The notes below the pieces were generated by a model that saw only the letters and a list, made by a program, of their open reading frames with translations, was not told the DNA's origin and ran no database searches. Position numbers and translations under genes: made by a program. From NCBI GenBank assembly GCA_945957125.1, contig CAMFJT010000004.1, positions 1 through 64,000 on the forward strand: a DNA stretch of 64,000 bases. The letters run 5' to 3'. Positions 1 to 64,000 of the stretch are shown here, piece by piece. Each line of letters begins with the position of its first letter. Within the stretch, counting starts at the first letter, position 1. Source of the stretch: an uncultured Rhodospirillales bacterium (lineage in GTDB: Bacteria; Pseudomonadota; Alphaproteobacteria; Reyranellales; Reyranellaceae).

Positions 1-35
1 CGGCAGTTCTCCATGGTCTCGAACAGGTCCGGCAT
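1..35 (-). CDS. N-terminal fragment of a protein cut by the window edge; possibly nitroreductase family
   Basis: Minus-strand ATG at 35 gives MPDLFETMENCR...; resembles nitroreductase N-termini, but only 11-12 residues are visible. Confidence 0.3.
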   Translation of the reverse strand, partial: MPDLFETMENC

Positions 36-101
36 CGTTCCCTCCGTTTGCGCGTTGACCGAGCATAGTACAGCGCTCACGGCCGGCAAACGAAAGCGGC
101 G

Positions 102-575
102 TCAGCCGCGCCGCGCGGCCTCGATGCGGGCGACGTCGATCTTCTTCATGTCCATCATCGCCTCGAAGGCGCGCTTGGCCTCGTCGCCGCCGGCGGCCAT
201 CGCCTCGGTCAGCACACGCGGCGTGATCTGCCAGGAGACGCCCCACCTGTCCTTGCACCAGCCGCACGCGCTTTCCTGGCCGCCATTGCCGACGATGGCG
301 TCCCAATAACGGTCGGTCTCGGCCTGGTCGTCAGTGGCGATCTGGAACGAGAACGCCTCGGTCTGCTTGAAGATCGGGCCGCCGTTGAGGCCGACGCAGT
401 GGACGCCGGCTACGGTGAATTCGACCGTCAGCACGTCGCCCTTCTTGCCCGACGGATAGTCGCTCGGCGCGCGATGCACCGCCGTGACGGCGCTGTCGGG
501 AAAGGTCGCGGCATAGAAGCGGGCGGCCGCCTCGGCGTCCTTGTCGTACCAGATGCAGATCGTGTTCTTCGCCAT
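102..575 (-). CDS. VOC family protein, PhnB-like
   Basis: 157 aa ORF; MAKNTICIWYDKDAEAAARFYAATFPDSAV and WGVSWQITPRVLTEAM are typical of PhnB-like VOC proteins. Confidence 0.85.
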   Translation of the reverse strand: MAKNTICIWYDKDAEAAARFYAATFPDSAVTAVHRAPSDYPSGKKGDVLTVEFTVAGVHCVGLNGGPIFKQTEAFSFQIATDDQAETDRYWDAIVGNGGQESACGWCKDRWGVSWQITPRVLTEAMAAGGDEAKRAFEAMMDMKKIDVARIEAARRG

Positions 576-675
576 GACGTGTCCTTTCGTAAGCGGTCTG
601 TGAACGCCGCTTTTTCATGGGCGTTCCCTTCTCGGCAGCTTAACCTGATCGGCGCGAGCAGGAACGGAGAGTGCA

Positions 676-1467
676 GTGAGCCAACCGCCAGCCGGTCGCG
701 TATCCGGCAAGATCGCCCTCGTGACGGGAGCTGCCAATGGTCTCGGCCGCGCCATCGCCCTGCGCCTCGCCGAGGAAGGTGCGACGCTGGTGCTGGTCGA
801 CATCGATACCGCAGGCCTCGCCGAGACGGAGCGGCTGATCCGGACGGGCAGCGCCGGCGGCTCGAACCGGCCGCCGACATCGATCACGGCCGACGTGACC
901 GAGGAGGCGCCGGTCAAGGCGCTGTTCAGGCAGGTGCTGGAAACGCATGGCCGGCTCGACATCCTGGTCAACGACGTGGGCGGCGGCAGCACGGGCCATA
1001 TCTGGGAAGCCAGGCTCGAGGATTGGGACCACGTCATCCGGCTGAACCTGCGTTCGGCCTTCCTGTGCACGCGCGAGGCGACGGCGCACATGCGCGTGCG
1101 GGGCTCGGGCAGCATCGTCAACCTGTCGTCCGGCGCGCGCGAGGGCACCCCTTGGACCGCGGCCTATATCGGCAACTCGGCCTATTCGGCGGCCAAGGCG
1201 GGCATCCACGGCTTTACGCGTGGCGTGGCGCTCGAACTCGCCGATTCGGGTGTTCGGATCAACGCCGTCGCACCCGGCCCGATCGAGACCGAGCGCACCG
1301 GTCCGGGCTTCCGCAAGATCGAGCAGCTCGAATACGGACCGATCCGCGCCACGCCGATGCGCCGCATCGGCGTGCCGCAGGACATCGCCAATGCCGTGCT
1401 CTATCTCGCCTCGGACGAGGCCGCCTATGTCACTGGAACTACCCTGGCCGTTGCGGGAGGACGCTGA
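676..1467 (+). CDS. SDR family NAD(P)-dependent oxidoreductase
   Basis: VTGAANGLGRAIA glycine motif, NDVGGGS, YSAAKAGIHGFTR active site. Confidence 0.9.
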   Translation: MSQPPAGRVSGKIALVTGAANGLGRAIALRLAEEGATLVLVDIDTAGLAETERLIRTGSAGGSNRPPTSITADVTEEAPVKALFRQVLETHGRLDILVNDVGGGSTGHIWEARLEDWDHVIRLNLRSAFLCTREATAHMRVRGSGSIVNLSSGAREGTPWTAAYIGNSAYSAAKAGIHGFTRGVALELADSGVRINAVAPGPIETERTGPGFRKIEQLEYGPIRATPMRRIGVPQDIANAVLYLASDEAAYVTGTTLAVAGGR

Positions 1468-2345
1468 TGGACACGACGATCGCCAACCCACTCGACCATG
1501 ACCTCGCGGCGCTGAAGGCGAAGGCCGCGGACTACGGCGCGCGGCACAAGGTCGTCGAGGCCGTGCAATGGCCGCAGGGCGTGCGGCTGGCGGTGAACTT
1601 CACCGCCGACTTCGACACCATGCTGCTGCGCCGCCTGCTGGGCGAGCCGCCGCAGCAGCTCGCCAAGGGCGAGTTCGGCGGCCGGGTCGGCATCTGGCGG
1701 CTGATCGAGCTGTTCGACAGTCACGCGATCAAGGCAACGATCTTCACACCCGGCAGAATTTGCGAGCTTTATCCCGAGTCGCTGCGCGCGGCGGCACGGA
1801 GCGGCCACGAGATCGCCGATCATATGTGGGAGCACCAGGTCCCCAAGGACCCGGCGCTGGAGCGCGATCATCTGCGCCGGACCATGGCGGCGATCGAGAA
1901 GACGGTCGGCAAGAGGCCCGTCGGCACCCGCAGCAGCCACAGCCGCGAGCTGCTGCTCGAGCACGGCTACGTCTATGTATCCGAGGATTCGATGGACCAC
2001 CGGCCGAGCTGGATGAGCGCGCCGGACGGCTCGAAACCGATCCTCAACCTGCCGTTTCACTACGCCATCGACGACGCGATGTTCTTCAGCTTCGCCTGGC
2101 TGGGCAGCGACAACAGCGCGCAGCGCATGATGGACCCCGACCATGTCGAGGAGATCTGGTGGCGCATGTTCGAGCAGTGCTATCGCGACGGCGGCTACAT
2201 GAACATCTGCATGCATCCGTTCGTCTCGGGCCGCGCGCTGCGCATCGCCATGCTCGACCGGCTGATCGGGCGCATGAAGACGCTGCCTGGAGTCTGGTTC
2301 CCGACCTGCGAGCAGGTCGCCCGCCATATCGTCGGAGCCCGCTGA
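1467..2345 (+). CDS. Polysaccharide deacetylase family protein (NodB/PuuE-like)
   Basis: NFTADFDTM, KATIFTPGRICE, SGHEIADHMWEH, GTRSSHSRE; ATGA overlap with the SDR stop codon. Confidence 0.85.
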   Translation: MDTTIANPLDHDLAALKAKAADYGARHKVVEAVQWPQGVRLAVNFTADFDTMLLRRLLGEPPQQLAKGEFGGRVGIWRLIELFDSHAIKATIFTPGRICELYPESLRAAARSGHEIADHMWEHQVPKDPALERDHLRRTMAAIEKTVGKRPVGTRSSHSRELLLEHGYVYVSEDSMDHRPSWMSAPDGSKPILNLPFHYAIDDAMFFSFAWLGSDNSAQRMMDPDHVEEIWWRMFEQCYRDGGYMNICMHPFVSGRALRIAMLDRLIGRMKTLPGVWFPTCEQVARHIVGAR

Positions 2346-3283
2346 TGCCGTGGAAAGAGCGCTACACGACCGGCGACGAGAAGAGCATCGCCGATTCCGA
2401 CATCACGTGGCCGGACGGCAAGCGCTGCTGCTTCCGCGTCGTGGTCGATCTCAGCCCGGCCTGCGGTCCGGACGGCCTCAAGCCAGCCGACCTCGCCACA
2501 CCTGACGCCTATTACGGCATGAATGGCGGGCTCGACGCGCTGGTCGGCATGCTGGGCCGCTACGGGCTAAAGGCGACCTTCGCCGTGCCCGCCGCCATCG
2601 CCGAAATCCAGGCGGACAAGCTGCGAGGGCTCGCGGACGACGGCCACGAGATCGCCGCGCACGGCTTCAAGCACGAGGACGTGAGCGCGCTCGACAGGGA
2701 CGAGGAGCGTGCACGTATCGCCCGCACGACCGAGATCATCGCCCGCGTGGCGGGCGTTCGCCCGGTCGGCTGGTTCTCGCTTGCCCGACCCGGCGACAAG
2801 TTCGCCGGCGGCGCAATCAGCCCGAATACGATAGACCTGCTGCTCGACGGCGGTTACGCCTATTTCGGCAACGGTCTGGCCGACGACGCGCCCTACTACT
2901 GGGTGAGCGATTTCGCCAGGCGCCGCGCAATTCTGGCTTTGCCCTACTACTATCATTTCGACGACCAGTTCTTCCTGCTCTTCCCGCGCAAGGGCACCGG
3001 CCTCGAGAACCCCGACTCGCTGTTCCGCAACTGGAAGGCCGAGCTCGACGCGCAATACCGGCGCGGCCGGCACTTCTCGATGGTCCTGCATCCGCACGCG
3101 ATCGGCTGGCCCAACCGCCTGCACATGCTCGATCAGTTCCTCGACCATGCCCGCGCCCTGCCCGAGCTGTGGTACGCCACGAGCGCGGCCTGCGCGCGGC
3201 ACTGGACCACGACCTTCCCCGCCGCCACGCATCTCAGGCTCGAGCAGTCGATCTGGCAGGACCATCCGGGGAGCCTGAGCTGA
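2345..3283 (+). CDS. Polysaccharide deacetylase family protein, second divergent copy
   Basis: GLKATFAVPAAIAE, DGHEIAAHGFKHEDVSAL; start overlaps the preceding stop. Confidence 0.85.
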   Translation: MPWKERYTTGDEKSIADSDITWPDGKRCCFRVVVDLSPACGPDGLKPADLATPDAYYGMNGGLDALVGMLGRYGLKATFAVPAAIAEIQADKLRGLADDGHEIAAHGFKHEDVSALDRDEERARIARTTEIIARVAGVRPVGWFSLARPGDKFAGGAISPNTIDLLLDGGYAYFGNGLADDAPYYWVSDFARRRAILALPYYYHFDDQFFLLFPRKGTGLENPDSLFRNWKAELDAQYRRGRHFSMVLHPHAIGWPNRLHMLDQFLDHARALPELWYATSAACARHWTTTFPAATHLRLEQSIWQDHPGSLS

Positions 3284-3285
3284 TC

Positions 3286-4437
3286 ATGGCCTCGCCGGAG
3301 CTTCTCGACGCGGCGCGCCGGCTCGTTCCGAGGATCCATGCAACGCGCGACTACGGCGAGCAGCATTGTCGCCTCGAGCCCGGCGTGCTGGCGGCGCTGC
3401 ACGAGGCACAGCTCTTCCGGATGATGATTCCTGCCGATACTCGCGGCCTGCAGACCGAGCTGACCACCGCGATGCAGGTGGTCGAGACGATCGCGGCGGC
3501 CGACGGCGCCACCGGCTGGAACCTGATGATCGGCGCGGCCTACGGCGTCTGGGCGTCGCGACTCGACTCCGAAACCGCGCGCCTGATCTACGCCCGGCCC
3601 GATGCCGTCGTGGCGGGCGCGCTCCGGCCGAGCGGCGTTGCCAGGATCGTCGAGGGCGGCTTCATCGTCGAGGGCACCTGGTCGTTCGCCAGCGGTATCG
3701 GCCACAGCGCCTGGTGGCTCGCCGGCTGCGCCGTTCACGACGAGTCAGGGCTGCGCCGAAATGTCGACGGCACGCCGCACACGCGGCTCGTGTTCATTCC
3801 GGCCAGCGACGGCGAGCTGATCGACAGCTGGGCCGTCGGCGGCATGCGCGGCACCGGCAGCCACGACTATGCGATCAACGCCGTGTTCGTGCCGATCGAA
3901 CGAACGCTGCCGTCGGATGCAATGTCGCGCCTGCCAGAGCCGCTGTACAACCTGCCGCTGATGGCCCTGATGGACAGCATGATGGCAGCCGTACCCTTGG
4001 GCATCGCGCGCTCCGCAATCGACGCCTTCGCCGCCGTCGCCGGCAGCCGGATCGGCCATGGGTCGAGCACCCCTGCCGCCGGCAAGCCCGCCGTGCAGGC
4101 CGATGTCGGCCGCGCCGAGGCGCTGCTGCGTGCCGCCCGCTGCTGGCTCTACCAGAGCGTCGAGGAGGCGATGGCCGAGTTGCACGCGGGGCGCCCGGTT
4201 TCGACCCGGCAGGCCGCCCTGATGCGCCTGGCTCGGGTCAACGCGATGACCGCAGGTGTCCAGGCGGTCGACCTGATCTACGCAGCCGCCGGTAGCGCCT
4301 CTGCCCGCAGCAGCGGCCTGATCGACCGCTGCTTCCGCGACATCCACGTTGCCGCGCAGCATACGGCCCTGCATCCCTCCAACTACGAGATATGCGGCGC
4401 CGTGCTGCTCGGCAACGCCGCCGCACGCTCGCTCTAG
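3286..4437 (+). CDS. Acyl-CoA dehydrogenase-like flavoprotein / flavin-dependent monooxygenase
   Basis: MASPELLDAARRLVPRI...ADGATGWNLMIG...GTWSFASGIGHSAWW typical of the DszC/HsaA-like ACAD superfamily. Confidence 0.75.
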   Translation: MASPELLDAARRLVPRIHATRDYGEQHCRLEPGVLAALHEAQLFRMMIPADTRGLQTELTTAMQVVETIAAADGATGWNLMIGAAYGVWASRLDSETARLIYARPDAVVAGALRPSGVARIVEGGFIVEGTWSFASGIGHSAWWLAGCAVHDESGLRRNVDGTPHTRLVFIPASDGELIDSWAVGGMRGTGSHDYAINAVFVPIERTLPSDAMSRLPEPLYNLPLMALMDSMMAAVPLGIARSAIDAFAAVAGSRIGHGSSTPAAGKPAVQADVGRAEALLRAARCWLYQSVEEAMAELHAGRPVSTRQAALMRLARVNAMTAGVQAVDLIYAAAGSASARSSGLIDRCFRDIHVAAQHTALHPSNYEICGAVLLGNAAARSL

Positions 4438-4476
4438 AGTCTGCAACCGCAGACGCGAGCCGGGCGTTCGCTTCAC

Positions 4477-4848
4477 ATGAAGTGCCACGTACTGCTCGGC
4501 CTCGTCGCCCTGTTCGCCGTAGCCGCTCCTGCCGTGGCGGAGGTCAAGTTCGTCGGTCAGAGCCGCGCCACGCCTCAGCTGAAGCAGGATGTGCTCAGTG
4601 CCATAACCGGCTACGCGAAGGCGCGGCACGGCTGCGGCGCCGTTGCAGGGGTGCAGACCATGCCTCTCGGTGACAAGTACGAACCCAAGACTCCGCTCTA
4701 TCGCGTCAGTGAGCCGCAACATCTCTACGAGCGCTGGACCGCCGATCTCTGCGGCACGAAGCGAGCCTTCCTCGTCGCGCTCTGGCCCTCGCCGAAGGGC
4801 GGTGCGGACTACAAGGTCGTAGAAGTGCCGCCCGGCACCGATCCTTGA
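4477..4848 (+). CDS. Hypothetical secreted protein
   Basis: N-terminal signal peptide MKCHVLLGLVALFAVAAPAVAEV; 123 aa. Confidence 0.6.
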   Translation: MKCHVLLGLVALFAVAAPAVAEVKFVGQSRATPQLKQDVLSAITGYAKARHGCGAVAGVQTMPLGDKYEPKTPLYRVSEPQHLYERWTADLCGTKRAFLVALWPSPKGGADYKVVEVPPGTDP

Positions 4849-4873
4849 TTTCCCGGAGCAAAAGGAGCCATCG

Positions 4874-5296
4874 ATGAACCGTTACCTCGCCACGGCTCTC
4901 GCGAGCACGCTGCTCTCCACCGTCGCTCTCGCCGCATCCCCCTGGGACGGAACCTACCTCTACGAGCAGCCGATCGGACCGGGCGCGGGCGGACTGCAGC
5001 TCTTCGTCAATCACCAGCTTACCGTCAGCCCCAACGGGTGTCGCATCGACGCCGAGGGCTATCAGACATACGAAAAGATCCGCTGCCAGGCGAAGCCCAA
5101 CGGTGAGAAGCTCGACGTGTTCTTCCTGAGCTACGACGACGGCAAGACAGTGAACGTGCACGGCGTGAAGATCTATGAACCCAATCAGAGGCTGTTCACC
5201 CTGACACACAAGGGCAGTGCCATCGGGACGGAATGGGCCGGTTACGCACGCAACAAGCACATCGGCCCCGGGGAAGAGACCTTCAAGAAGATGTAG
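4874..5296 (+). CDS. Hypothetical secreted protein
   Basis: Signal peptide MNRYLATALASTLLSTVALAAS; Shine-Dalgarno-like aaaaggagc upstream. Confidence 0.65.
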   Translation: MNRYLATALASTLLSTVALAASPWDGTYLYEQPIGPGAGGLQLFVNHQLTVSPNGCRIDAEGYQTYEKIRCQAKPNGEKLDVFFLSYDDGKTVNVHGVKIYEPNQRLFTLTHKGSAIGTEWAGYARNKHIGPGEETFKKM

Positions 5297-5314
5297 CGGG
5301 GAGGGTGCAGGCCC

Positions 5315-6163
5315 TCAGATCATCGCCATGCCACCACTGACGCCGATATGCTGGCCGGTGACGAAAGAGGCCTCCGGGGCGCCGAAATAGGCGACGGCGG
5401 AGGCGACCTCGGTGGGATGTGAGAAGCGGCCCATGCTGATGCCGCGCTGGCCGACGATCCTCCCCAGCTCTTCCATAACGCCGGGACCTGTCCACGCCGG
5501 ATCGCGATAGCTCGCCGCCGGCGGATCGGGATCACCGTCGGCGGCGGTCTCGATGCCACCGGGCGAGACGCAGTTGACCGTGATGCCCTGCGCGATCGTC
5601 TCGCCCGCGAGGGTTACGGTAAGGCCGACCATCGAGCCCTTGCCGACACCCGCGAGCAGCGTGTGGAACGGCGCGCCGGTGCGCCATGCCTCGCCCGCGA
5701 TGTTGACGATGCGGCCGTAGCGGCGCTCGATCATGGTCGGCAGCACCGCCTTGCAACAGCGCACCGTGTTCCACACGTTCCAGTCGACCGCCTTCTGCAG
5801 CAGCTCCTCGGTGAAATCGACCAGCCGCATGCGGATCAGCGCAGCGGCGTTGTTGACCAGCGTGTCGACTCGCCCGAACTCCGCCAGCGTGCGCGCCACC
5901 ATCTCGTCGGCGACGCCCTCGCGGCTGAGATCGCCGCCGATCGCGAGAAACGGTCGGCCGGTCTCCTCCTGCAACAGTCGCGCGGTACGCTGCACGCGCT
6001 CCTCCTGGATGTCGGCGACGACGACGGCCGCGCCCTCCTCCGCCAGCCGCCGGGCGATCACGCGGCCCAGCCCCTGCGCCGCGCCGGTAACGATGGCGAC
6101 CCGGCCGTCATAACGCCGGCACTCTGTCTTCACGGCATAGGGCAGTGTCTTGGGCTCGCTCAC
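5315..6163 (-). CDS. SDR family oxidoreductase
   Basis: VTGAAQGLGRVIARRLAEEGAAVVVAD; NNAA; GQHIGVSGG C-terminus. Confidence 0.9.
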   Translation of the reverse strand: MSEPKTLPYAVKTECRRYDGRVAIVTGAAQGLGRVIARRLAEEGAAVVVADIQEERVQRTARLLQEETGRPFLAIGGDLSREGVADEMVARTLAEFGRVDTLVNNAAALIRMRLVDFTEELLQKAVDWNVWNTVRCCKAVLPTMIERRYGRIVNIAGEAWRTGAPFHTLLAGVGKGSMVGLTVTLAGETIAQGITVNCVSPGGIETAADGDPDPPAASYRDPAWTGPGVMEELGRIVGQRGISMGRFSHPTEVASAVAYFGAPEASFVTGQHIGVSGGMAMI

Positions 6164-7164
6164 GCCGCTTCTCCGAGGAAGCGCTTCGCGTTGCCCGACA
6201 GGACCAGCGCCTGATCGGCGGCGGACAGGCCGAGCTTCTCGACGGCCGTCACCGGCTCGGTCTCCTCGATCGTGAACGGATGGTCAGTGCCGACACAGAG
6301 CTGCGTGACGCCGAACCGCTCGATCAGGAAGCGCAGCGTATCGGCATCGTAGACCAGCGTGTCGTAATAGAGCCGGCGCGCCATCTCGGCCGGCGAGCCG
6401 CCGGTCGCCTCCTTCAGCGCGGGCATCATCTTCCAGCCGTGCAGGAAGCGCGGCAGCACCAGGCCGAACACGCCGCCGCCATGGCTAAAGGCGATGCGCA
6501 GCTTTGGGTGACGGCCGATGATGCCGCCCATCATCAGCGACACGATCGCCGTCGAGGTCTCGCACGGGAACAACGCCAGCGCCGGCATGTTGGGCGGGCC
6601 GACCAGCCGCTCGGTACCGGCCGGATGCAGCGCGTGCACGAAGATCGCCGCGCCCAGCCGCTCCGCCGTCGCGAAGAACGCGGCATAGCGCTTGTCGCCG
6701 ATCGACACGCCGTTGACGTTGGTGCCGATCTCGACACCCTTGAAGCCCGCCTTCATCAACCGCTCGAGCTCCGCCGTCGCGCGGTCGGGATCCTGCATCG
6801 GAACCATGCCGAGGCCGGCGAAGCGGCCCTTGCCGTCGGCGACCATCGTGGCGATCGTGTCGTTGACATGCCGGCCGATCGACTCGGCGTCTTCCGGCTC
6901 CATCCAGTAGGACAAGAGCTCCGGCATCGGCGACAGGACCTGGCGCTCGACGCGCGAGGCTTCCATCACCTCGAGCCGCCGGTCGAGGCTCCAGCTATGG
7001 TCGCTCACCGTGCGGAACACCTTGCCGGCGATCATCACGTTGCAATGGTGACAGTCGTGCGCCGGCACCATCGAGGGCCACCGCACATTGGCATGGCGAC
7101 CGGCATAGGCGGGAAAGCTCGCGGGAACGATATGGGTGTGGATGTCGGTGGTGCCCGTCGTCAT
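6160..7164 (-). CDS. Amidohydrolase family protein (ACMSD-like decarboxylase/hydrolase)
   Basis: TDIHTHIVP metal motif; VERQVLSPMPELLSYW; LRIAFSHGGG; VGTDHPF. Confidence 0.85.
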   Translation of the reverse strand: MTTGTTDIHTHIVPASFPAYAGRHANVRWPSMVPAHDCHHCNVMIAGKVFRTVSDHSWSLDRRLEVMEASRVERQVLSPMPELLSYWMEPEDAESIGRHVNDTIATMVADGKGRFAGLGMVPMQDPDRATAELERLMKAGFKGVEIGTNVNGVSIGDKRYAAFFATAERLGAAIFVHALHPAGTERLVGPPNMPALALFPCETSTAIVSLMMGGIIGRHPKLRIAFSHGGGVFGLVLPRFLHGWKMMPALKEATGGSPAEMARRLYYDTLVYDADTLRFLIERFGVTQLCVGTDHPFTIEETEPVTAVEKLGLSAADQALVLSGNAKRFLGEAA

Positions 7165-7216
7165 TCGTTCCCCCGGTCTCGTTGATGTATCGTGCGGCGA
7201 CGTTATGGGAGATCGA

Positions 7217-8029
7217 ATGAAACTCAAAGACAAAGTCGCCCTCGTCACGGGCACCAGCCCAAACATCGGCGGCGGCATCGCCGAGGCGCTCGCCGCCGAA
7301 GGCGCCGCGATCGTCAGTGTCGATGCCTCGGCCGCAAACGCCGACGATTGCGCGGCGTATATCCGGAGCATCGGCGGCAAGGCGCTCGGCATCACCTGCG
7401 ATGTGACCGACGAAGCGCAGGTCGCCGCCGCCGTCCAGAAGGCCTGCGAGACCTTCGGCCGGATCGACGTGCTGGTGAACAACGCCGTGCTGTTCAACAA
7501 GAAGGGCGTGCTCGGCATGCCGCTCGCCGAGTGGCGCAAGCAGATCGACGTGATCCTGACGGGCGCCTTCCTGTTCACGAAGTATGTTGCCCAGTCGATG
7601 ATCGACCGCCAGGTGCGGGGCAGCATCCTCAACATCGTCTCGACGGCGGGCCATCAGGGCGAGCCGAACAATATCGGCTACTCGACGGCCAAGGGCGGCA
7701 TGCTGAACTTCACCCGCTCGGCCGCAATGGAGCTGGTGAAGCACGGCATCCGGGTCAACAGCCTGACGCCGACCGCGACCGATCCCTCGGAATCCTCGGA
7801 GCGGGCGCAGCGCTGGGGCCGCGCCGCGATCGATCTCTCGGCCGCCAGGCCGGTCTTCGAGATGTATCGCAGCCGGATCCCGATGCAGAAGCTGCCGAGC
7901 CCGAGCGACTACGGCCGGGCCGCCGCCTTCATCGTGTCGTCCGAGGCCGAGATGATGACCGGCACCGACCTGCGCATCGACGCCGGCGCCATCGCACGCT
8001 ACTGGCCGTGGGACCCGGCACGGAAGTGA
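7217..8029 (+). CDS. SDR family oxidoreductase
   Basis: MKLKDKVALVTGTSPNIGGGIAEALAAEGA; VNNAV; YSTAKGG. Confidence 0.9.
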   Translation: MKLKDKVALVTGTSPNIGGGIAEALAAEGAAIVSVDASAANADDCAAYIRSIGGKALGITCDVTDEAQVAAAVQKACETFGRIDVLVNNAVLFNKKGVLGMPLAEWRKQIDVILTGAFLFTKYVAQSMIDRQVRGSILNIVSTAGHQGEPNNIGYSTAKGGMLNFTRSAAMELVKHGIRVNSLTPTATDPSESSERAQRWGRAAIDLSAARPVFEMYRSRIPMQKLPSPSDYGRAAAFIVSSEAEMMTGTDLRIDAGAIARYWPWDPARK

Positions 8030-8739
8030 CCCGCACTCCCCGGCCCAAGCCGCGCGCCTTCGAGGAGATTTGCGAGCGCATCCGCAAGCAGCTTGCCGCC
8101 GGAAAGCTCAGGCCCGGCGACAAGCTGCCGCCCGAGCGCGAGCTGTCGGAGCAGCTCGGCGTCAGCCGCGCCGCCCTGCGCGAGGCGTTGCGCGCGCTGG
8201 AGATCGCCGGCGTCATCACGCTGCGCAAGGGCGTCAAGGGCGGCGCCTTCGTGCAGTCCGGCGATCCCGCCAACCTCACGCGGGCCATCCACGACCTCGT
8301 CCATCTCGGCGCGATCTCGCTCGGCGATCTCACCGAAGCGCGGCTGCTGATCCAGAGCGGCGTGGTGCGGCTGGCCTGCGCACGCGCCACGGAGGCCGAC
8401 ATCGATGCGATCGGCCGCAACATCGAGCGCACCGCGGAGATGTCCCGGCTCGGTGACGTGGCGGAGCGGCGCGCGGCGATCGCCGAATTCTACCGCCTGC
8501 TGGCACTCGCCACGCACAACGAGATCCTCAAGATCCTGGTCGATTCGCTGACCGACATCTTGGTGCGCTTTCTGCGCGGCGTCTCGGGCGGCACCGAGCT
8601 TCCCGGCCTGATCGCCCACCGCCGGCGGTTCCTGAAGCACCTGCGCGCACGCGACGCTGCGGCCGCGACACGCGAGATGGAGACGCACCTGAACAAGCTG
8701 CATCGGTTGCTGGCCGGGAGTCGACAAGTAAAGGTCTGA
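8026..8739 (+). CDS. FadR/GntR family transcriptional regulator
   Basis: GTG start; RIRKQLAAGKLRPGDKLPPERELSEQLGVSRAALREALRALEIAGVI winged-helix motif. Confidence 0.9.
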   Translation: MTRTPRPKPRAFEEICERIRKQLAAGKLRPGDKLPPERELSEQLGVSRAALREALRALEIAGVITLRKGVKGGAFVQSGDPANLTRAIHDLVHLGAISLGDLTEARLLIQSGVVRLACARATEADIDAIGRNIERTAEMSRLGDVAERRAAIAEFYRLLALATHNEILKILVDSLTDILVRFLRGVSGGTELPGLIAHRRRFLKHLRARDAAAATREMETHLNKLHRLLAGSRQVKV

Positions 8740-8770
8740 CCATTAAAGTTGACCGCAAGAATCAAGAATT

Positions 8771-8796
8771 CCCCCCCCCAGTCTTCTGGGGAGGGG
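8771..8796. repeat. Short G/C hairpin, possible half copy of the CCCCC-GTCTTC-GGGGG repeat family
   Basis: CCCCCCCCCAGTCTTCTGGGGAGGGG, similar to the outer hairpin of the elements at 34096 and 51890. Confidence 0.45.
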
Positions 8797-8816
8797 ATGA
8801 ATGGGAGGGAAACAAT

Positions 8817-9785
8817 TTGATCTTTCGTGCCTGGATCAGTCTGCTCGCCCTCCTCCTCGCGACCGCTCCGGTGCAGGCCCAGACCTGGCCCGACAAGCCG
8901 GTAAGGATCGTGCTCGGCGTACCGCCGGGCGGCGGGCTGGACGTGCTGGTGCGCGGCATCGCGGCAGAGCTGTCGGCCAAATGGGGCCAGTCTGTCGTAA
9001 TCGACAACAAGCCCGGGGCCAGCGGGCTGATCGCGGCCGAGGGAATCGCGAATGCCACGCCCGACGGCTATTCGCTTCTGGCAACAACCGACCAGATCTA
9101 CATGGGCAATCGCTACCAGTTCAAGAAGCTGCCCTACGATCCCGACAAGAGCTTCGCCAACATCACGATCATGGCGCGCGCCGAGCAGTTCCTGCTCGCC
9201 AATCCCACCGTGCCGGCCTCTACGCTTCCCGAGCTGATCGCCGCCGACAAGCAGAAACCCGGCTCTCTGGCCTACGGAAGCTGGGGCGACGGAAGCCCGC
9301 CGCAATTCGTCTACGAGATGCTGAACAAGAGCGCCGGCACAAAGTTCCTTCACGTTCCCTACAAGGGCGTGGCGCCGGTGCTGGCCGCGCTGACCGGCAA
9401 CGAGGTCCAACTTTCGGTCGGCAGCAGCGGCGTGGCCGGCGGCCTGATGAAGGCGGGCAAGGTCAAGGCGCTCGCGCTTGCCGCGAAGGAACGCTCGCCG
9501 CTCTTTCCCGACGTTCCGACCACGACCGAGGCGGGCCATCCCGAGATCCAGGCCTTCATCTGGTTCGGCCTCGCCGCCCCCGCGGGCACGCCGCCGGCAA
9601 TCGTCGACAAGATCAGCGCCGACGTGCGCGCGATCGTGGCGGAGCCCGCCTTCACCGAACGCTTCGTCACCACGCCCGGATGGAAGCGCATCGGCAGCAC
9701 GCCGGCAGAAACCGACGAGATCATCCGCAGCGAGCTGCCGCTCATCCGCGACATGAGCGCGGCCGCCGGAGTCAAGCCGCAGTAG
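8817..9785 (+). CDS. Tripartite tricarboxylate transporter (Bug family) substrate-binding protein
   Basis: TTG start after GGAGGGAAACAA; signal peptide; WPDKPVRIVLGVPPGGGLDVLVRGIA; VIDNKPGASGLIAAEGIA. Confidence 0.92.
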   Translation: MIFRAWISLLALLLATAPVQAQTWPDKPVRIVLGVPPGGGLDVLVRGIAAELSAKWGQSVVIDNKPGASGLIAAEGIANATPDGYSLLATTDQIYMGNRYQFKKLPYDPDKSFANITIMARAEQFLLANPTVPASTLPELIAADKQKPGSLAYGSWGDGSPPQFVYEMLNKSAGTKFLHVPYKGVAPVLAALTGNEVQLSVGSSGVAGGLMKAGKVKALALAAKERSPLFPDVPTTTEAGHPEIQAFIWFGLAAPAGTPPAIVDKISADVRAIVAEPAFTERFVTTPGWKRIGSTPAETDEIIRSELPLIRDMSAAAGVKPQ

Positions 9786-9799
9786 CAGAGGAGCCGCCC

Positions 9800-11086
9800 A
9801 TGCAACTGTCCGACCTCATCATCGACGACCGCCAGCACGCCCGCTTCAAGGTCCATCGCAGCGCCTTCGTGTCCGACGACATCCTGGCGCTGGAGCGCGA
9901 GCACGTCTTCGGCAAGTGCTGGCTTTATCTCGGCCACACGTCGGAGCTGAAGAAGCCCGGCGACTTCGTCTCGCGCCGCGTCGGCGGCCGGCCGTTGCTC
10001 TATACGCGCGACCGCGACAACAAGCTGCACGCGCTCTACAACACCTGCCCGCATCGCGGCGCGCTGGTCTGCCGCGAGCGGGCCGGCAACCGCCGCGCCT
10101 TCACCTGCGGCTACCATGCCTGGACGTTCGACGAGAAGGGCCGCTTCATCGGCATGCCCGGCCGCGAGGCGTTGCCGCCCGACGCCACCGAGGACTGCAA
10201 GCTCGATCTCGTGCCTGTCGAGCGTATGGAGGAGTTCCGCGGCTTCATCTTCGTCTGCTTCGACCGCCACGCGATGTCGCTGCGCGACTATCTCGCCGGC
10301 GCCGCGGAATATCTCGAATACGTCGCCGACCAGGGCCGCGACGGCATGGAGATCGTGACTGGCACACAGGATTACTGCGTCGGCGCCAACTGGAAGCTGC
10401 TGCAGGAGAATTCGGCCGACGGCTATCACGGCGTGCCGACCCATTCGACCTACTTCGACTACATCCGCTCGCGCGACAACTCGAGCTTCAGCAACATGAA
10501 CTCCAAGGGCTGGGTGAAGAATCTCGGCAACGGCCACGCCGTGTCCGAATCGATCGGCCTGCTGCCCTGGGGCCGCCCCTATGCGCGCTGGGCACCGGGC
10601 TGGGGCGAGGAAGCGCGGATCGAGGTCGAGGCGCTGAACCGCGAGATCATGGAGCGACTCGGGCCGGAGCGCGGCAACGTCGTGGCCAACGGCGATCGCA
10701 ACTTGCTGATCTTCCCCAACCTCGTGGTCAACGACGTGATGGCCACGACCATCCGCACCTTCTATCCGGTGCGGCCGGATCATATGGAAGTCAGCGCCTG
10801 GTGCATCGCGCCGGCGGGCGAATCGGAAACGTCGCGCGACCGCCGCCTGCGCAACTTCGTGGAGTTCCTCGGCCCAGCCGGCTTCGCCACGCCGGACGAT
10901 GTCGAGATGCTGGAGCTCTGCCAGCGCGGCTACGCCAACGCCGCGTCGGCACCCTACAACGACATCTCGCGCGGCATGCTGAGCAACGCGCCGACCAAGA
11001 CCGACGAGCTGCAAATGCGGACCTTCTGGCGGCGCTGGCACCAGCTCGTGTCCGACAATCCCGCCCTCGAGCTGACGGGGCCATAG
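9800..11086 (+). CDS. Aromatic ring-hydroxylating dioxygenase, large (alpha) subunit
   Basis: Rieske motif CPHRGALVCRERAGNRRAFTCGYHAW; NWKLLQENSADGYHGVPTH. Confidence 0.95.
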   Translation: MQLSDLIIDDRQHARFKVHRSAFVSDDILALEREHVFGKCWLYLGHTSELKKPGDFVSRRVGGRPLLYTRDRDNKLHALYNTCPHRGALVCRERAGNRRAFTCGYHAWTFDEKGRFIGMPGREALPPDATEDCKLDLVPVERMEEFRGFIFVCFDRHAMSLRDYLAGAAEYLEYVADQGRDGMEIVTGTQDYCVGANWKLLQENSADGYHGVPTHSTYFDYIRSRDNSSFSNMNSKGWVKNLGNGHAVSESIGLLPWGRPYARWAPGWGEEARIEVEALNREIMERLGPERGNVVANGDRNLLIFPNLVVNDVMATTIRTFYPVRPDHMEVSAWCIAPAGESETSRDRRLRNFVEFLGPAGFATPDDVEMLELCQRGYANAASAPYNDISRGMLSNAPTKTDELQMRTFWRRWHQLVSDNPALELTGP

Positions 11087-11088
11087 TG

Positions 11089-11568
11089 ATGAAGCTCTCC
11101 CGCTCCGACGCCGAGGACTTCCTGATCCAGGAAGCGGCGCTGCTCGATTCCTGGAAGCTGATGGAATGGACCGAGCTGTTCACCGAGGACGGCGAGTATC
11201 TCGTGCCGGCGACCGACGATCCCGAGGGCACGGCGGGCAAGTCGCTGTTCCTGATCTACGACGACCGCCATCGGCTGGGCGAGCGGGCCAAGCGCCTGCT
11301 CAAGCCGACCGCGCATGCCGAGTTCCCCCATTCGCGCACCCGGCACATGATCAGCAACGTGGTGACGGCCGAGGCGGCGGACGGCATGATCCCCGTCACC
11401 TGCAACTTCGTGGTCTTCCGCAGCCGCATGGAAGTGACCAACATCTATCCCGGCCATGCCGAGTATCGGCTGGTGAAGGACGGTGACGGACTCAGGATCC
11501 GCAGCAAGAAGGCCGTGCTCGACGTGGACGCCCTGCGCCCGCACGGCAAGATCAGCATCATCCTCTGA
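11089..11568 (+). CDS. Aromatic ring-hydroxylating dioxygenase, small (beta) subunit
   Basis: EAALLDSWKLMEWTELFTEDGEYLVPATD...HSRTRHMISNV...LDVDALRPHGKISIIL. Confidence 0.92.
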   Translation: MKLSRSDAEDFLIQEAALLDSWKLMEWTELFTEDGEYLVPATDDPEGTAGKSLFLIYDDRHRLGERAKRLLKPTAHAEFPHSRTRHMISNVVTAEAADGMIPVTCNFVVFRSRMEVTNIYPGHAEYRLVKDGDGLRIRSKKAVLDVDALRPHGKISIIL

Positions 11569-11578
11569 GGAGGCCGCG

Positions 11579-12478
11579 ATGGAAGGCTACGAGAAGCTGG
11601 GCTACATGGCGCTGAACGTCTCGGACGTCGCCCGCTCGCGCGATTTCTACCACAAGCAGGTCGGCCTGCAGCCGAGCGGCGAGGCCGAGGGGATCGCCTT
11701 CCTGCGCTGCAGCGAGGACCATCACAACCTCTCGCTTCACGCCGGCGGCCCGCCTGGCCTCAAGCGCGCCGGCTTCGAGATGAAGAGCGCCGCCGCGCTC
11801 GACCAGCTCGGCGCGCGGCTCGCGGCCGAAGGCATTGCGGTGTCCGAGGTGCCGGCCGACGAGCGCAAGCTGCTCGGCCTCGGCCGCGCCTTCCGCATCG
11901 CCGAGCCGCATACCGGCGCGACCTACGAGTTCTACGATCACATGCGCCAATGGGGCGGCCAGCCGTTCCAGCCGACCGTGGCCAAGATCCAGCGTCTCGG
12001 TCATTTCGTGCTCAAGGTCCCCGACTTCGACGGCGCGTGCCGGTTCCATACCGAAGTGCTGGGCTTCCGTGTCTCCGACATGATCGACGGCACGATCTGC
12101 TTCATGCGCTGCCATCCCAACCCGTACCATCACGGGGTCGGGCTCGGCCGCGCCAACGAGGTGCTGCTGCACCACGTCAACTTCATGGTGACGGAGGTCG
12201 ACGACATCGGCCGCGGCATCTCGCGCTTCAACAAGGCGCAGGTGCCGATCGTCAACGGCCCGGGCCGCCATCCGCCTTCGGGCAGCATGTTCCTGTACTA
12301 CCTCGATCCCGACGGCATCACCGTCGAGTACAGCTTCGGAATGGAGGAATTCCCGGCCGAAGGCGCGCGCAAGCCGCGCGTTATGGAACCGATCAAGGCC
12401 TCGATCGACTACTGGGACAGCTTCCTCGACCCGAGGAAGGCCACCGTCGGCGCGATCGAACGGATCGCCGCGGAGTGA
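11579..12478 (+). CDS. VOC family / extradiol ring-cleavage-type dioxygenase
   Basis: LGYMALNVSDVARSRDFYHKQVGL; two VOC repeats; LHHVNFMV; YYLDPDGITVEYSF. Confidence 0.88.
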   Translation: MEGYEKLGYMALNVSDVARSRDFYHKQVGLQPSGEAEGIAFLRCSEDHHNLSLHAGGPPGLKRAGFEMKSAAALDQLGARLAAEGIAVSEVPADERKLLGLGRAFRIAEPHTGATYEFYDHMRQWGGQPFQPTVAKIQRLGHFVLKVPDFDGACRFHTEVLGFRVSDMIDGTICFMRCHPNPYHHGVGLGRANEVLLHHVNFMVTEVDDIGRGISRFNKAQVPIVNGPGRHPPSGSMFLYYLDPDGITVEYSFGMEEFPAEGARKPRVMEPIKASIDYWDSFLDPRKATVGAIERIAAE

Positions 12479-12480
12479 CT

Positions 12481-12562
12481 TCATGCTCTTGCCGGACCGC
12501 GAGCCTCCGGCTCGCTCATGATCATGAGCGAGCCGGAGGCTCGCGGTCCGGCAAGAGCATGA
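12481..12562. repeat. 82 bp perfect palindrome (two 41 bp arms, no loop), REPIN-like
   Basis: TCATGCTCTTGCCGGACCGCGAGCCTCCGGCTCGCTCATGA followed directly by its exact reverse complement. Confidence 0.97.
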
Positions 12563-13642
12563 TCACCATTCCAGGCGGTAGACGCGCCTCGCGGTGCCGC
12601 TGAACAGGGCGGTCTTCTCCGAGGCCGACGCGCCGGCAGCGATGCGCTTCAGCGCGTTGAAAAGCGCGGCATAGCCGATGCCCATCTTCTCGACAGGGAA
12701 GTTGCTCTCGACCATGCAGCGGTCGGCGCCGAACAGATCCAGGCAGGTGCCCGCATAGGGCCGCCAAGCGTCGGCAAGCTGCTGCGAGGTGGGCGGCCCC
12801 GGCAAATTGAGATAGTCGATCGCGGCAAGCCGCATCATCAACCCGCCGATCTTCACCGACACGTTGGGGCACGTCGCCAGCTCGGCCATCGCCGCCTTCC
12901 AGGCGGCATGGACCTCGTCCCTGCGGCCGGCATACGGCCCATAGCCCAGCACGCCGCCCATGTGGCAGAGCACGATGTTGGCGTCGGGAAAGGCGCGCGC
13001 CAGCTCGGTCACCTCGGGCACCTGATGATGGAAGATCCAGGCATCGAACGACAGGCCGAGCGCGGTGAGACGCCGCAGACCGGCGCGGAAGCCAGCATCG
13101 CGATGCAGGCCGGGCCCGGATACGACATGGCTGTTGCCGATCACCGGATCGTCGTCCCATGCCGCACCATGGCGCACGCCGCGGAAGCGTCCGCCGCCGG
13201 CCGAGATCTGGGCCTCCAGCACCGGCGCCACACGGTCGCCCAGCGCCAGGTCAGCATGACCGACGATGCCGGCGCAGACGCGCGACGGCCCGTACCGGCC
13301 GCTGTCGCTCATCGCGCCGACACCGGCACAGAACTCGACCTCGCCGACCGGCTTCATTTCGGCCGGCCCCGTCGCGCGATACATCGAGCGGCACTCGTTG
13401 AACACGGTGGCGACGATGTTGTGGCCGGTGTTCGTGTCCTCGAGGAATTCGTCGAGCAGATAGCGATAGCCCGGGAAGTCCCAAAGATGATGGTGCGTGT
13501 CGACCACCGGCAGGCCGGGCTCGAGGATCGGCTCGGGCTCGGCCCGGGCGAGCCATGCTGGATCGGGGCGGAAGATGCGGCCGAACTGCGTCGGCTTGCG
13601 ATTGCCCTGGAACAGCCCACCGAGGGTCGTGTCGTTTGCCAT
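12563..13642 (-). CDS. Amidohydrolase family protein (TIM-barrel hydrolase)
   Basis: LPVVDTHHHLWDFPG; GHNIVATVFNECRSMYRATGPAEMKPVGEVEF; paralogous to 38258-39307. Confidence 0.88.
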   Translation of the reverse strand: MANDTTLGGLFQGNRKPTQFGRIFRPDPAWLARAEPEPILEPGLPVVDTHHHLWDFPGYRYLLDEFLEDTNTGHNIVATVFNECRSMYRATGPAEMKPVGEVEFCAGVGAMSDSGRYGPSRVCAGIVGHADLALGDRVAPVLEAQISAGGGRFRGVRHGAAWDDDPVIGNSHVVSGPGLHRDAGFRAGLRRLTALGLSFDAWIFHHQVPEVTELARAFPDANIVLCHMGGVLGYGPYAGRRDEVHAAWKAAMAELATCPNVSVKIGGLMMRLAAIDYLNLPGPPTSQQLADAWRPYAGTCLDLFGADRCMVESNFPVEKMGIGYAALFNALKRIAAGASASEKTALFSGTARRVYRLEW

Positions 13643-14079
13643 CAGCCGATGTTCTCCCGGATCCAGGCGCGCAGCGAGGCGGCGTCGGACGCACCCGCCC
13701 GTTGCGCCACGACGGCGCCGTTGCGGAACAGCATGAGCGTGGGGATGCTGCGGATGTTGTAGCGGGCGGCGAGCTGCTGCTCGGCCTCGGTATCGACCTT
13801 CAGGAAGCGAACGTGCGGCTCCAGCTCGCCGGCGACCCTGTCGTAGGCGGGCGCCATCATCTTGCACGGGCCGCACCATTCGGCCCAGAAATCCGCAACG
13901 ACCGGTATGTCGTTGCGCTGGACATGCGTCGCGAAGCTCTGGGCCGAGGCGGGCACCGGCCTGCCGTCGAACAGGGGACGGTGGCAGGCGCCGCACTTGG
14001 CCGCCTCCGCCGGCCTGTCGGCAGGGACGCGGTTGATGGCCGTGCAGTGGGGGCAGACGATCTGGCGGGTCTCGCTCAT
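13642..14079 (-). CDS. trxC: Thioredoxin 2 (TrxC-like) with N-terminal zinc-binding segment
   Basis: CPHCTAINRVP...CGACHRPLFDG...DFWAEWCGPCKMMAP. Confidence 0.93.
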   Translation of the reverse strand: MSETRQIVCPHCTAINRVPADRPAEAAKCGACHRPLFDGRPVPASAQSFATHVQRNDIPVVADFWAEWCGPCKMMAPAYDRVAGELEPHVRFLKVDTEAEQQLAARYNIRSIPTLMLFRNGAVVAQRAGASDAASLRAWIRENIG

Positions 14080-14133
14080 GAGGGAAGCCTCCTGCGACGG
14101 AGAACGGTCGTCAACGCCCGTCGTTGCGGTCCG

Positions 14134-15192
14134 TCAGCGCATGGCATCCGCCTCGGCCAGCCAGTTCTGCAGCAGGGTGTAGGTGATCGCCAGCACGACC
14201 GGACCGAGGAACAGCCCGAGCAGGCCGAACGCCAGCAAGCCGCCGATCACGCCGACGAGGATGAGCAGCAACGGCAGGTCGGCGCCGCGCTTGATCAGGA
14301 AGGGGCGCAGGAAGTTGTCCATGGTCAGCGCCAGCACGGTGAAGACCACGAGCACGATGCCGGGGATTGTAGCGCCGCTCACGAACAGCCAGATGACCGC
14401 CGGAATCAGGACCAGCGCCGGCCCGAGCTGGGCGATACACAGCATCAAGATCACGGCGGTCAGGACACCGGCGTGCGGCACGCCGGCAAGCGCCAGGCCG
14501 GCACCTGCGACGATCGACTGGGCGATGGCGGTCACCACGACGCCGAGGGCGACGCCCCGCGTCGCCAACCCCGCCAGGACGACCACGTCCTCGCCGCGCG
14601 AGCCTGCCAACCGGCGGCCGAAGCGACGGCACCAAGCGGCAGCGGTATCGCCGGATGCGTAAAGTACGGCCGAAAACGCTATGGTCATCAGCAAGTGAAT
14701 GATCATGCCGCCCGCGCTGCCGGCCGCATCGACGAACCAGCGGGTGATCGGGCCGATATAGGGCGTTGCCAGCTTGGCCACCTCCTCGGCGTCGCGGCCG
14801 GCCACCGTCGCCCATTTCTCGGCAGCGGTTTCACCCACGAGCGGGATGTCGGCCAGCCATGCAGGCGCCGCAGGAACATGGAAGTCGGGCACGGCGACGA
14901 CCAGCGCCATGATCCGCTCGGAGTTGACCAGGATGGCGCCGATCGCGGCCGACAACGGCAGCATGACGATCAGCAGCAGGGCCAGGGTCATCAGCGTCAC
15001 GGCCAGGCCACGGCGCCCGCCCAGCACGGCCTGCAGCCTCAGCATCAGGGGCCAGGTCGCGATCACAAGGGTGCTCGCCCACACCAAGGCGCCGAGGAAC
15101 GGCCGCACCACGACGAACGAGGCCGCGATCAGGCCGGCAATGCAGAGGATCGCGAGGATCGTGCGCGTCAGGTCGTGTCGTATCTCGGGCAT
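14134..15192 (-). CDS. AI-2E family transporter
   Basis: Multi-TM protein; GPALVLIPAVIWLFVSGATIPGIVLVVF...DNFLRPFLIKRGADLPLLLILVGVIGGLLAFGLLGLFLGPVVLA. Confidence 0.9.
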   Translation of the reverse strand: MPEIRHDLTRTILAILCIAGLIAASFVVVRPFLGALVWASTLVIATWPLMLRLQAVLGGRRGLAVTLMTLALLLIVMLPLSAAIGAILVNSERIMALVVAVPDFHVPAAPAWLADIPLVGETAAEKWATVAGRDAEEVAKLATPYIGPITRWFVDAAGSAGGMIIHLLMTIAFSAVLYASGDTAAAWCRRFGRRLAGSRGEDVVVLAGLATRGVALGVVVTAIAQSIVAGAGLALAGVPHAGVLTAVILMLCIAQLGPALVLIPAVIWLFVSGATIPGIVLVVFTVLALTMDNFLRPFLIKRGADLPLLLILVGVIGGLLAFGLLGLFLGPVVLAITYTLLQNWLAEADAMR

Positions 15193-15206
15193 GGCGGACT
15201 TCTCCG

Positions 15207-15971
15207 TCACGAGGGCGGCAGTGAGCTGGCGAGGCTCATCAGATTCTGGGGAGCGATCCGGATGACGCCGTGCCGCGGCGTATCGATATCCGCAATGAAT
15301 CCGAAGGCGATCCCCGTGAAAAGCGGAAAGATCAGCAACACCCGGTTCGTCGCGCGGGTGCCGCGCGATCCATAGCCGACGAGCACGCTGCAACAGAACG
15401 CGGTCAACACCATCAAGGCCCAGGCCGACGGCGGAATGCGATACCACCACGCTGCCTGAGAAAATCCCTGGGCGTTCAGCACGTCGTTCATGCCGGAGAC
15501 GACGAGGGCCACGATTGGCGTAGGGGTCGCAGCGGCCGGACCGAGGACGGCCGCCCAGAGCTGCTCCTGGAGCTTGGCCGTGCGCGCGCTGATCTCGACC
15601 GTCGCCCCTTCGGTAGGCGCCATGAAGTAGCGGATGCGTTCGTCCAGGTAGGACTTGAGCAGCGCGCGGATCCGGGCCGCGTCGTCCGCAGGCACCAAGG
15701 CCGCCCGGAAAAACTCCGTTCCGATGGCGTTCGCCTCGGCTTCCTCCATGTTCTTTCGCTGGTCGTAACGGCCCGACGCCATGGAGAAGCTGAACGCCGT
15801 GATCAGTCCGAGCAGGGTCAGGGCGGCACCCTGCACGAGCGTGTAATCCTGCCGCGTGTCTTCGTCGATCGGGTAGCGCCGGCGCAACGTCGTGCCGAGC
15901 CGCGCCGCCACCCACAGGATCAGCGCGGTGCCGCCCAGTACGACGACCGGATAGTGCGTGAGATCGATCAT
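15207..15971 (-). CDS. Bestrophin-like/DUF4239-type membrane protein
   Basis: GAALTLLGLITAFSFSMASGRYDQRKNMEEAEANAIGTEFFRA is typical of this family. Confidence 0.7.
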   Translation of the reverse strand: MIDLTHYPVVVLGGTALILWVAARLGTTLRRRYPIDEDTRQDYTLVQGAALTLLGLITAFSFSMASGRYDQRKNMEEAEANAIGTEFFRAALVPADDAARIRALLKSYLDERIRYFMAPTEGATVEISARTAKLQEQLWAAVLGPAAATPTPIVALVVSGMNDVLNAQGFSQAAWWYRIPPSAWALMVLTAFCCSVLVGYGSRGTRATNRVLLIFPLFTGIAFGFIADIDTPRHGVIRIAPQNLMSLASSLPPS

Positions 15972-16017
15972 GTTCGCGGTCGGGCCGATCGACGGACAAT
16001 GGACAGGTGAATGCCGG

Positions 16018-17211
16018 TCACTGTCCTGTTCCGAGACCGGGCGGCGTCTTGTGCCAAGCCTGCCCGCTGAGCGCCTGCTGCTCGCCGTAGGCGTAGAGCG
16101 CACGCATATAGGTCTGGTCGAACTGACCCGACCTCGGGGTCGTGAAGTCCGAGCCGATATAGGCCAGATTGTAGTCGACCTCGTCGCGCAGGCTGATGAA
16201 ATAGGTGCGCACCACGTCGTTGCGACCGCTCGACGACAGCATCGTGTCGATCGCCCGCGCTGCGATCGACAGCGTGCGCCGCTCACTCGCGGCATAGTCC
16301 GGATCGAGCCGTGCGTTGCGGATGATATAGGCGGTTCGCGACCGGGCGAGGCCGCTGTCCGACACGTCGACCGACGCAGGATAGAGGAAGAGCTGCGCGA
16401 TCGCGCCGCCGTCGACATGCATCTCCTGGTACTTCTTGCCGTCGACTTCGACGTCGACGAAGACCGGCTGGAAGGCCCCCGGGATCGCCGCCGACGCCCG
16501 CAGGATCTTGCGAAACAGCTCGAGCGCGCCGGGATGGCCGCTCGCCGCGATTGCGCCGATGTTCCAGATCACCGGGCGCTGCGCATCGAGATCGGTCGTG
16601 CCGATCAGCAGCAGGCGCCCTTTCTGGTACTCCGCCGCGATCGCATCGAGCATCTTCTGGTCCGCGTAGGTGCTGATGATCTGAGCGAGAGGACTGGTGT
16701 CGGCCATGGCATCGTCGAACAGCGCGGCGGAAAGCCCGCGGAGGCGATAGACCCTTTCGGGCGTCATGCTGGTATAGACCTCGCGCAGGGCGGCGTCGTA
16801 GTTGGGCCCGAGGAAGGCGAAGGGCGCGATCAGCGCCCCGGTGCTGACGCCCGTCACCATCTTGAACTCCGGTCGCGTGCCGGACCGCGTCCAGCCGTTC
16901 ATCAGGCCGGATCCGAAGGCGCCGTTGTCGCCGCCGCCGGAGACCGCCAGATAGGTCACCGGAGGTAGCCGCGTCGTCGACTGGCCGGCGGCGCGCAAGG
17001 CCGCCTTCTCGCGCTCGATCGCCCGCAACGCCTCCTGGATCATCGCCGCGGGGTCGCCATCGGCATAGAAGCGTGCATTGGCGATGCCGAGCGGCTGGGC
17101 GCGCTCGGTGTAGCCCTGCGGCACGGCCGCCCCGCGCTCGGGAATCGAGCAGGCGACGGTGCCCAGGCACAGAATCGCGACGGCTATCAGGCGGTGCAGT
17201 TTCACGTACAA
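16018..17211 (-). CDS. Patatin-like phospholipase, putative lipoprotein
   Basis: N-terminal hydrophobic segment ending GTVAC; LAVSGGGDNGAFGSG; GVSTGAL (GxSxG); HVDGGAIAQ (Asp). Confidence 0.88.
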   Translation of the reverse strand: MYVKLHRLIAVAILCLGTVACSIPERGAAVPQGYTERAQPLGIANARFYADGDPAAMIQEALRAIEREKAALRAAGQSTTRLPPVTYLAVSGGGDNGAFGSGLMNGWTRSGTRPEFKMVTGVSTGALIAPFAFLGPNYDAALREVYTSMTPERVYRLRGLSAALFDDAMADTSPLAQIISTYADQKMLDAIAAEYQKGRLLLIGTTDLDAQRPVIWNIGAIAASGHPGALELFRKILRASAAIPGAFQPVFVDVEVDGKKYQEMHVDGGAIAQLFLYPASVDVSDSGLARSRTAYIIRNARLDPDYAASERRTLSIAARAIDTMLSSSGRNDVVRTYFISLRDEVDYNLAYIGSDFTTPRSGQFDQTYMRALYAYGEQQALSGQAWHKTPPGLGTGQ

Positions 17212-17293
17212 ATCTCCCCCTTCGGCCAGCGGCGCTCATGCGGCCCTCTCCCCGAGCGCTCGCCCCATACAATATTCAATCGTTGGCGCAGCC

Positions 17294-18268
17294 TCAACGC
17301 GCGCCGTCGACCTGCGGCATCACCTCGGTGGCGAAGCGCTGCAGACGCTCGATGCTGGCGGCGATGCTCTCGCTGCGGAAGTCGAAGATCAATTCGTGCA
17401 CGCCGATCGCGGCGAAGTCGCGGATGTCGCCCGCGATCTCCTCCGCGCTCCCGGAGAAGCTGCGGCGATTGCCGTCGCGGTCCGGCACGCTCGAATCGTA
17501 GAGCGGCGCCTTGTAGGAGATGGTGAGGGCCGAGAAATCTCGCCCCTCCTCTTCCGTCAGCCGCTTCAGCGTCGCGAGATGGGTCCGCATCTCGTCCGGC
17601 GGCAATGGCGAGGCGGCGATGGCGCCGACCGGGTGCCAGCCGTCGCCGTGCCGCGCGGTGCGGCGCAGCGCGGCACGCGAATGGCCGCCGACCCAGATCG
17701 GGGGATGCGGCTTCTGCACCGGGAACGGCTCGCAACGGATGTCGGCAAACTTGTAGAATTGTCCGTCGAAGCTGGCCGGCGACCGCGTCCAGAGCTGCTT
17801 GAAGATCTCTATCCACTCGTCACTGACGGCGCCGCGCCGGTCGAACTCCGGGCTGTCGAGCGCCTCGAACTCTTCCTTGAGCCAGCCCACGCCGACGCCC
17901 AGCGTCACGCGTCCGCCGGACAGCACGTCGAGCGAGGCCACGATCTTCGCGGTGAGCACCGGGTTGCGATAGGGCAGCACGAGCACGGAGGTCACGAGAC
18001 GCAGCCGCTCCGTCGCGCCGGCGACGACCCCCAGGATGGAGAAGGTTTCCAGCGCGTCCCCGCCGCTCGGATGCTTGCGGTCGAGCGTATACGGATAGGC
18101 CGACTCGCTCTCGACCGGGAAGACGACATGATCGGCAATCATCGCCGAATGCAGCCCCAGCCGTTCGCCCTCGCGCGCCAGGGCAAGGACGCCGTCGCGG
18201 GTCGCGGTCGGGCCGCGGGTCGGAAGGTAGAAGCCGTAGCGCATCGGAAGGCCCCGTATCGCCGTCAA
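17294..18268 (-). CDS. LLM class (luciferase-like) flavin/F420-dependent oxidoreductase
   Basis: SAMIADHVVFP; VLSGGRVTLGVGVGWLKEEFEAL; KPHPPIWVGGHS. Confidence 0.9.
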   Translation of the reverse strand: MTAIRGLPMRYGFYLPTRGPTATRDGVLALAREGERLGLHSAMIADHVVFPVESESAYPYTLDRKHPSGGDALETFSILGVVAGATERLRLVTSVLVLPYRNPVLTAKIVASLDVLSGGRVTLGVGVGWLKEEFEALDSPEFDRRGAVSDEWIEIFKQLWTRSPASFDGQFYKFADIRCEPFPVQKPHPPIWVGGHSRAALRRTARHGDGWHPVGAIAASPLPPDEMRTHLATLKRLTEEEGRDFSALTISYKAPLYDSSVPDRDGNRRSFSGSAEEIAGDIRDFAAIGVHELIFDFRSESIAASIERLQRFATEVMPQVDGAR

Positions 18269-18343
18269 AGGTCAGGCGAGTGTAGAGAGCAGGAGTGGAT
18301 TAGGCTCGCGCCGAATGCCGAGGCGCAGAGAGAGAGGGAGGGG

Positions 18344-19099
18344 ATGATGACCGATCGTGCTTCGTTGCGCGCCCAGGGTGAGGCAATGCGCCGGCGGCTG
18401 TTCGGCGACGGCGACGACGGCGCGCCGGCCAACATGCGTACGCTCTACACCGAGGCGGTCTACGGGGCGATCTGGAGCCGGCCGGGGCTGGCGCTGGAGG
18501 ACCGCATGATCTGCGCCCTGGCCGCCTTCGCCGCCGTGCAGCGGCTGCCCCGCCTCGGCCGCCATGTCGGCGCGGCCCTCGATCTCGGCCTGTCGGCACG
18601 ATCGATCGTCGAAATCCTCGTCCAGATCGGCATCTATGCAGGCTTCGCGGCGTCCGAGGAAGCAATCGCGGCGGCCGGCACGGTGTTCACCGAGCGCGGC
18701 ATCGCCATGCCGGACGAGACGGCTCGTGACGACTCGCTCGAAGCACTAAACGCGCGCGGCCGCGCGCTGATGCAGCAGCTCCATGGCGAGCGTGCCACCG
18801 GCGGCTACGCCGCGCCGGACAACAAGGTGACCGGCGCGCTCTATCCCCTGGCCATCCAGTATGGCTACGGCGAAATCTGGTTCCGGCCTGGCCTCGACCT
18901 GCGTCAGCGGGCGCTGGTCGCCGTCGCGGGATTCACCGCGCTGCGGCTCGACGGCCAGGTGAAGAAGTTCGGCCAGTCGGCGCTCAACATGGGGCTGAGC
19001 CGCACCGAGGTGATCGAGGCGGTGATCCAGACCGCGCCGCTTACCGGCTTTGCCCCCGCTCTCAATGCGCTCGGCGGGCTGAGCGAGGCTCTTGCCTGA
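18344..19099 (+). CDS. Carboxymuconolactone decarboxylase family protein, two CMD-like repeats
   Basis: Two repeats: WSRPGLALEDRMICALAAFAAVQRLPRLGRHVGAALDLGLS and WFRPGLDLRQRALVAVAGFTALRLDGQVKKFGQSALNMGLS. Confidence 0.82.
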   Translation: MMTDRASLRAQGEAMRRRLFGDGDDGAPANMRTLYTEAVYGAIWSRPGLALEDRMICALAAFAAVQRLPRLGRHVGAALDLGLSARSIVEILVQIGIYAGFAASEEAIAAAGTVFTERGIAMPDETARDDSLEALNARGRALMQQLHGERATGGYAAPDNKVTGALYPLAIQYGYGEIWFRPGLDLRQRALVAVAGFTALRLDGQVKKFGQSALNMGLSRTEVIEAVIQTAPLTGFAPALNALGGLSEALA

Positions 19100-19981
19100 T
19101 CACCGCTCGCGCATCTTGGGATCGATCGCGTCGCGCAGGGCATCGCCGAACAGGCTGAAGCCGAACACGGTGAGCGCGATGGCAAGGCCCGGGAAGATCG
19201 CGATCCACGGCGCGGTCGAGGCATATTCCTCCGCCCCGCCCTGCAGCATGAGACCCCAGGCCGGCGTCGGCTCCTGCACCCCCAGGCCCAGATAGGACAG
19301 CGACGCCTCGGCCAGGATCGCCTGGCCGACGAAGGCGGTCAGCATGATCAGGAACGGCGCCACCACGTTGGGCACCATGTGGCGCAGGATGATCCGGGCG
19401 TGGCTGAAGCCAGAGGTGCGCGCGGCGTCGATATAAGGCACCTCCCGGATCGACAGCGCGCTCGAGCGCACCACGCGCGCGCAACGCGGCACCAGCGGCA
19501 CGGTGATGGCGGCGATCACGTTCTGCACGCCGGTGCCGAAGATGGCGACCACCGCGAGCGCCATGATGATCAGCGGGAAGGCCATGAGGATATCCATCAC
19601 GCGCTGCAGCACGTCGTCGATCCAGCCGCCGAAATAGGCGCTGGCGACGCCCAGCACCAGGCCGAGGAAGCCGCCGACGAAGGCCGAGACGAAGCCGATG
19701 ATCAGCGCGGTGCGCGCGCCGTAGACGATTCGCGACAGCAGGTCCCGGCCGAACTGGTCGGTGCCCAGCCAGTGGGCCGCGCTGGGCGGCTCGGTCATGG
19801 CGGCGAAGTCGTTGGCGGTCGGGCTGTAGGGCGCGATCCATTCCGCCGACAGGCCGGCGATGGCGGCGATCACGACGATCACCAGCCCGAAGGTTCCCAG
19901 TGGCTGGCGGCGGGCGAAGCGGAGCGACGCCGCGAGCCAGGAGCGGCGGCGCACGGGCAGGTCGTCGGTGACGGCGGTCAT
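19100..19981 (-). CDS. ABC dipeptide/oligopeptide transporter permease (DppC-like)
   Basis: LGTDQFGRDLLSRIVYGARTAL; EASLSYLGLGVQEPTPAWGLML. Confidence 0.94.
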   Translation of the reverse strand: MTAVTDDLPVRRRSWLAASLRFARRQPLGTFGLVIVVIAAIAGLSAEWIAPYSPTANDFAAMTEPPSAAHWLGTDQFGRDLLSRIVYGARTALIIGFVSAFVGGFLGLVLGVASAYFGGWIDDVLQRVMDILMAFPLIIMALAVVAIFGTGVQNVIAAITVPLVPRCARVVRSSALSIREVPYIDAARTSGFSHARIILRHMVPNVVAPFLIMLTAFVGQAILAEASLSYLGLGVQEPTPAWGLMLQGGAEEYASTAPWIAIFPGLAIALTVFGFSLFGDALRDAIDPKMRER

Positions 19982-19995
19982 CGCGGGCGCTTTCC

Positions 19996-20967
19996 TCAGC
20001 CGAAGCGGATGCGCGGGTCGAGCCACGCATAGAGCACGTCGACCACCAGGTTGGTGACGACGAAGACGGCGACGGTCAGCATGACCAGCGCCTGGGTCAG
20101 CGTGTAGTCCTGATTCTGCACCGCCAGCACGAACAGCCGACCGATGCCGTTCAGGTTGAACACCTGCTCGGTCACCACAAGGCCGCCGATCAGGAACGCG
20201 AACTCCATGCCGATCAACGTCACCACGGGCAGCATCGCGTTCTTGAGCGCATGGCGGTTGATGATCAGCTGCTCGACCAGCCCCTTGGCGCGCGCGGTGC
20301 GGATATAGTCCTCGCGCAGCACTTCGAGCATGGCGGAGCGGGTCATGCGCATGGTCACCGCCGAGTAGCGGTAGCCGATGGTGATCGCCGGCAGGATCAC
20401 GATCGAGAGGTTGCCCCAAGGGTCGTCCCACAGCGGCACGTAGTCGATCGACGGCATCCACGGCGAGCCGAGCAGGTAGTGCGATACGTCGAGCACGATC
20501 AGGATCGAGAGGATGCCGAGCCAGAAGGACGGCGTGGCGATGCCGGCGATGGCGACCGTGCGCACGACATGATCGAGCCAGCTGTTCTGCTTCAATGCGG
20601 AGATGGTGCCGAGCGGGATGGCGATCGCCACCGCCACGATGGTGGCCAGCAGCGCGATCTCCAGCGACACCGGCAGGCGCGAGGCGATCTCCTGCACGAC
20701 CGGCTTGCCCGACCACATCGAGGTCCCAAAGTCGCCGATCGCGAAGCCGCCGATGAAGTCGAGGAACTGCAGCGGCAGCGACCGTTCGAGCCCGATCTGG
20801 GCATGGCAGGCGGCCAGCGCCGAGGCGCTGACCGTGCCGCCGCTGCCGCCCAGCCGGACCATGCAGATGTCGCCCGGGATCAGGCGCATCAGCAGGAACA
20901 CCAGCGCCGCCGCCCCGATCAGGGTCGGGATCGACAGCAGCAGGCGGTTCAGGATGTAGCGATGCAT
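19996..20967 (-). CDS. ABC dipeptide/oligopeptide transporter permease (DppB-like)
   Basis: LNRLLLSIPTLIGAAALVFLLMRLIPGD; RTARAKGL; EQVFNLNGIGRLFV. Confidence 0.94.
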   Translation of the reverse strand: MHRYILNRLLLSIPTLIGAAALVFLLMRLIPGDICMVRLGGSGGTVSASALAACHAQIGLERSLPLQFLDFIGGFAIGDFGTSMWSGKPVVQEIASRLPVSLEIALLATIVAVAIAIPLGTISALKQNSWLDHVVRTVAIAGIATPSFWLGILSILIVLDVSHYLLGSPWMPSIDYVPLWDDPWGNLSIVILPAITIGYRYSAVTMRMTRSAMLEVLREDYIRTARAKGLVEQLIINRHALKNAMLPVVTLIGMEFAFLIGGLVVTEQVFNLNGIGRLFVLAVQNQDYTLTQALVMLTVAVFVVTNLVVDVLYAWLDPRIRFG

Positions 20968-20985
20968 CGCCCGCGCTTCGGTGCG

Positions 20986-22596
20986 CTACTTGTCGAGCCA
21001 GACATTGGCCAGGTTGAGGTTCAGGTAGTGGCTGGGGCTGATCTTCCAGCCCTTCATGTACGACCGGTGAACGATGATGCGGCTCCACCACGGGGTCATG
21101 ATCGTGTCGACCTGGGTGTCGAGCGCGTAGGTCTCGAAGGCGCGCATCTTCTCGCGCTGCCGGGCCGGATCGGGCTCGCGCAGCATGGCGTTGTAGAGCT
21201 CGATCAGCTTGGGATCCTCGTAGCCGCCGTAGTTCTCGGGATAGACCGAGCGCGGCAGCACCTTCGCCACGTCGAGCAGCGGGTTGACCAGGTTCTGGCA
21301 ATTGAACTCGACGGCGACCTCGAAGGTGCCGGCCCGCAGGCCTTCGTAGAACGGCCCGGTGGGCAGCACGCGCTGGGTGACCTTGAGGCCGATCTTGCTC
21401 CATTCGTCGATCGCCCAGGTGGCGATGAACTTGTAGGGCTGGTCGACATTGCGGTTCATGAGCTCGAACTTCAGGCCCTCGGCGCCGGCTTCCTTGAGGA
21501 GCTTGCGCGCCTCGGCGCGCGCCTTCTCGATGTCGGTGCCGAAGCCCGCCATCTTGGTCAGCTCCTCCTTCGTCGCCGCCAGCGGCGAACCCGGGAAGAC
21601 CAGGCCGCCGACCGTGTGCACCGTGGCGATCTTCGACAGGGCCGGCGCGCCCTTCCACTGGTCGATCGCCAGCGCCAGCGCGCGGCGCACGCGCACGTCG
21701 TCGAACGGCTTCTTCTTCTGGTTCGGGGTCAGCAGGTTGACGCAGTTCCAGTCGCTGGTCTGTACCGTGACCTTGTCGCCCAGCTCCTTGACCAGCTCGT
21801 CGCGCGCCGACGGCGGCATGCCGCGGAACTCGGTGGCGGCTCGGTCGGCGCGGATGGCGTCGACCCTCACCGACTGCTTGGCCGCGAAGATGGCATTGAA
21901 GCCGTCGAGATAGGGCTGGCCCTCGTGATAATAGTCGGGATTGCGCACGCCCTTGATCGATTGGCCGATCTCGTAGCTCGAGAACTTGAACGGGCCGGAG
22001 CCCAGGACGTTCTTCTCGTACCAGGCGGGATCCTTCTCGAGGATGTCCTTCTTGTAGATGTAGGCGAAAGGATCGGCGAGCGCGGGCACGAAGGCGCTGG
22101 TGGCGAACTTCAGCTTGAAGACGACGGTCTCGTCGTCCGGGTTCTCCACCTTGTCGACCATGACCATGTAGGCTTCGCGCGCGCTCGACACGCCCTTGGG
22201 CGGATTGACGATGTACTGCCAGGTCCGCGCGACGTCGGCCGCGGTGAGCGGTGTGCCGTCGTGGAACTTGACGCCCTTGCGGATCTTGAAGGTGTAGGTC
22301 TTGCCGTCATCGGTCGGCTTCGGCATCTCGGTGCAGAGATCGCAGACGAAGTCGGTCGAGGAGGACGGGTTCTCGGGATTGATCGCGATCAGCGTGCTGT
22401 AGAACGGCGCTGTCGCGTGCAGCGTGGCGAAGGTGTTTTCCTTGTGCCCGTCGAGGCTGGGCGGCGCATCGGCCGGGATCATGTAGGTGAGCGTGCCGCC
22501 GCGCTTGGGTGTCTGGGCCGACGCGGGTGTCGCGGCCAGCGCCGCCGCCACGGCCATGGAGAGGCCGGCGGCCAGTCCTCGCAGGTGCGTCTTCAT
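20986..22596 (-). CDS. ABC transporter substrate-binding protein (peptide/SBP_bac_5)
   Basis: Signal peptide; KRGGTLTYMIPADAPPSLDGHKENTF; IRKGVKFHDGTPLTAADVARTWQYI. Confidence 0.94.
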   Translation of the reverse strand: MKTHLRGLAAGLSMAVAAALAATPASAQTPKRGGTLTYMIPADAPPSLDGHKENTFATLHATAPFYSTLIAINPENPSSSTDFVCDLCTEMPKPTDDGKTYTFKIRKGVKFHDGTPLTAADVARTWQYIVNPPKGVSSAREAYMVMVDKVENPDDETVVFKLKFATSAFVPALADPFAYIYKKDILEKDPAWYEKNVLGSGPFKFSSYEIGQSIKGVRNPDYYHEGQPYLDGFNAIFAAKQSVRVDAIRADRAATEFRGMPPSARDELVKELGDKVTVQTSDWNCVNLLTPNQKKKPFDDVRVRRALALAIDQWKGAPALSKIATVHTVGGLVFPGSPLAATKEELTKMAGFGTDIEKARAEARKLLKEAGAEGLKFELMNRNVDQPYKFIATWAIDEWSKIGLKVTQRVLPTGPFYEGLRAGTFEVAVEFNCQNLVNPLLDVAKVLPRSVYPENYGGYEDPKLIELYNAMLREPDPARQREKMRAFETYALDTQVDTIMTPWWSRIIVHRSYMKGWKISPSHYLNLNLANVWLDK

Positions 22597-22646
22597 GTTC
22601 CCTCCCAATTCTTCGTTATCGATCGCGCTTCTTCGTTCGACCTTCC

Positions 22647-23642
22647 TCAATTCACCTCGCTGCAGGCCACCCAGTGGCCAGGACGCAGCTCGCGCAACTC
22701 GGGCCGCACCCGGCTGCAGCTCTCGACCGCCAGCGCACAGCGGGGATGAAAGACGCAGCCAGACGGCGGATTGATCGGGCTCGGCACCTCGCCCAGCACC
22801 GGCTGGAACGCGCGGCCCGCCTCGATCGTCGGATCGGGGATCGGCACGGCACCGAGCAGGGCGCGCGTGTAGGGATGCAGCGGATCGTCGAATAGCGCGT
22901 CGCAATCGGCCAGCTCGACGATACGGCCGAGATACATCACCGCCACCCGCTGGCAGAGATGGCGCACAACCGACAGATCGTGGGCGATGAACAGGTAGGT
23001 GAGGCCGAAGCGCTCGCGCAGGTCCTCCAGCAGGTTGATCACCTGGGCCTGGATCGACACGTCGAGCGCCGACACCGCCTCGTCGCAGACGATGAACTCG
23101 GGCTCCAGCGCCAGCGCCCGGGCGATGCCGACCCTCTGGCGTTGGCCGCCCGACATCTCGTGCGGATAGCGGTCGGCGAAGCTCGGATTGAGGCCGCAGA
23201 CCGAGAGCAGCTCGCGCACCCGCGCCGCGCGCCGGGTCGCGTCCGGCGCCAGACCGTGCACCATGATCGGCTCGCCGATGATGTCGCCCACCTTCATGCG
23301 CGGATTGAGCGAGCTGTAGGGGTCCTGGAAGATCACCTGGATGCGCCGCCGCAGCGCCAGCATGTCCCGCCGCGACAGCGTGCTGATGTCGACGCCGTCG
23401 TAGAGGATCGCGCCGGCCGTCGGCCGCTCGAGTTGCAGGATGCAGCGGCCGGTCGTCGTCTTGCCGCACCCGCTCTCGCCCACCAGGCCGAGCGTCTCGC
23501 CGCGCCGTAGCGCGAAGTCGATCCCGTCGACCGCCTTCACTTCGCCGATCTGCCGCCGCATCAGGATGCCTTCGGAGATCGGGAAATGCATATGCAGGCC
23601 GCGCACCTCGAGCAGCGGGCGGTCTGCGCCGGTGCCGCTCAT
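22647..23642 (-). CDS. ABC transporter ATP-binding protein (DppF-like)
   Basis: Walker [10 protein letters not shown], signature [15 protein letters not shown]-terminal oligopeptide/dipeptide extension. Confidence 0.95.
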
Positions 23643-24637
23643 GCCGCGGCCTGCGCGGCGGATAGCTCGTTGCGACGGAAGCAGGCCGACTGGTGGCCCG
23701 ATGCGCCGGCCGGCTCGAGCGGCGGGCGCGCCTCGGCGCAGGCCGCGACCGCAAACCGGCAGCGCGGGCGGAATGCGCACCCGCCGTCGAGGCGCGTCAA
23801 GTCGGGTGGCTGGCCCTCGACGGGATCGAGCCGAGCCTGGCGCGGCCGGTCGAGTCGCGGCACCGAGCGCAGCAGCGCGATCGTGTAGGGATGACGCGGG
23901 TCATGATAGAGGTCGGCCGCCGGACCACTCTCCACGATGCGGCCGGCATACATGACGTTGACCCGACTGGCGTACCGCGCGACCACGCCGAGATTGTGCG
24001 TGATGATCACCAGCGCGACGTTCAGCCGGCGCGTCAGGCCGGTCATCAGCTCGAGGATCTGCGCCTGGATCGTCACGTCGAGCGCCGTGGTCGGCTCGTC
24101 GGCGATGATCAGCCGCGGCTCGCAGGTCAGCGCGATGGCGATCATGATGCGCTGCCGCATGCCGCCCGACAGCTGGTGGGGATACTGGCCCAGCCGGCGC
24201 TTCGGATCGGCGATGCCGACCAGGGAGAGGAGCTCGAGGGCACGCCGGTCGGCCGTCGCGCGATCGGCGCCGCGATGCTGCTGCAGCGTCTCGGTCATCT
24301 GGCGGCCGATCGTCAGCACCGGATTGAGCGAGGTCATCGGCTCCTGGAACACCATGCCGATCTCGCCGCCGCGCACCGCACGCATCTCCTCGGCCGAAAG
24401 GCCGAGCAGGTCGCGGCCGCCGAACAGGATCTGACCTTCGACGATACGTCCCGGCGGATCGGGAATGAGGCGCAGGATGGACATCGCGCCGACCGACTTG
24501 CCCGAGCCGCTCTCGCCCACGATCGCCACGGTCTCGCCGGCATCGACGGTGTAGGACACGCCGTCGACCGCGCGCACCAGGCCGGCGCCGGTCCGAAAAT
24601 GGGTATGCAGATTCCTCACGTCGAGGAGTGCCGTCAT
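23639..24637 (-). CDS. ABC transporter ATP-binding protein (DppD-like)
   Basis: Walker A GESGSGKS, signature [14 protein letters not shown], Walker [13 protein letters not shown]; 4 bp overlap with the next gene. Confidence 0.95.
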
Positions 24638-24788
24638 AGGCCCTCGCAGCGTTTTCCGTCCCTGATCCACACCTTTTCGCCGCCCTTGTGCCGGGCGTAT
24701 TCAGCTTATTGTAAGCTTATCGCAAGGCGGAAGCGAGGGGGTGCGATGGGGCATCCGGCCGCGCCCCCGAGGCCCTGAGCCTTGGTCT

Positions 24789-24854
24789 TCATTGGACCGC
24801 GCACATCCTGCGCGCTCGAGCTCATGAGCGCGCAGGATGCGCGCGGTCCAATGA
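24789..24854. repeat. 66 bp near-perfect palindrome related to 12481-12562
   Basis: 29 nt arms (28/29 complementary) around an 8 nt centre; right arm TCATGAGCGCGCAGGATGCGCGCGGTCC aligns with TCATGAGCGAGCCGGAGGCTCGCGGTCC. Confidence 0.92.
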
Positions 24855-24868
24855 GCACGATCCGCGGA

Positions 24869-25762
24869 CTACGCCTTGTCTTGCCTGACCCGGTTGCTCA
24901 GCCGGCCGAGGCCGTCGATCTCGATCATCACGCGGTCGCCTGGGCGCAGGAACTTCGGCGGCGTGAAGCCGATGCCGACGCCGACCGGCGTGCCGGTCGC
25001 GATCACGTCGCCCGGCTGCAGCGTCATACCGGCCGAGAGCGTCTCGATCAGGGTCGGGATATCGAAGATCAGGTCGCGCGTATTGGCGTCCTGCCGCAGC
25101 TCGTCGTTGACCCAGCATCTGACACGAAGATTCTCCGGCTCGACCTCGTCGGCCGTCACCAGCCACGGTCCCATCGGGCAGAACGTGTCGAGCGACTTGC
25201 CGATGAACCATTGCTTGTGCCGCGCCTGCAGGTCGCGCGCCGTCACGTCGTTGACGATCGTGTAGCCGCAGACCTGGCCGTAGGCATCGGCCTTCGCGAT
25301 CCCCTTCCCGCCGCGGCCGATCACCACGGCGAGTTCGGCCTCGTAGTCGAGGCTGTCGCTGACGCCGGTCGGATAGAGGATATCGTCGCCGTCGGCGATC
25401 ACGCACTCGGGCGCCTTGGTGAACACGATCGGCGCGGCTGGAATGGCGTCGGCCGCCGAGCTGGCGCTGCTGTCGAAGCCACTGCGCGCGAATTCCTTCG
25501 CATGCTCGTGATAGTTCTTGCCGACGCAGAAGACGTTGCGCGCCGGGCGCGGGATCGGCGCCTCGATCCGGACCTCGGACACCGCTATTCCCTCGCCGGC
25601 GAACCGCGCGGCCTTCGCGATCGTATCGAGCTCGGGGATGATCGACAGCATGTCGCCGACCGGACGGCCGAGCATCTGCTCCAACAGCCAGATCCGGCCA
25701 AGTTCGGGGCGGATCGCACCGACCTTGCGATTTCCACGATACGTGATGGTCACGAGCTTCAT
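24869..25762 (-). CDS. Fumarylacetoacetate hydrolase family protein
   Basis: NVFCVGKNYHEHAKEF; LDYEAELAVVIG; TPVGVGIGFTPPKFLRPGDRVMIEIDGLG. Confidence 0.92.
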   Translation of the reverse strand: MKLVTITYRGNRKVGAIRPELGRIWLLEQMLGRPVGDMLSIIPELDTIAKAARFAGEGIAVSEVRIEAPIPRPARNVFCVGKNYHEHAKEFARSGFDSSASSAADAIPAAPIVFTKAPECVIADGDDILYPTGVSDSLDYEAELAVVIGRGGKGIAKADAYGQVCGYTIVNDVTARDLQARHKQWFIGKSLDTFCPMGPWLVTADEVEPENLRVRCWVNDELRQDANTRDLIFDIPTLIETLSAGMTLQPGDVIATGTPVGVGIGFTPPKFLRPGDRVMIEIDGLGRLSNRVRQDKA

Positions 25763-26751
25763 ACGCGTCCTGCCTCCATGCCGACGGCAAGCACCGTCTT
25801 TGCCACACCCTCCCCGCTCAACGCGAAGGTCAGGGCGTCGCGATACGCCGAGAACGGAAAGACGCGGCCGGCCGGCGGGTTCAGCCGACCGTCGCCGACC
25901 CAGCCCAGCAGCTCGTCGAGCTCCGCATCGGCCCGCCCGGCCTCGAAGACCTGCGCGAACTGCCGGTAGTCGACGCCGACCAGCGAGGCGCCCTTCATCA
26001 GCGGCAGGTTCGCCGGCAGCGCCGGGATCGGGCCGCCGACGAAGCCGACCACCAGATGGCGCCCGCCCCAGTTCAGCGAACGGAAGGCGGGCTGGAACAG
26101 CGGCCCGCACGCCGGATCGAACACCACGTCGATGCCGCCGCCGGCCGCGGCCCTGAGGCGGTCGCGCCAGCCTTCGACCTCGCGGTCGAGCGTGATGGCC
26201 GCGCCATGCCTTGCCGCCAGCGCCCGCTTCTCCTCCGTCGAGGCGACCGCGATGACCGTGGCGCCGAGCAGGCAACCGACCTGGACCGCGGCCAGCCCGA
26301 CGCCGCCGGCCGCGCCGAACACCAGCAGCTTCTCGCCGGCGGCAAGATGGGCGCGATCGCGCAGGCCGTGCAGCGCCGTCACGTAATTGATGCGAAACCC
26401 GGCCGCCTGCTCGAACGCCATGCCGGCCGGCAGCCGCTTTACCGAGCGGGCATCGGCGATCGCCCGCTCGGCGAAGCCGCCACGCACCTGCGCGATCACC
26501 CGATCCCCGACGGCAAGGCCGCTGACGCCCGCACCGAGCGCGTCGACCCAGCCCGACACCTCGCCGCCCGGGATATGCGGCAGCGGCGGCTTCACCTGGT
26601 AGCGCCCGAGCGCCACGAGCGAATCGACATAGCCGACGCCACAGGCCGCCACCTTGATTCGCACTTCGCCGGCCATGGGCTCGGGCACGGCAATCTCGAC
26701 TTCGGCATAGTCGTCGATCGACGCCAGGGAGTTCGTCCGTATCGCCTTCAT
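25759..26751 (-). CDS. Quinone oxidoreductase / zinc-binding dehydrogenase family protein
   Basis: GEVRIKVAACGVGYVDSL; HIPGGEVSGWVDALG; LLVFGAAGGVGLAAVQ; 4 bp overlap with the FAH gene. Confidence 0.92.
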   Translation of the reverse strand: MKAIRTNSLASIDDYAEVEIAVPEPMAGEVRIKVAACGVGYVDSLVALGRYQVKPPLPHIPGGEVSGWVDALGAGVSGLAVGDRVIAQVRGGFAERAIADARSVKRLPAGMAFEQAAGFRINYVTALHGLRDRAHLAAGEKLLVFGAAGGVGLAAVQVGCLLGATVIAVASTEEKRALAARHGAAITLDREVEGWRDRLRAAAGGGIDVVFDPACGPLFQPAFRSLNWGGRHLVVGFVGGPIPALPANLPLMKGASLVGVDYRQFAQVFEAGRADAELDELLGWVGDGRLNPPAGRVFPFSAYRDALTFALSGEGVAKTVLAVGMEAGRV

Positions 26752-26791
26752 GCCGCGACCTTGCAGGAAAGTCGGCGCGCCGCAACGATCA

Positions 26792-26822
26792 TGTTCCTCT
26801 CCGCGCAACGCGGGGAGGAACA
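26792..26822. terminator. Strong hairpin between the peptide-binding protein gene and the quinone oxidoreductase gene; possible attenuator/terminator
   Basis: TGTTCCTCTCCGCG-CAA-CGCGGGGAGGAACA: 14 bp stem with one mismatch/wobble; no clear U-tract. Confidence 0.5.
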
Positions 26823-26835
26823 CGAAGCCACGCCG

Positions 26836-28404
26836 CTACTTCTTCGCCGCGCCCCAGAACACCATGACGGGCGGCAGGGGCGAGAGCGTGACGATCGCGT
26901 CGCGCGCCGCGCCGAAGCCGCGCCATTCGCCGAGCGGGATGTGGGTGACGACCTGCAGGGCACGGGTCTGCACGGCGGCGGCGGCGGCCTTCTTCTCGGC
27001 CTCGGTGGTGGCCTGGGTGAACCGGTCGCGCAGCGTCTCGAGCTCGGCATCGCACGGCCAGCCGGAGCGCGCCTTCTCGCAGGTCGCCACCAGCAGCGGC
27101 GTCATCAGCGGGTCGAGGATGTCGAGCTGCGACCAGCTCGTGCCATAGGCGTTCCAGCCGCCTTCGGACGGCGGGCCCTTCTTGCTCACCAGGCGCGAGA
27201 CCATGCTCTGCCAGTCCATCGGCTGGATATCGACCTTGATGCCGACCTTCTCGAGCTGCGCCTTCGCGACGGCTGGAATGTTCTTCATGACGCCGAGATC
27301 GGTCGGCTGCGGCATGACGATCGGCGTGCCGTCGTATTTCGCCTCGGCCAGCAGCGCCTTGGCCTTCTCGACATTGCCTTCGATCAGGCCGTCCGTGCCG
27401 GCCGTCGAGGCGAACGGCGAGTCGCAGGTGAACATCGCCTTGCAGGTCCGGTAGAACTGGCTGTTGCCGATATTGGCCTGCAGGAAGTCCTCCTGGCTGA
27501 GCGCATAGGCGATCGCCTGGCGCACCTTCTGGTCGTTCAGCGGCGGCTGCAGCCAGTTCGGCCGGAAAGTGAGCTGATTCCAGCTCGTGCCTTGCAGCAG
27601 CCGGATCCCCTTAGCCTTCTCGACCACCGGCAGATGGTCGAAATTGACCGCCTGCAGCCAGTCGACCTCGCCGTTGATCAGCGCGTTGACCTGCGTCTCC
27701 GGGTCGGGGATCCAGATCCACTCGACCCTGTCGACCAGCACCGTCTTGCCGCCGGCCAGCCCCGAGGGCGGCTCGGCGCGCGGCTTGTATTTCGGGTTCT
27801 TCACGAAGACGATCTTCTCGCCCGGCTTCCACTCGTCGCGCTTGAGGATGAACGGCCCGGAGCCGGTCGCCTCGTCGATCTGCTTGAACGGGTCGGTCTC
27901 GGCCACCCGCTTCGGCATCATGAAGGGCACCACGACCGACGGCTTGCCGAGCGCCGCCAGCATTGGCCCGAACCGCTGCTTGAGCACGATCTGGAAGGTC
28001 TTGCCGTCGACGACCTTGTATTCGGACAGATACGAGGCGAGCTTCTGCCCCATCGAATCGCGCGCCGACCAGCGCTTGAGCGAGGCGACGCAATCCTCTG
28101 CCGTGACAGGCTGGCCGTCGTGCCATTCGAGTCCGTCGCGCAAGGTGAAGGTCCACGTCAACCCGTCCTCGCTGGTCTTCCAGGTGTCGACCATCTGCGG
28201 CCGGATCTGGAACGCCGCATCCATCGAGAACAGCGTGTCGTAGACCATGTAGCCGTAGGACCGCGTGACGTAGGCGCCGCTCCAGATCGGATCGATGATC
28301 TTCACGTCCGAATCCATGACGGCCCTGATCGTCTGCGCCGGCGCGACCGGCGCAAACGACGCGACCGCCAGGACGGTCGATACGGCAGCAAGCAAACGAC
28401 GCAT
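26836..28404 (-). CDS. ABC transporter substrate-binding protein (SBP_bac_5)
   Basis: Signal peptide MRRLLAAVSTVLAVASFAPVAPAQT; LRDGLEWHDGQPVTAEDCVASLKRW. Confidence 0.93.
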   Translation of the reverse strand: MRRLLAAVSTVLAVASFAPVAPAQTIRAVMDSDVKIIDPIWSGAYVTRSYGYMVYDTLFSMDAAFQIRPQMVDTWKTSEDGLTWTFTLRDGLEWHDGQPVTAEDCVASLKRWSARDSMGQKLASYLSEYKVVDGKTFQIVLKQRFGPMLAALGKPSVVVPFMMPKRVAETDPFKQIDEATGSGPFILKRDEWKPGEKIVFVKNPKYKPRAEPPSGLAGGKTVLVDRVEWIWIPDPETQVNALINGEVDWLQAVNFDHLPVVEKAKGIRLLQGTSWNQLTFRPNWLQPPLNDQKVRQAIAYALSQEDFLQANIGNSQFYRTCKAMFTCDSPFASTAGTDGLIEGNVEKAKALLAEAKYDGTPIVMPQPTDLGVMKNIPAVAKAQLEKVGIKVDIQPMDWQSMVSRLVSKKGPPSEGGWNAYGTSWSQLDILDPLMTPLLVATCEKARSGWPCDAELETLRDRFTQATTEAEKKAAAAAVQTRALQVVTHIPLGEWRGFGAARDAIVTLSPLPPVMVFWGAAKK

Positions 28405-28425
28405 CACGATCTCCTTGCAAACCCT

Positions 28426-28520
28426 CCGTCGTCCCGACCGGAGCGAAGCGACCTCTTCATACAACGTCCGCCGACATGAGGAGGTCCCTCGACTACGCTA
28501 CGCTCCGCTCGGGACGACGG
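28426..28520. repeat. Imperfect inverted repeat whose right arm enters the 3' end of the HyuA-like CDS
   Basis: CCGTCGTCCCGACCGGAGCGAAGCG / CGCTACGCTCCGCTCGGGACGACGG arms, plus ACCTC / GAGGT. Confidence 0.8.
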
Positions 28521-30052
28521 GCGTTAGCCGCGATATCCCCGACCACGCGGACCCGCACCCGCAGCGTGTCGCCGGAAAGATAGGCCAGCGGCAGGTCCTC
28601 TGCCTCGACCGTCTTCAGCGTGCGCTCCTCGGCGCCCGAGGCGACGGCCCGGGCGCGGGCTTCGGCGGCCGCCGTCTCGAGCGCGCGATCGCGGCCCATG
28701 CCGCTCAGGATGCGGTCGACCTCGCCGCTCACCTGCGCGATGCCGGCGCCGACGGCGTTGGCGATGGCATGGTGCTCGACGCGCACGACCTCCGACGCCC
28801 CCTCGACCGTGTCGGGGATGAGGAAGCTGCCGCCGCCGACCGCCAGCAGCGGCAGGTCGCCCGCCTCGGTCTTCATGCGGTCCATGCCCTCGGCGATCAT
28901 CTCGCGCATGCGCCGCAGCGTCGCCTCGACCATCGCCTTCGGCAGGCCGGCGACCTTGCTCCGGTCGCCGATGTCGGCGACGCCCGCGGCCACGGCGATG
29001 TCGGTCGCCGTGAGCTGCCGGCCGCCGAACACCAGTGCCTCGCGGGTCAGCCGGTAGCCGACGCTGCCCGGCCCGATCGCCTGCGTGTCTGCCGCGATCT
29101 CCGTGCCGCCGCCCAGCCCGATCGACAGCAGGTCGGGCATGCGGAACAGCGTGCGCACGCCGCCGATCTCGACCGTGCTGTTGGCCTCGCGCGGGAAGCC
29201 CGCCTTGAGATAGCCGATGTCGCTGGTCGTGCCGCCGACATCGACCACGACCCCATCCTCGACGCCGGAGAGGAAGGCTGCACCGCGCATGCTGTTGGTC
29301 GGCCCCGAGGCGAAGCAATAGACCGGAAAGGCCTCCGCGACCTCGGCGCGCATGATCGTGCCGTCGTTCTGGGTCAGGTAGAGCGGCGCCTGGATGCCGC
29401 TGTCGCGCAGGGCATCGACGAAGGCGCGCGTGGTCTTGTGTGCGAGGTCCTGCAGGCAGGCGTTGAGCAGCGCCACGTTTTCGCGCTCCAGCAGGCCGAT
29501 GCGGCCGAGCTCGCTCGACAGCGTGACATGCAGGTCCGGATTCTCGCGCCGCAGGATCTCGGCCGCCTCGACCTCGCATTCGTTGGTCAGCGGCGAGAAC
29601 ACGGCGGAGACCGCGACCGAGCGGACGCCCGCCTCCGAGATGTGCCCCGCCGCTTCGCGGATCGCGTCGCGATCCATCGGCACCAGCGGTCGGCCGTCAT
29701 ATTCGTGACCGCCACGCACCATGTGGACCGTGCCGCGCACGAGGCCCGCGAGGTCCTTCGGCCAGTCGACGAACGGCGGCAGCGAGGCGCCGGAGGGCAG
29801 GCCGATGCGCAATGCCGATACCTTGTTCAGCCCGCGCCTCTGTACCACGGCATTGGTGAAGTGCGTGGTGCCGATCATCACGCCGTCGAGCCCGGCCGCG
29901 CCCTCTCCGTCGAGCACCAGCCCGAGCACCGTGCGCACGCCGCCCAGCACGTCCTCGGTGGTCGGCGTCTTGACGCCCTTCACCACCTTGCCGTCGACGA
30001 TCAGGGCGGCGTCGGTGTTGGTGCCGCCGACATCGATGCCGATCCGCTTCAT
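28493..30052 (-). CDS. Hydantoinase/oxoprolinase A subunit family protein (HyuA-like)
   Basis: MKRIGIDVGGTNTDAALIVDGKVVKGVKTPTT; DVGGTTSDIGYLKAGFP. Confidence 0.93.
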   Translation of the reverse strand: MKRIGIDVGGTNTDAALIVDGKVVKGVKTPTTEDVLGGVRTVLGLVLDGEGAAGLDGVMIGTTHFTNAVVQRRGLNKVSALRIGLPSGASLPPFVDWPKDLAGLVRGTVHMVRGGHEYDGRPLVPMDRDAIREAAGHISEAGVRSVAVSAVFSPLTNECEVEAAEILRRENPDLHVTLSSELGRIGLLERENVALLNACLQDLAHKTTRAFVDALRDSGIQAPLYLTQNDGTIMRAEVAEAFPVYCFASGPTNSMRGAAFLSGVEDGVVVDVGGTTSDIGYLKAGFPREANSTVEIGGVRTLFRMPDLLSIGLGGGTEIAADTQAIGPGSVGYRLTREALVFGGRQLTATDIAVAAGVADIGDRSKVAGLPKAMVEATLRRMREMIAEGMDRMKTEAGDLPLLAVGGGSFLIPDTVEGASEVVRVEHHAIANAVGAGIAQVSGEVDRILSGMGRDRALETAAAEARARAVASGAEERTLKTVEAEDLPLAYLSGDTLRVRVRVVGDIAANARRPERSVA

Positions 30053-31134
30053 TGGCCCCTGCCCGCGAGAACCGTCCGGAAATCGAAGTCGTAGCCGAAG
30101 GCGCGCGGACCGGTCGCCGCCAGCGCTCTCTGAGTCAGGAAGAAATCGGGCACCGGCAGCACCACGACGCTGACCCGCTGGCCGTAGCGGATCATCTCCG
30201 TGCCGATCGCCTCGCCCGAGACGCTGTCCATGACGCAGATGATCTCCGGCGTCGTCACCTGCACCTCGCCGTCGCGCCACGCCGCGGCGAACTCGTTCTG
30301 GAAGGCGAGCTCCAGCGAGGCGCCGCGATCGCCGTCGAGCCCCTCGATGCGCACCGTGCCGCGCAAAAAACCTTCCGTCGCGCGGCGGCTCACGTCGTGG
30401 ACCTTGCCCCTGAACAGCACGGCGCCCTTCTCGGCCTCGACCAGCGCGGCGATCGGATCGTCATGACGCCGCCGCGCCTCGTGGACGGTGCGTCCGATGC
30501 GGATCGCCTTGGTCGTGCTGTGCAGGATGGCGTGGTCCTTGACCTCGCGGCCGGTGCGCGGCGCCTTGCAGGTGGCCGCGACCGAGCCCATCTCGGTCAG
30601 CGCCTTGCGCGCGATCCGCTCCATCCATTTCGGGCTCTCGGCGCGCGGGATGATCAGCTCGGTGTCGCGGATGTCGGCCAGCACCAGCGGCAACATCGGC
30701 AGCTCGTCGATCGCGAAGCTCGACATCTGCGTCTCGGGAAAGGCGCGGCCCATCGCGTCGGCGTCGACCACCGGCAGGCCGGTCACCGCCGCGACCATCA
30801 GCGGCTGCAGGGCGTTGGTCCCGCCGATCTCGCCCGACATGACCGCGCGCACCTCGCGGCCCAGGTACTTCTGCATCGCGACCAGCGGCTTGACGGCGAA
30901 GCGCGGGTCCGACAATCGCTCGCGCCCGACCAACGGCGCGCCCATGCTCGACACCAGCGCGACAGCATCGTCGTCCGCCAGTTCCATCGGATCGATCAGC
31001 GAGACGCGCGTGCCGGTCTCGTACAGAGTGCGCAGGTTGAGGCCGGCGAGGTAGGGATTGCCGCCGCCGCCGGCGCCGAGGATCCAGGCGCCGGTGGCCA
31101 GCAGGTCGATCTCGTCGGGTTCGATGGTGCGCAT
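30049..31134 (-). CDS. DUF917 family protein (HyuA/S-methylthiohydantoin-desulfurase-related)
   Basis: ATGAWILGAGGGGNPYLAGL; MSGEIGGTNALQPLMVAA; PVVDADAMGRAFPETQM. Confidence 0.9.
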   Translation of the reverse strand: MRTIEPDEIDLLATGAWILGAGGGGNPYLAGLNLRTLYETGTRVSLIDPMELADDDAVALVSSMGAPLVGRERLSDPRFAVKPLVAMQKYLGREVRAVMSGEIGGTNALQPLMVAAVTGLPVVDADAMGRAFPETQMSSFAIDELPMLPLVLADIRDTELIIPRAESPKWMERIARKALTEMGSVAATCKAPRTGREVKDHAILHSTTKAIRIGRTVHEARRRHDDPIAALVEAEKGAVLFRGKVHDVSRRATEGFLRGTVRIEGLDGDRGASLELAFQNEFAAAWRDGEVQVTTPEIICVMDSVSGEAIGTEMIRYGQRVSVVVLPVPDFFLTQRALAATGPRAFGYDFDFRTVLAGRGQ

Positions 31135-32849
31135 CACGCCCCCTTCCCGGCCGCGGCGCGCGCGGCGATCCCGCGCGGATCGGTGAAGAAGTGCGTGCCC
31201 TTGCGCGCCAACCCGCCGCCCAGGCCGAGCGGCGTGCCGTCGGCGCGCCAGCAGGCCGCGCCGGTCATGCCGCCGTCCTCCCGGAAATCGATCGCGCACA
31301 TGCCGCCGGCGACATGGTCGACGGCGACTACCGGATGGCCCATCGCCGCCAGCGCGGAGCGCACCGGCTCGGGGAAGCCCTTCTCGATCTCCGCCTCCTG
31401 CCCCTGCGTGAAGACGCGCGGCGCCTCGACCGCCTCCTGCAGGCTCATGCCGTGATCGACGATGTTGAGCACCGCCTGCATAGCCGCGGCGGGGATGCGA
31501 TGCGCGCCGGGCAGGCCGAGCGCGAAGATCGGCCGGCCGTCGCGCTTGCCGATCAGCGCGGTGATGCCACTGGTAATGCGCTTGCCGGGCATCAGCGACA
31601 GCGCGTGCCCGGGATGCGGATCGAACAGCAGCATGTAGTTGTTCGGAATGATGCCCGTGCCCGGAATCATGAGGCGCGAGCCGAACAGGCTGTTGAGCGT
31701 CTGGGTCGAGGTGACGACGTTGCCCTCGGCGTCGGCGACGGTGACGTGCGTGGTATTCTGCGATTCGTTCGACAGCACACGCGATTCGAAGGTGCCGGCG
31801 CGGTTCGTCCGGATCTGCGCGCGGCACTCGGCGGCGTAGTCCTTGGAGATCAAGCGGGCCATCGGCACGTCGACGAACGCCGGATCGGCGGTCGCCGCGC
31901 GCCGGTCGGCCGCCGCGATCTTGAGGCATTCGAGCACGAGATGGACGGTCTCGGGCGTGCCGAAACCCAGCGCCCCGAGATCGAATGCCTCGAGCATGTT
32001 GAGGATCTGGATGGTGTGGACGCCGCCCGAGCAGGGCGGCGGCGGCCCGACGATCTCGACGCCGCGATAGGTGCCGCGCACCGGCTCGCGCTGCACCGTG
32101 CGGTATTGCTCGAGATCCTGGAAGCGGACGAACGAGCCCGCCTTCTCGAGATAATCGGCGACCTGGCGGCCGAGCGCGCCGCCGTAGAGCAGGCCTGGTC
32201 CGTGTTGCGCGATGGCGCGCAGGGTTTCGGCATAGTCGGCCTGCACCAGCAGGTCGCCCGCCACGAGCGGCTTACCGCCCGGGAGGAAGACCGCGGCGAT
32301 CGCGGCGTCCTTGCAGAGGTCGAACACGCAATCGGCGATCGACGTGGCGAGGTAGGGTGTAACGGCGAAGCCGCGCGCGGCGTGACGAATGGCGGGCTCG
32401 ATCAGGGTCGCGAGCGGCAGGCGACCAAACCGTTCGACGACCTCGCACCAGGCCTTCAGGTTGCCCGGCACGGCAACGGCTTTCGGTCCGACCCGGTTGG
32501 CCCAGCCTTCGGTTTCCATATAGGCCGGCCAGGTATCCGACACCGGCGTGAAGCTGTCGGGCCGGGTCGAGGACGGCGCCGTCGACAGCCCGTCGATCAC
32601 GACTTCCCGCCCGTCGGCGAGGTGGATCAGGGCGGTGCCGCCGCCGAAGATGCCGACCATCATCGGCTCGACGACGGTCAGCGTGAACAGCGCCGCGACA
32701 GTCGCATCGATCGCATTACCGCCGCAGGCGAAGATCTCCGCCGCCGCGGCCGAGGCCAGTGGATGGTTGGTCACCGCCATGCCGCGCGCCGCCGTCACCG
32801 GCGTCTTCTCGCAGGCGAAGACCGTGCCCGCGCGCTCTTTCCACGTCAT
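31134..32849 (-). CDS. ggt: Gamma-glutamyltransferase family protein
   Basis: AVTNHPLASAAAAEIFACGGNAIDA; catalytic region NTTHVTVADAEGNVVTSTQTLNSLFGSRL; no obvious signal peptide. Confidence 0.92.
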   Translation of the reverse strand: MTWKERAGTVFACEKTPVTAARGMAVTNHPLASAAAAEIFACGGNAIDATVAALFTLTVVEPMMVGIFGGGTALIHLADGREVVIDGLSTAPSSTRPDSFTPVSDTWPAYMETEGWANRVGPKAVAVPGNLKAWCEVVERFGRLPLATLIEPAIRHAARGFAVTPYLATSIADCVFDLCKDAAIAAVFLPGGKPLVAGDLLVQADYAETLRAIAQHGPGLLYGGALGRQVADYLEKAGSFVRFQDLEQYRTVQREPVRGTYRGVEIVGPPPPCSGGVHTIQILNMLEAFDLGALGFGTPETVHLVLECLKIAAADRRAATADPAFVDVPMARLISKDYAAECRAQIRTNRAGTFESRVLSNESQNTTHVTVADAEGNVVTSTQTLNSLFGSRLMIPGTGIIPNNYMLLFDPHPGHALSLMPGKRITSGITALIGKRDGRPIFALGLPGAHRIPAAAMQAVLNIVDHGMSLQEAVEAPRVFTQGQEAEIEKGFPEPVRSALAAMGHPVVAVDHVAGGMCAIDFREDGGMTGAACWRADGTPLGLGGGLARKGTHFFTDPRGIAARAAAGKGA

Positions 32850-32884
32850 CGCTGCTCCCCTTCGCTCCACCCTCTTTGGCAGTT

Positions 32885-33016
32885 CCGCCGGGGGCGCGCC
32901 ACTCCAGTCGCGCGCCCATCGGCGCTAGCTTTGTTTGCCTGGTCGCTTCTTGCCCTGAGTCATGCTCTTGCCGAGAGCGACGCAAAATTGGCGCCTATGA
33001 GTGGCGCCCCCAGCGG
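32885..33016. repeat. Imperfect inverted repeat in the divergent ggt / dehydrogenase promoter region
   Basis: CCGCCGGGGGCGCGCCACTC (32885) and GAGTGGCGCCCCCAGCGG (32999-33016) as spaced inverted arms. Confidence 0.55.
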
Positions 33017-33085
33017 AAGGCAAAGGTTGCGGAGTCGATATCGCCGGAGGACGATGCGTGCCAGATCCCTGCAAGGACGGCTCCC

Positions 33086-34006
33086 ATGAAAGCGGCGTAT
33101 ATCGAGAAATTCGGCGGCCCCGAGGTCCTCACCTATGGCGACCTTCCAGATCCGGTCGCGGGGTCGGGCCAGGTGGTCGTCGGCACCGCGGCGGCCAGCA
33201 TCAACGCGGCCGACTGGAAGGTCTGCGCCGGCGAGTATGGCGGCACGCCGCGCTTCCCGATGATCCTCGGCCGTGACTTCTCCGGCGTGGTCGGCACCGT
33301 CGGACCGGGCGTGCACGACCTGAAGGCCGGCGATGAAGTGTTCGGCGTGCTCGAAGCTGGCCGCGACGGGACCTACTGCACGAAGATCGCGGTCGGCGCC
33401 GCCATCGTCGCGAAGAAGCCCGCCGGCATGAGCCACGTCGAGGCTGCCGCGCTCGCCCTCACCGGCCTCACCGCGCTGTGCTCGATCGAGGATTGCCTGA
33501 AGCTGAAGCCGGGCGAGACGATCCTGATCCAGGGCGGCGCGGGCGGCGTGGCGAGCTTCGCCATCCAGGTCGCCAGGCATATCGGCGCACGGGTCGTCAC
33601 CACCGCCAGCGCGGCCAACCGGGACTATCTGCGCGCGCTCGGCGCCGACGAGGTCATCGACTACAACACGACCGACTTCACGACAGCGGTGAAGGACTGC
33701 GACGCGGTGTTCGATACCGTCGGCGGCGACGTCGCGACCCGATCGTTCGCCGTCCTCAAGCCCGGCGGCCGCGCCGCCTTCATCGCCTCGGGCGCGCAGG
33801 CGCCGAAGCCGGCGCGCGCCGACGTAACCTCACTGCGCCCGGCCGTCGGCCGCGACCGCCCGCACCTCGAGCGCATCCTCGAGCTGCGCCGCATCGGCGC
33901 CGTCCGCGCCCCGCACGTCGTGGAGTACCGCCTGGCGCAGGCCGCCGACGCCCTCGCCGTCAGCGCGGCCCGTCACCTGAAAGGCAAGCTGGTCCTCACG
34001 ATGTGA
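33086..34006 (+). CDS. NADP-dependent oxidoreductase, zinc-binding dehydrogenase family
   Basis: MKAAYIEKFGGPEVLTYGDLPDP; LIQGGAGGVASFAIQVARHIGA. Confidence 0.92.
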   Translation: MKAAYIEKFGGPEVLTYGDLPDPVAGSGQVVVGTAAASINAADWKVCAGEYGGTPRFPMILGRDFSGVVGTVGPGVHDLKAGDEVFGVLEAGRDGTYCTKIAVGAAIVAKKPAGMSHVEAAALALTGLTALCSIEDCLKLKPGETILIQGGAGGVASFAIQVARHIGARVVTTASAANRDYLRALGADEVIDYNTTDFTTAVKDCDAVFDTVGGDVATRSFAVLKPGGRAAFIASGAQAPKPARADVTSLRPAVGRDRPHLERILELRRIGAVRAPHVVEYRLAQAADALAVSAARHLKGKLVLTM

Positions 34007-34095
34007 GGGCCGCAGATCAGACCTGAATTGGCGAGCGCAGGCGTGTTGCCGTCCCCACCCGGCCTCCCCGTACGACGCAGGGCAATTGCCTATTG

Positions 34096-34234
34096 GATTT
34101 CCCTCCCCCGTCTTCGGGGGAGGTGGCGCGGTAATCCGCGACGGAGGGGGGCAAGAGTCGCGGCGTGCATGATTTTGACCCCCTCCGTCCGCGTAAGACG
34201 CGGCCACCTCCCCCGAAGACGGGGGAGGGAAATC
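34096..34234. repeat. ~139 bp inverted-repeat element, copy A
   Basis: Outer arms GATTTCCCTCCCCCGTCTTCGGGGGAGGTGG / CCACCTCCCCCGAAGACGGGGGAGGGAAATC; inner CGCGGTAATCCGCG and CCGCGTAAGACGCGG micro-hairpins. Confidence 0.95.
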
Positions 34235-34282
34235 TTCGTGCGACAGCCCCCGGGGGGAGGCCTCAGCCGCCTCGTCTGCCGC

Positions 34283-35158
34283 TCATCCCTTGGCCGCGAT
34301 CTTGTCCTGTGTCTTCAGGTCGAAGTCGCTGGCGTCGTGGCGTTCGTGGAGCTGGGCGGCGGGATCGCCCTGCAGGCGGTTGACGATGCGGCCGCGCTTG
34401 ACTGCGGGGCGCGCGCCGATCGCGTCGGCCCAGCGCTGGACGTTTTTGTACTCCTGCACCGACAGGAACTCGCCTGCGCCGTAGAGCAGGCCCTTCGCGA
34501 GGCCGCCGTACCACGGCCATACCGCGATGTCGGCGATCGTGTAGTTGTCGCCCGCGAGGTACGGGCTCTCGGCCAGCCGGCGGTCGAGCACGTCGAGCTG
34601 CCGCTTGGTCTCCATCGCGAAGCGGTCGATGGCATACTCGAACTTGGCGGGCGCATAGGCATAGAAATGGCCGAAGCCGCCGCCGAGATAGGGCGCGCTG
34701 CCCATCTGCCAGAACAGCCACGACAGGCACTCCGCGCGCGGCGCGGGGTCGGTCGGCAGGAAGGCGCCGAACTTCTCGGCGAGATGGACCAGGATCGCGC
34801 CGGACTCGAAAACGCGGATCGGCGTCGGCCCGCTGCGATCCAGCAGTGCCGGGATCTTCGAATTGGGGTTCACCGCGACGAAGCCGCTACCGAACTGGTC
34901 GCCGTTGCCGATCTTGATCAGCCAGGCGTCGTACTCGGCGCCCTTGTGGCCGAGAGCGAGAATCTCCTCGAGCATGATCGTGACCTTCTGGCCGTTCGGC
35001 GTGCCCAGCGAATAGAGCTGCATCGGGTGTCGACCGACCGGCAGCTCCTTGTCGTGCGTCGGGCCGGCGATCGGCCGGTTGATGCTGGCGAAGCGGCCGC
35101 CACTCTCCTTGTTCCAGGTCCAGACCTTCGGCGGCGTGTACTCGGATGACTCGCTCAT
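34283..35158 (-). CDS. yghU: Glutathione S-transferase, YghU-like
   Basis: MSESSEYTPPKVWTWNKESGGRFASINRPIAGPTHDKELPVGRHPMQLYSLGTPNGQKVTIMLEE typical of YghU/nu-class GST. Confidence 0.93.
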   Translation of the reverse strand: MSESSEYTPPKVWTWNKESGGRFASINRPIAGPTHDKELPVGRHPMQLYSLGTPNGQKVTIMLEEILALGHKGAEYDAWLIKIGNGDQFGSGFVAVNPNSKIPALLDRSGPTPIRVFESGAILVHLAEKFGAFLPTDPAPRAECLSWLFWQMGSAPYLGGGFGHFYAYAPAKFEYAIDRFAMETKRQLDVLDRRLAESPYLAGDNYTIADIAVWPWYGGLAKGLLYGAGEFLSVQEYKNVQRWADAIGARPAVKRGRIVNRLQGDPAAQLHERHDASDFDLKTQDKIAAKG

Positions 35159-35200
35159 TCTGCAGATCCTCTTCGGGCGGTAAACGTCAGGGCCGCCATC

Positions 35201-36187
35201 CTAGCCTGACGGCGACGCCCCCGCGCGTACCATCGCCGCGCCCCTCGTCAGGACGGCAGCGGCCTCTTCGACGGTCCGTTCGATCACCTCGCGCGCCGTG
35301 GGGATATCGCGGACCAGATCGACGCTCTCCCCGGCCCACACGACGCGCTGGCTGAAGTCGGTGGCAGGGCTGGCCAGATAGTCGGGCTCGACCTCCTCCC
35401 TCTGCCCGTGCAGCGCCTCCTCCCTGCCGTGCCAGCGATCGAAGAATGCGTTGCGCAGCGCGCGCCCCGGATAGATCGCGGGCCACGCGGCGCCGCGGAC
35501 GATGTCGAACACCCGGGTCTGTGCCGTCTCGTCGCCACCCGACGCCACCGTCCTTTCCTTCATGGCGCGATCCCACAGCGATTCGACTGTCGCGGTGAAA
35601 CGGGTGCCCATCGAAATGCCGGCCGCGCCGAGCGACAGGGCGGCGGCGAGCCCTCGCCCATCGGCGATGCCGCCCGCGGCAACGACCGGGATCGCGCCGA
35701 CCGCATCGACGACCGCGGGCACCAGCCCGATCGTGCCGCGCGTCATCCCCGAATGCCCGCCCGCGTCACGGCCCTGCGCGATGATCACGTCCGCGCCGGC
35801 CGAGGCCGCCTGCCGCGCCTGTTCGAGCGTCTGCACCTGGCAGATGATCCGGCAGCCCGCCGCCCTGATGCGCGGCGTGTACGGCGTGGGATCGCCGAAC
35901 GACAGCATGACGGCGGCCGGCCTGGCGTCGAGCGCGACATCGAGCGCGGCCGGGTTTCCGTCGAGCGCCCACAGGATGAAGCCGATGCCGACGCGGGCAT
36001 TACCCGCCTCGGCCAGCTCGCGGCGGATCGCCTTCTCGTCGGCATAGCCCGAGCCGAGCATGCCCAGGCCGCCCGCGTGGGTGACCGCGGCGGCCAGCTT
36101 TCCGCCCGCCGCCGATCCCATCGGCGCCAGCAGGATCGGATGCTGGATGCCCAGCAGGCGCGTCAGCGCGGTTTCGAGTGTCGCCAT
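35201..36187 (-). CDS. Nitronate monooxygenase family protein
   Basis: LLGIQHPILLAPMGSAAGGKLAAAV; ADVIIAQGRDAGGHSG; VVAAGGIADGRGLAAALSLGAAGISMGTRF. Confidence 0.93.
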   Translation of the reverse strand: MATLETALTRLLGIQHPILLAPMGSAAGGKLAAAVTHAGGLGMLGSGYADEKAIRRELAEAGNARVGIGFILWALDGNPAALDVALDARPAAVMLSFGDPTPYTPRIRAAGCRIICQVQTLEQARQAASAGADVIIAQGRDAGGHSGMTRGTIGLVPAVVDAVGAIPVVAAGGIADGRGLAAALSLGAAGISMGTRFTATVESLWDRAMKERTVASGGDETAQTRVFDIVRGAAWPAIYPGRALRNAFFDRWHGREEALHGQREEVEPDYLASPATDFSQRVVWAGESVDLVRDIPTAREVIERTVEEAAAVLTRGAAMVRAGASPSG

Positions 36188-36234
36188 CCATTCCTCCCAA
36201 CGAGCGAGTGTGCCTGCCGCGGCCCGGCCACCGA

Positions 36235-36465
36235 TCAATCGCGTCCCTTGCGGCTGCTGTAGAAGACCAGCGCCATGAGTCCTGAACCGAGGGCGAGGGT
36301 CGCGACGATGCCGAGCGTCATGGCGAGATAGCCGGAAAACGTCATCGGCATGCCCGCATCGGCCGTATCCCAGCCGAAAATCATGAAGCCGATGGCGAGC
36401 GCAAGCAGCAGCAGCAGGATGGCCAGCACGATCCAGGAACCGATCTGCATCGACGACGACGTCAT
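36235..36465 (-). CDS. Small two-TM membrane protein, unknown function
   Basis: 76 aa with two hydrophobic segments; minus-strand ATG at 36465. Confidence 0.6.
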   Translation of the reverse strand: MTSSSMQIGSWIVLAILLLLLALAIGFMIFGWDTADAGMPMTFSGYLAMTLGIVATLALGSGLMALVFYSSRKGRD

Positions 36466-36597
36466 TCTCCGCACTCCTCGTTCGCGATGGGGGCGTTCGG
36501 CGCTTGGTTTACCCAGCCATCCGCCGGGACAGTCGGCCACGGATCGCCGATCGCCGCTTTGCTTGCAAGCAATGTTCCCGGAAAGGCCGGGTTGCGC

Positions 36598-37353
36598 TCA
36601 GGAGCCTGGCTGGCGGAGCGGCATGCGGGCCAGGTAAGCGGAGCGGAACTCGCCGAGGGCCTGGAGGGCGGCACGATCGCGGATCGTCACCTCGTGCCCG
36701 TTCATCGCGATCAACCGCTCGGCTTTCAGCTCGGCGAGCATGCGGTTGACGTGAGGTCCGCTCAGCCCGACGACATCGCCGATCCCCTCCTGCGACAGCG
36801 GCATGAAGAAGGTGTCTTCCGAGGCGTCGCCGATCGCCTGGAGGCGGGTCAGCATCTCGAGCAGGAAATGCGCGAGCCGCTCGCGGGGCTCGCGGCGCCC
36901 CGCGTCGACGATGTGCTCGGCGTAGATCGCCGCCTCGCGCGCGGCGAACCACACCATCGCCGTCGCAACGCGCGCCCTCGCCAGGCACAGGTCGGCGAAG
37001 GCGTCGAGCGGCACGTAGTGCAGGCTCATGTCGCCGAGCGCGGTCACCGAGAAGACGGCGTGCTCGTAGAAGCAGGCGGGAAAGCCGATGATGTCGCCGG
37101 GCATGACGACGTTCACGATCTGCCGCTTGCCGCTGTGCAGGAGCTTGTAGCGGATGGCAAACCCGCGCTCGACGATGTGCAGCGCGCGGTCCTTGTAGCC
37201 TTCGACGATGATGTCCTCGGCCTTCCTGACGACCGTCCCGCGTTCCAGCAGGCGGGCCAGCGCGGTCAGGTCCTCCTCGTCGAGCGCCACCGAATGGTCG
37301 AGCCGGGTGACCAGGGGATGGGCGCGGATCGAGCTTGCGCCGGGCTTCTCCAC
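36598..37353 (-). CDS. Crp/Fnr family transcriptional regulator
   Basis: cNMP-binding-like RALHIVERGFAIRYKLLHSGKRQIVNVVMPGDIIGFP and HTH LSQEGIGDVVGLSGPHVNRMLAEL; GTG start likely. Confidence 0.88.
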   Translation of the reverse strand: MEKPGASSIRAHPLVTRLDHSVALDEEDLTALARLLERGTVVRKAEDIIVEGYKDRALHIVERGFAIRYKLLHSGKRQIVNVVMPGDIIGFPACFYEHAVFSVTALGDMSLHYVPLDAFADLCLARARVATAMVWFAAREAAIYAEHIVDAGRREPRERLAHFLLEMLTRLQAIGDASEDTFFMPLSQEGIGDVVGLSGPHVNRMLAELKAERLIAMNGHEVTIRDRAALQALGEFRSAYLARMPLRQPGS

Positions 37354-37358
37354 GGCAA

Positions 37359-38249
37359 TCAGCCGCCGCCGGGAGGACGCGCCCACGATCGGGCGCGCTC
37401 CAGCAGGCGGCGGGCCCGGATGACGACCGGAAGGTCGATCATGCTGCCTTCGAAGGCCACCGCGCCGGCGCCGTCGGCGGCAGCCGCATCGAAGGCGGCG
37501 AGCAGGCGGCGGGCGCGGTCGAGCTCGTTCTCGGAGGCGCCGTACTCCTCGTTGATGATCGGCACGTGCGCGGGATGGATGCAGGACGCCGTGGTGAAGC
37601 CAAGCGCCTTGCCGCGCTTCAGGCCGGCACGATACGATTCGAGGTCGTCGATGTTGGCGAGCTGGCCCATCGAGCCCATCGGCAGGATGCCCGCCGTGCG
37701 CGCCGCCGCCAGGCCCTGCATGGCGAAGACGTACATGCTGTCGGCCGAGGGGATAGCGCCGAGCTCGGTCGCCATGTCCTCGCCGCCCACCGACATGCCG
37801 GCCATGCGCGGCTCGGCGGCGATGGCGTAGAGATGCGGCAGCGCCGCCGGCGATTCGATCAGCGCGAGGAAGCGCGTATGGCCGATCGCCATGCCGAGCG
37901 CGGCCTCGCGGTCGCTCACCAGCTCGGCCAGCAGGCGAACATGCTCGGGACCCATCACCTTCGGCAGCATCAGGGCGGCGACGCCCGGCATCACCGACGC
38001 CGCTATGTCGGGGACGGCAAGGTCGAGCGGGCGGTTGATGCGCACCACGACGTCGCTGCCGGCCTGGGCGACGCGCGGCACGGCCGCCGGCAGGGCGGCA
38101 CGGGCGGCGGCCTTGTTGGCGGGCAGGATCGAGTCCTCGAGATCGAGGATGATGGCATCGGCGCCGCGCGTGTGCGCTTTCGCCAGGAAGCGCTCGGACA
38201 GCACGGGCACGAATAGCAGGGACCGCCAGGCGGGTTGGACTCGATTCAT
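37359..38249 (-). CDS. HpcH/HpaI aldolase / citrate lyase beta subunit (CitE)-like protein
   Basis: RSLLFVPVLSERFLAKAHTRGADAIILDLEDSILP; GGEDMATELG; GFTTASCIHPAHVPIINEEY. Confidence 0.9.
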   Translation of the reverse strand: MNRVQPAWRSLLFVPVLSERFLAKAHTRGADAIILDLEDSILPANKAAARAALPAAVPRVAQAGSDVVVRINRPLDLAVPDIAASVMPGVAALMLPKVMGPEHVRLLAELVSDREAALGMAIGHTRFLALIESPAALPHLYAIAAEPRMAGMSVGGEDMATELGAIPSADSMYVFAMQGLAAARTAGILPMGSMGQLANIDDLESYRAGLKRGKALGFTTASCIHPAHVPIINEEYGASENELDRARRLLAAFDAAAADGAGAVAFEGSMIDLPVVIRARRLLERARSWARPPGGG

Positions 38250-38257
38250 CGGGGACC

Positions 38258-39307
38258 TCAAATGCCGAGCCGGTAAAACCGCGAGGCGGTGCCGTGGAAC
38301 AGGTCGGCCTTCTCGCTGGCGCTCGCGCCCTGCGCCAGGCGCTTGCAGGCGTTCCAGAACACGCCGTAGCCGTAGGAACCCTTGTCGACCGGGAAGTTGC
38401 TCTCGAACATCGCCCGGCTGGCGCCGAACGCCTCGATGCAGGTTTCGACATAGGGTCGCCACGCGGCGGCGAGCTGCTCGGAGCTGGGCGGCAGCGCGCC
38501 TTCATGAAAGTCGAAGCCGAACACCTTCATCCCGAGGCCGCCCAGCTTCACGTGCACGTTGGGACAGGCCGCGAGGTCGCGGATGCGCGCGCGCCAGTCG
38601 GCGAAGACCGCATCGCGCTGGCCCGTGTAGCGGCCGAGCCCGATCGGAGCGCCGACATGGTTGAGCACGACCGGCGTGGCCGGGAAGGCGCGCGCGAGAT
38701 CGAGCAGGTCGCCGAGCTGCGGATGATACATATAGGAGTCGAAGCTCAGCCCGAGCGGCGCGAGCTGTGCGAAACCCTCGCGCACGCGCGGATCGCGCAG
38801 CCAGCCCTCCGGCCGCGCGAGCGTGGCGCCCCATTGGCCCTGGTCAGGATCGCTGGCCGAGATGAAGCGGATGCCGCGGAAGCGGCCGCCACCCGCCACG
38901 ATCATCGCCTCCAGCACCGGCCTCACGCGCGCGCCGAGCGTCAGCTCGCCATGGCCGACGATCCCGGCGCAGACGCGCGGCCTGCCGTAGCTGCCGCTGG
39001 CGCTCATCGCGGCCACGCCGTTGGCGAACTCGATCTCGCCGACCGGGCGCATCTCCTGCGGCCCGTCGGCGCGATACATCGACAGCCATTCGAGATAGAC
39101 GGTGGCCACGACATTGTGCCCGCTGTCGATGTCGGCCAGCAGGTCGGGCAGTAGGTACGTCCCGCTTTCCGGCCGGTCGATCAGGTGATGATGCGGATCG
39201 ACGATCGGCAGATCGGGCTCGAGCGCGTCCTCGCGGCGCAAGGCGAGCCAGTCCGGACGGACCGCAAGATGCGAGCTGATCGGGCCCGCCGGAATGGTGG
39301 ATGCCAT
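38258..39307 (-). CDS. Amidohydrolase family protein (TIM-barrel hydrolase)
   Basis: LPIVDPHHHLIDRPESGTYLLPDLLADIDSGHNVVATVYLEWLSMYRADGPQEM; paralogous to 12563-13642. Confidence 0.9.
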   Translation of the reverse strand: MASTIPAGPISSHLAVRPDWLALRREDALEPDLPIVDPHHHLIDRPESGTYLLPDLLADIDSGHNVVATVYLEWLSMYRADGPQEMRPVGEIEFANGVAAMSASGSYGRPRVCAGIVGHGELTLGARVRPVLEAMIVAGGGRFRGIRFISASDPDQGQWGATLARPEGWLRDPRVREGFAQLAPLGLSFDSYMYHPQLGDLLDLARAFPATPVVLNHVGAPIGLGRYTGQRDAVFADWRARIRDLAACPNVHVKLGGLGMKVFGFDFHEGALPPSSEQLAAAWRPYVETCIEAFGASRAMFESNFPVDKGSYGYGVFWNACKRLAQGASASEKADLFHGTASRFYRLGI

Positions 39308-39514
39308 GGTCTTCCTCCTCCCGATCCCTGCCTCCCCGGAGCGCAACGGCGAGCCCATGACCGTCGACCACTATAGAACCCAGTGCTTCAGTGCAAAGCA
39401 CGACAAACGGGGCACGCACCTCTTCCGTGGCTTTCGCAGGCCCGTCTGCCGCCCGTTCTGGAGCTGCTCCAGGCAAGGTTGTGATGACGTGGCCCTTGCC
39501 GCCGGGACACCCGT

Positions 39515-39610
39515 CTGGAGATCGACAATATCCACACCGAAGGCCGGGTTGCGCGCCTCGCTCTCTACATCGATCCGGAAAAGGAGGCTGCAAGGCAGAG
39601 CGCGCGAGGA
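39515..39610 (+). pseudogene. Possible C-terminal remnant of an NTF2/SnoaL-like protein
   Basis: Frame reads LEIDNIHTEGRVARLALYIDPEKEAARQSARG with a stop codon just upstream (39485-39487); similarity judged by eye. Confidence 0.25.
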
Positions 39611-39822
39611 ATGGGCAACACTCAGCGCCGCTCTTGCTCAAGTAGTATATACAAAACATATTTTCGATCAAGAATTGCTCTTTCGGCCTGCCTTCGCCAG
39701 TTTCCCGAAAGCAAAGACTTCGAGCATCCATTCGTCCTCCAAGCAGCGTCGTCGCGCTGGAATCATGATTGATCCCAACGCGAGCGAACGGGATCGCTTG
39801 TCCCCTCGACAAAGGCAAATCC

Positions 39823-40677
39823 ATGCACGAACGACAGCCAAGCCGGACCGCTCTCGGCGCCGCCGGCTATCGGGCCGCTCATCAGCAATTGGAGGGCGGC
39901 AGGGTATTCTCCGATCCTCTCGCCCACACCATTCTCGGCGACGGCGCCGACGCCATCATCGCGGGATTGTCGGCAGGCCCTGCACAGCAGGGCATGCGCC
40001 TCTTCATGGCGGCGCGTAGCCGCTTTGCCGAGGATTGCCTGGGTGTGGCCGTGTCTCGCGGCGTGCGGCAAGCGGTGGTTCTCGGCGCCGGCTACGATAC
40101 ATTTGCGCTGCGCAATCCCTATTCGGAGTTGGGGTTGCGGGTTTTCGAGGTCGATCATCCCGCGACCCAAGCCTGGAAGCGGAAGCGCCTGTCGGAGGTC
40201 GGCCTCGCCATTCCGGAGTCGCTGGTCTTCGCGGCGATCGACTTCGAAAGCGATGATCTCGGTCACGGGCTACGGGATGCCGGCTTCGATCCTGATCATC
40301 CCGCGTTCTTCATCTGGCTTGGCGTCGTCCCCTATCTTGGGCGAGCCGCCATAGCGGCGACGCTTCGCTACATCGCGAGCGTCCCGGATTCCGAGGTCGT
40401 GTTCGACTACAGCGAACCGCTGGAGAACTATCCGCCGGAGCGGCGGGCAGCGATCGTCGCGCTCGGGGCGTATACGGCCGGAATCGGTGAACCCTGGCTC
40501 AGTCATTTCGATCCCGACGAGATCGTTCGGGAACTCCGCGGATGCGGCTTCGGGGATATCGAAGACCTCGGCATGTCCCAAATCGCCGTCCGCTATCTCG
40601 ACGCGCCCGCCGGCACCCTCGACAGCGGCCCCGGAGGGCACGTGATCCGGGCAGCCCGTGCGCGGCTTCATCGGTGA
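39823..40677 (+). CDS. Class I SAM-dependent methyltransferase, TIGR00027/LCM-like
   Basis: ARSRFAEDCLGVAVSRGVRQAVVLGAGYDTFALR; VFEVDHPATQAWKRKRL; FIWLGVVPYL. Confidence 0.92.
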   Translation: MHERQPSRTALGAAGYRAAHQQLEGGRVFSDPLAHTILGDGADAIIAGLSAGPAQQGMRLFMAARSRFAEDCLGVAVSRGVRQAVVLGAGYDTFALRNPYSELGLRVFEVDHPATQAWKRKRLSEVGLAIPESLVFAAIDFESDDLGHGLRDAGFDPDHPAFFIWLGVVPYLGRAAIAATLRYIASVPDSEVVFDYSEPLENYPPERRAAIVALGAYTAGIGEPWLSHFDPDEIVRELRGCGFGDIEDLGMSQIAVRYLDAPAGTLDSGPGGHVIRAARARLHR

Positions 40678-40732
40678 TATTTGCGGCGGTGCATGACTCT
40701 GCTCGTGGCCCAAAACGGACGCCACACAAGAA

Positions 40733-40819
40733 TGGTGCCCCCGGTCGGACTCGAACCAACACTTCCGTGAGGAAACCTGATTTTGAGTCAGGCGCGTCTA
40801 CCAATTCCGCCACGGGGGC
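40733..40819 (-). tRNA. tRNA-Leu (anticodon CAA)
   Basis: RC: GCCCCCGTGGCGGAATTGGTAGACGCGCCTGACTCAAAATCAGGTTTCCTCACGGAAGTGTTGGTTCGAGTCCGACCGGGGGCACCA; acceptor, anticodon, variable and T arms fold, CCA encoded. Confidence 0.97.
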
Positions 40820-40914
40820 ACGCTGAGGTGCGACCGGAATAAAGCCGATGGCCCGCACGCGGTCAACGACGGAGGTTGCGGGCCCCCGCGCCGTTCGCTC
40901 ATATACCGCCCGTC

Positions 40915-42456
40915 ATGCATCCCTCGATCCACGCCAAGGCGCAGCCCGACAAGGCCGCCTACATCATGGTCGCCACCGGCGAGACCGTGACCTATCGCCA
41001 GCTCGACGCGCAGTCGAACCGCATCGCGCAACTGTTCCGCGCCCAGGGGCTGCGGCCGGGCGACCACATCGCCCTGTTCCTCGAGAACAACCCGCGCTTC
41101 TTCGAGATCTGCTGGGGCGCCCAGCGCTCGGGCCTGATCTACACCGCGATCAGCTCGCGGCTCACCGCCGCCGAGGTCGCCTATATCGTGGAGGACTGCG
41201 GCGCCCGGCTGTTCGTCACCTCCGTCGCGCTGGCCGACAAGGCGGCGGAGCTCGCGCCGCTGATGCCGGGCGTGGCCGCGCGCTACATGATCGGCGGCAC
41301 GATCGAGGGCTATGCCGCGTGGGAGGACGCCGTCGCCGCCCAGCCCGCGACCCCGATCGCCGATGAGACCGCCGGCCACGACATGCTCTATTCGTCGGGC
41401 ACCACCGGCCGGCCCAAGGGCGTGCTGCCGGTGATCGAGCCGCAGCCGATCGATGCCGACAACCCGCTGCTGCAGGTCACCCGCAAGCTCTACGGCATGG
41501 ACGAGCGCACGGTCTATCTCTCGCCGGCGCCGCTCTATCATGCCGCGCCGCTGCGCTTCAACATGACGGTCATGAAGCTCGGCGGCACCTCGGTGATCAT
41601 GGAGCACTTCGACCCCGAGGAGTTCCTGCGGCTCGTGCCGGCGTTCGGCATCACGCACACCCAGCTCGTGCCGACCATGTTCGTGCGCTTCCTCAAGCTG
41701 CCCGACGAGGTCCGGCTGAAATACGACGTCTCCTCGCTGCGCTGCGCCATCCACGCCGCCGCGCCCTGCCCGATCCCGGTGAAGGAGAAGATGATCGAGT
41801 GGTGGGGACCGATCATCTGGGAGTATTACGGCGGCACCGAAGGCAATGGTCTGACCATTTGCAATTCGGCCGAATGGCTGGCGCACAAGGGCACGGTCGG
41901 CCGCGCCGTCGTGGGCCAGCTGCGCATCTGCGACGATGCCGGCGTCGAGGTCCCGCCGGGCGAGCCGGGCACGGTCTACTTCGCCGGCGGCCGGCAGTTC
42001 GCGTACCACAACGATCCGCAGAAGACCGCCGAGTCGCGCAACGCCCAAGGCTGGAGCACGCTGGGCGACGTGGGCTATGTCGACGCCGACGGCTTCCTGC
42101 ACCTGACCGACCGCAAAGCGTTCATGATCATCTCCGGCGGCGTGAACATCTATCCGCAGGAAGCTGAAAATCTGCTGATAAATCATCCGAAAGTGATGGA
42201 TTGTGCGGTCTTCGGCGTGCCCAACGAGGACTTCGGCGAGGAAGTGAAGGCGGTCGTCCAGCCGCGCAGCATGTCCGACGCCGGCCCCGGCCTGGCCGAG
42301 GAGCTGCTCGCCTATTGCCGCCAGCATCTGTCGACCATCAAGTGCCCGCGCAGCATCGACTTCGAGGCCGAGCTACCGCGCCATCCCACCGGCAAGCTCT
42401 ACAAGCGCCTGCTGCGCGATCGCTACTGGCAGGGCCGCGAGAGCCGGATCCTGTAG
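40915..42456 (+). CDS. AMP-dependent acyl-CoA synthetase/ligase
   Basis: MLYSSGTTGRPKGVLP; EYYGGTEGNGLTICN; GDVGYVDADGFLHLTDR; TGKLYKRLLRD. Confidence 0.94.
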   Translation: MHPSIHAKAQPDKAAYIMVATGETVTYRQLDAQSNRIAQLFRAQGLRPGDHIALFLENNPRFFEICWGAQRSGLIYTAISSRLTAAEVAYIVEDCGARLFVTSVALADKAAELAPLMPGVAARYMIGGTIEGYAAWEDAVAAQPATPIADETAGHDMLYSSGTTGRPKGVLPVIEPQPIDADNPLLQVTRKLYGMDERTVYLSPAPLYHAAPLRFNMTVMKLGGTSVIMEHFDPEEFLRLVPAFGITHTQLVPTMFVRFLKLPDEVRLKYDVSSLRCAIHAAAPCPIPVKEKMIEWWGPIIWEYYGGTEGNGLTICNSAEWLAHKGTVGRAVVGQLRICDDAGVEVPPGEPGTVYFAGGRQFAYHNDPQKTAESRNAQGWSTLGDVGYVDADGFLHLTDRKAFMIISGGVNIYPQEAENLLINHPKVMDCAVFGVPNEDFGEEVKAVVQPRSMSDAGPGLAEELLAYCRQHLSTIKCPRSIDFEAELPRHPTGKLYKRLLRDRYWQGRESRIL

Positions 42457-42465
42457 GAAAATCCC

Positions 42466-43020
42466 ATGACCAATGACTGGCGCGCCGATCCCCTCGCCTG
42501 GGGCGACGGCCCTACCGTTCTCGAAGTCTTCCTGGAACCGACCTGCCCGTTCTCGGTGAAGGCCTTCGGCAAGCTCGACGCGCTGCTCGATCACGTCGGC
42601 AAGGACCGCCTGACCGTCAAGCTGCGCCTTCAATCGCAGCCCTGGCACATGTACTCCGGTGTGATCGTGCGCTGCATCCTGGCGGCCTCGACCCTGCAAA
42701 GCGGCAAGGCGGCCGCCAAATCGGTCATGGCGGCCGTCGCCGCCCATCGCGAGGAATTCGAGTTCGATCGCCATTGCGGCGGCCCGAACCTCGAGACGAC
42801 GCCGAACGCAATCATCCGCCGGATCGAAGGCTATAGCGGCCTCGCGCTCGCCGCGGCCTTCGCGATCCCCACCCTCGACCGGGAAATAAAGTGGCACTGC
42901 AAGTATGCCCGGCAGAACGGGATCCACGTCTCGCCGACCTTCATGGTCGACGGGCTGGTCCGCGCCGACATGAACAGTGGCGATTCCGTCGCCGAATGGG
43001 CGGCGAAGCTGTCCGCGTGA
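42466..43020 (+). CDS. DsbA/thioredoxin-fold protein with CPFS motif
   Basis: VLEVFLEPTCPFSVKAFGKLDALL; VSPTFMVDG (cis-Pro-like TPT/SPT region). Confidence 0.75.
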   Translation: MTNDWRADPLAWGDGPTVLEVFLEPTCPFSVKAFGKLDALLDHVGKDRLTVKLRLQSQPWHMYSGVIVRCILAASTLQSGKAAAKSVMAAVAAHREEFEFDRHCGGPNLETTPNAIIRRIEGYSGLALAAAFAIPTLDREIKWHCKYARQNGIHVSPTFMVDGLVRADMNSGDSVAEWAAKLSA

Positions 43021-43043
43021 GCCAATCTTCTGGGGAGAACGCC

Positions 43044-44015
43044 ATGAAAGCCGCCGTCGTCACCGAGCAGGGCGTCCAGTACACCGACGCCCCCAAGCCT
43101 TCGCCCAAGGCCAACGAGATCCTGATCCGGGTCAAGGCAGCCTCGCTCAACCGGGCCGACCTCGCGGTCGCCTCGGGCCATCGCCACGGCACGGTCGGCG
43201 GTGCCGGCACCATCGTCGGGCTGGAATGCGCCGGCGAGGTCGAGGCGATCGGCGCCGACGTGAAAGACTTCAAGCCCGGCGACCGGGTAATGAGCTCCGC
43301 CGCCGGCGGCTTCGCCGAGTATGCCGTGGCCGATGCAGGCCGGGCGCACAAGATTCCCGCCAACAACATGAGCTACGAGCAGGCCGCCTGCATGCCGGTG
43401 GCGGTGCAGACCATGCACAACGCGCTGGTCGGCGCCGGCCGCCTGAAGAAGGGCGAGTCGGTGCTGATCCAGGGCGCGTCGTCGGGAGTCGGCCTGCTCG
43501 GCATGCAGATCGCCAAGCACATGGGCGCCTCGATCGTGATGGGCAGCTCGACCAACGAGGGCCGCCGCGGCAGGCTCAAGGAGTTCGGCTGCGACGTGGC
43601 GATCGACACGACCGACCCGAAATGGCCGGACAAGGTCAAGGAAGCGACCGGCGGCAAGGGCGTCGACCTGATCGTCGACCAGGTCTCGGGCGGCGTGATG
43701 AACCAGAACATGGAGGCCGCCGCCATCCTCGGCCGCATCGTGAATGTCGGCCGCCTGGGCGGCATGAAGGGCGAGTTCAACTTCGACCTGCATGCGCTGA
43801 AGCGCATCGACTATATCGGCGTGACCTTCCGCACCCGCAGCCCCGAGGAAGTGCGCGACATCGTGCAGGCCGCCCGCAAGGACCTGTGGCCGGCCATCGA
43901 GGACGGCAAGCTCAGCCTGCCGATCGACAGGACCTTCCCCCTGTCCGAGGCCGCCGCCGCGCTTGCGCACATGAAGGCCAATGCCCATTTTGGCAAGATC
44001 GTCCTCGTCGTCTGA
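43044..44015 (+). CDS. NADPH:quinone oxidoreductase-type zinc-binding dehydrogenase
   Basis: MKAAVVTEQGVQYTDAPKPSPKANEILIRVKAASLNRADL; LIQGASSGVGLLGMQIAKHMGA. Confidence 0.93.
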   Translation: MKAAVVTEQGVQYTDAPKPSPKANEILIRVKAASLNRADLAVASGHRHGTVGGAGTIVGLECAGEVEAIGADVKDFKPGDRVMSSAAGGFAEYAVADAGRAHKIPANNMSYEQAACMPVAVQTMHNALVGAGRLKKGESVLIQGASSGVGLLGMQIAKHMGASIVMGSSTNEGRRGRLKEFGCDVAIDTTDPKWPDKVKEATGGKGVDLIVDQVSGGVMNQNMEAAAILGRIVNVGRLGGMKGEFNFDLHALKRIDYIGVTFRTRSPEEVRDIVQAARKDLWPAIEDGKLSLPIDRTFPLSEAAAALAHMKANAHFGKIVLVV

Positions 44016-44039
44016 GGACGGAAACAAGGCAGGCCCGCA

Positions 44040-45485
44040 ATGAGCAAATCGATCAACCATCTCGCCACCGCCGACGGCCTGTTCTTCGGCAAGGATGGCC
44101 TCGACCGGCGCAAGACCGAGAAGATGGTGGACGAGGCGCTGGCCGGCACCGACGACGGCGAGCTGTTCCTCGAATACGTCCAGAGCGAGAGCCTGTCGTT
44201 CGACGACGGCAAGCTGAAGAGCGCGTCGTTCGATACCTCGCAGGGCTTCGGCCTGCGGTCGGTGGCGGGCGACGTCACGGGCTTCGCCCATGCGTCGGCG
44301 CTCGACGAGCAGGCGCTGAAGCGCGCGGCCGAGACGGTGAAGACCGTCCGCTCGGGCCGCGGCGGCACGTCGGATGAGTCTCCGCGCGGCACCAACCGCC
44401 TTCTGTATGCCGACGACAATCCGATCGACGGCGTGCCGTTCGCGCAGAAGGTCGCCCTGATGCAGGAGATCGATGCCTATGTCCGCGGCAAGGAGCCCAA
44501 GGCGCGCCAGGTCTCGGTCTCGCTGTCGGGCTCGTGGCAGGTCGTGGAGATCGTGCGCGCCGGCGGCTGGCGCGCCGCCGACGTGCGCCCGCTGGTGCGG
44601 TTGAACGTCAGCGTGGTCTGCGCCGACGGCTCGCGCATGGAAGCCGGCAGCACCGGCAGCGGCCGCCGCGCCGCCTATGGCGATATCTTCCTGCCGGGCT
44701 ACTGGCGGAAAGAGGCCGACGAGGCGATCCGGCAGGCGCTGGTCAATCTCGATTCGATCGAAGCGCCGGCCGGCGAGATGCCGGTCGTGCTGGGCGCCGG
44801 CTGGTCGGGCGTGCTGTGGCACGAGGCGGTCGGCCACGGGCTGGAAGGCGACTTCCACCGCAAGAAGACCTCGATGTTCAGCCACCTGATGGGCGAGATG
44901 ATCGCCTCGCCCGGCGTTACCGTGGTCGACGACGGCACGCTGAACGACCGCCGCGGCTCGCTCACCATCGACGACGAAGGTACGCCCACCCAGCGCAACG
45001 TGCTGATCGAGGACGGCCGCCTGGTCGGCCTGATGCAGGACCGCATGAACGCCCGCCTGATGGGCGTGAAGCCGACCGGCAACGGCCGCCGCCAGGGTCA
45101 CGCCTATGCGCCGATGCCGCGCATGACCAACACCTTCATGCTGGGCGGCGACAAGGACCCGAAGGAAATCATCGCCTCGGTGAAGAAGGGCCTCTACTGC
45201 GCCAATTTCGGCGGCGGCCAGGTCGACATCGTCTCGGGCAAGTTCGTGTTCAGCGTGACCGAGGGCTACCTGATCGAGGACGGCAAGATCGGCCGGCCGG
45301 TCAAGGGCGCGACCTTGATCGGCGCGGGTTCCGAGGCGCTGACCAAGGTCGGCATGGTCGGCAACGACATGGCACTCGATCCCGGCATCGGCACCTGCGG
45401 CAAGGATGGCCAGGGCGTGCCGGTCGGCGTCGGCCAGCCGACGTTGCGGATCGACGCCCTGACAGTGGGCGGCACGGCGACCTGA
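44040..45485 (+). CDS. tldD: TldD family metalloprotease
   Basis: HEAVGHGLEGDFHRKKTSMFSHLMGEMIASPGVTVVDDGT; GKFVFSVTEGYLIEDGKIGRPVKGATLIG. Confidence 0.93.
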   Translation: MSKSINHLATADGLFFGKDGLDRRKTEKMVDEALAGTDDGELFLEYVQSESLSFDDGKLKSASFDTSQGFGLRSVAGDVTGFAHASALDEQALKRAAETVKTVRSGRGGTSDESPRGTNRLLYADDNPIDGVPFAQKVALMQEIDAYVRGKEPKARQVSVSLSGSWQVVEIVRAGGWRAADVRPLVRLNVSVVCADGSRMEAGSTGSGRRAAYGDIFLPGYWRKEADEAIRQALVNLDSIEAPAGEMPVVLGAGWSGVLWHEAVGHGLEGDFHRKKTSMFSHLMGEMIASPGVTVVDDGTLNDRRGSLTIDDEGTPTQRNVLIEDGRLVGLMQDRMNARLMGVKPTGNGRRQGHAYAPMPRMTNTFMLGGDKDPKEIIASVKKGLYCANFGGGQVDIVSGKFVFSVTEGYLIEDGKIGRPVKGATLIGAGSEALTKVGMVGNDMALDPGIGTCGKDGQGVPVGVGQPTLRIDALTVGGTAT

Positions 45486-45491
45486 AGCCGG

Positions 45492-46052
45492 CTACTCCCG
45501 GACCCAGGCCTGCCGCACGAAGGCGGCGATGTCGCCGTCGGTGACCGGCTGGCCCGGCGGGACGCAGCGCGTCGCATAGAGGACCCATCGGGATCCCTGG
45601 GCGTTGCCGGAGCCGGTCTTGCGGATGCCGATGCAGGATTCCTTTTCGGCGCTCTCGAAGGAAACGATATCGGCGTCCTGCCGGCGGCCAACATTCGACA
45701 TGTTGGCGCTGCCCCGTCCCTGTGGACTGCGTCCGCGCACGGCGTCAGCGAGGTCCTGCTTGGTAACGATCGCCGCCTTGGCGCTCAACGCCTCGGCGAC
45801 ATAATAGTAGTACTTCGTGTTCTCGATGCTGCCGGAGGCATTCCAGAACCGGTAGACGCCCTCGCCCGTCGCAAGGGCATCGATGGTCATCTTGTCCGTA
45901 GCCCGGCAGCGCAGGCCGTCCGTCGGTCCGATGCGGGATTGACGACAGTCGATATCCAGCCATTCCACGCTGCCGGCCTGCGCCGAGACGGCAGCCGGCA
46001 GTCCGAGCGACATCAATACCCCGAGCACACTGACCGATCGCATCATCACCAT
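45492..46052 (-). CDS. Hypothetical secreted protein
   Basis: Signal peptide MVMMRSVSVLGVLMSLGLPAAVSAQA; paired cysteines; 186 aa. Confidence 0.65.
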   Translation of the reverse strand: MVMMRSVSVLGVLMSLGLPAAVSAQAGSVEWLDIDCRQSRIGPTDGLRCRATDKMTIDALATGEGVYRFWNASGSIENTKYYYYVAEALSAKAAIVTKQDLADAVRGRSPQGRGSANMSNVGRRQDADIVSFESAEKESCIGIRKTGSGNAQGSRWVLYATRCVPPGQPVTDGDIAAFVRQAWVRE

Positions 46053-46181
46053 CCGCCTCTCCTCCGGAGGCCGGGGGAGAGAAGCGCGCGCGGCGTCGTT
46101 GGGCAAGGCCTCAGGGGTTGCGTTTTGTATCGTTCCGCACGCGCCTGTATCGGACGTGAAACACTGTCGTGCCGGCGGGCG

Positions 46182-47771
46182 TCACCGGTCGAGCCAGACG
46201 TCCTCGAAGCGCCAGTTGTTGTAGATGCTGTTGACGTGCAGCGTGATGTTCTTCACGTGCGGCCACCAGCAGCCCGCGGCGCGGCCATAGGCGATGATCG
46301 GCTTGGCCATCTCCTCCTGCAGCTTGCGATCGATGTCCCACACCATCTTCAGGCGCTTGTCCTGGTCGAGCTCGCGAGACTGCGCCTCGAACAGCTTGGT
46401 CATCTCGGGATTGCAATAGCCGTTGTAGTTGCGCAGCGAGCCGCAGCCGTAGGTCTCGAACAGCGCCACGTCGGGATCGTCGACCGCGATGCCGCTGAGG
46501 TTGAGCGCCACGGCGTAGTCCTTCTTGAACACCCGGTTGTAGTAGACGCCGGTCTCGATGACCTCGAGCTCGCCGTCGACATAGACCTGCTTGAGCTGGT
46601 CGATCAGGATCACCGCCGGATCGCGGAAGGTGGCGATGTTGCGCGTGCTGACCTTGACCTTGAGCCGCTTGTCGGGACCGTAGCCCGCCTCCCGCATCAG
46701 CGCGCGCGCCTCGTCGCGCGCCTTGGCTACGTCACCGTATCCCGGCACGTCCTTCAGCATCTCGTCGGGCATCCCCCACACGCCGTCGGGCGGCGCCAGC
46801 ATGATGCCGCTCGGCTTGCCCTGCCCTTCGGCCAGGATGTCGATGAACGCCTTGCGATCGATCGTCAGCCCCAGCGCGCGGCGGATCTTGGGATTGTCGA
46901 ATGGCGGCGCCTCGGCATTGACGATCAGGTTGGAGCTGACTCCGGTCTCGCGCATGGTGCAGATCGCCTTGGGCGCGTCGGCCTTGATGTTCTTGAGCAG
47001 CGGCACCGTCACGTCGGTCGGGAATGTCATGTCGAACTTGCCGCTGACGAACGACAGCATGCGGGTCGAACGGTCGGGAATGATGGTGAACTCGATGCCG
47101 TCGAGGTAAGGCAGCCCCTTCTTCCAGTAGTCCTGATTTTTGACCAGCTTGATGGTCTCGTTCATCTTGAACTCGGCCAGCTTGAAGGGCCCGGTGCCGA
47201 TCGGGCGCCGCCGCATCTGGTCGGGCGGCACGTGGCAGGCGTAGATCGGCGTGTAGCCCGAGGCGAGCAGACCGAGCAGCGAGGGTTGCGGCGCCTTGAG
47301 ATGGAACGTCACCTGGGTGTCGCTCTCGACCGTCACCTTCTCGACGTTGCTCCACCAGGCGCCATGCGGGTTGCGGCGCAGCTTGCTCTCGCCGCTCAGC
47401 AGCAGGTCGAAGGTGCAGGCGACATCCTTGGCGGTGAAGGGCTTGCCGTCGTGCCATTTCACGCCCTCGCGCGTCGTGAAGACAAGCTTCTTGTAGCCGT
47501 CCTGCCATTCCCACTTCGTCGCGAGTTCCGGCACGATCGACTGCAGGCTGTTCTTCGGCACGTGCTGGTCGAACAGCACCAGGTTGTTGTAGACTGCCAT
47601 GAACGCCGCCGGCACCGACACCGTCGCCTCTTCGTGGATCGAGGCGCTGGGCGGATTGTCCATATGCTGGATCTTGAGGATTCCGCCTGATTTCTGGGCC
47701 CATGCGGGCCCCCAGAACGCAATCGCCGCCGCAGCGGCAAGCAAGGCAACGCGACCTCTTTGGGCGTTCAT
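46182..47771 (-). CDS. ABC transporter substrate-binding protein (SBP_bac_5), no adjacent permease
   Basis: Signal peptide ending AWAQK; TTREGVKWHDGKPFTAKDVACTFDLLL. Confidence 0.93.
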   Translation of the reverse strand: MNAQRGRVALLAAAAAIAFWGPAWAQKSGGILKIQHMDNPPSASIHEEATVSVPAAFMAVYNNLVLFDQHVPKNSLQSIVPELATKWEWQDGYKKLVFTTREGVKWHDGKPFTAKDVACTFDLLLSGESKLRRNPHGAWWSNVEKVTVESDTQVTFHLKAPQPSLLGLLASGYTPIYACHVPPDQMRRRPIGTGPFKLAEFKMNETIKLVKNQDYWKKGLPYLDGIEFTIIPDRSTRMLSFVSGKFDMTFPTDVTVPLLKNIKADAPKAICTMRETGVSSNLIVNAEAPPFDNPKIRRALGLTIDRKAFIDILAEGQGKPSGIMLAPPDGVWGMPDEMLKDVPGYGDVAKARDEARALMREAGYGPDKRLKVKVSTRNIATFRDPAVILIDQLKQVYVDGELEVIETGVYYNRVFKKDYAVALNLSGIAVDDPDVALFETYGCGSLRNYNGYCNPEMTKLFEAQSRELDQDKRLKMVWDIDRKLQEEMAKPIIAYGRAAGCWWPHVKNITLHVNSIYNNWRFEDVWLDR

Positions 47772-47891
47772 TGTTTCCTCCCTGACTCTATCCGATTTCG
47801 AAGCACCTCCTCGATCTACGCACGCACGCCTACGCGATTCACATCGACTGTGGTCAAGCGCGACGCGCTTGGCAATCCTCGTCGTTCACGG

Positions 47892-48875
47892 TCACGGCGT
47901 GTAGAGGCCCCGGGCGGCGGCGAGCCGCACGCAGATCGCCTCGATGGCGTCGAGCGTCGGTGTCGCCACGCCCGCCGCGCGGCCGAAGGCGACGGGGGCG
48001 CGTACGATCGATTCGATCTCCATCGGGCGGCCGAGCTCGTAGTCCTGCAGGATCGACGGACGATGGTCGGGATAGGTGCGCTGCGGGCCGAAGCGCTGGT
48101 CGGGGCTGTCGTCGAGCATCACGCCATGAGCAGCCGCGACCGCGAGCGCCTCCTCGAGCGCGCGCCGGGCCAGCGGATTGACCGTCGGATTGCCGAGGAT
48201 CGTCGTCGGCTCACGCAGGATGAGGCACAGCGTCGACCCGCACAGATTGGCCATCAGCTTGTGCCAGATGTCGTAGCGGATATCGGTCGTTGCCGGCGAG
48301 GCGATGCCGGCGGCGATCAGGGTCCGGCGCAGGGCGAGGATGCGCGGGCTCTGACGGTCGTCGGTCTCGGCGACCCACAGCGTGTTGCGTTCCGGCGAGA
48401 TATTGCGCACAACGCCGGGCGCGATCACGTGGTTCGACGAAGTCACCACGGCACCCACCGTGCGTTCCATTCCGATCGTACGCGCGAGCGCACCGCCGGG
48501 ATCGAGGCGCGACAGATCGGGCGCGGCAGGCCGCGCGCCGAGGCCGTGTCCGTACCACCACGGAATGCCGTTCTGCACGAAGGCGACCATCGTGTCGCCG
48601 CGCAGCAACGGGCCGATGGCGTTGGGCAGGACATGCTGACCCGACGATTTCATCGTGACCAGCACGGCATCCTGCGGGCCGAGATCGGCCGGCTCGTCGC
48701 TCGCCTTCACCGGCATCACGATCTTCCTGTCGCCGGTCAGCAGGGTCAGGCCGTCGGCGCGGATCGCCTCGAGATGCGCGCCGCGCACCACCACCGACAC
48801 CTCGTTGCCCGCCGCGGCGAGGCGCGCGGCGAAATTGCCGCCGATCGAGCCGGCGCCGTAGACGCAAATGCGCAT
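47892..48875 (-). CDS. Ketopantoate reductase (PanE/ApbA) family protein
   Basis: MRICVYGAGSIGGNFAARLAAAGNEVSVVVRG; VTMKSSGQ; DIRYDIWHKLMANL. Confidence 0.9.
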   Translation of the reverse strand: MRICVYGAGSIGGNFAARLAAAGNEVSVVVRGAHLEAIRADGLTLLTGDRKIVMPVKASDEPADLGPQDAVLVTMKSSGQHVLPNAIGPLLRGDTMVAFVQNGIPWWYGHGLGARPAAPDLSRLDPGGALARTIGMERTVGAVVTSSNHVIAPGVVRNISPERNTLWVAETDDRQSPRILALRRTLIAAGIASPATTDIRYDIWHKLMANLCGSTLCLILREPTTILGNPTVNPLARRALEEALAVAAAHGVMLDDSPDQRFGPQRTYPDHRPSILQDYELGRPMEIESIVRAPVAFGRAAGVATPTLDAIEAICVRLAAARGLYTP

Positions 48876-48903
48876 GATCCCCACTACCAGGAAGCGAACC
48901 GTG

Positions 48904-49446
48904 CTAGGTCTTCGACTCCGTCAGCTTGAGCGAGTCGAGGAAACGGTTGGCAGCGGCCTTGCTTTGTTCGTTGTCGACGGTCACGAGCAGGCGGAACAGG
49001 CGGTCCTTGGCGATGTAGGTGCGCATCATCACCCCGGCGCCGGCCTCGCCCTCGATGTCGAGCGCGTAACCGTCCCAGCCCTGCAACGTCACCGGCTCGT
49101 CGCGCAGGTATTTGTACTGCGGCTTAGGGAATGCCTTCTCGGCTTCGCCGCGCCCCAGCTCCCGGGCCATCTCCTTGCTGTCGCGGCTGGAAAGCGCGCC
49201 GGGATCGTAGTCGACATAGTCGAAGTTGAAGATCTGGCCGCCGCGCCGCGACTCCCAGGCGACCCGCGCGCTGGCGTGACCCTTCTCCTTCTCCGTGGCG
49301 ACGGACTTGGTCGCAGGCGACGGCATCTCGAGCCGGAAGCGCAGGTCGGGCGCGACGATGGTCTGCCAGTCGTCGGCCTGGGCGCGTGCGCCCAAAGGAA
49401 CCACCAGCAGAGACAGCAAGAGCAGACGGCGTTCGATGACACTCAT
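48904..49446 (-). CDS. Hypothetical secreted protein
   Basis: Signal peptide MSVIERRLLLLSLLVVPLGARAQ; 180 aa; C-terminal RLFRLLVTVDNEQSKAAANRFLDSLKL. Confidence 0.7.
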   Translation of the reverse strand: MSVIERRLLLLSLLVVPLGARAQADDWQTIVAPDLRFRLEMPSPATKSVATEKEKGHASARVAWESRRGGQIFNFDYVDYDPGALSSRDSKEMARELGRGEAEKAFPKPQYKYLRDEPVTLQGWDGYALDIEGEAGAGVMMRTYIAKDRLFRLLVTVDNEQSKAAANRFLDSLKLTESKT

Positions 49447-50297
49447 GCAGCCGGCACCAGATCCTCTCGGCCCGACCATTCCCACGCCACACCGGTGCGC
49501 GAGACGCCGAGAAGCAGGCCATGCAGTTCCCTGGGATGCACCCAACCGCCATCGGGCTCGGTCACCGGATCGCTGCCGCGCGGCGTGTAGCGTGCATTGG
49601 CTTGCAGCAACCGCCCGCGCACCTCGGGCCAGTCGTGCACCTCGACGTAGCACATATAGAGCGAATCGCCGTGCTTGTGGGCGAAGCGTCCCATCGGATG
49701 GACATTGTCGGTGACTTGACTCAATTCGATGCGGTCGAGCCGGTTGGGCGGATCGAACAGGGTGAGCGTGCCGACATAGCCGAAGCGCTCGCTGCCGATC
49801 GCGCTGAAGCGCGACGGATCGAGCCCGAACAGGCCGGCATAGACCGCCGCCACCCGCCGCCAGTCGCTCATCAGCGTGTTGGTCGTCTCGTACAGGAACG
49901 ACACAGGTCCCACCCTTTTGCGGTAGGTGCTCTGCGAGATCACCATCGGCAGCCCGAAGGTGGCGTCGGGGCCGAGATAGAGCTGCTCGCCGTCGCGCTC
50001 GTAGGGCACGCCGAGACCCTCCCAGCGCTTCACCATGCCGTCGAGGTCGGCAGTGCAATAGCCCGCCGTCATCAGCCCCTCGCCGCGGCGGGACAGGAAG
50101 TCCTGCGTCAGCCCTGCCCCATCGGCCTCGCACAGTTCGAACTCGCTTTCGCCGACGGCGAGGATCGTGCGCCGGGCGGAGAGATACCGGCTGTGATCGT
50201 GCCGCGCGACCTCGCTGCCCAGGAGCTGGCCATAGCGCTGGGCCGCCCTGGTGGCGTCGTGGACGGCGATCTGAACCCTGTCGCAGCGGTCGAGCAT
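49443..50297 (-). CDS. VOC/glyoxalase family protein
   Basis: DRVQIAVHDATRAAQRYGQLLGSEVARHDHS; two VOC-like halves. Confidence 0.8.
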   Translation of the reverse strand: MLDRCDRVQIAVHDATRAAQRYGQLLGSEVARHDHSRYLSARRTILAVGESEFELCEADGAGLTQDFLSRRGEGLMTAGYCTADLDGMVKRWEGLGVPYERDGEQLYLGPDATFGLPMVISQSTYRKRVGPVSFLYETTNTLMSDWRRVAAVYAGLFGLDPSRFSAIGSERFGYVGTLTLFDPPNRLDRIELSQVTDNVHPMGRFAHKHGDSLYMCYVEVHDWPEVRGRLLQANARYTPRGSDPVTEPDGGWVHPRELHGLLLGVSRTGVAWEWSGREDLVPAA

Positions 50298-50312
50298 GGA
50301 CCGCACCCTACC

Positions 50313-51677
50313 TCAGTAAGCGTAGTCGCGGAACAGCGGTGCGAGGGCGCCGTTCCATTCGCCCCGCCATTTCTCCAGCAGCTCGTCGGCCAGCGCCTTG
50401 CCCGAATCGACTGCACGGTCGAGCGGCAGGAGATAGGCCGACTCGTCGTTGCCGCGCCCGTCGAGCCGTTTGCGCGCACGCAGTCCGCCATGGGCGATCT
50501 TCAGAACCTCGCGGCCAAGCTCGTACAGCGGCTTTCCCTTGAACGGCGTCTGTAGCCCGCTCTTCGGCGTCTCGGCGCGCAGGTAGTCGTGATCCGCCAC
50601 CGTCCAGCCCTTCACGAGATCCCATCCCGCATCGAGCGCGGTCTGGTCGTAAAGCAGCCCGACCCACAGCGCGGGCAGCGCGTTCAGCATCTCATAGGGG
50701 CCCGAGTCCGCGCCGCGCATCTCGAGATAGCGCTTCAGCCGCACCTCGGGAAAGGCCGTGGTGACATGGTCGGCCCAGTCGTTGATGGTCGGCAGCTCGC
50801 CCGGCCGCGCCGGTAGCTTGCCCTTCAGGAAGTCCTTGAAGTCCTGGCCCGAGGCATCGATGTACTTGCCGTCGCGATAGACGAAGTACATCGGCACGCC
50901 GAGCATGTAGTCGGCATAGCGCTCGAAGCCGAAGCCGTCCTCGAAAACGAACGGCAGCATGCCACAGCGGTCGGGGTCGGTGTCGGTCCAGATGTGGCTG
51001 CGATAGCTCTTGTAGGGGACGGGCTTGCCTTCGACGAAGGGGGAATTGGCGAACAGCGCGGTCGCCAGCGGCTGCAGGGCGAGCGAGACGCGGAACTTCT
51101 TCACCATATCCGCTTCCGACTCGAAATCGAGATTGGTCTGCACGGTACAGGTGCGCAGCATCATGTCGAGGCCGAGCCTGCCCTTCTTCGGCATGTACTC
51201 GCGCATGATCTTGTAGCGGCCCTTGGGCATCCAATGGACGTCCTCGCGCGTCCATTGCGGCGCGAACCCCAGCCCGATGTAGCCGGCACCGATCTCGCCC
51301 GCGACTTCCTTGACCTCGCGCAAATGCTGCGCGGTCTCCGCCGCCGTCGCGTGCACCGTCTCCAGCGGCGCGCCGGAGAGCTCGAACTGCCCGCCCGGCT
51401 CGAGCGTGATGCTGGCCTTGTCGCGCAACAGGGCGATGGTGTTGCCGTTCTCGACCACCCGCTCCCAGCCGAAGCGCGTCAGCCCTTCGAGCATGGCGCG
51501 CACGCCGGCCGGACCCTCATAGGGCAGCGCCTTCAGGGTCTTCGCGTCGAACCCCAGCTTCTCGTGCTCGGTGCCCATGCGCCAGGCATCGCGGGGCTTG
51601 TTACCGGCAGCAAAGTACTCGATCAGCTGCCGCCGATTTTCGATCGGCGCGCCGCCGCCCGATGGTGGTGCGGACAT
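50313..51677 (-). CDS. gshA: Glutamate-cysteine ligase
   Basis: WRMGTEHEKLGF; ITLEPGGQFELSGAPLETVH; MPKGRYKIMREYMPKKGRLGLDMMLRTCTVQTNLDF. Confidence 0.96.
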   Translation of the reverse strand: MSAPPSGGGAPIENRRQLIEYFAAGNKPRDAWRMGTEHEKLGFDAKTLKALPYEGPAGVRAMLEGLTRFGWERVVENGNTIALLRDKASITLEPGGQFELSGAPLETVHATAAETAQHLREVKEVAGEIGAGYIGLGFAPQWTREDVHWMPKGRYKIMREYMPKKGRLGLDMMLRTCTVQTNLDFESEADMVKKFRVSLALQPLATALFANSPFVEGKPVPYKSYRSHIWTDTDPDRCGMLPFVFEDGFGFERYADYMLGVPMYFVYRDGKYIDASGQDFKDFLKGKLPARPGELPTINDWADHVTTAFPEVRLKRYLEMRGADSGPYEMLNALPALWVGLLYDQTALDAGWDLVKGWTVADHDYLRAETPKSGLQTPFKGKPLYELGREVLKIAHGGLRARKRLDGRGNDESAYLLPLDRAVDSGKALADELLEKWRGEWNGALAPLFRDYAY

Positions 51678-51889
51678 GCGTTGATGCTCCCTCATCGCCC
51701 CGCGCCACGAGAGCGGCGGAGCGGCGCGGTCGCATGAGCTTTCCTCACGCGAGCCCGCGGCTGGTTCATGACGTTCGGAGTCCCCTCTCCCATATCGGCG
51801 GGGGCGCGCGCAAGGCTCTTGCAAACGGGGTTGCGCCGGGAGCGCGGCGCTCCACAGCCGCACTCATAACCACCAACTTTGACTCTTTT

Positions 51890-52029
51890 CTTTCTCCTCC
51901 CCCGTCTTCGGGTGAGGTGGCGCGGTAATCCGCGACGGAGGGGTCATAGGCCACACCGATTCCGCGACTCATGCCCCCTCCGTCCGCGCAAGACGCGGCC
52001 ACCTCCCCCGAAGACGGGGGAGGAGAAAG
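51890..52029. repeat. ~140 bp inverted-repeat element, copy B
   Basis: Same architecture as 34096-34234: CTCCTCCCCCGTCTTCGGGTGAGGTGGCGCGGTAATCCGCGACGGAGGGG ... CCCCTCCGTCCGCGCAAGACGCGGCCACCTCCCCCGAAGACGGGGGAGGAG. Confidence 0.95.
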
Positions 52030-52034
52030 GGAGG

Positions 52035-52829
52035 CTAAAGGGGCACAGTGCCGCGTGAGGTGCGGTAGTCGCTCTGCAGCCTCGGCGTCGGCTGGCGCCA
52101 GTCGCCGACCATGGCCTGCCAACAGGCCAGCGCCGCGAGCGCGGCAGTGTCTGCGCGCAGGATGCGCGGGCCGAGGCCGACCGCCATGACATCCTTCATG
52201 CGACGAAGGCCCGACAGCTCCGTTTCGGCGAAGCCGCCTTCCGGACCGATCACGATCGCCCAAGGCGCCGCGCGCGCCGCCTCGTCGAGCGCGGCCAGCG
52301 CCTCGCCGATCGGCGGGCCGCCGCCGGTCTCGTCGCACATCAGCAGGCGACGGCCGGCCGGCCATGCCGCGAGCAATCGCCCGAGGTCGATCGGCTCGCG
52401 CACCTCGGGCACGGAGAGACGCTCGGTCTGCTCTGCGGCCTCGACGGCATTGGCCCGCAGCCGCTCGACATTCACCCGCTCGACGTTGGTGTGGCGCGTG
52501 ATCACCGGCTGCAGCACGGCGACGCCCAGCTCGGTCGCCTTCTCGGCGATGTAGTCGATGCGTGCGCGCTTGACCGGCGCGAAGCACAGCCAGAGGTCGG
52601 GCTCGGCGGCCTGCTCGCGCCGGCGTTCACCGACCTCGGCAACCGCAGCCTTCTTGCCGCGCAGCGACAGGCGCGCCCGCCATTCGCCGTCGCGGCCGTT
52701 AAACAGCAGCAGCTCGGCACCGTCCTCGCGCCGCATGACGTGGCGCAGGTAGTGTGCCTGAGCCTCGCCGAGCGCGGCCTCGCTTCCTGCGGATAGATCG
52801 GCTTCGACGAATAGACGCGTGGCGCTCAT
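52035..52829 (-). CDS. rsmE: 16S rRNA (uracil(1498)-N(3))-methyltransferase
   Basis: RLFVEADL; AHYLRHVMRREDG; IDYIAEKATELGVAVLQPVITRHTNVER; VIGPEGGFAETE; LGPRILRADTAALAAL. Confidence 0.96.
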   Translation of the reverse strand: MSATRLFVEADLSAGSEAALGEAQAHYLRHVMRREDGAELLLFNGRDGEWRARLSLRGKKAAVAEVGERRREQAAEPDLWLCFAPVKRARIDYIAEKATELGVAVLQPVITRHTNVERVNVERLRANAVEAAEQTERLSVPEVREPIDLGRLLAAWPAGRRLLMCDETGGGPPIGEALAALDEAARAAPWAIVIGPEGGFAETELSGLRRMKDVMAVGLGPRILRADTAALAALACWQAMVGDWRQPTPRLQSDYRTSRGTVPL

Positions 52830-52846
52830 GCGCTCATGATGCAATC

Positions 52847-53773
52847 ATGACTGCCGGGCCGACAACCACGGGCTTCACCGACATCGACCGCCAGCACTGG
52901 ACGCTGCGCTACCTGCCGGCGTGGGCGCGGCCGTACGGTCGGCTGGCGCGCTGGGACCGGCCGATCGGGACGTGGCTGCTGATGCTGCCTTGCTGGTGGT
53001 CGGCGGCGCTGGGCAGCGGCCAGAACTGGCCCAACCTGATCGGCTGGATGGCGCTTTTCGCAATCGGGGCCTTCGCCATGCGCGGCGCGGGCTGCACCTG
53101 GAACGACATCGTCGACCGCAAGATCGACGCCCAGGTCGAGCGCACGCGCGGCCGGCCGCTGCCGGCGGGCGAGCTCAAGCTGCGCGACGCGCTGATCTGG
53201 ATGGCACTGCAGTCTCTGGTGGGCGTGGCGATCCTGTTCAAGCTGAACAAGGTGGCGGGCGGGGTGGCGCTGCTCTCGGTGGCGCTGATCGCGATCTATC
53301 CGACCATGAAGCGCTTCACGTCGTGGCCGCAAGCGGTGCTCGGGCTGGCCTTCAACTGGGGCGCGCTGGTCGGCTATGCCGCCGTGACCGGCACGCTGTC
53401 CTGGGCAACGGTTGCGCTCTATTGGGGCGGAGTCGCCTGGACGCTGGTCTACGACACGATCTATGCGATGCAGGATCAGCGCGACGATTCGATCATCGGC
53501 GTGCGCTCGACCGCGCGGCATTTCGGCGACAAGCCACGGCGCTGGCTGGCCCTGTTCTCGGGCATCACCCTGTTGTGCTGGACGACCGCCGGCCTGCTCG
53601 CCCATCTGCAGTCGGCTTATTACGTGGGGCTGGCCCTGATCGCGCTGCACTTCCTCTGGCAGATCGCCTTCCTCAAACCCGACGATCCGGCCGACTGTCT
53701 CGCGCGGTTCAAGTCGAACGCCCAGGTCGGCCTGCTCCTCACGGCATCGATCGTCGCGGCGCATCTCCTCTGA
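52847..53773 (+). CDS. ubiA: 4-hydroxybenzoate octaprenyltransferase
   Basis: RWDRPIGTWLLMLPCWWSAALG; MRGAGCTWNDIVDRKIDAQVERTRGRPLPAG; YDTIYAMQDQRDDSIIGVRSTA. Confidence 0.96.
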   Translation: MTAGPTTTGFTDIDRQHWTLRYLPAWARPYGRLARWDRPIGTWLLMLPCWWSAALGSGQNWPNLIGWMALFAIGAFAMRGAGCTWNDIVDRKIDAQVERTRGRPLPAGELKLRDALIWMALQSLVGVAILFKLNKVAGGVALLSVALIAIYPTMKRFTSWPQAVLGLAFNWGALVGYAAVTGTLSWATVALYWGGVAWTLVYDTIYAMQDQRDDSIIGVRSTARHFGDKPRRWLALFSGITLLCWTTAGLLAHLQSAYYVGLALIALHFLWQIAFLKPDDPADCLARFKSNAQVGLLLTASIVAAHLL

Positions 53774-54441
53774 TGGCCCGCCTGCCGGTCGACCCCGAGG
53801 GCTTCATCCGTGCCAACCTCGCCCTCGAGCGGCCCGCCATGGTGCCGGAGTTCAGGCTGTGGCTGGCGACCGAGTACGTGCCGATCTGGCAGGCGACCGA
53901 AGCCTGGATGGAGCAGCAGAACATCGACCCGCCCTACTGGGCCTTCTGCTGGCCGGGCGGCCAGGCGATCGCCCGCTACCTGCTCGACCATCCCGCCACG
54001 GTCCGGGGCAAGCGCGTGATCGACTTCGCCGCCGGCTCGGGCGTGTCGTCCATGGCGGCAGCCCGGAGCGGCGCGGAGTCGGTGACCGCCAACGACATCG
54101 ATCTGCTCTCGCTGGTCGCCGCCCGCCTCAACGCCGAAGCGAACGGGCTGGGGCTCGAGGTCAGCGCCGACGATTGGCTGGCCCATCCCGACAAGGCGCC
54201 GCCGGCCGAGGTCGTGATCGCGGGGGACGTCTGCTACGAGCGCGAGATGTCGGCCCGCGCCCTGGCCTGGCTGCGCGGCCATGCCGATGCCGGCCGGCTG
54301 GTCCTGCTCGGCGACCCTGGCCGCAACTACTTTTCCGCCCAGGGGTTGGAGGAGCTGGCGCGCTACGAGATTCCGACCTCGCTGCAGCTCGAGAATCGCG
54401 GCATGCGCGAGACGGTCGTGTGGAAGGTGCTGCCGATCTGA
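53773..54441 (+). CDS. Class I SAM-dependent methyltransferase (ETF-beta lysine methyltransferase-like)
   Basis: PPYWAFCWPGGQAIARYLLDHP; RVIDFAAGSGVSSMAAARSGA; VIAGDVCYE; ATGA-type overlap with the ubiA stop. Confidence 0.85.
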   Translation: MARLPVDPEGFIRANLALERPAMVPEFRLWLATEYVPIWQATEAWMEQQNIDPPYWAFCWPGGQAIARYLLDHPATVRGKRVIDFAAGSGVSSMAAARSGAESVTANDIDLLSLVAARLNAEANGLGLEVSADDWLAHPDKAPPAEVVIAGDVCYEREMSARALAWLRGHADAGRLVLLGDPGRNYFSAQGLEELARYEIPTSLQLENRGMRETVVWKVLPI

Positions 54442-54486
54442 TTCCCCGGCTGTTCTTTCACAGAGCTTTCGGGGTACAGCTTCTTC

Positions 54487-55239
54487 ATGGCCCCCAAGAC
54501 CCCGCGAGCGACGCTGAAGCCGGACGATTTCACGACGCTCTACGAGGGTTTCGACGCCCCCGTGTCGCGCTACGACTGCGGCCGAAAGTGTGCTCCGCTG
54601 AACAAGGGCTCGGCGTTGTGCTGCTCGAGCCAGCATGCCGTGGTGGTGGTGCACAAGGTCGAGTTCGAGCTGCTCAAGGGACGGACCGACATCTGGTCGA
54701 AGTTCAAGCCCTACGACCGTTCGACCAAGCAGATCGTCGAGGAGTTGACGCATGACTGCATGGCGCTCGAATGCAAAGGCACCGCGTTCTGCGAGCGTCA
54801 CAACCGCACCATCGCCTGCCGTGGCTTCCCCTTCTACCCCTACCTGACCCGGCAGAAGGAGTTCGTCGGCGTCGGCACCTACTGGGTGTTCGAGGACCGC
54901 TGCTGGATGATGTCCAACCTCGAGATCGTCGAGCCAACCTTCGTCGAGCAGTTCATCGCGACCTACGAGAAGATCTTCGAGAAGGATCCGACCGAGTTCC
55001 AGACCTACGTGGAGTTCTCCGCTTCGGCCCGCCGCGTCTTCTCGCGCTGGAAGCGCGAGATCCCGCTGCTGAGCCGCGAGGGCAAGCTGATGATCGTCGA
55101 GCCGTCGACCGGCGCGATCCGTCCCGGCAAGCCGAAGGATTTCCCCAAGGTGACGCCGTTCAACTCCGAACGGGCCTATAAAGCTGCCTGCAAGGAAGCC
55201 GGCGGCGAGATGCCGAAGGAAGGCCTGCGGGTCGAATAG
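54487..55239 (+). CDS. Cysteine-rich protein, YkgJ-like (putative Fe/Zn-binding cysteine cluster)
   Basis: Cys-rich: DCGRKC...ALCC...HDCMALECKGTAFCERHNRTIACRGFPFYPY. Confidence 0.6.
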   Translation: MAPKTPRATLKPDDFTTLYEGFDAPVSRYDCGRKCAPLNKGSALCCSSQHAVVVVHKVEFELLKGRTDIWSKFKPYDRSTKQIVEELTHDCMALECKGTAFCERHNRTIACRGFPFYPYLTRQKEFVGVGTYWVFEDRCWMMSNLEIVEPTFVEQFIATYEKIFEKDPTEFQTYVEFSASARRVFSRWKREIPLLSREGKLMIVEPSTGAIRPGKPKDFPKVTPFNSERAYKAACKEAGGEMPKEGLRVE

Positions 55240-55291
55240 CGCTCATCGTCGAGCGAGGACGGCGAGCGCTCCGCTTTCGAAAGGTCGTACG

Positions 55292-56188
55292 GTGTCGTCG
55301 CGTCGTCGTCTTGCCTGGCTTCTGCTGCTGCTCTTTCCCGCGCTGTTCGGCGTGAACATGCTGGCAGCGCGCTATGCCACCTTCGTGCCGCCCAATGCGC
55401 TGGCGCTCGGACGCTGGCTGCTCGTCGCTCTCTTCCTCCTGCCGTTCGTCTGGCCACGGCTGCGCGCAAATGCCTCCGCGCTCGGCCGCGAATGGCCCGA
55501 CATCCTGCTGTTCGGCGCACTCGGCATGTGGATCTGCGGCGCCTTCGTCTATATCGGCGCCCATTCCAGCTCGGCGCTCAATATCGGGCTGATCTATGCC
55601 GCGTCACCGATCCTCGTCGTGCTGCTCGGCCGCCTGATCGACAAGGAGCCTCTCGGTGCCGGCCGGATCGCCGGTATCGTGCTCTGTCTCGCGGGCGTCG
55701 CGGCGGTCTTCACGCGCGGGCAGATCGCCAATCTGCTCGACATCCAGCTCGGCACCGGCGACCTCTGGATCGCCGCCGGCTCGGCAAGCTGGGGCCTCTA
55801 TTCGGTGCTGCTGCGCCACCGCCCCAGCCGCTTCGATCCGCTGACCCGGCTTTGCCTGTTCTCGTTCGCCGGCTCGCTGATCCTGCTGCCGTTCACCGTC
55901 GGCGAGGCGATCCTCTGGGGACCGCCCGATCTCGGCGATCCTCGCGTCTGGCTGGCGTGGCTGACGATCGCGCTGGTGCCCGGCATCGGCGCCTATGCCG
56001 CGTACGGCTTCTGCGTCACCGAGCTCGGCGCCTCGCGCACCAGCGTCGCGATGTATCTCGGGCCGCCTTACGTCGGCGTCATGGCCTGGGCCGCTCTCGG
56101 CGAGAGGCCGCAATGGTATCACCTGCTCGGCATCGCGCTGGTCCTGCCCGGCCTGTTCCTCGCGACGCGGCCGGCGGCTGGACGGTGA
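55292..56188 (+). CDS. EamA/DMT superfamily transporter
   Basis: Multi-TM; NMLAARYATFVPPNALALGRWLLVALFLLPFVW; two EamA-like halves. Confidence 0.9.
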   Translation: MSSRRRLAWLLLLLFPALFGVNMLAARYATFVPPNALALGRWLLVALFLLPFVWPRLRANASALGREWPDILLFGALGMWICGAFVYIGAHSSSALNIGLIYAASPILVVLLGRLIDKEPLGAGRIAGIVLCLAGVAAVFTRGQIANLLDIQLGTGDLWIAAGSASWGLYSVLLRHRPSRFDPLTRLCLFSFAGSLILLPFTVGEAILWGPPDLGDPRVWLAWLTIALVPGIGAYAAYGFCVTELGASRTSVAMYLGPPYVGVMAWAALGERPQWYHLLGIALVLPGLFLATRPAAGR

Positions 56189-56248
56189 ACCGGGATCGCC
56201 CGTATGAATGAACCGCCCTCGGGGGCGTTTGGGCAGGAGCGTGTTGCG

Positions 56249-57394
56249 ATGAAGAGTCCGTCCCTGTCGCCGGAGACGCTGGTCGCGCAGGGCCTCGGCG
56301 GGATCGACAAGGTCACGGGCGCCATCATGCCGGCGATCACCCTCTCGACGAACTACGAGCAGAAGCCCGACGGCTCCTATCATCAGGAAAGGGTTTACGC
56401 GCGCGCGGACAATCCGACCTACGAGCATGCCGAACGGCTGCTGGCGACGCTGGAAGGCGGCGCGAGCTGCATCCTGCTCTCTTCCGGGATGGCCGCCGCC
56501 AACGCCGTCTTCCAGTCATTGATCCCCGGCGATCACGTCGTGGTGGCCAGGGTGCTTTACTGGGGCGTGCGCAAGTGGCTCGCCGAGTTCGGGCTGACCT
56601 GGGGACTCGACATCGAGTTCGTCGACGCCACGGATCTGCCGGCGATGAAGGCCGCGATCCGTCCCGGCGCCACACGTCTCGTGTGGCTGGAGACGCCGGC
56701 CAACCCCACTTGGGAAATCACCGATCTCGCGGCCGTGTGCGGACTCGCCCACGCCGCCGGCGCGCGCGTGGCCGTCGACAACACGGTGGCCTCTCCGGTG
56801 CTGACGCGGCCGCTGGCGTTCGGCGCCGATCTGGTCGTGCATTCCGCCACCAAATACCTGAACGGCCACAGCGATGCGCTGGCCGGCGCGGTCGTGAGCG
56901 CCCGCGACGATCCCTTCTGGCAGCGCATCCGTTCGTGGCGACGCATGGCCGGCGCCGTGCCCGGCGCGTTCGACGCGTGGCTCCTGCAACGCGGCATGCG
57001 CACGCTCTTCCTGCGCGTGCAGCGCAGCTCCGAGACCGCGCTCGCCCTCGCCCGGCACTTCGAGGGGCATCCGGCGATCCACAAGGTGCGCTACCCCGGC
57101 CTGCCCTCGCATCCGGGTCACGAGATCGCGGCGCGGCAGATGAGCGGCGGCTTCGGCGGCATGCTCTCGATCCGGCTGGCGGGCGGGCAGTCCCACGCGA
57201 TGGCCGTCCTGGCGGCGGTCAAGCTCTTCAAGCGCGCCACCTCGCTCGGTGGCGTGGAGAGCCTGATCGAGCACCGGCTCAGCATGGAAGGGCCGTCCTC
57301 GTCGGTGCCCGACGATCTGCTGCGGATTTCCGTCGGGATCGAGGCGCCGGCGGATCTCGTCGCCGATCTGGAGGCCGCCCTTGGAACTGACTGA
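56249..57394 (+). CDS. Cys/Met metabolism PLP-dependent enzyme (cystathionine beta-lyase/gamma-synthase-like)
   Basis: YARADNPTYEHAERLLATLEGGASCILLSSGMAA; ETPANPTWEITDL; VHSATKYLNGHSD (PLP Lys). Confidence 0.93.
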   Translation: MKSPSLSPETLVAQGLGGIDKVTGAIMPAITLSTNYEQKPDGSYHQERVYARADNPTYEHAERLLATLEGGASCILLSSGMAAANAVFQSLIPGDHVVVARVLYWGVRKWLAEFGLTWGLDIEFVDATDLPAMKAAIRPGATRLVWLETPANPTWEITDLAAVCGLAHAAGARVAVDNTVASPVLTRPLAFGADLVVHSATKYLNGHSDALAGAVVSARDDPFWQRIRSWRRMAGAVPGAFDAWLLQRGMRTLFLRVQRSSETALALARHFEGHPAIHKVRYPGLPSHPGHEIAARQMSGGFGGMLSIRLAGGQSHAMAVLAAVKLFKRATSLGGVESLIEHRLSMEGPSSSVPDDLLRISVGIEAPADLVADLEAALGTD

Positions 57395-57917
57395 GGGGGA
57401 GCTGGCCGAAAGGGTCGCCGCCGCGCTGCAAGCCAGCGTGATGCCCTCCGTGATCGCCCGCGGCGGCGAGCTCCGTGTCCTCGGCGTCGAGGACGGCACC
57501 GCCACGCTGGAGATCGGCGGCTCCCCGGGGGCCAGCCTGCCGCTGCTCGGCCGCATCGAGCACTTGGTCCGCAAAGCCGTTCCGGAGATCGCGCGCGTGC
57601 GGCTGGTCGGCCCGAGAGGCGACGCGCAGGAGAGCCGGTCCGCAGACCTGGCCGACCGCGTGCGCGATATCCTCGATCGCGAGATCAACCCCGTCATCGC
57701 CGCTCACCGGGGGCAGGCAACGCTGGTCGAGATCGACGGCGGCTGGGTGCGCCTGCGGCTCGACGGCGGCTGCCAGGGCTGCAGCCTCGCCGAGGTAACC
57801 CTGCGCCAGGGCATCGAGCCGCTGCTGCGCGAGCGCGTCCCGGGCGTGATCGGGCTGACCGACCTGACCGACCACCAGGCCGGGCGGGACCCTTACTACT
57901 CGCCGGCCAAGCGATGA
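57381..57917 (+). CDS. NifU C-terminal (Nfu)-domain protein with two Nfu-like repeats
   Basis: TTG start; second domain LDGGCQGCSLAEVTLRQGIEPLLRERVPGVIGLTDLTDHQAGRDPYY with CxxC; first repeat lacks Cys. Confidence 0.85.
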   Translation: MELTEGELAERVAAALQASVMPSVIARGGELRVLGVEDGTATLEIGGSPGASLPLLGRIEHLVRKAVPEIARVRLVGPRGDAQESRSADLADRVRDILDREINPVIAAHRGQATLVEIDGGWVRLRLDGGCQGCSLAEVTLRQGIEPLLRERVPGVIGLTDLTDHQAGRDPYYSPAKR

Positions 57918-59146
57918 CCGGCATCGCGGCAAGACGCGTCCTGCTGCTGGTCCCGGCGATCACCTACCGGGCGACCGATTTCGTCGCGGCGGCCAGGCGG
58001 CTCGGACTGGAGGTCGTCATCGGCAGCGACGGCGCCCTGCCGCTCGGCGGCCAGCCCGTCGTGCGCGTCGATCCCGACGATCCGGCGGCCAGCGCGCACA
58101 GGCTCCGAGTCACGATCGGTCCGCTCGACGCGGTCGTGGCCGTCGACAGCCAGATGCTGCCGCTGGCCGCACGGCTCGCCGCAGAGCTCGGGCTTGCGCA
58201 CAATCCGGTCATCGCAGTCGACGCCGCGGCGGACAAGTCGTTGCAGCGGCAGGCCTGGGCGAAGCACGGCATCCTGCAACCCGCCTTCCGCATCGTTGCC
58301 GCCGATGCCGACGGCGCAACGCTGGGCACCGCCGCCCGCTCGGTGGGCTTTCCGTGCGTGGTGAAGCCGGTGTCGCTGAGCGGCAGCCGGGGCGTGATCC
58401 GGGCCGACGACGATGACGCGGTCCGCGCCGCGGGGCGGGTGATCCGCGACATCCTGGCCGAGACCGGAAGATCGGACGAGCCGATCGTGATCGAGGAATT
58501 CGTGCCCGGCTGGGAGGTGAGCATCGACGGGCTGCTCACCGAGGGGGAATTGTCGGTCACCGCGATCTTCGACAAGCCGGACATGCCCGACGGGCCGACC
58601 TTCGAGGAGACGATGCTGGTCACGCCGTCCCGGCTGGCGCAACCGTTGCAGGCGCGGGCGTGCCGGCTGGCGGAGCAGGCGGCAGCGGCACTGGGCCTGC
58701 GATACGGCCCGATCCATGCCGAGCTCCGCATCGACCTGAGAGAGGGCGGGGAAAGGATGGCCATGATCGAGCTGGCGGCGCGCTCGATCGGCGGGCTGTG
58801 CTCGCGCGCGCTGCGCTTTGCCGAAGGCGTCAGCCTCGAGACGCTGATCCTCGAGAACAGCCTCGGCCGCCCGCACACCTCACCCGGCATGGCCGGCGCC
58901 GCCGGCGTGCTCATGCTGCCGGTGGAGCGTTCCGGCATCCTGCAAGCCATCGACGGCCAGGCCGACGCCCTGGCCGTGCCCGGAATCACCGGGCTCTCGA
59001 TCACGATTCCGCTCGGCCAGGCCGTCCGTCCCCTGCCCTGGGGAGACCGCTATCTCGGCTTCCTCTTCGCCGCAGGCAACGGGATCGGCGAAGTGGAGAC
59101 CGCCTTGCGCGGCGCGTACCGTAAGCTGCGAGCGGTCATCGTCTGA
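57914..59146 (+). CDS. ATP-grasp superfamily protein
   Basis: DKSLQRQAWAKHGILQPAF; GFPCVVKPVSLSGSRGVIRADD; IVIEEFVPGWEVSIDGLL; MAMIELAARSIGGLCSRAL; 4 bp overlap with the Nfu gene. Confidence 0.9.
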   Translation: MTGIAARRVLLLVPAITYRATDFVAAARRLGLEVVIGSDGALPLGGQPVVRVDPDDPAASAHRLRVTIGPLDAVVAVDSQMLPLAARLAAELGLAHNPVIAVDAAADKSLQRQAWAKHGILQPAFRIVAADADGATLGTAARSVGFPCVVKPVSLSGSRGVIRADDDDAVRAAGRVIRDILAETGRSDEPIVIEEFVPGWEVSIDGLLTEGELSVTAIFDKPDMPDGPTFEETMLVTPSRLAQPLQARACRLAEQAAAALGLRYGPIHAELRIDLREGGERMAMIELAARSIGGLCSRALRFAEGVSLETLILENSLGRPHTSPGMAGAAGVLMLPVERSGILQAIDGQADALAVPGITGLSITIPLGQAVRPLPWGDRYLGFLFAAGNGIGEVETALRGAYRKLRAVIV

Positions 59147-59166
59147 GGCAGTGAAGCGTGACGCAT

Positions 59167-61242
59167 TCACTCGCCGCACAGGCGTGCCGCGACGGCGGCA
59201 GCGTCAGGGGTCGCGGGAGCTACGGGCAACGCATCGATGGTAGTCGCCTGCTCGATCAACGCTCGCGCATCGGCAGGCAGCAGCAGGCGGCGCTCGACCT
59301 CCCGGGCGGCCGCCTTGCGCACGGCACAGGCATAGCCCTGCCTGCTGCCGTAGCGTTCCTCGAGCGAGGGGCGCGGATCGCCGGAGTCCAGCCGTTCCGC
59401 GCGCGTCTTCGCGAAGGGAATGTAACCGCCGGTGAGGCCGCCGCCGCAGGGCTGCCCTTTGAAGAAGCCACCGGCCGTCACGTTCCACCCGGTATAGGTG
59501 CCGAGCGGCGCCTGGTGCTGGACGGACGGTAGACCGGCGGTCTCGTTGCCATCGGCATCGAGCTTCGGCATCAGCGCCGGCTGCGTATTACGAATGAGCG
59601 GCGGCCATTGGCCGAGAATGCCGCGGAACTCGTTCGCATTGAATCCGGAGCCATAGTCGTAATCCATCAACCCGATCGCCATTCCGTCCGGTACCGGCGT
59701 CTCCGGAATCGGCGGCCAGCCCATGGCCGCGGCGCTGTTGGCCGCGAGCTCGCCGGCGGACAGCCGAGGGAAAGCGCTGGGCGGCGGCTCGACGCCGCGA
59801 GTGACCCATTGCACCAGCACCTGCGCGAGCGCGGCCATCTGCTCCTTCTCGGGATTCGGATTTTTCGCCAGCACGCAGCCGGCGGCGGCTGCCGGCCGAT
59901 GCACGAAACCGCCCTGGTCGTCGCCGCCATGCGTCACGCCGGGGAAGTAGTAGCGGCGCACTTCACCCGGCAGGGGCAGGTCTGCCTTGCTGTCCGTCCC
60001 GGTGAGCGCCACCGTAAACAGCCGTGCGTTGAACTCGGCCGACCCGAAGGTCTCGAAGATCTTGGGGCAGGTGTTGGATGCGCGGCAACGATCGAGCAGG
60101 CTCGCCGGCGCCCGGCCGCGCGCATCGTCCCGGTAGGTCGACCACCACAGCACGCCCTCGCCGCCGGGCTCGTACAGTGTGCCGGAGCCGCTCGGCAGGC
60201 CGAAGCGGATGTTGACCGCCGTGAGCCGGCCGGCGATGTGCGGATTGGCGCCGTCGAACACGATGCGCCTGGCCTCGTCCTGGTTGAAGCCCTGCAGCAG
60301 GAAGGTCTTGAGCGCGTTGCCCGACTGCGAGGTACCGTGCCCGATCGCCCAGTTCACCCGTCCCGCCAGAGGATTGGGCGTGCCGGCATCGTCATGCGCC
60401 TCGTAGCGGAAGAACGACGCCACGTCGCGGATCGCCGCCAGCCCGATCCCCAGGACGAGGGGATCGCGGACACGGTAGGTCACCTCGTAGAGCAGCGCCG
60501 GATCGAAACCGCCCTTCACGCAGATCATGCGCGGATGCGGCTTGCCGGGGAAGGCGGCGCTTCGGCAATCGGCGAATGCCCAGTCGCTCGACGGCACTTC
60601 CTGCACGCCGCTCAGCTCGCCGCTGCGCTTCTCGCCGCGCTTGGTGACCAGCTTCGCGTCCCGCGTGTCGAGCGAAGCGGCATCGTAGGGGATGGCATTC
60701 GCAAGCATGGCGAGCGGCCGCGTGCCGGTGCCCGCGGGAACGTCCGCGAGCCGCGCCAGCACCGTGCCGGTGATGGACGAGCCGTCGGCATTTCGCGCGA
60801 CCGGGACCTGGACCGTATAATTCGTCGCCGTGGGGGCAATGTCGCCCTGCCAGCCGTTCATCAGCGTCACGTGGCCGTAGGGCGCCATGCTCCCGAAGGT
60901 GCGCAACGGTCCGCCGCGGTTGACCAGCTCGTACCACAGCACGCCGCTCGCCTTGGCCATGTCGACGGGCTTGGCGAGTGAGAAGGTGGTGCCGTACTCG
61001 ACCAGCCCCTGGGCGTTGCGCGGCGCCAGCGCCAGATCGGTGATGATGGCATTTCCCGGAGCGTCCGGATCGAGCACGCCGAAAGCGGTGCCGCGCAGCG
61101 TCTCGTAGCTGCCGTCGGCGCTGCGTTCGCTGCGCTCGATCTCGATGCGGACGATCCTCGCCTGCGCGGAAAACGACGCCGCCGCCAGTCCGCAGGCGAG
61201 CAGGACGCCCGCCATCCGTTGGGATCTCGGGAACATACGCAT
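59167..61242 (-). CDS. Secreted alpha/beta-hydrolase domain-containing protein
   Basis: Signal peptide ending FSAQA; GHGTSQSGNALKTFLLQGFNQDEARRIVFDG; 691 aa. Confidence 0.75.
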   Translation of the reverse strand: MRMFPRSQRMAGVLLACGLAAASFSAQARIVRIEIERSERSADGSYETLRGTAFGVLDPDAPGNAIITDLALAPRNAQGLVEYGTTFSLAKPVDMAKASGVLWYELVNRGGPLRTFGSMAPYGHVTLMNGWQGDIAPTATNYTVQVPVARNADGSSITGTVLARLADVPAGTGTRPLAMLANAIPYDAASLDTRDAKLVTKRGEKRSGELSGVQEVPSSDWAFADCRSAAFPGKPHPRMICVKGGFDPALLYEVTYRVRDPLVLGIGLAAIRDVASFFRYEAHDDAGTPNPLAGRVNWAIGHGTSQSGNALKTFLLQGFNQDEARRIVFDGANPHIAGRLTAVNIRFGLPSGSGTLYEPGGEGVLWWSTYRDDARGRAPASLLDRCRASNTCPKIFETFGSAEFNARLFTVALTGTDSKADLPLPGEVRRYYFPGVTHGGDDQGGFVHRPAAAAGCVLAKNPNPEKEQMAALAQVLVQWVTRGVEPPPSAFPRLSAGELAANSAAAMGWPPIPETPVPDGMAIGLMDYDYGSGFNANEFRGILGQWPPLIRNTQPALMPKLDADGNETAGLPSVQHQAPLGTYTGWNVTAGGFFKGQPCGGGLTGGYIPFAKTRAERLDSGDPRPSLEERYGSRQGYACAVRKAAAREVERRLLLPADARALIEQATTIDALPVAPATPDAAAVAARLCGE

Positions 61243-61393
61243 GGGCTCTCCGCACGTTCGATGCCGGATGCCTGCTCCGGCGCGCTCCGACCTATGTCAG
61301 TCGACTAGACGTGCGACAACTGTCGAATAAGGTCCTTGGCGAGAGGACGGCGCCAACCCATCTATCGGGCTTGCCGTCCGGAGGATTTCGAAG

Positions 61394-61855
61394 ATGCGTC
61401 GTGCCTGGCTCGCCCTGTTCCTGTCCCTGCTCGCCTTGCCGGCCCTCGCCGAGGATGTCGGCTCGGTCGGCTATCAGTTCAAATGGCTGGGACCGAACGA
61501 CAAGATCGTGGTCGAGGCGTTCGACGATCCCGACGTGCCCGGCGTCACCTGCTACATGAGCCATGCCCGGACCGGCGGCATCAAGGGCGCGATCGGGCTG
61601 GCCGAAGACCCGGGCGAGGCCTCAATCGCCTGCCGCCAGGTCGGGCCGGTCGACGTCGAGAAGCTGGACAAGATCAGAAGCCCGCACGAGGTGTTCAGCT
61701 CGCGCGCCTCGCTGATCTTCAAGACCACCCAGGTCACCCGCTTCTGGGACGCCAAGCGCAAGGCGCTGGTCTACCTCGTCTACACCGACCGCATCATCGA
61801 GGGCAGCCCGCGCAACTCGATCAGCGTCGTGCCGGTCGGCGTGCCGGCAAAGTAG
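61394..61855 (+). CDS. creA: CreA family protein
   Basis: Signal peptide; VEAFDDPDVPGVTCYMSHARTGGIKGAIGLAEDPGEASIACRQVGP. Confidence 0.94.
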   Translation: MRRAWLALFLSLLALPALAEDVGSVGYQFKWLGPNDKIVVEAFDDPDVPGVTCYMSHARTGGIKGAIGLAEDPGEASIACRQVGPVDVEKLDKIRSPHEVFSSRASLIFKTTQVTRFWDAKRKALVYLVYTDRIIEGSPRNSISVVPVGVPAK

Positions 61856-61857
61856 GC

Positions 61858-62598
61858 TCAGGCGCGAAAGAGGAAGGTTCCCAGCAAGACCCAGCGCGCC
61901 GCCTTCGGCGTGCCCACGAGCGGCGTGGTGTAGTGCCAGAACGGCAGGCGGTAGGCCGTCACCGTGGCCGGCGCGGCGACCGAGGCGATCTCGCTGAAAT
62001 GGCCGGCGCGGCCGTAGACCAGCCATTGATGCGCCACGCCCGGCGTGCACAGGCTGAGATGCAGGTCGATGTAGCCGCGCCTGGCCTCGGGATTCTCGGG
62101 ATGGTGGTCATTGTGCGGGCCGGCATAATCGCCGGGGCCGTAGCGCAGCACCTGCAGCCCCCACCCCGTCCGCAGCCGGCGGCCGGCCAGCGCCTCGGCG
62201 AAGGCGCGGTACGAGGCGGAGCGCATCATCCGCACCAGCCCGACCTGCTCCGCGGCCTTCACCCCGGGCTCGCGCCGGCTCTCGAAGAAGATGGTGCGCG
62301 CGCGGCTGGTCTTGGGCAGCAGCTCGCCATAGTCGCGGCGCATCTCCCATATCGATTCGGGCGGAATCGGCTTGGCAAGCGGCTCGAGCACCGATGTCAG
62401 CGCCGCCTCGAGCACGCGCCGCACGCGCGCCGCCTTCGCGCGGTCGAGCAGGTCATCGGCGGCGAGGAAGCGTCGTTTCGGATCGGCCAGCGCGCCGCAC
62501 AGAGGATGCGTGCCGGCCAGCACGCGCTTGCCGGCGCGACTCAGCAGGTCCTCGAACTCCTGTGGGATCACGCGTTCCGCCGGGCCTCTGCGAGCCAT
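61858..62598 (-). CDS. 2OG-Fe(II) oxygenase-like protein
   Basis: LQVLRYGPGDYAGPHNDHHPEN (HxD-like) and later His/Arg residues; overlaps the next gene by 31 bp. Confidence 0.55.
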   Translation of the reverse strand: MARRGPAERVIPQEFEDLLSRAGKRVLAGTHPLCGALADPKRRFLAADDLLDRAKAARVRRVLEAALTSVLEPLAKPIPPESIWEMRRDYGELLPKTSRARTIFFESRREPGVKAAEQVGLVRMMRSASYRAFAEALAGRRLRTGWGLQVLRYGPGDYAGPHNDHHPENPEARRGYIDLHLSLCTPGVAHQWLVYGRAGHFSEIASVAAPATVTAYRLPFWHYTTPLVGTPKAARWVLLGTFLFRA

Positions 62599-63314
62599 TC
62601 TCGATCGGCCGGCTCGAGCTGGCCGACGCCGCGGCCGTAGGTCCGCACGGCATCGGCGAAGACTTCCTTGCTGCGCTCCGCCTCGCCTGCCTTCTTCAGG
62701 AGCAGGCCATAGCGCACCTGTGCTTCGGGGCCCGACGTATAGCCGATGAGCCCACGCCAGGCGTCGGTCGCCTCCTGCAGGCGGCCCGCCCCTTCGAGCG
62801 ACCGCGCCTGGATCAGTCGGGCCTCCCGCGACTCGTACTCGGGACTGCTGCGATAGAGCCGGTCGAGCGCTTCGGCGGCGCCCTTGTGGTCACCGCGGCC
62901 GGACAGCGCTTTCGCCAGCCCGATCAGCAGGGCCGGATCGTCCTCCAGGGGGCCGACCAGCGCGGCGCGATAGAGCGTTTCGGCTTCGGCCCATTGCCCG
63001 CGCTTCATGCGCTCCTCGGCGAGCCGGCGACGGTTGTCGGCGGTGTCGGCGATCTCCAGGTTGGCCTTGCCCTCGCGCAGGGCACGGTTGGGATCGAGCG
63101 CCTCGCCGATTTCCGACACCGCCCGCCGCGCCGCGCGGCTGTTGCGCATGGCGGGCAGCACCTCGATCAGCAGGTAGGCGATCGAGCCGAGGCCCGGCAG
63201 GAAGATCAGGATCAGCAGCCAGTAATTGATCCGGCCGCTCCTGATCGCGTGCACGATACAGCCGACGTAGACGGCAAGTCCCAGCAGGCCGGCGAGCGAG
63301 AGGTTGAAATCCAT
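62568..63314 (-). CDS. TPR-containing membrane protein
   Basis: N-terminal TM segments (PLD-nuclease-N-like) followed by TPR-like helices RGQWAEAETLYRAALVGPLEDDPALLIGLAKALSGRGDHKGAAEAL. Confidence 0.75.
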   Translation of the reverse strand: MDFNLSLAGLLGLAVYVGCIVHAIRSGRINYWLLILIFLPGLGSIAYLLIEVLPAMRNSRAARRAVSEIGEALDPNRALREGKANLEIADTADNRRRLAEERMKRGQWAEAETLYRAALVGPLEDDPALLIGLAKALSGRGDHKGAAEALDRLYRSSPEYESREARLIQARSLEGAGRLQEATDAWRGLIGYTSGPEAQVRYGLLLKKAGEAERSKEVFADAVRTYGRGVGQLEPADREWLAEARRNA

Positions 63315-63356
63315 GTCGGCCGTTGCCTCCCACATACCGGCCGTCTAAGCAACACC

Positions 63357-64000
63357 ATGCCCTACGCCTCGCTCCGCGACTTCATCGCCCGCCTCGAACG
63401 GGCGGGCCGGCTGGTGCGCGTCAAGGCACCGGTGTCGCCGGTGCTGGAGATGACCGAGATCCAGACCCGCCTGCTCGCCGAGCAGGGACCGGCGGTGCTG
63501 TTCGAGAACGTCACCGGCTTCGACATGCCGGTACTGGTCAACCTGTTCGGCACGGTCGAGCGGGTGGCCTGGGGCATGGACCGCGAGCCGCACCAGTTGC
63601 GCGGCGTGGGCGAGACGCTGGCCTTCCTGCGCCAGCCCGAGCCGCCCGGCGGCTGGCGCGAGGCGCTCGACATGCTGCCGATGCTGCGCACGGTGATGGC
63701 GATGAAGCCGCGCACCGTCGGCTCCGCGCCCTGCCAGGAGATCGTGCTGCGGGGCGACGAGGTCGATCTCGGCCGGCTGCCGATCCAGACATGCTGGCCG
63801 GGCGAGCCGGCGCCGTTGATCACCTGGCCGCTGGTCGTGACGCAGGGCCCCAACCCGAAGGGGGACAAGCAGGACAGCTTCAACCTCGGCATCTACCGCC
63901 TGCAGGTGACCGGCCGGAACACCACGCTGATGCGCTGGCTGAAGCACCGCGGCGGCGCGCAGCACCACGCGCGCTGGAAGGGCGCGGGCAAGCGCGAGCC
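63357..64000 (+). CDS. ubiD: UbiD family decarboxylase, truncated by the window end
   Basis: ATG at 63357: MPYASLRDFIARLERAGRLVRVKAPVSPVLEMTEIQTRLLAEQGPAVLFENV; GRLPIQTCWPGEPAPLITWPLVVTQGP. Confidence 0.92.
   Translation, partial: MPYASLRDFIARLERAGRLVRVKAPVSPVLEMTEIQTRLLAEQGPAVLFENVTGFDMPVLVNLFGTVERVAWGMDREPHQLRGVGETLAFLRQPEPPGGWREALDMLPMLRTVMAMKPRTVGSAPCQEIVLRGDEVDLGRLPIQTCWPGEPAPLITWPLVVTQGPNPKGDKQDSFNLGIYRLQVTGRNTTLMRWLKHRGGAQHHARWKGAGKRE

Follow-up and report, generated by a model that had tools for sequence, protein, structure and literature searches.

Two intergenic palindromes of a Reyranellaceae genome are very probably REPINs with a GGRSC tag and hairpin stems that covary between RAYT lineages

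Main finding

Two palindromes in the window (the whole 64,000-nt stretch of DNA that was analysed) belong to one repeat family, and they are very probably REPINs, non-autonomous mobile elements that spread by means of a RAYT recognising their hairpin; their movement is deduced here from comparing sequences. REPIN/RAYT systems are known, and the unusual feature of this one is a GGRSC tag in place of the GT[AG]G head.

Two palindromes of one family in the window

The REPIN at 24789-24854 (66 bp, subfamily CGCA, unstranded) has 29-nt arms around an 8-nt centre, GAGCTCAT, at 24818-24825, and 28 of the 29 arm nucleotides are complementary in the arm alignment. Folded as single-stranded DNA, it reaches -38.8 kcal/mol (z = -9.8), and none of 200 shuffles folded equally well. 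The right REP micro-hairpin, GCGCGCA-GGA-TGCGCGC (24828-24844, plus strand), is identified by its fold and by the covariation of its stem. The left one (24799-24815, minus strand) is an inverted copy in which a single uncompensated change puts an A at 24803 in place of the G of the family; this change was absent from an earlier note on the window. The tag GGTCC (24845-24849, plus strand; GGACC on the other strand) lies at the right hairpin's outer foot and is mirrored at 24794-24798; it is followed by the subfamily-specific outer tail AATGA (24850-24854, plus strand), mirrored as TCATT at 24789-24793.

The sister REPIN at 12481-12562 (82 bp, subfamily AGCC, unstranded) is a perfect palindrome with 41-nt arms (41/41 complementary; z = -16.8), and it is flanked by two convergent genes, whose stop codons are at 12478 (plus strand) and 12563 (minus strand). 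Its right micro-hairpin is GCGAGCC-GGA-GGCTCGC (12528-12544, plus strand) and its outer tail is GGCAAGAGCATGA (12550-12562, plus strand), mirrored at 12481-12493. The earlier note had placed both palindromes in the same family, which is confirmed. It had also described the right arms correctly: stem positions 4 and 7 are where the two hairpins differ, each by a compensated pair. The outermost arms, TCATGCTCTTGCC versus TCATT, differ between the elements yet match themselves, as the note had observed, because each subfamily has its own outer tail. What has to be given up is the idea that the two copies are mutational variants of one element: the sister belongs to subfamily AGCC, whose tail is GGCAAGAGCATGA, and the element at 24789 to subfamily CGCA, whose tail is AATGA.

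Other inverted repeats were seen in the window. Two copies of a long imperfect palindromic repeat (CTCCCCCGTCTTCGGGGGAGGTGGCGCGGTAATCCGCG...) at 34096-34234 and 51890-52029, with arms 80-84% complementary, form a separate family, and stretches somewhat like this repeat adjoin orthologous genes in relatives (L260, L328). A third family of palindromic repeats is suggested by the inverted repeat CCGTCGTCCCGACCGGAGCGAAGCG at 28426-28520, whose arms are 92% complementary and lie 45 nt apart.

A dispersed REP family

The REP unit reads TCATGA-GCGnnnn-GGA-nnnnCGC-GGTCC, and a REPIN consists of two such units head-to-head. The pattern has 4 matches in the window versus 0.22 expected. The genome that contains the window (a 6.4 Mb draft in 432 contigs, 91.7% complete) yielded at least 159 units when stem positions were left free and up to 2 mismatches were allowed, versus 1 for the reversed pattern; a second unit pattern with at most 1 mismatch was found at 234 places genome-wide, versus 0 for its reverse. 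Among the matches listed there were 223 distinct units, and the 4+4 free stem positions were perfectly paired in 172 of them. The stems were CCAC (83), GGCG (51), CGCA (20), AGCC (5), AGCT (5), CGCT (3) and rarer ones, counted among the matches listed (about the 100 best per search), which favour perfect CCAC units, and the proportions are therefore not a census. Outer tails go with the subfamily: CAGC with CCAC, GGCAAGA with GGCG and mostly with AGCC, and AATGA with most CGCA and CGCT units.

At least 87 head-to-head pairs lie within 40 bp of each other among the copies read, and the whole REPIN at 24789-24854, used as a query, was found at 9 places genome-wide with up to 3 mismatches. Full 82-bp copies of the sister element occur at many unrelated places in relatives, and these matches mostly end at the palindrome edges or no more than a few bases from them. 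The family has the features that define REPINs, namely two close inverted REPs that can fold into a single long hairpin, a doublet that is dispersed as a whole in many copies, and a REP type associated with a RAYT gene.

RAYT genes and the REPs that flank them

One RAYT gene is intact in this genome and two others survive as remnants, each adjoining a REP of the same family. The intact gene, P0001 (C112:101-658), is an open frame encoding a Y1 transposase of 186 amino acids, with ATGAGCGCCACGGAGTGGCGCGGTCC on both sides. The protein has the HUH and catalytic tyrosine motifs, and it scores 83.3 bits against NCBIfam NF047646 REP_Tyr_transpos, above the curated cut-off of 80, and 36.9 against Pfam Y1_Tnp (cut-off 23). 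Its sole PDB relative at E < 0.001 is TnpArep 4er8 (E = 2e-7), and the W-Q and the R of the tag-contact region are conserved between the two (PMC6006769). An NHVH motif is present in 54 of 61 full-length RAYTs. The two units nearest to P0001 share their orientation, and the upstream one is half a REPIN cut by the contig end. Bases 1-46 of this contig (L031, G000:C112) are presumably an Illumina Nextera adapter, which would account for the upstream REPIN being cut there. Many other contigs of this genome (C72, C76, C127, C129, C153, C193, C210) start within about 100 bases of a REP of the family; REPs probably break short-read assembly.

Upstream of a broken RAYT at C38 lies a GGCG REP, and downstream of a RAYT fragment at C81 lies a CGCT REP with the tail AATGA. 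The C81 fragment is the RAYT lineage nearest to the window element at 24789, and the AATGA tail of that element adjoins the RAYT fragment L313 and the RAYT in L285. This draft genome (432 contigs, 91.7% complete) yielded no intact RAYT for either the CGCA or the AGCC subfamily; it offers only the fragment with the CGCT REP and AATGA tail, and none for AGCC. In relatives, RAYT genes with AGCC REPs are present, as are longer RAYT genes for CGCT/CGCA. Among 75 genomes from the same family, 41 contain RAYT relatives, and the closest named ones, at about 60-74% identity, come mostly from Reyranella species and Enhydrobacter aerosaccus.

REPs were recognised on both flanks at 52 of 69 distinct RAYT loci, and the stems were identical on both flanks at 40 of these 52, versus 9% for random pairs. 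Among the other 12 loci, 6 differ by exactly one compensated base pair with each REP still paired to itself (L237, L242, L282, L283, L295 and L296); these are possible snapshots of an ongoing stem switch. Stem distance followed RAYT protein distance (Mantel r 0.50), and none of 5000 permutations reached this value (largest 0.20), although the Mantel and shuffle statistics are inflated by relatedness among the genomes. Parsimony on the RAYT tree requires at least 12, 7, 8 and 6 changes at pairs 7, 4, 5 and 6, respectively, and nearly all tip states are paired.

The base pairs covary between lineages

The earlier note had suggested from two copies that the nested hairpin covaries, and the larger set agrees. 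In the set of 55 distinct RAYT-flanking units, pairing holds in 98.4% of stem cells, with a covariation score of 0.677, versus 0.136 for shuffles and at most 0.118 for slid partners (the first base of 4-nt loops was removed to align them with 3-nt loops). For 82 distinct units of the own genome, taken among the matches listed, 92.9% of stem cells are paired and the score is 0.529, versus 0.124 for shuffles and at most 0.138 for slid partners. By APC-corrected mutual information, five stem pairs are within the top seven values.

The pattern is different within subfamilies. Own-genome units with an exact fixed part show 28 one-sided unpaired changes, 10 one-sided G-U changes and 4 compensated changes. 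Uncompensated changes in further copies were what the earlier note had named as evidence against its proposal, and they are present within subfamilies (38 one-sided versus 4 compensated), with the constraint visible between transposing lineages. The paired base changes arise between RAYT/REP lineages, each enzyme lineage having its own hairpin. Ordinary inserted copies are not visibly held to the structure; being copied most likely is. One-sided decay within subfamilies, together with pairing where the elements are copied, locates the constraint in transposition rather than in a host role of individual copies. The note had proposed that the nested structure is either selected or copied by a structure-reading transposition mechanism; RAYT bracketing and the tracking of the RAYT tree by the stems support the second part well, and the excess of one-sided changes argues against selection on each inserted copy.

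An improbable source of the pairing is quasipalindrome correction or template switching, in which one arm is copied from the other and no protein reads the hairpin. Long perfect arms such as the 41/41 arms at 12481 are a good substrate for it, and there are RAYT genes whose two REPs are one compensated step apart, but one-sided changes stay uncorrected in many copies, including the one at 24803, and the process leaves the RAYT bracketing, the conserved loop and foot and the lineage tracking unexplained. Such copying of arms could still supply new stems for the transposase to act upon.

Presence and absence of the elements and a proposed mechanism

A CGCT REPIN in C61 of this genome is missing at the orthologous place in five relatives, which have both neighbour genes and a short spacer without the element. 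A sixth relative, G050, has a different palindromic repeat there. This repeat, GTCCTGAGCGAAGCGAAGGACC ... GATCCTTCGCTGCGCTCAGGATGAC, lies about 540-780 bases into the match (L396, G050:C148), and repeats similar to it adjoin other genes in L256 and L265.

For the sister element at 12481, the orthologues of the neighbouring genes are not kept together in the relatives examined. G050 is the only relative with both neighbours of 24789 still together, and its intergenic region holds AAGTTGGACCAATAGCCCGC there. We set this aside as an empty site, since an empty palindromic target and a remnant left after loss both fit. Conversion of a subtype in place was considered for G013, in which an AGCC REP lies at a nearly equal place after the same gene, and was rejected; flanks and tail differ, and the G013 REP looks like an independent insertion.

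It is very unlikely that host selection keeps the hairpins site by site as RNA elements, such as terminators or 3' mRNA stabilisers, with the compensation reflecting RNA function. Both palindromes are intergenic and just after stop codons, one of them between convergent genes, and such effects have been suggested for REPs elsewhere (PMC3733652); however, stem identity tracks the RAYT lineage and not the host site, dispersed copies change mostly one-sidedly, and the CGCT REPIN of C61 is absent from its orthologous site in relatives. Rfam has no match in either palindrome (24789-24854 or 12481-12562), which also counts against an RNA family. An unrelated MITE family that a DDE transposase mobilises, and that is next to RAYT genes only by chance, would fit the inverted-repeat architecture alone and is scarcely credible given REPs on both sides at 52 RAYT loci, with stems that mostly match and follow the RAYT tree.

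Under the REPIN interpretation, the mobile unit would be the whole palindrome with its two inverted REP hairpins. In single-stranded DNA, the RAYT (TnpA_REP, a single-strand DNA transposase of the HUH/Y1 type) most likely recognises the 7-bp hairpin, the GGA-type loop and the G[G/C]TCC foot, and would then cleave the DNA and copy or move the unit. Recognition would need a paired stem with a fixed loop and foot, while the base pairs at stem positions 3-7 would be free to differ, so that RAYT/REP lineages could drift to new stems, one compensated pair each time. Copies, once inserted, would decay without visible constraint.

Relation to known REP systems and implications

REPINs, RAYTs, the coevolution of both and compensatory changes in REPINs have been described before (PMC3116915, PMC2817692, PMC3686654). 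Like the REPINs of Pseudomonas fluorescens (Bertels and Rainey 2011, PMC3116915), the elements described here have two inverted REPs, a long hairpin, intergenic dispersal and a link to a RAYT; they differ in having no GT[AG]G head, a conserved GGRSC tag and a GGA-type loop, and in their alphaproteobacterial host. At 119 RAYT-flanking units, the tag at the hairpin foot was GGACC (62), GGAGC (35), GGGGC (14) or GGGCC (6), so that 117 of 119 conform to GGRSC, and GT[AG]G was found at either foot in 0 of 119. The units have the GC-rich self-complementary stem and short loop by which Nunvar et al. defined REPs, and lack the head of that definition. The RAYT/REP classes of pseudomonads and stenotrophomonads (Nunvar 2010, PMC2817692; 2013, PMC3686654) are similar in their related RAYTs, differing self-complementary stems and apparent coevolution; in contrast to the present family, all their REPs carry a GT(A/G)G head, and the qualifying RAYTs of the 2010 search were only gammaproteobacterial. 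In the literature, RAYT-linked REPs have the GT[AG]G head, save for atypical structures in two classes (PMC6006769). The intact RAYT resembles TnpA_REP subclass 2.4 (Bertels group 4; PMC6006769) in its NHVH, WQ and YIxNNP motifs and its length (186 versus a median of 194), a likeness by motifs alone; the REPs described for that subclass are of the GT[AG]G type, and Reyranella RAYTs are not uniform in WQ and YIxNNP.

The CGTC-tagged REPs of alphaproteobacteria (Di Nocera 2013, PMC3733652) are also small palindromes, mostly in head-to-head pairs. They carry CGTC at one end, with stems of 8-9 bp, loops of 4-5 nt and no known transposase, whereas the present REPs have a GGRSC tag, stems of 7 or 8 bp and a RAYT. 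REPs of the present kind may possibly have been drawn earlier in figures of that paper, among the terminal inverted repeats of other RAYT-like genes.

By analogy with GTAG in Escherichia coli, GGRSC may act as a guide. Feet like GGAGC/GGACC also flank RAYT relatives at about 47-53% identity in several other phyla. We tentatively propose, as a possibility that falls somewhat short of an even chance, an undescribed third superfamily of tagged REPs that is GGRSC-tagged and has its own RAYT clade across several phyla, in alpha- and gammaproteobacteria, Myxococcales, Planctomycetota, Verrucomicrobiota and Bacteroidota. Its RAYTs would read a nearly free paired stem, with specificity in the loop, foot and tail, and the stems would switch by single base pairs without loss of recognition.

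These results indicate that a GT[AG]G head is not obligatory for RAYT-linked REPs, and searches that require it would miss those without it. With many stems and a nearly constant loop and foot in one genus, the family is a natural experiment on RAYT recognition, and RAYT genes with REPs one swapped pair apart, together with the varied stems, make the recognition code testable in vitro.
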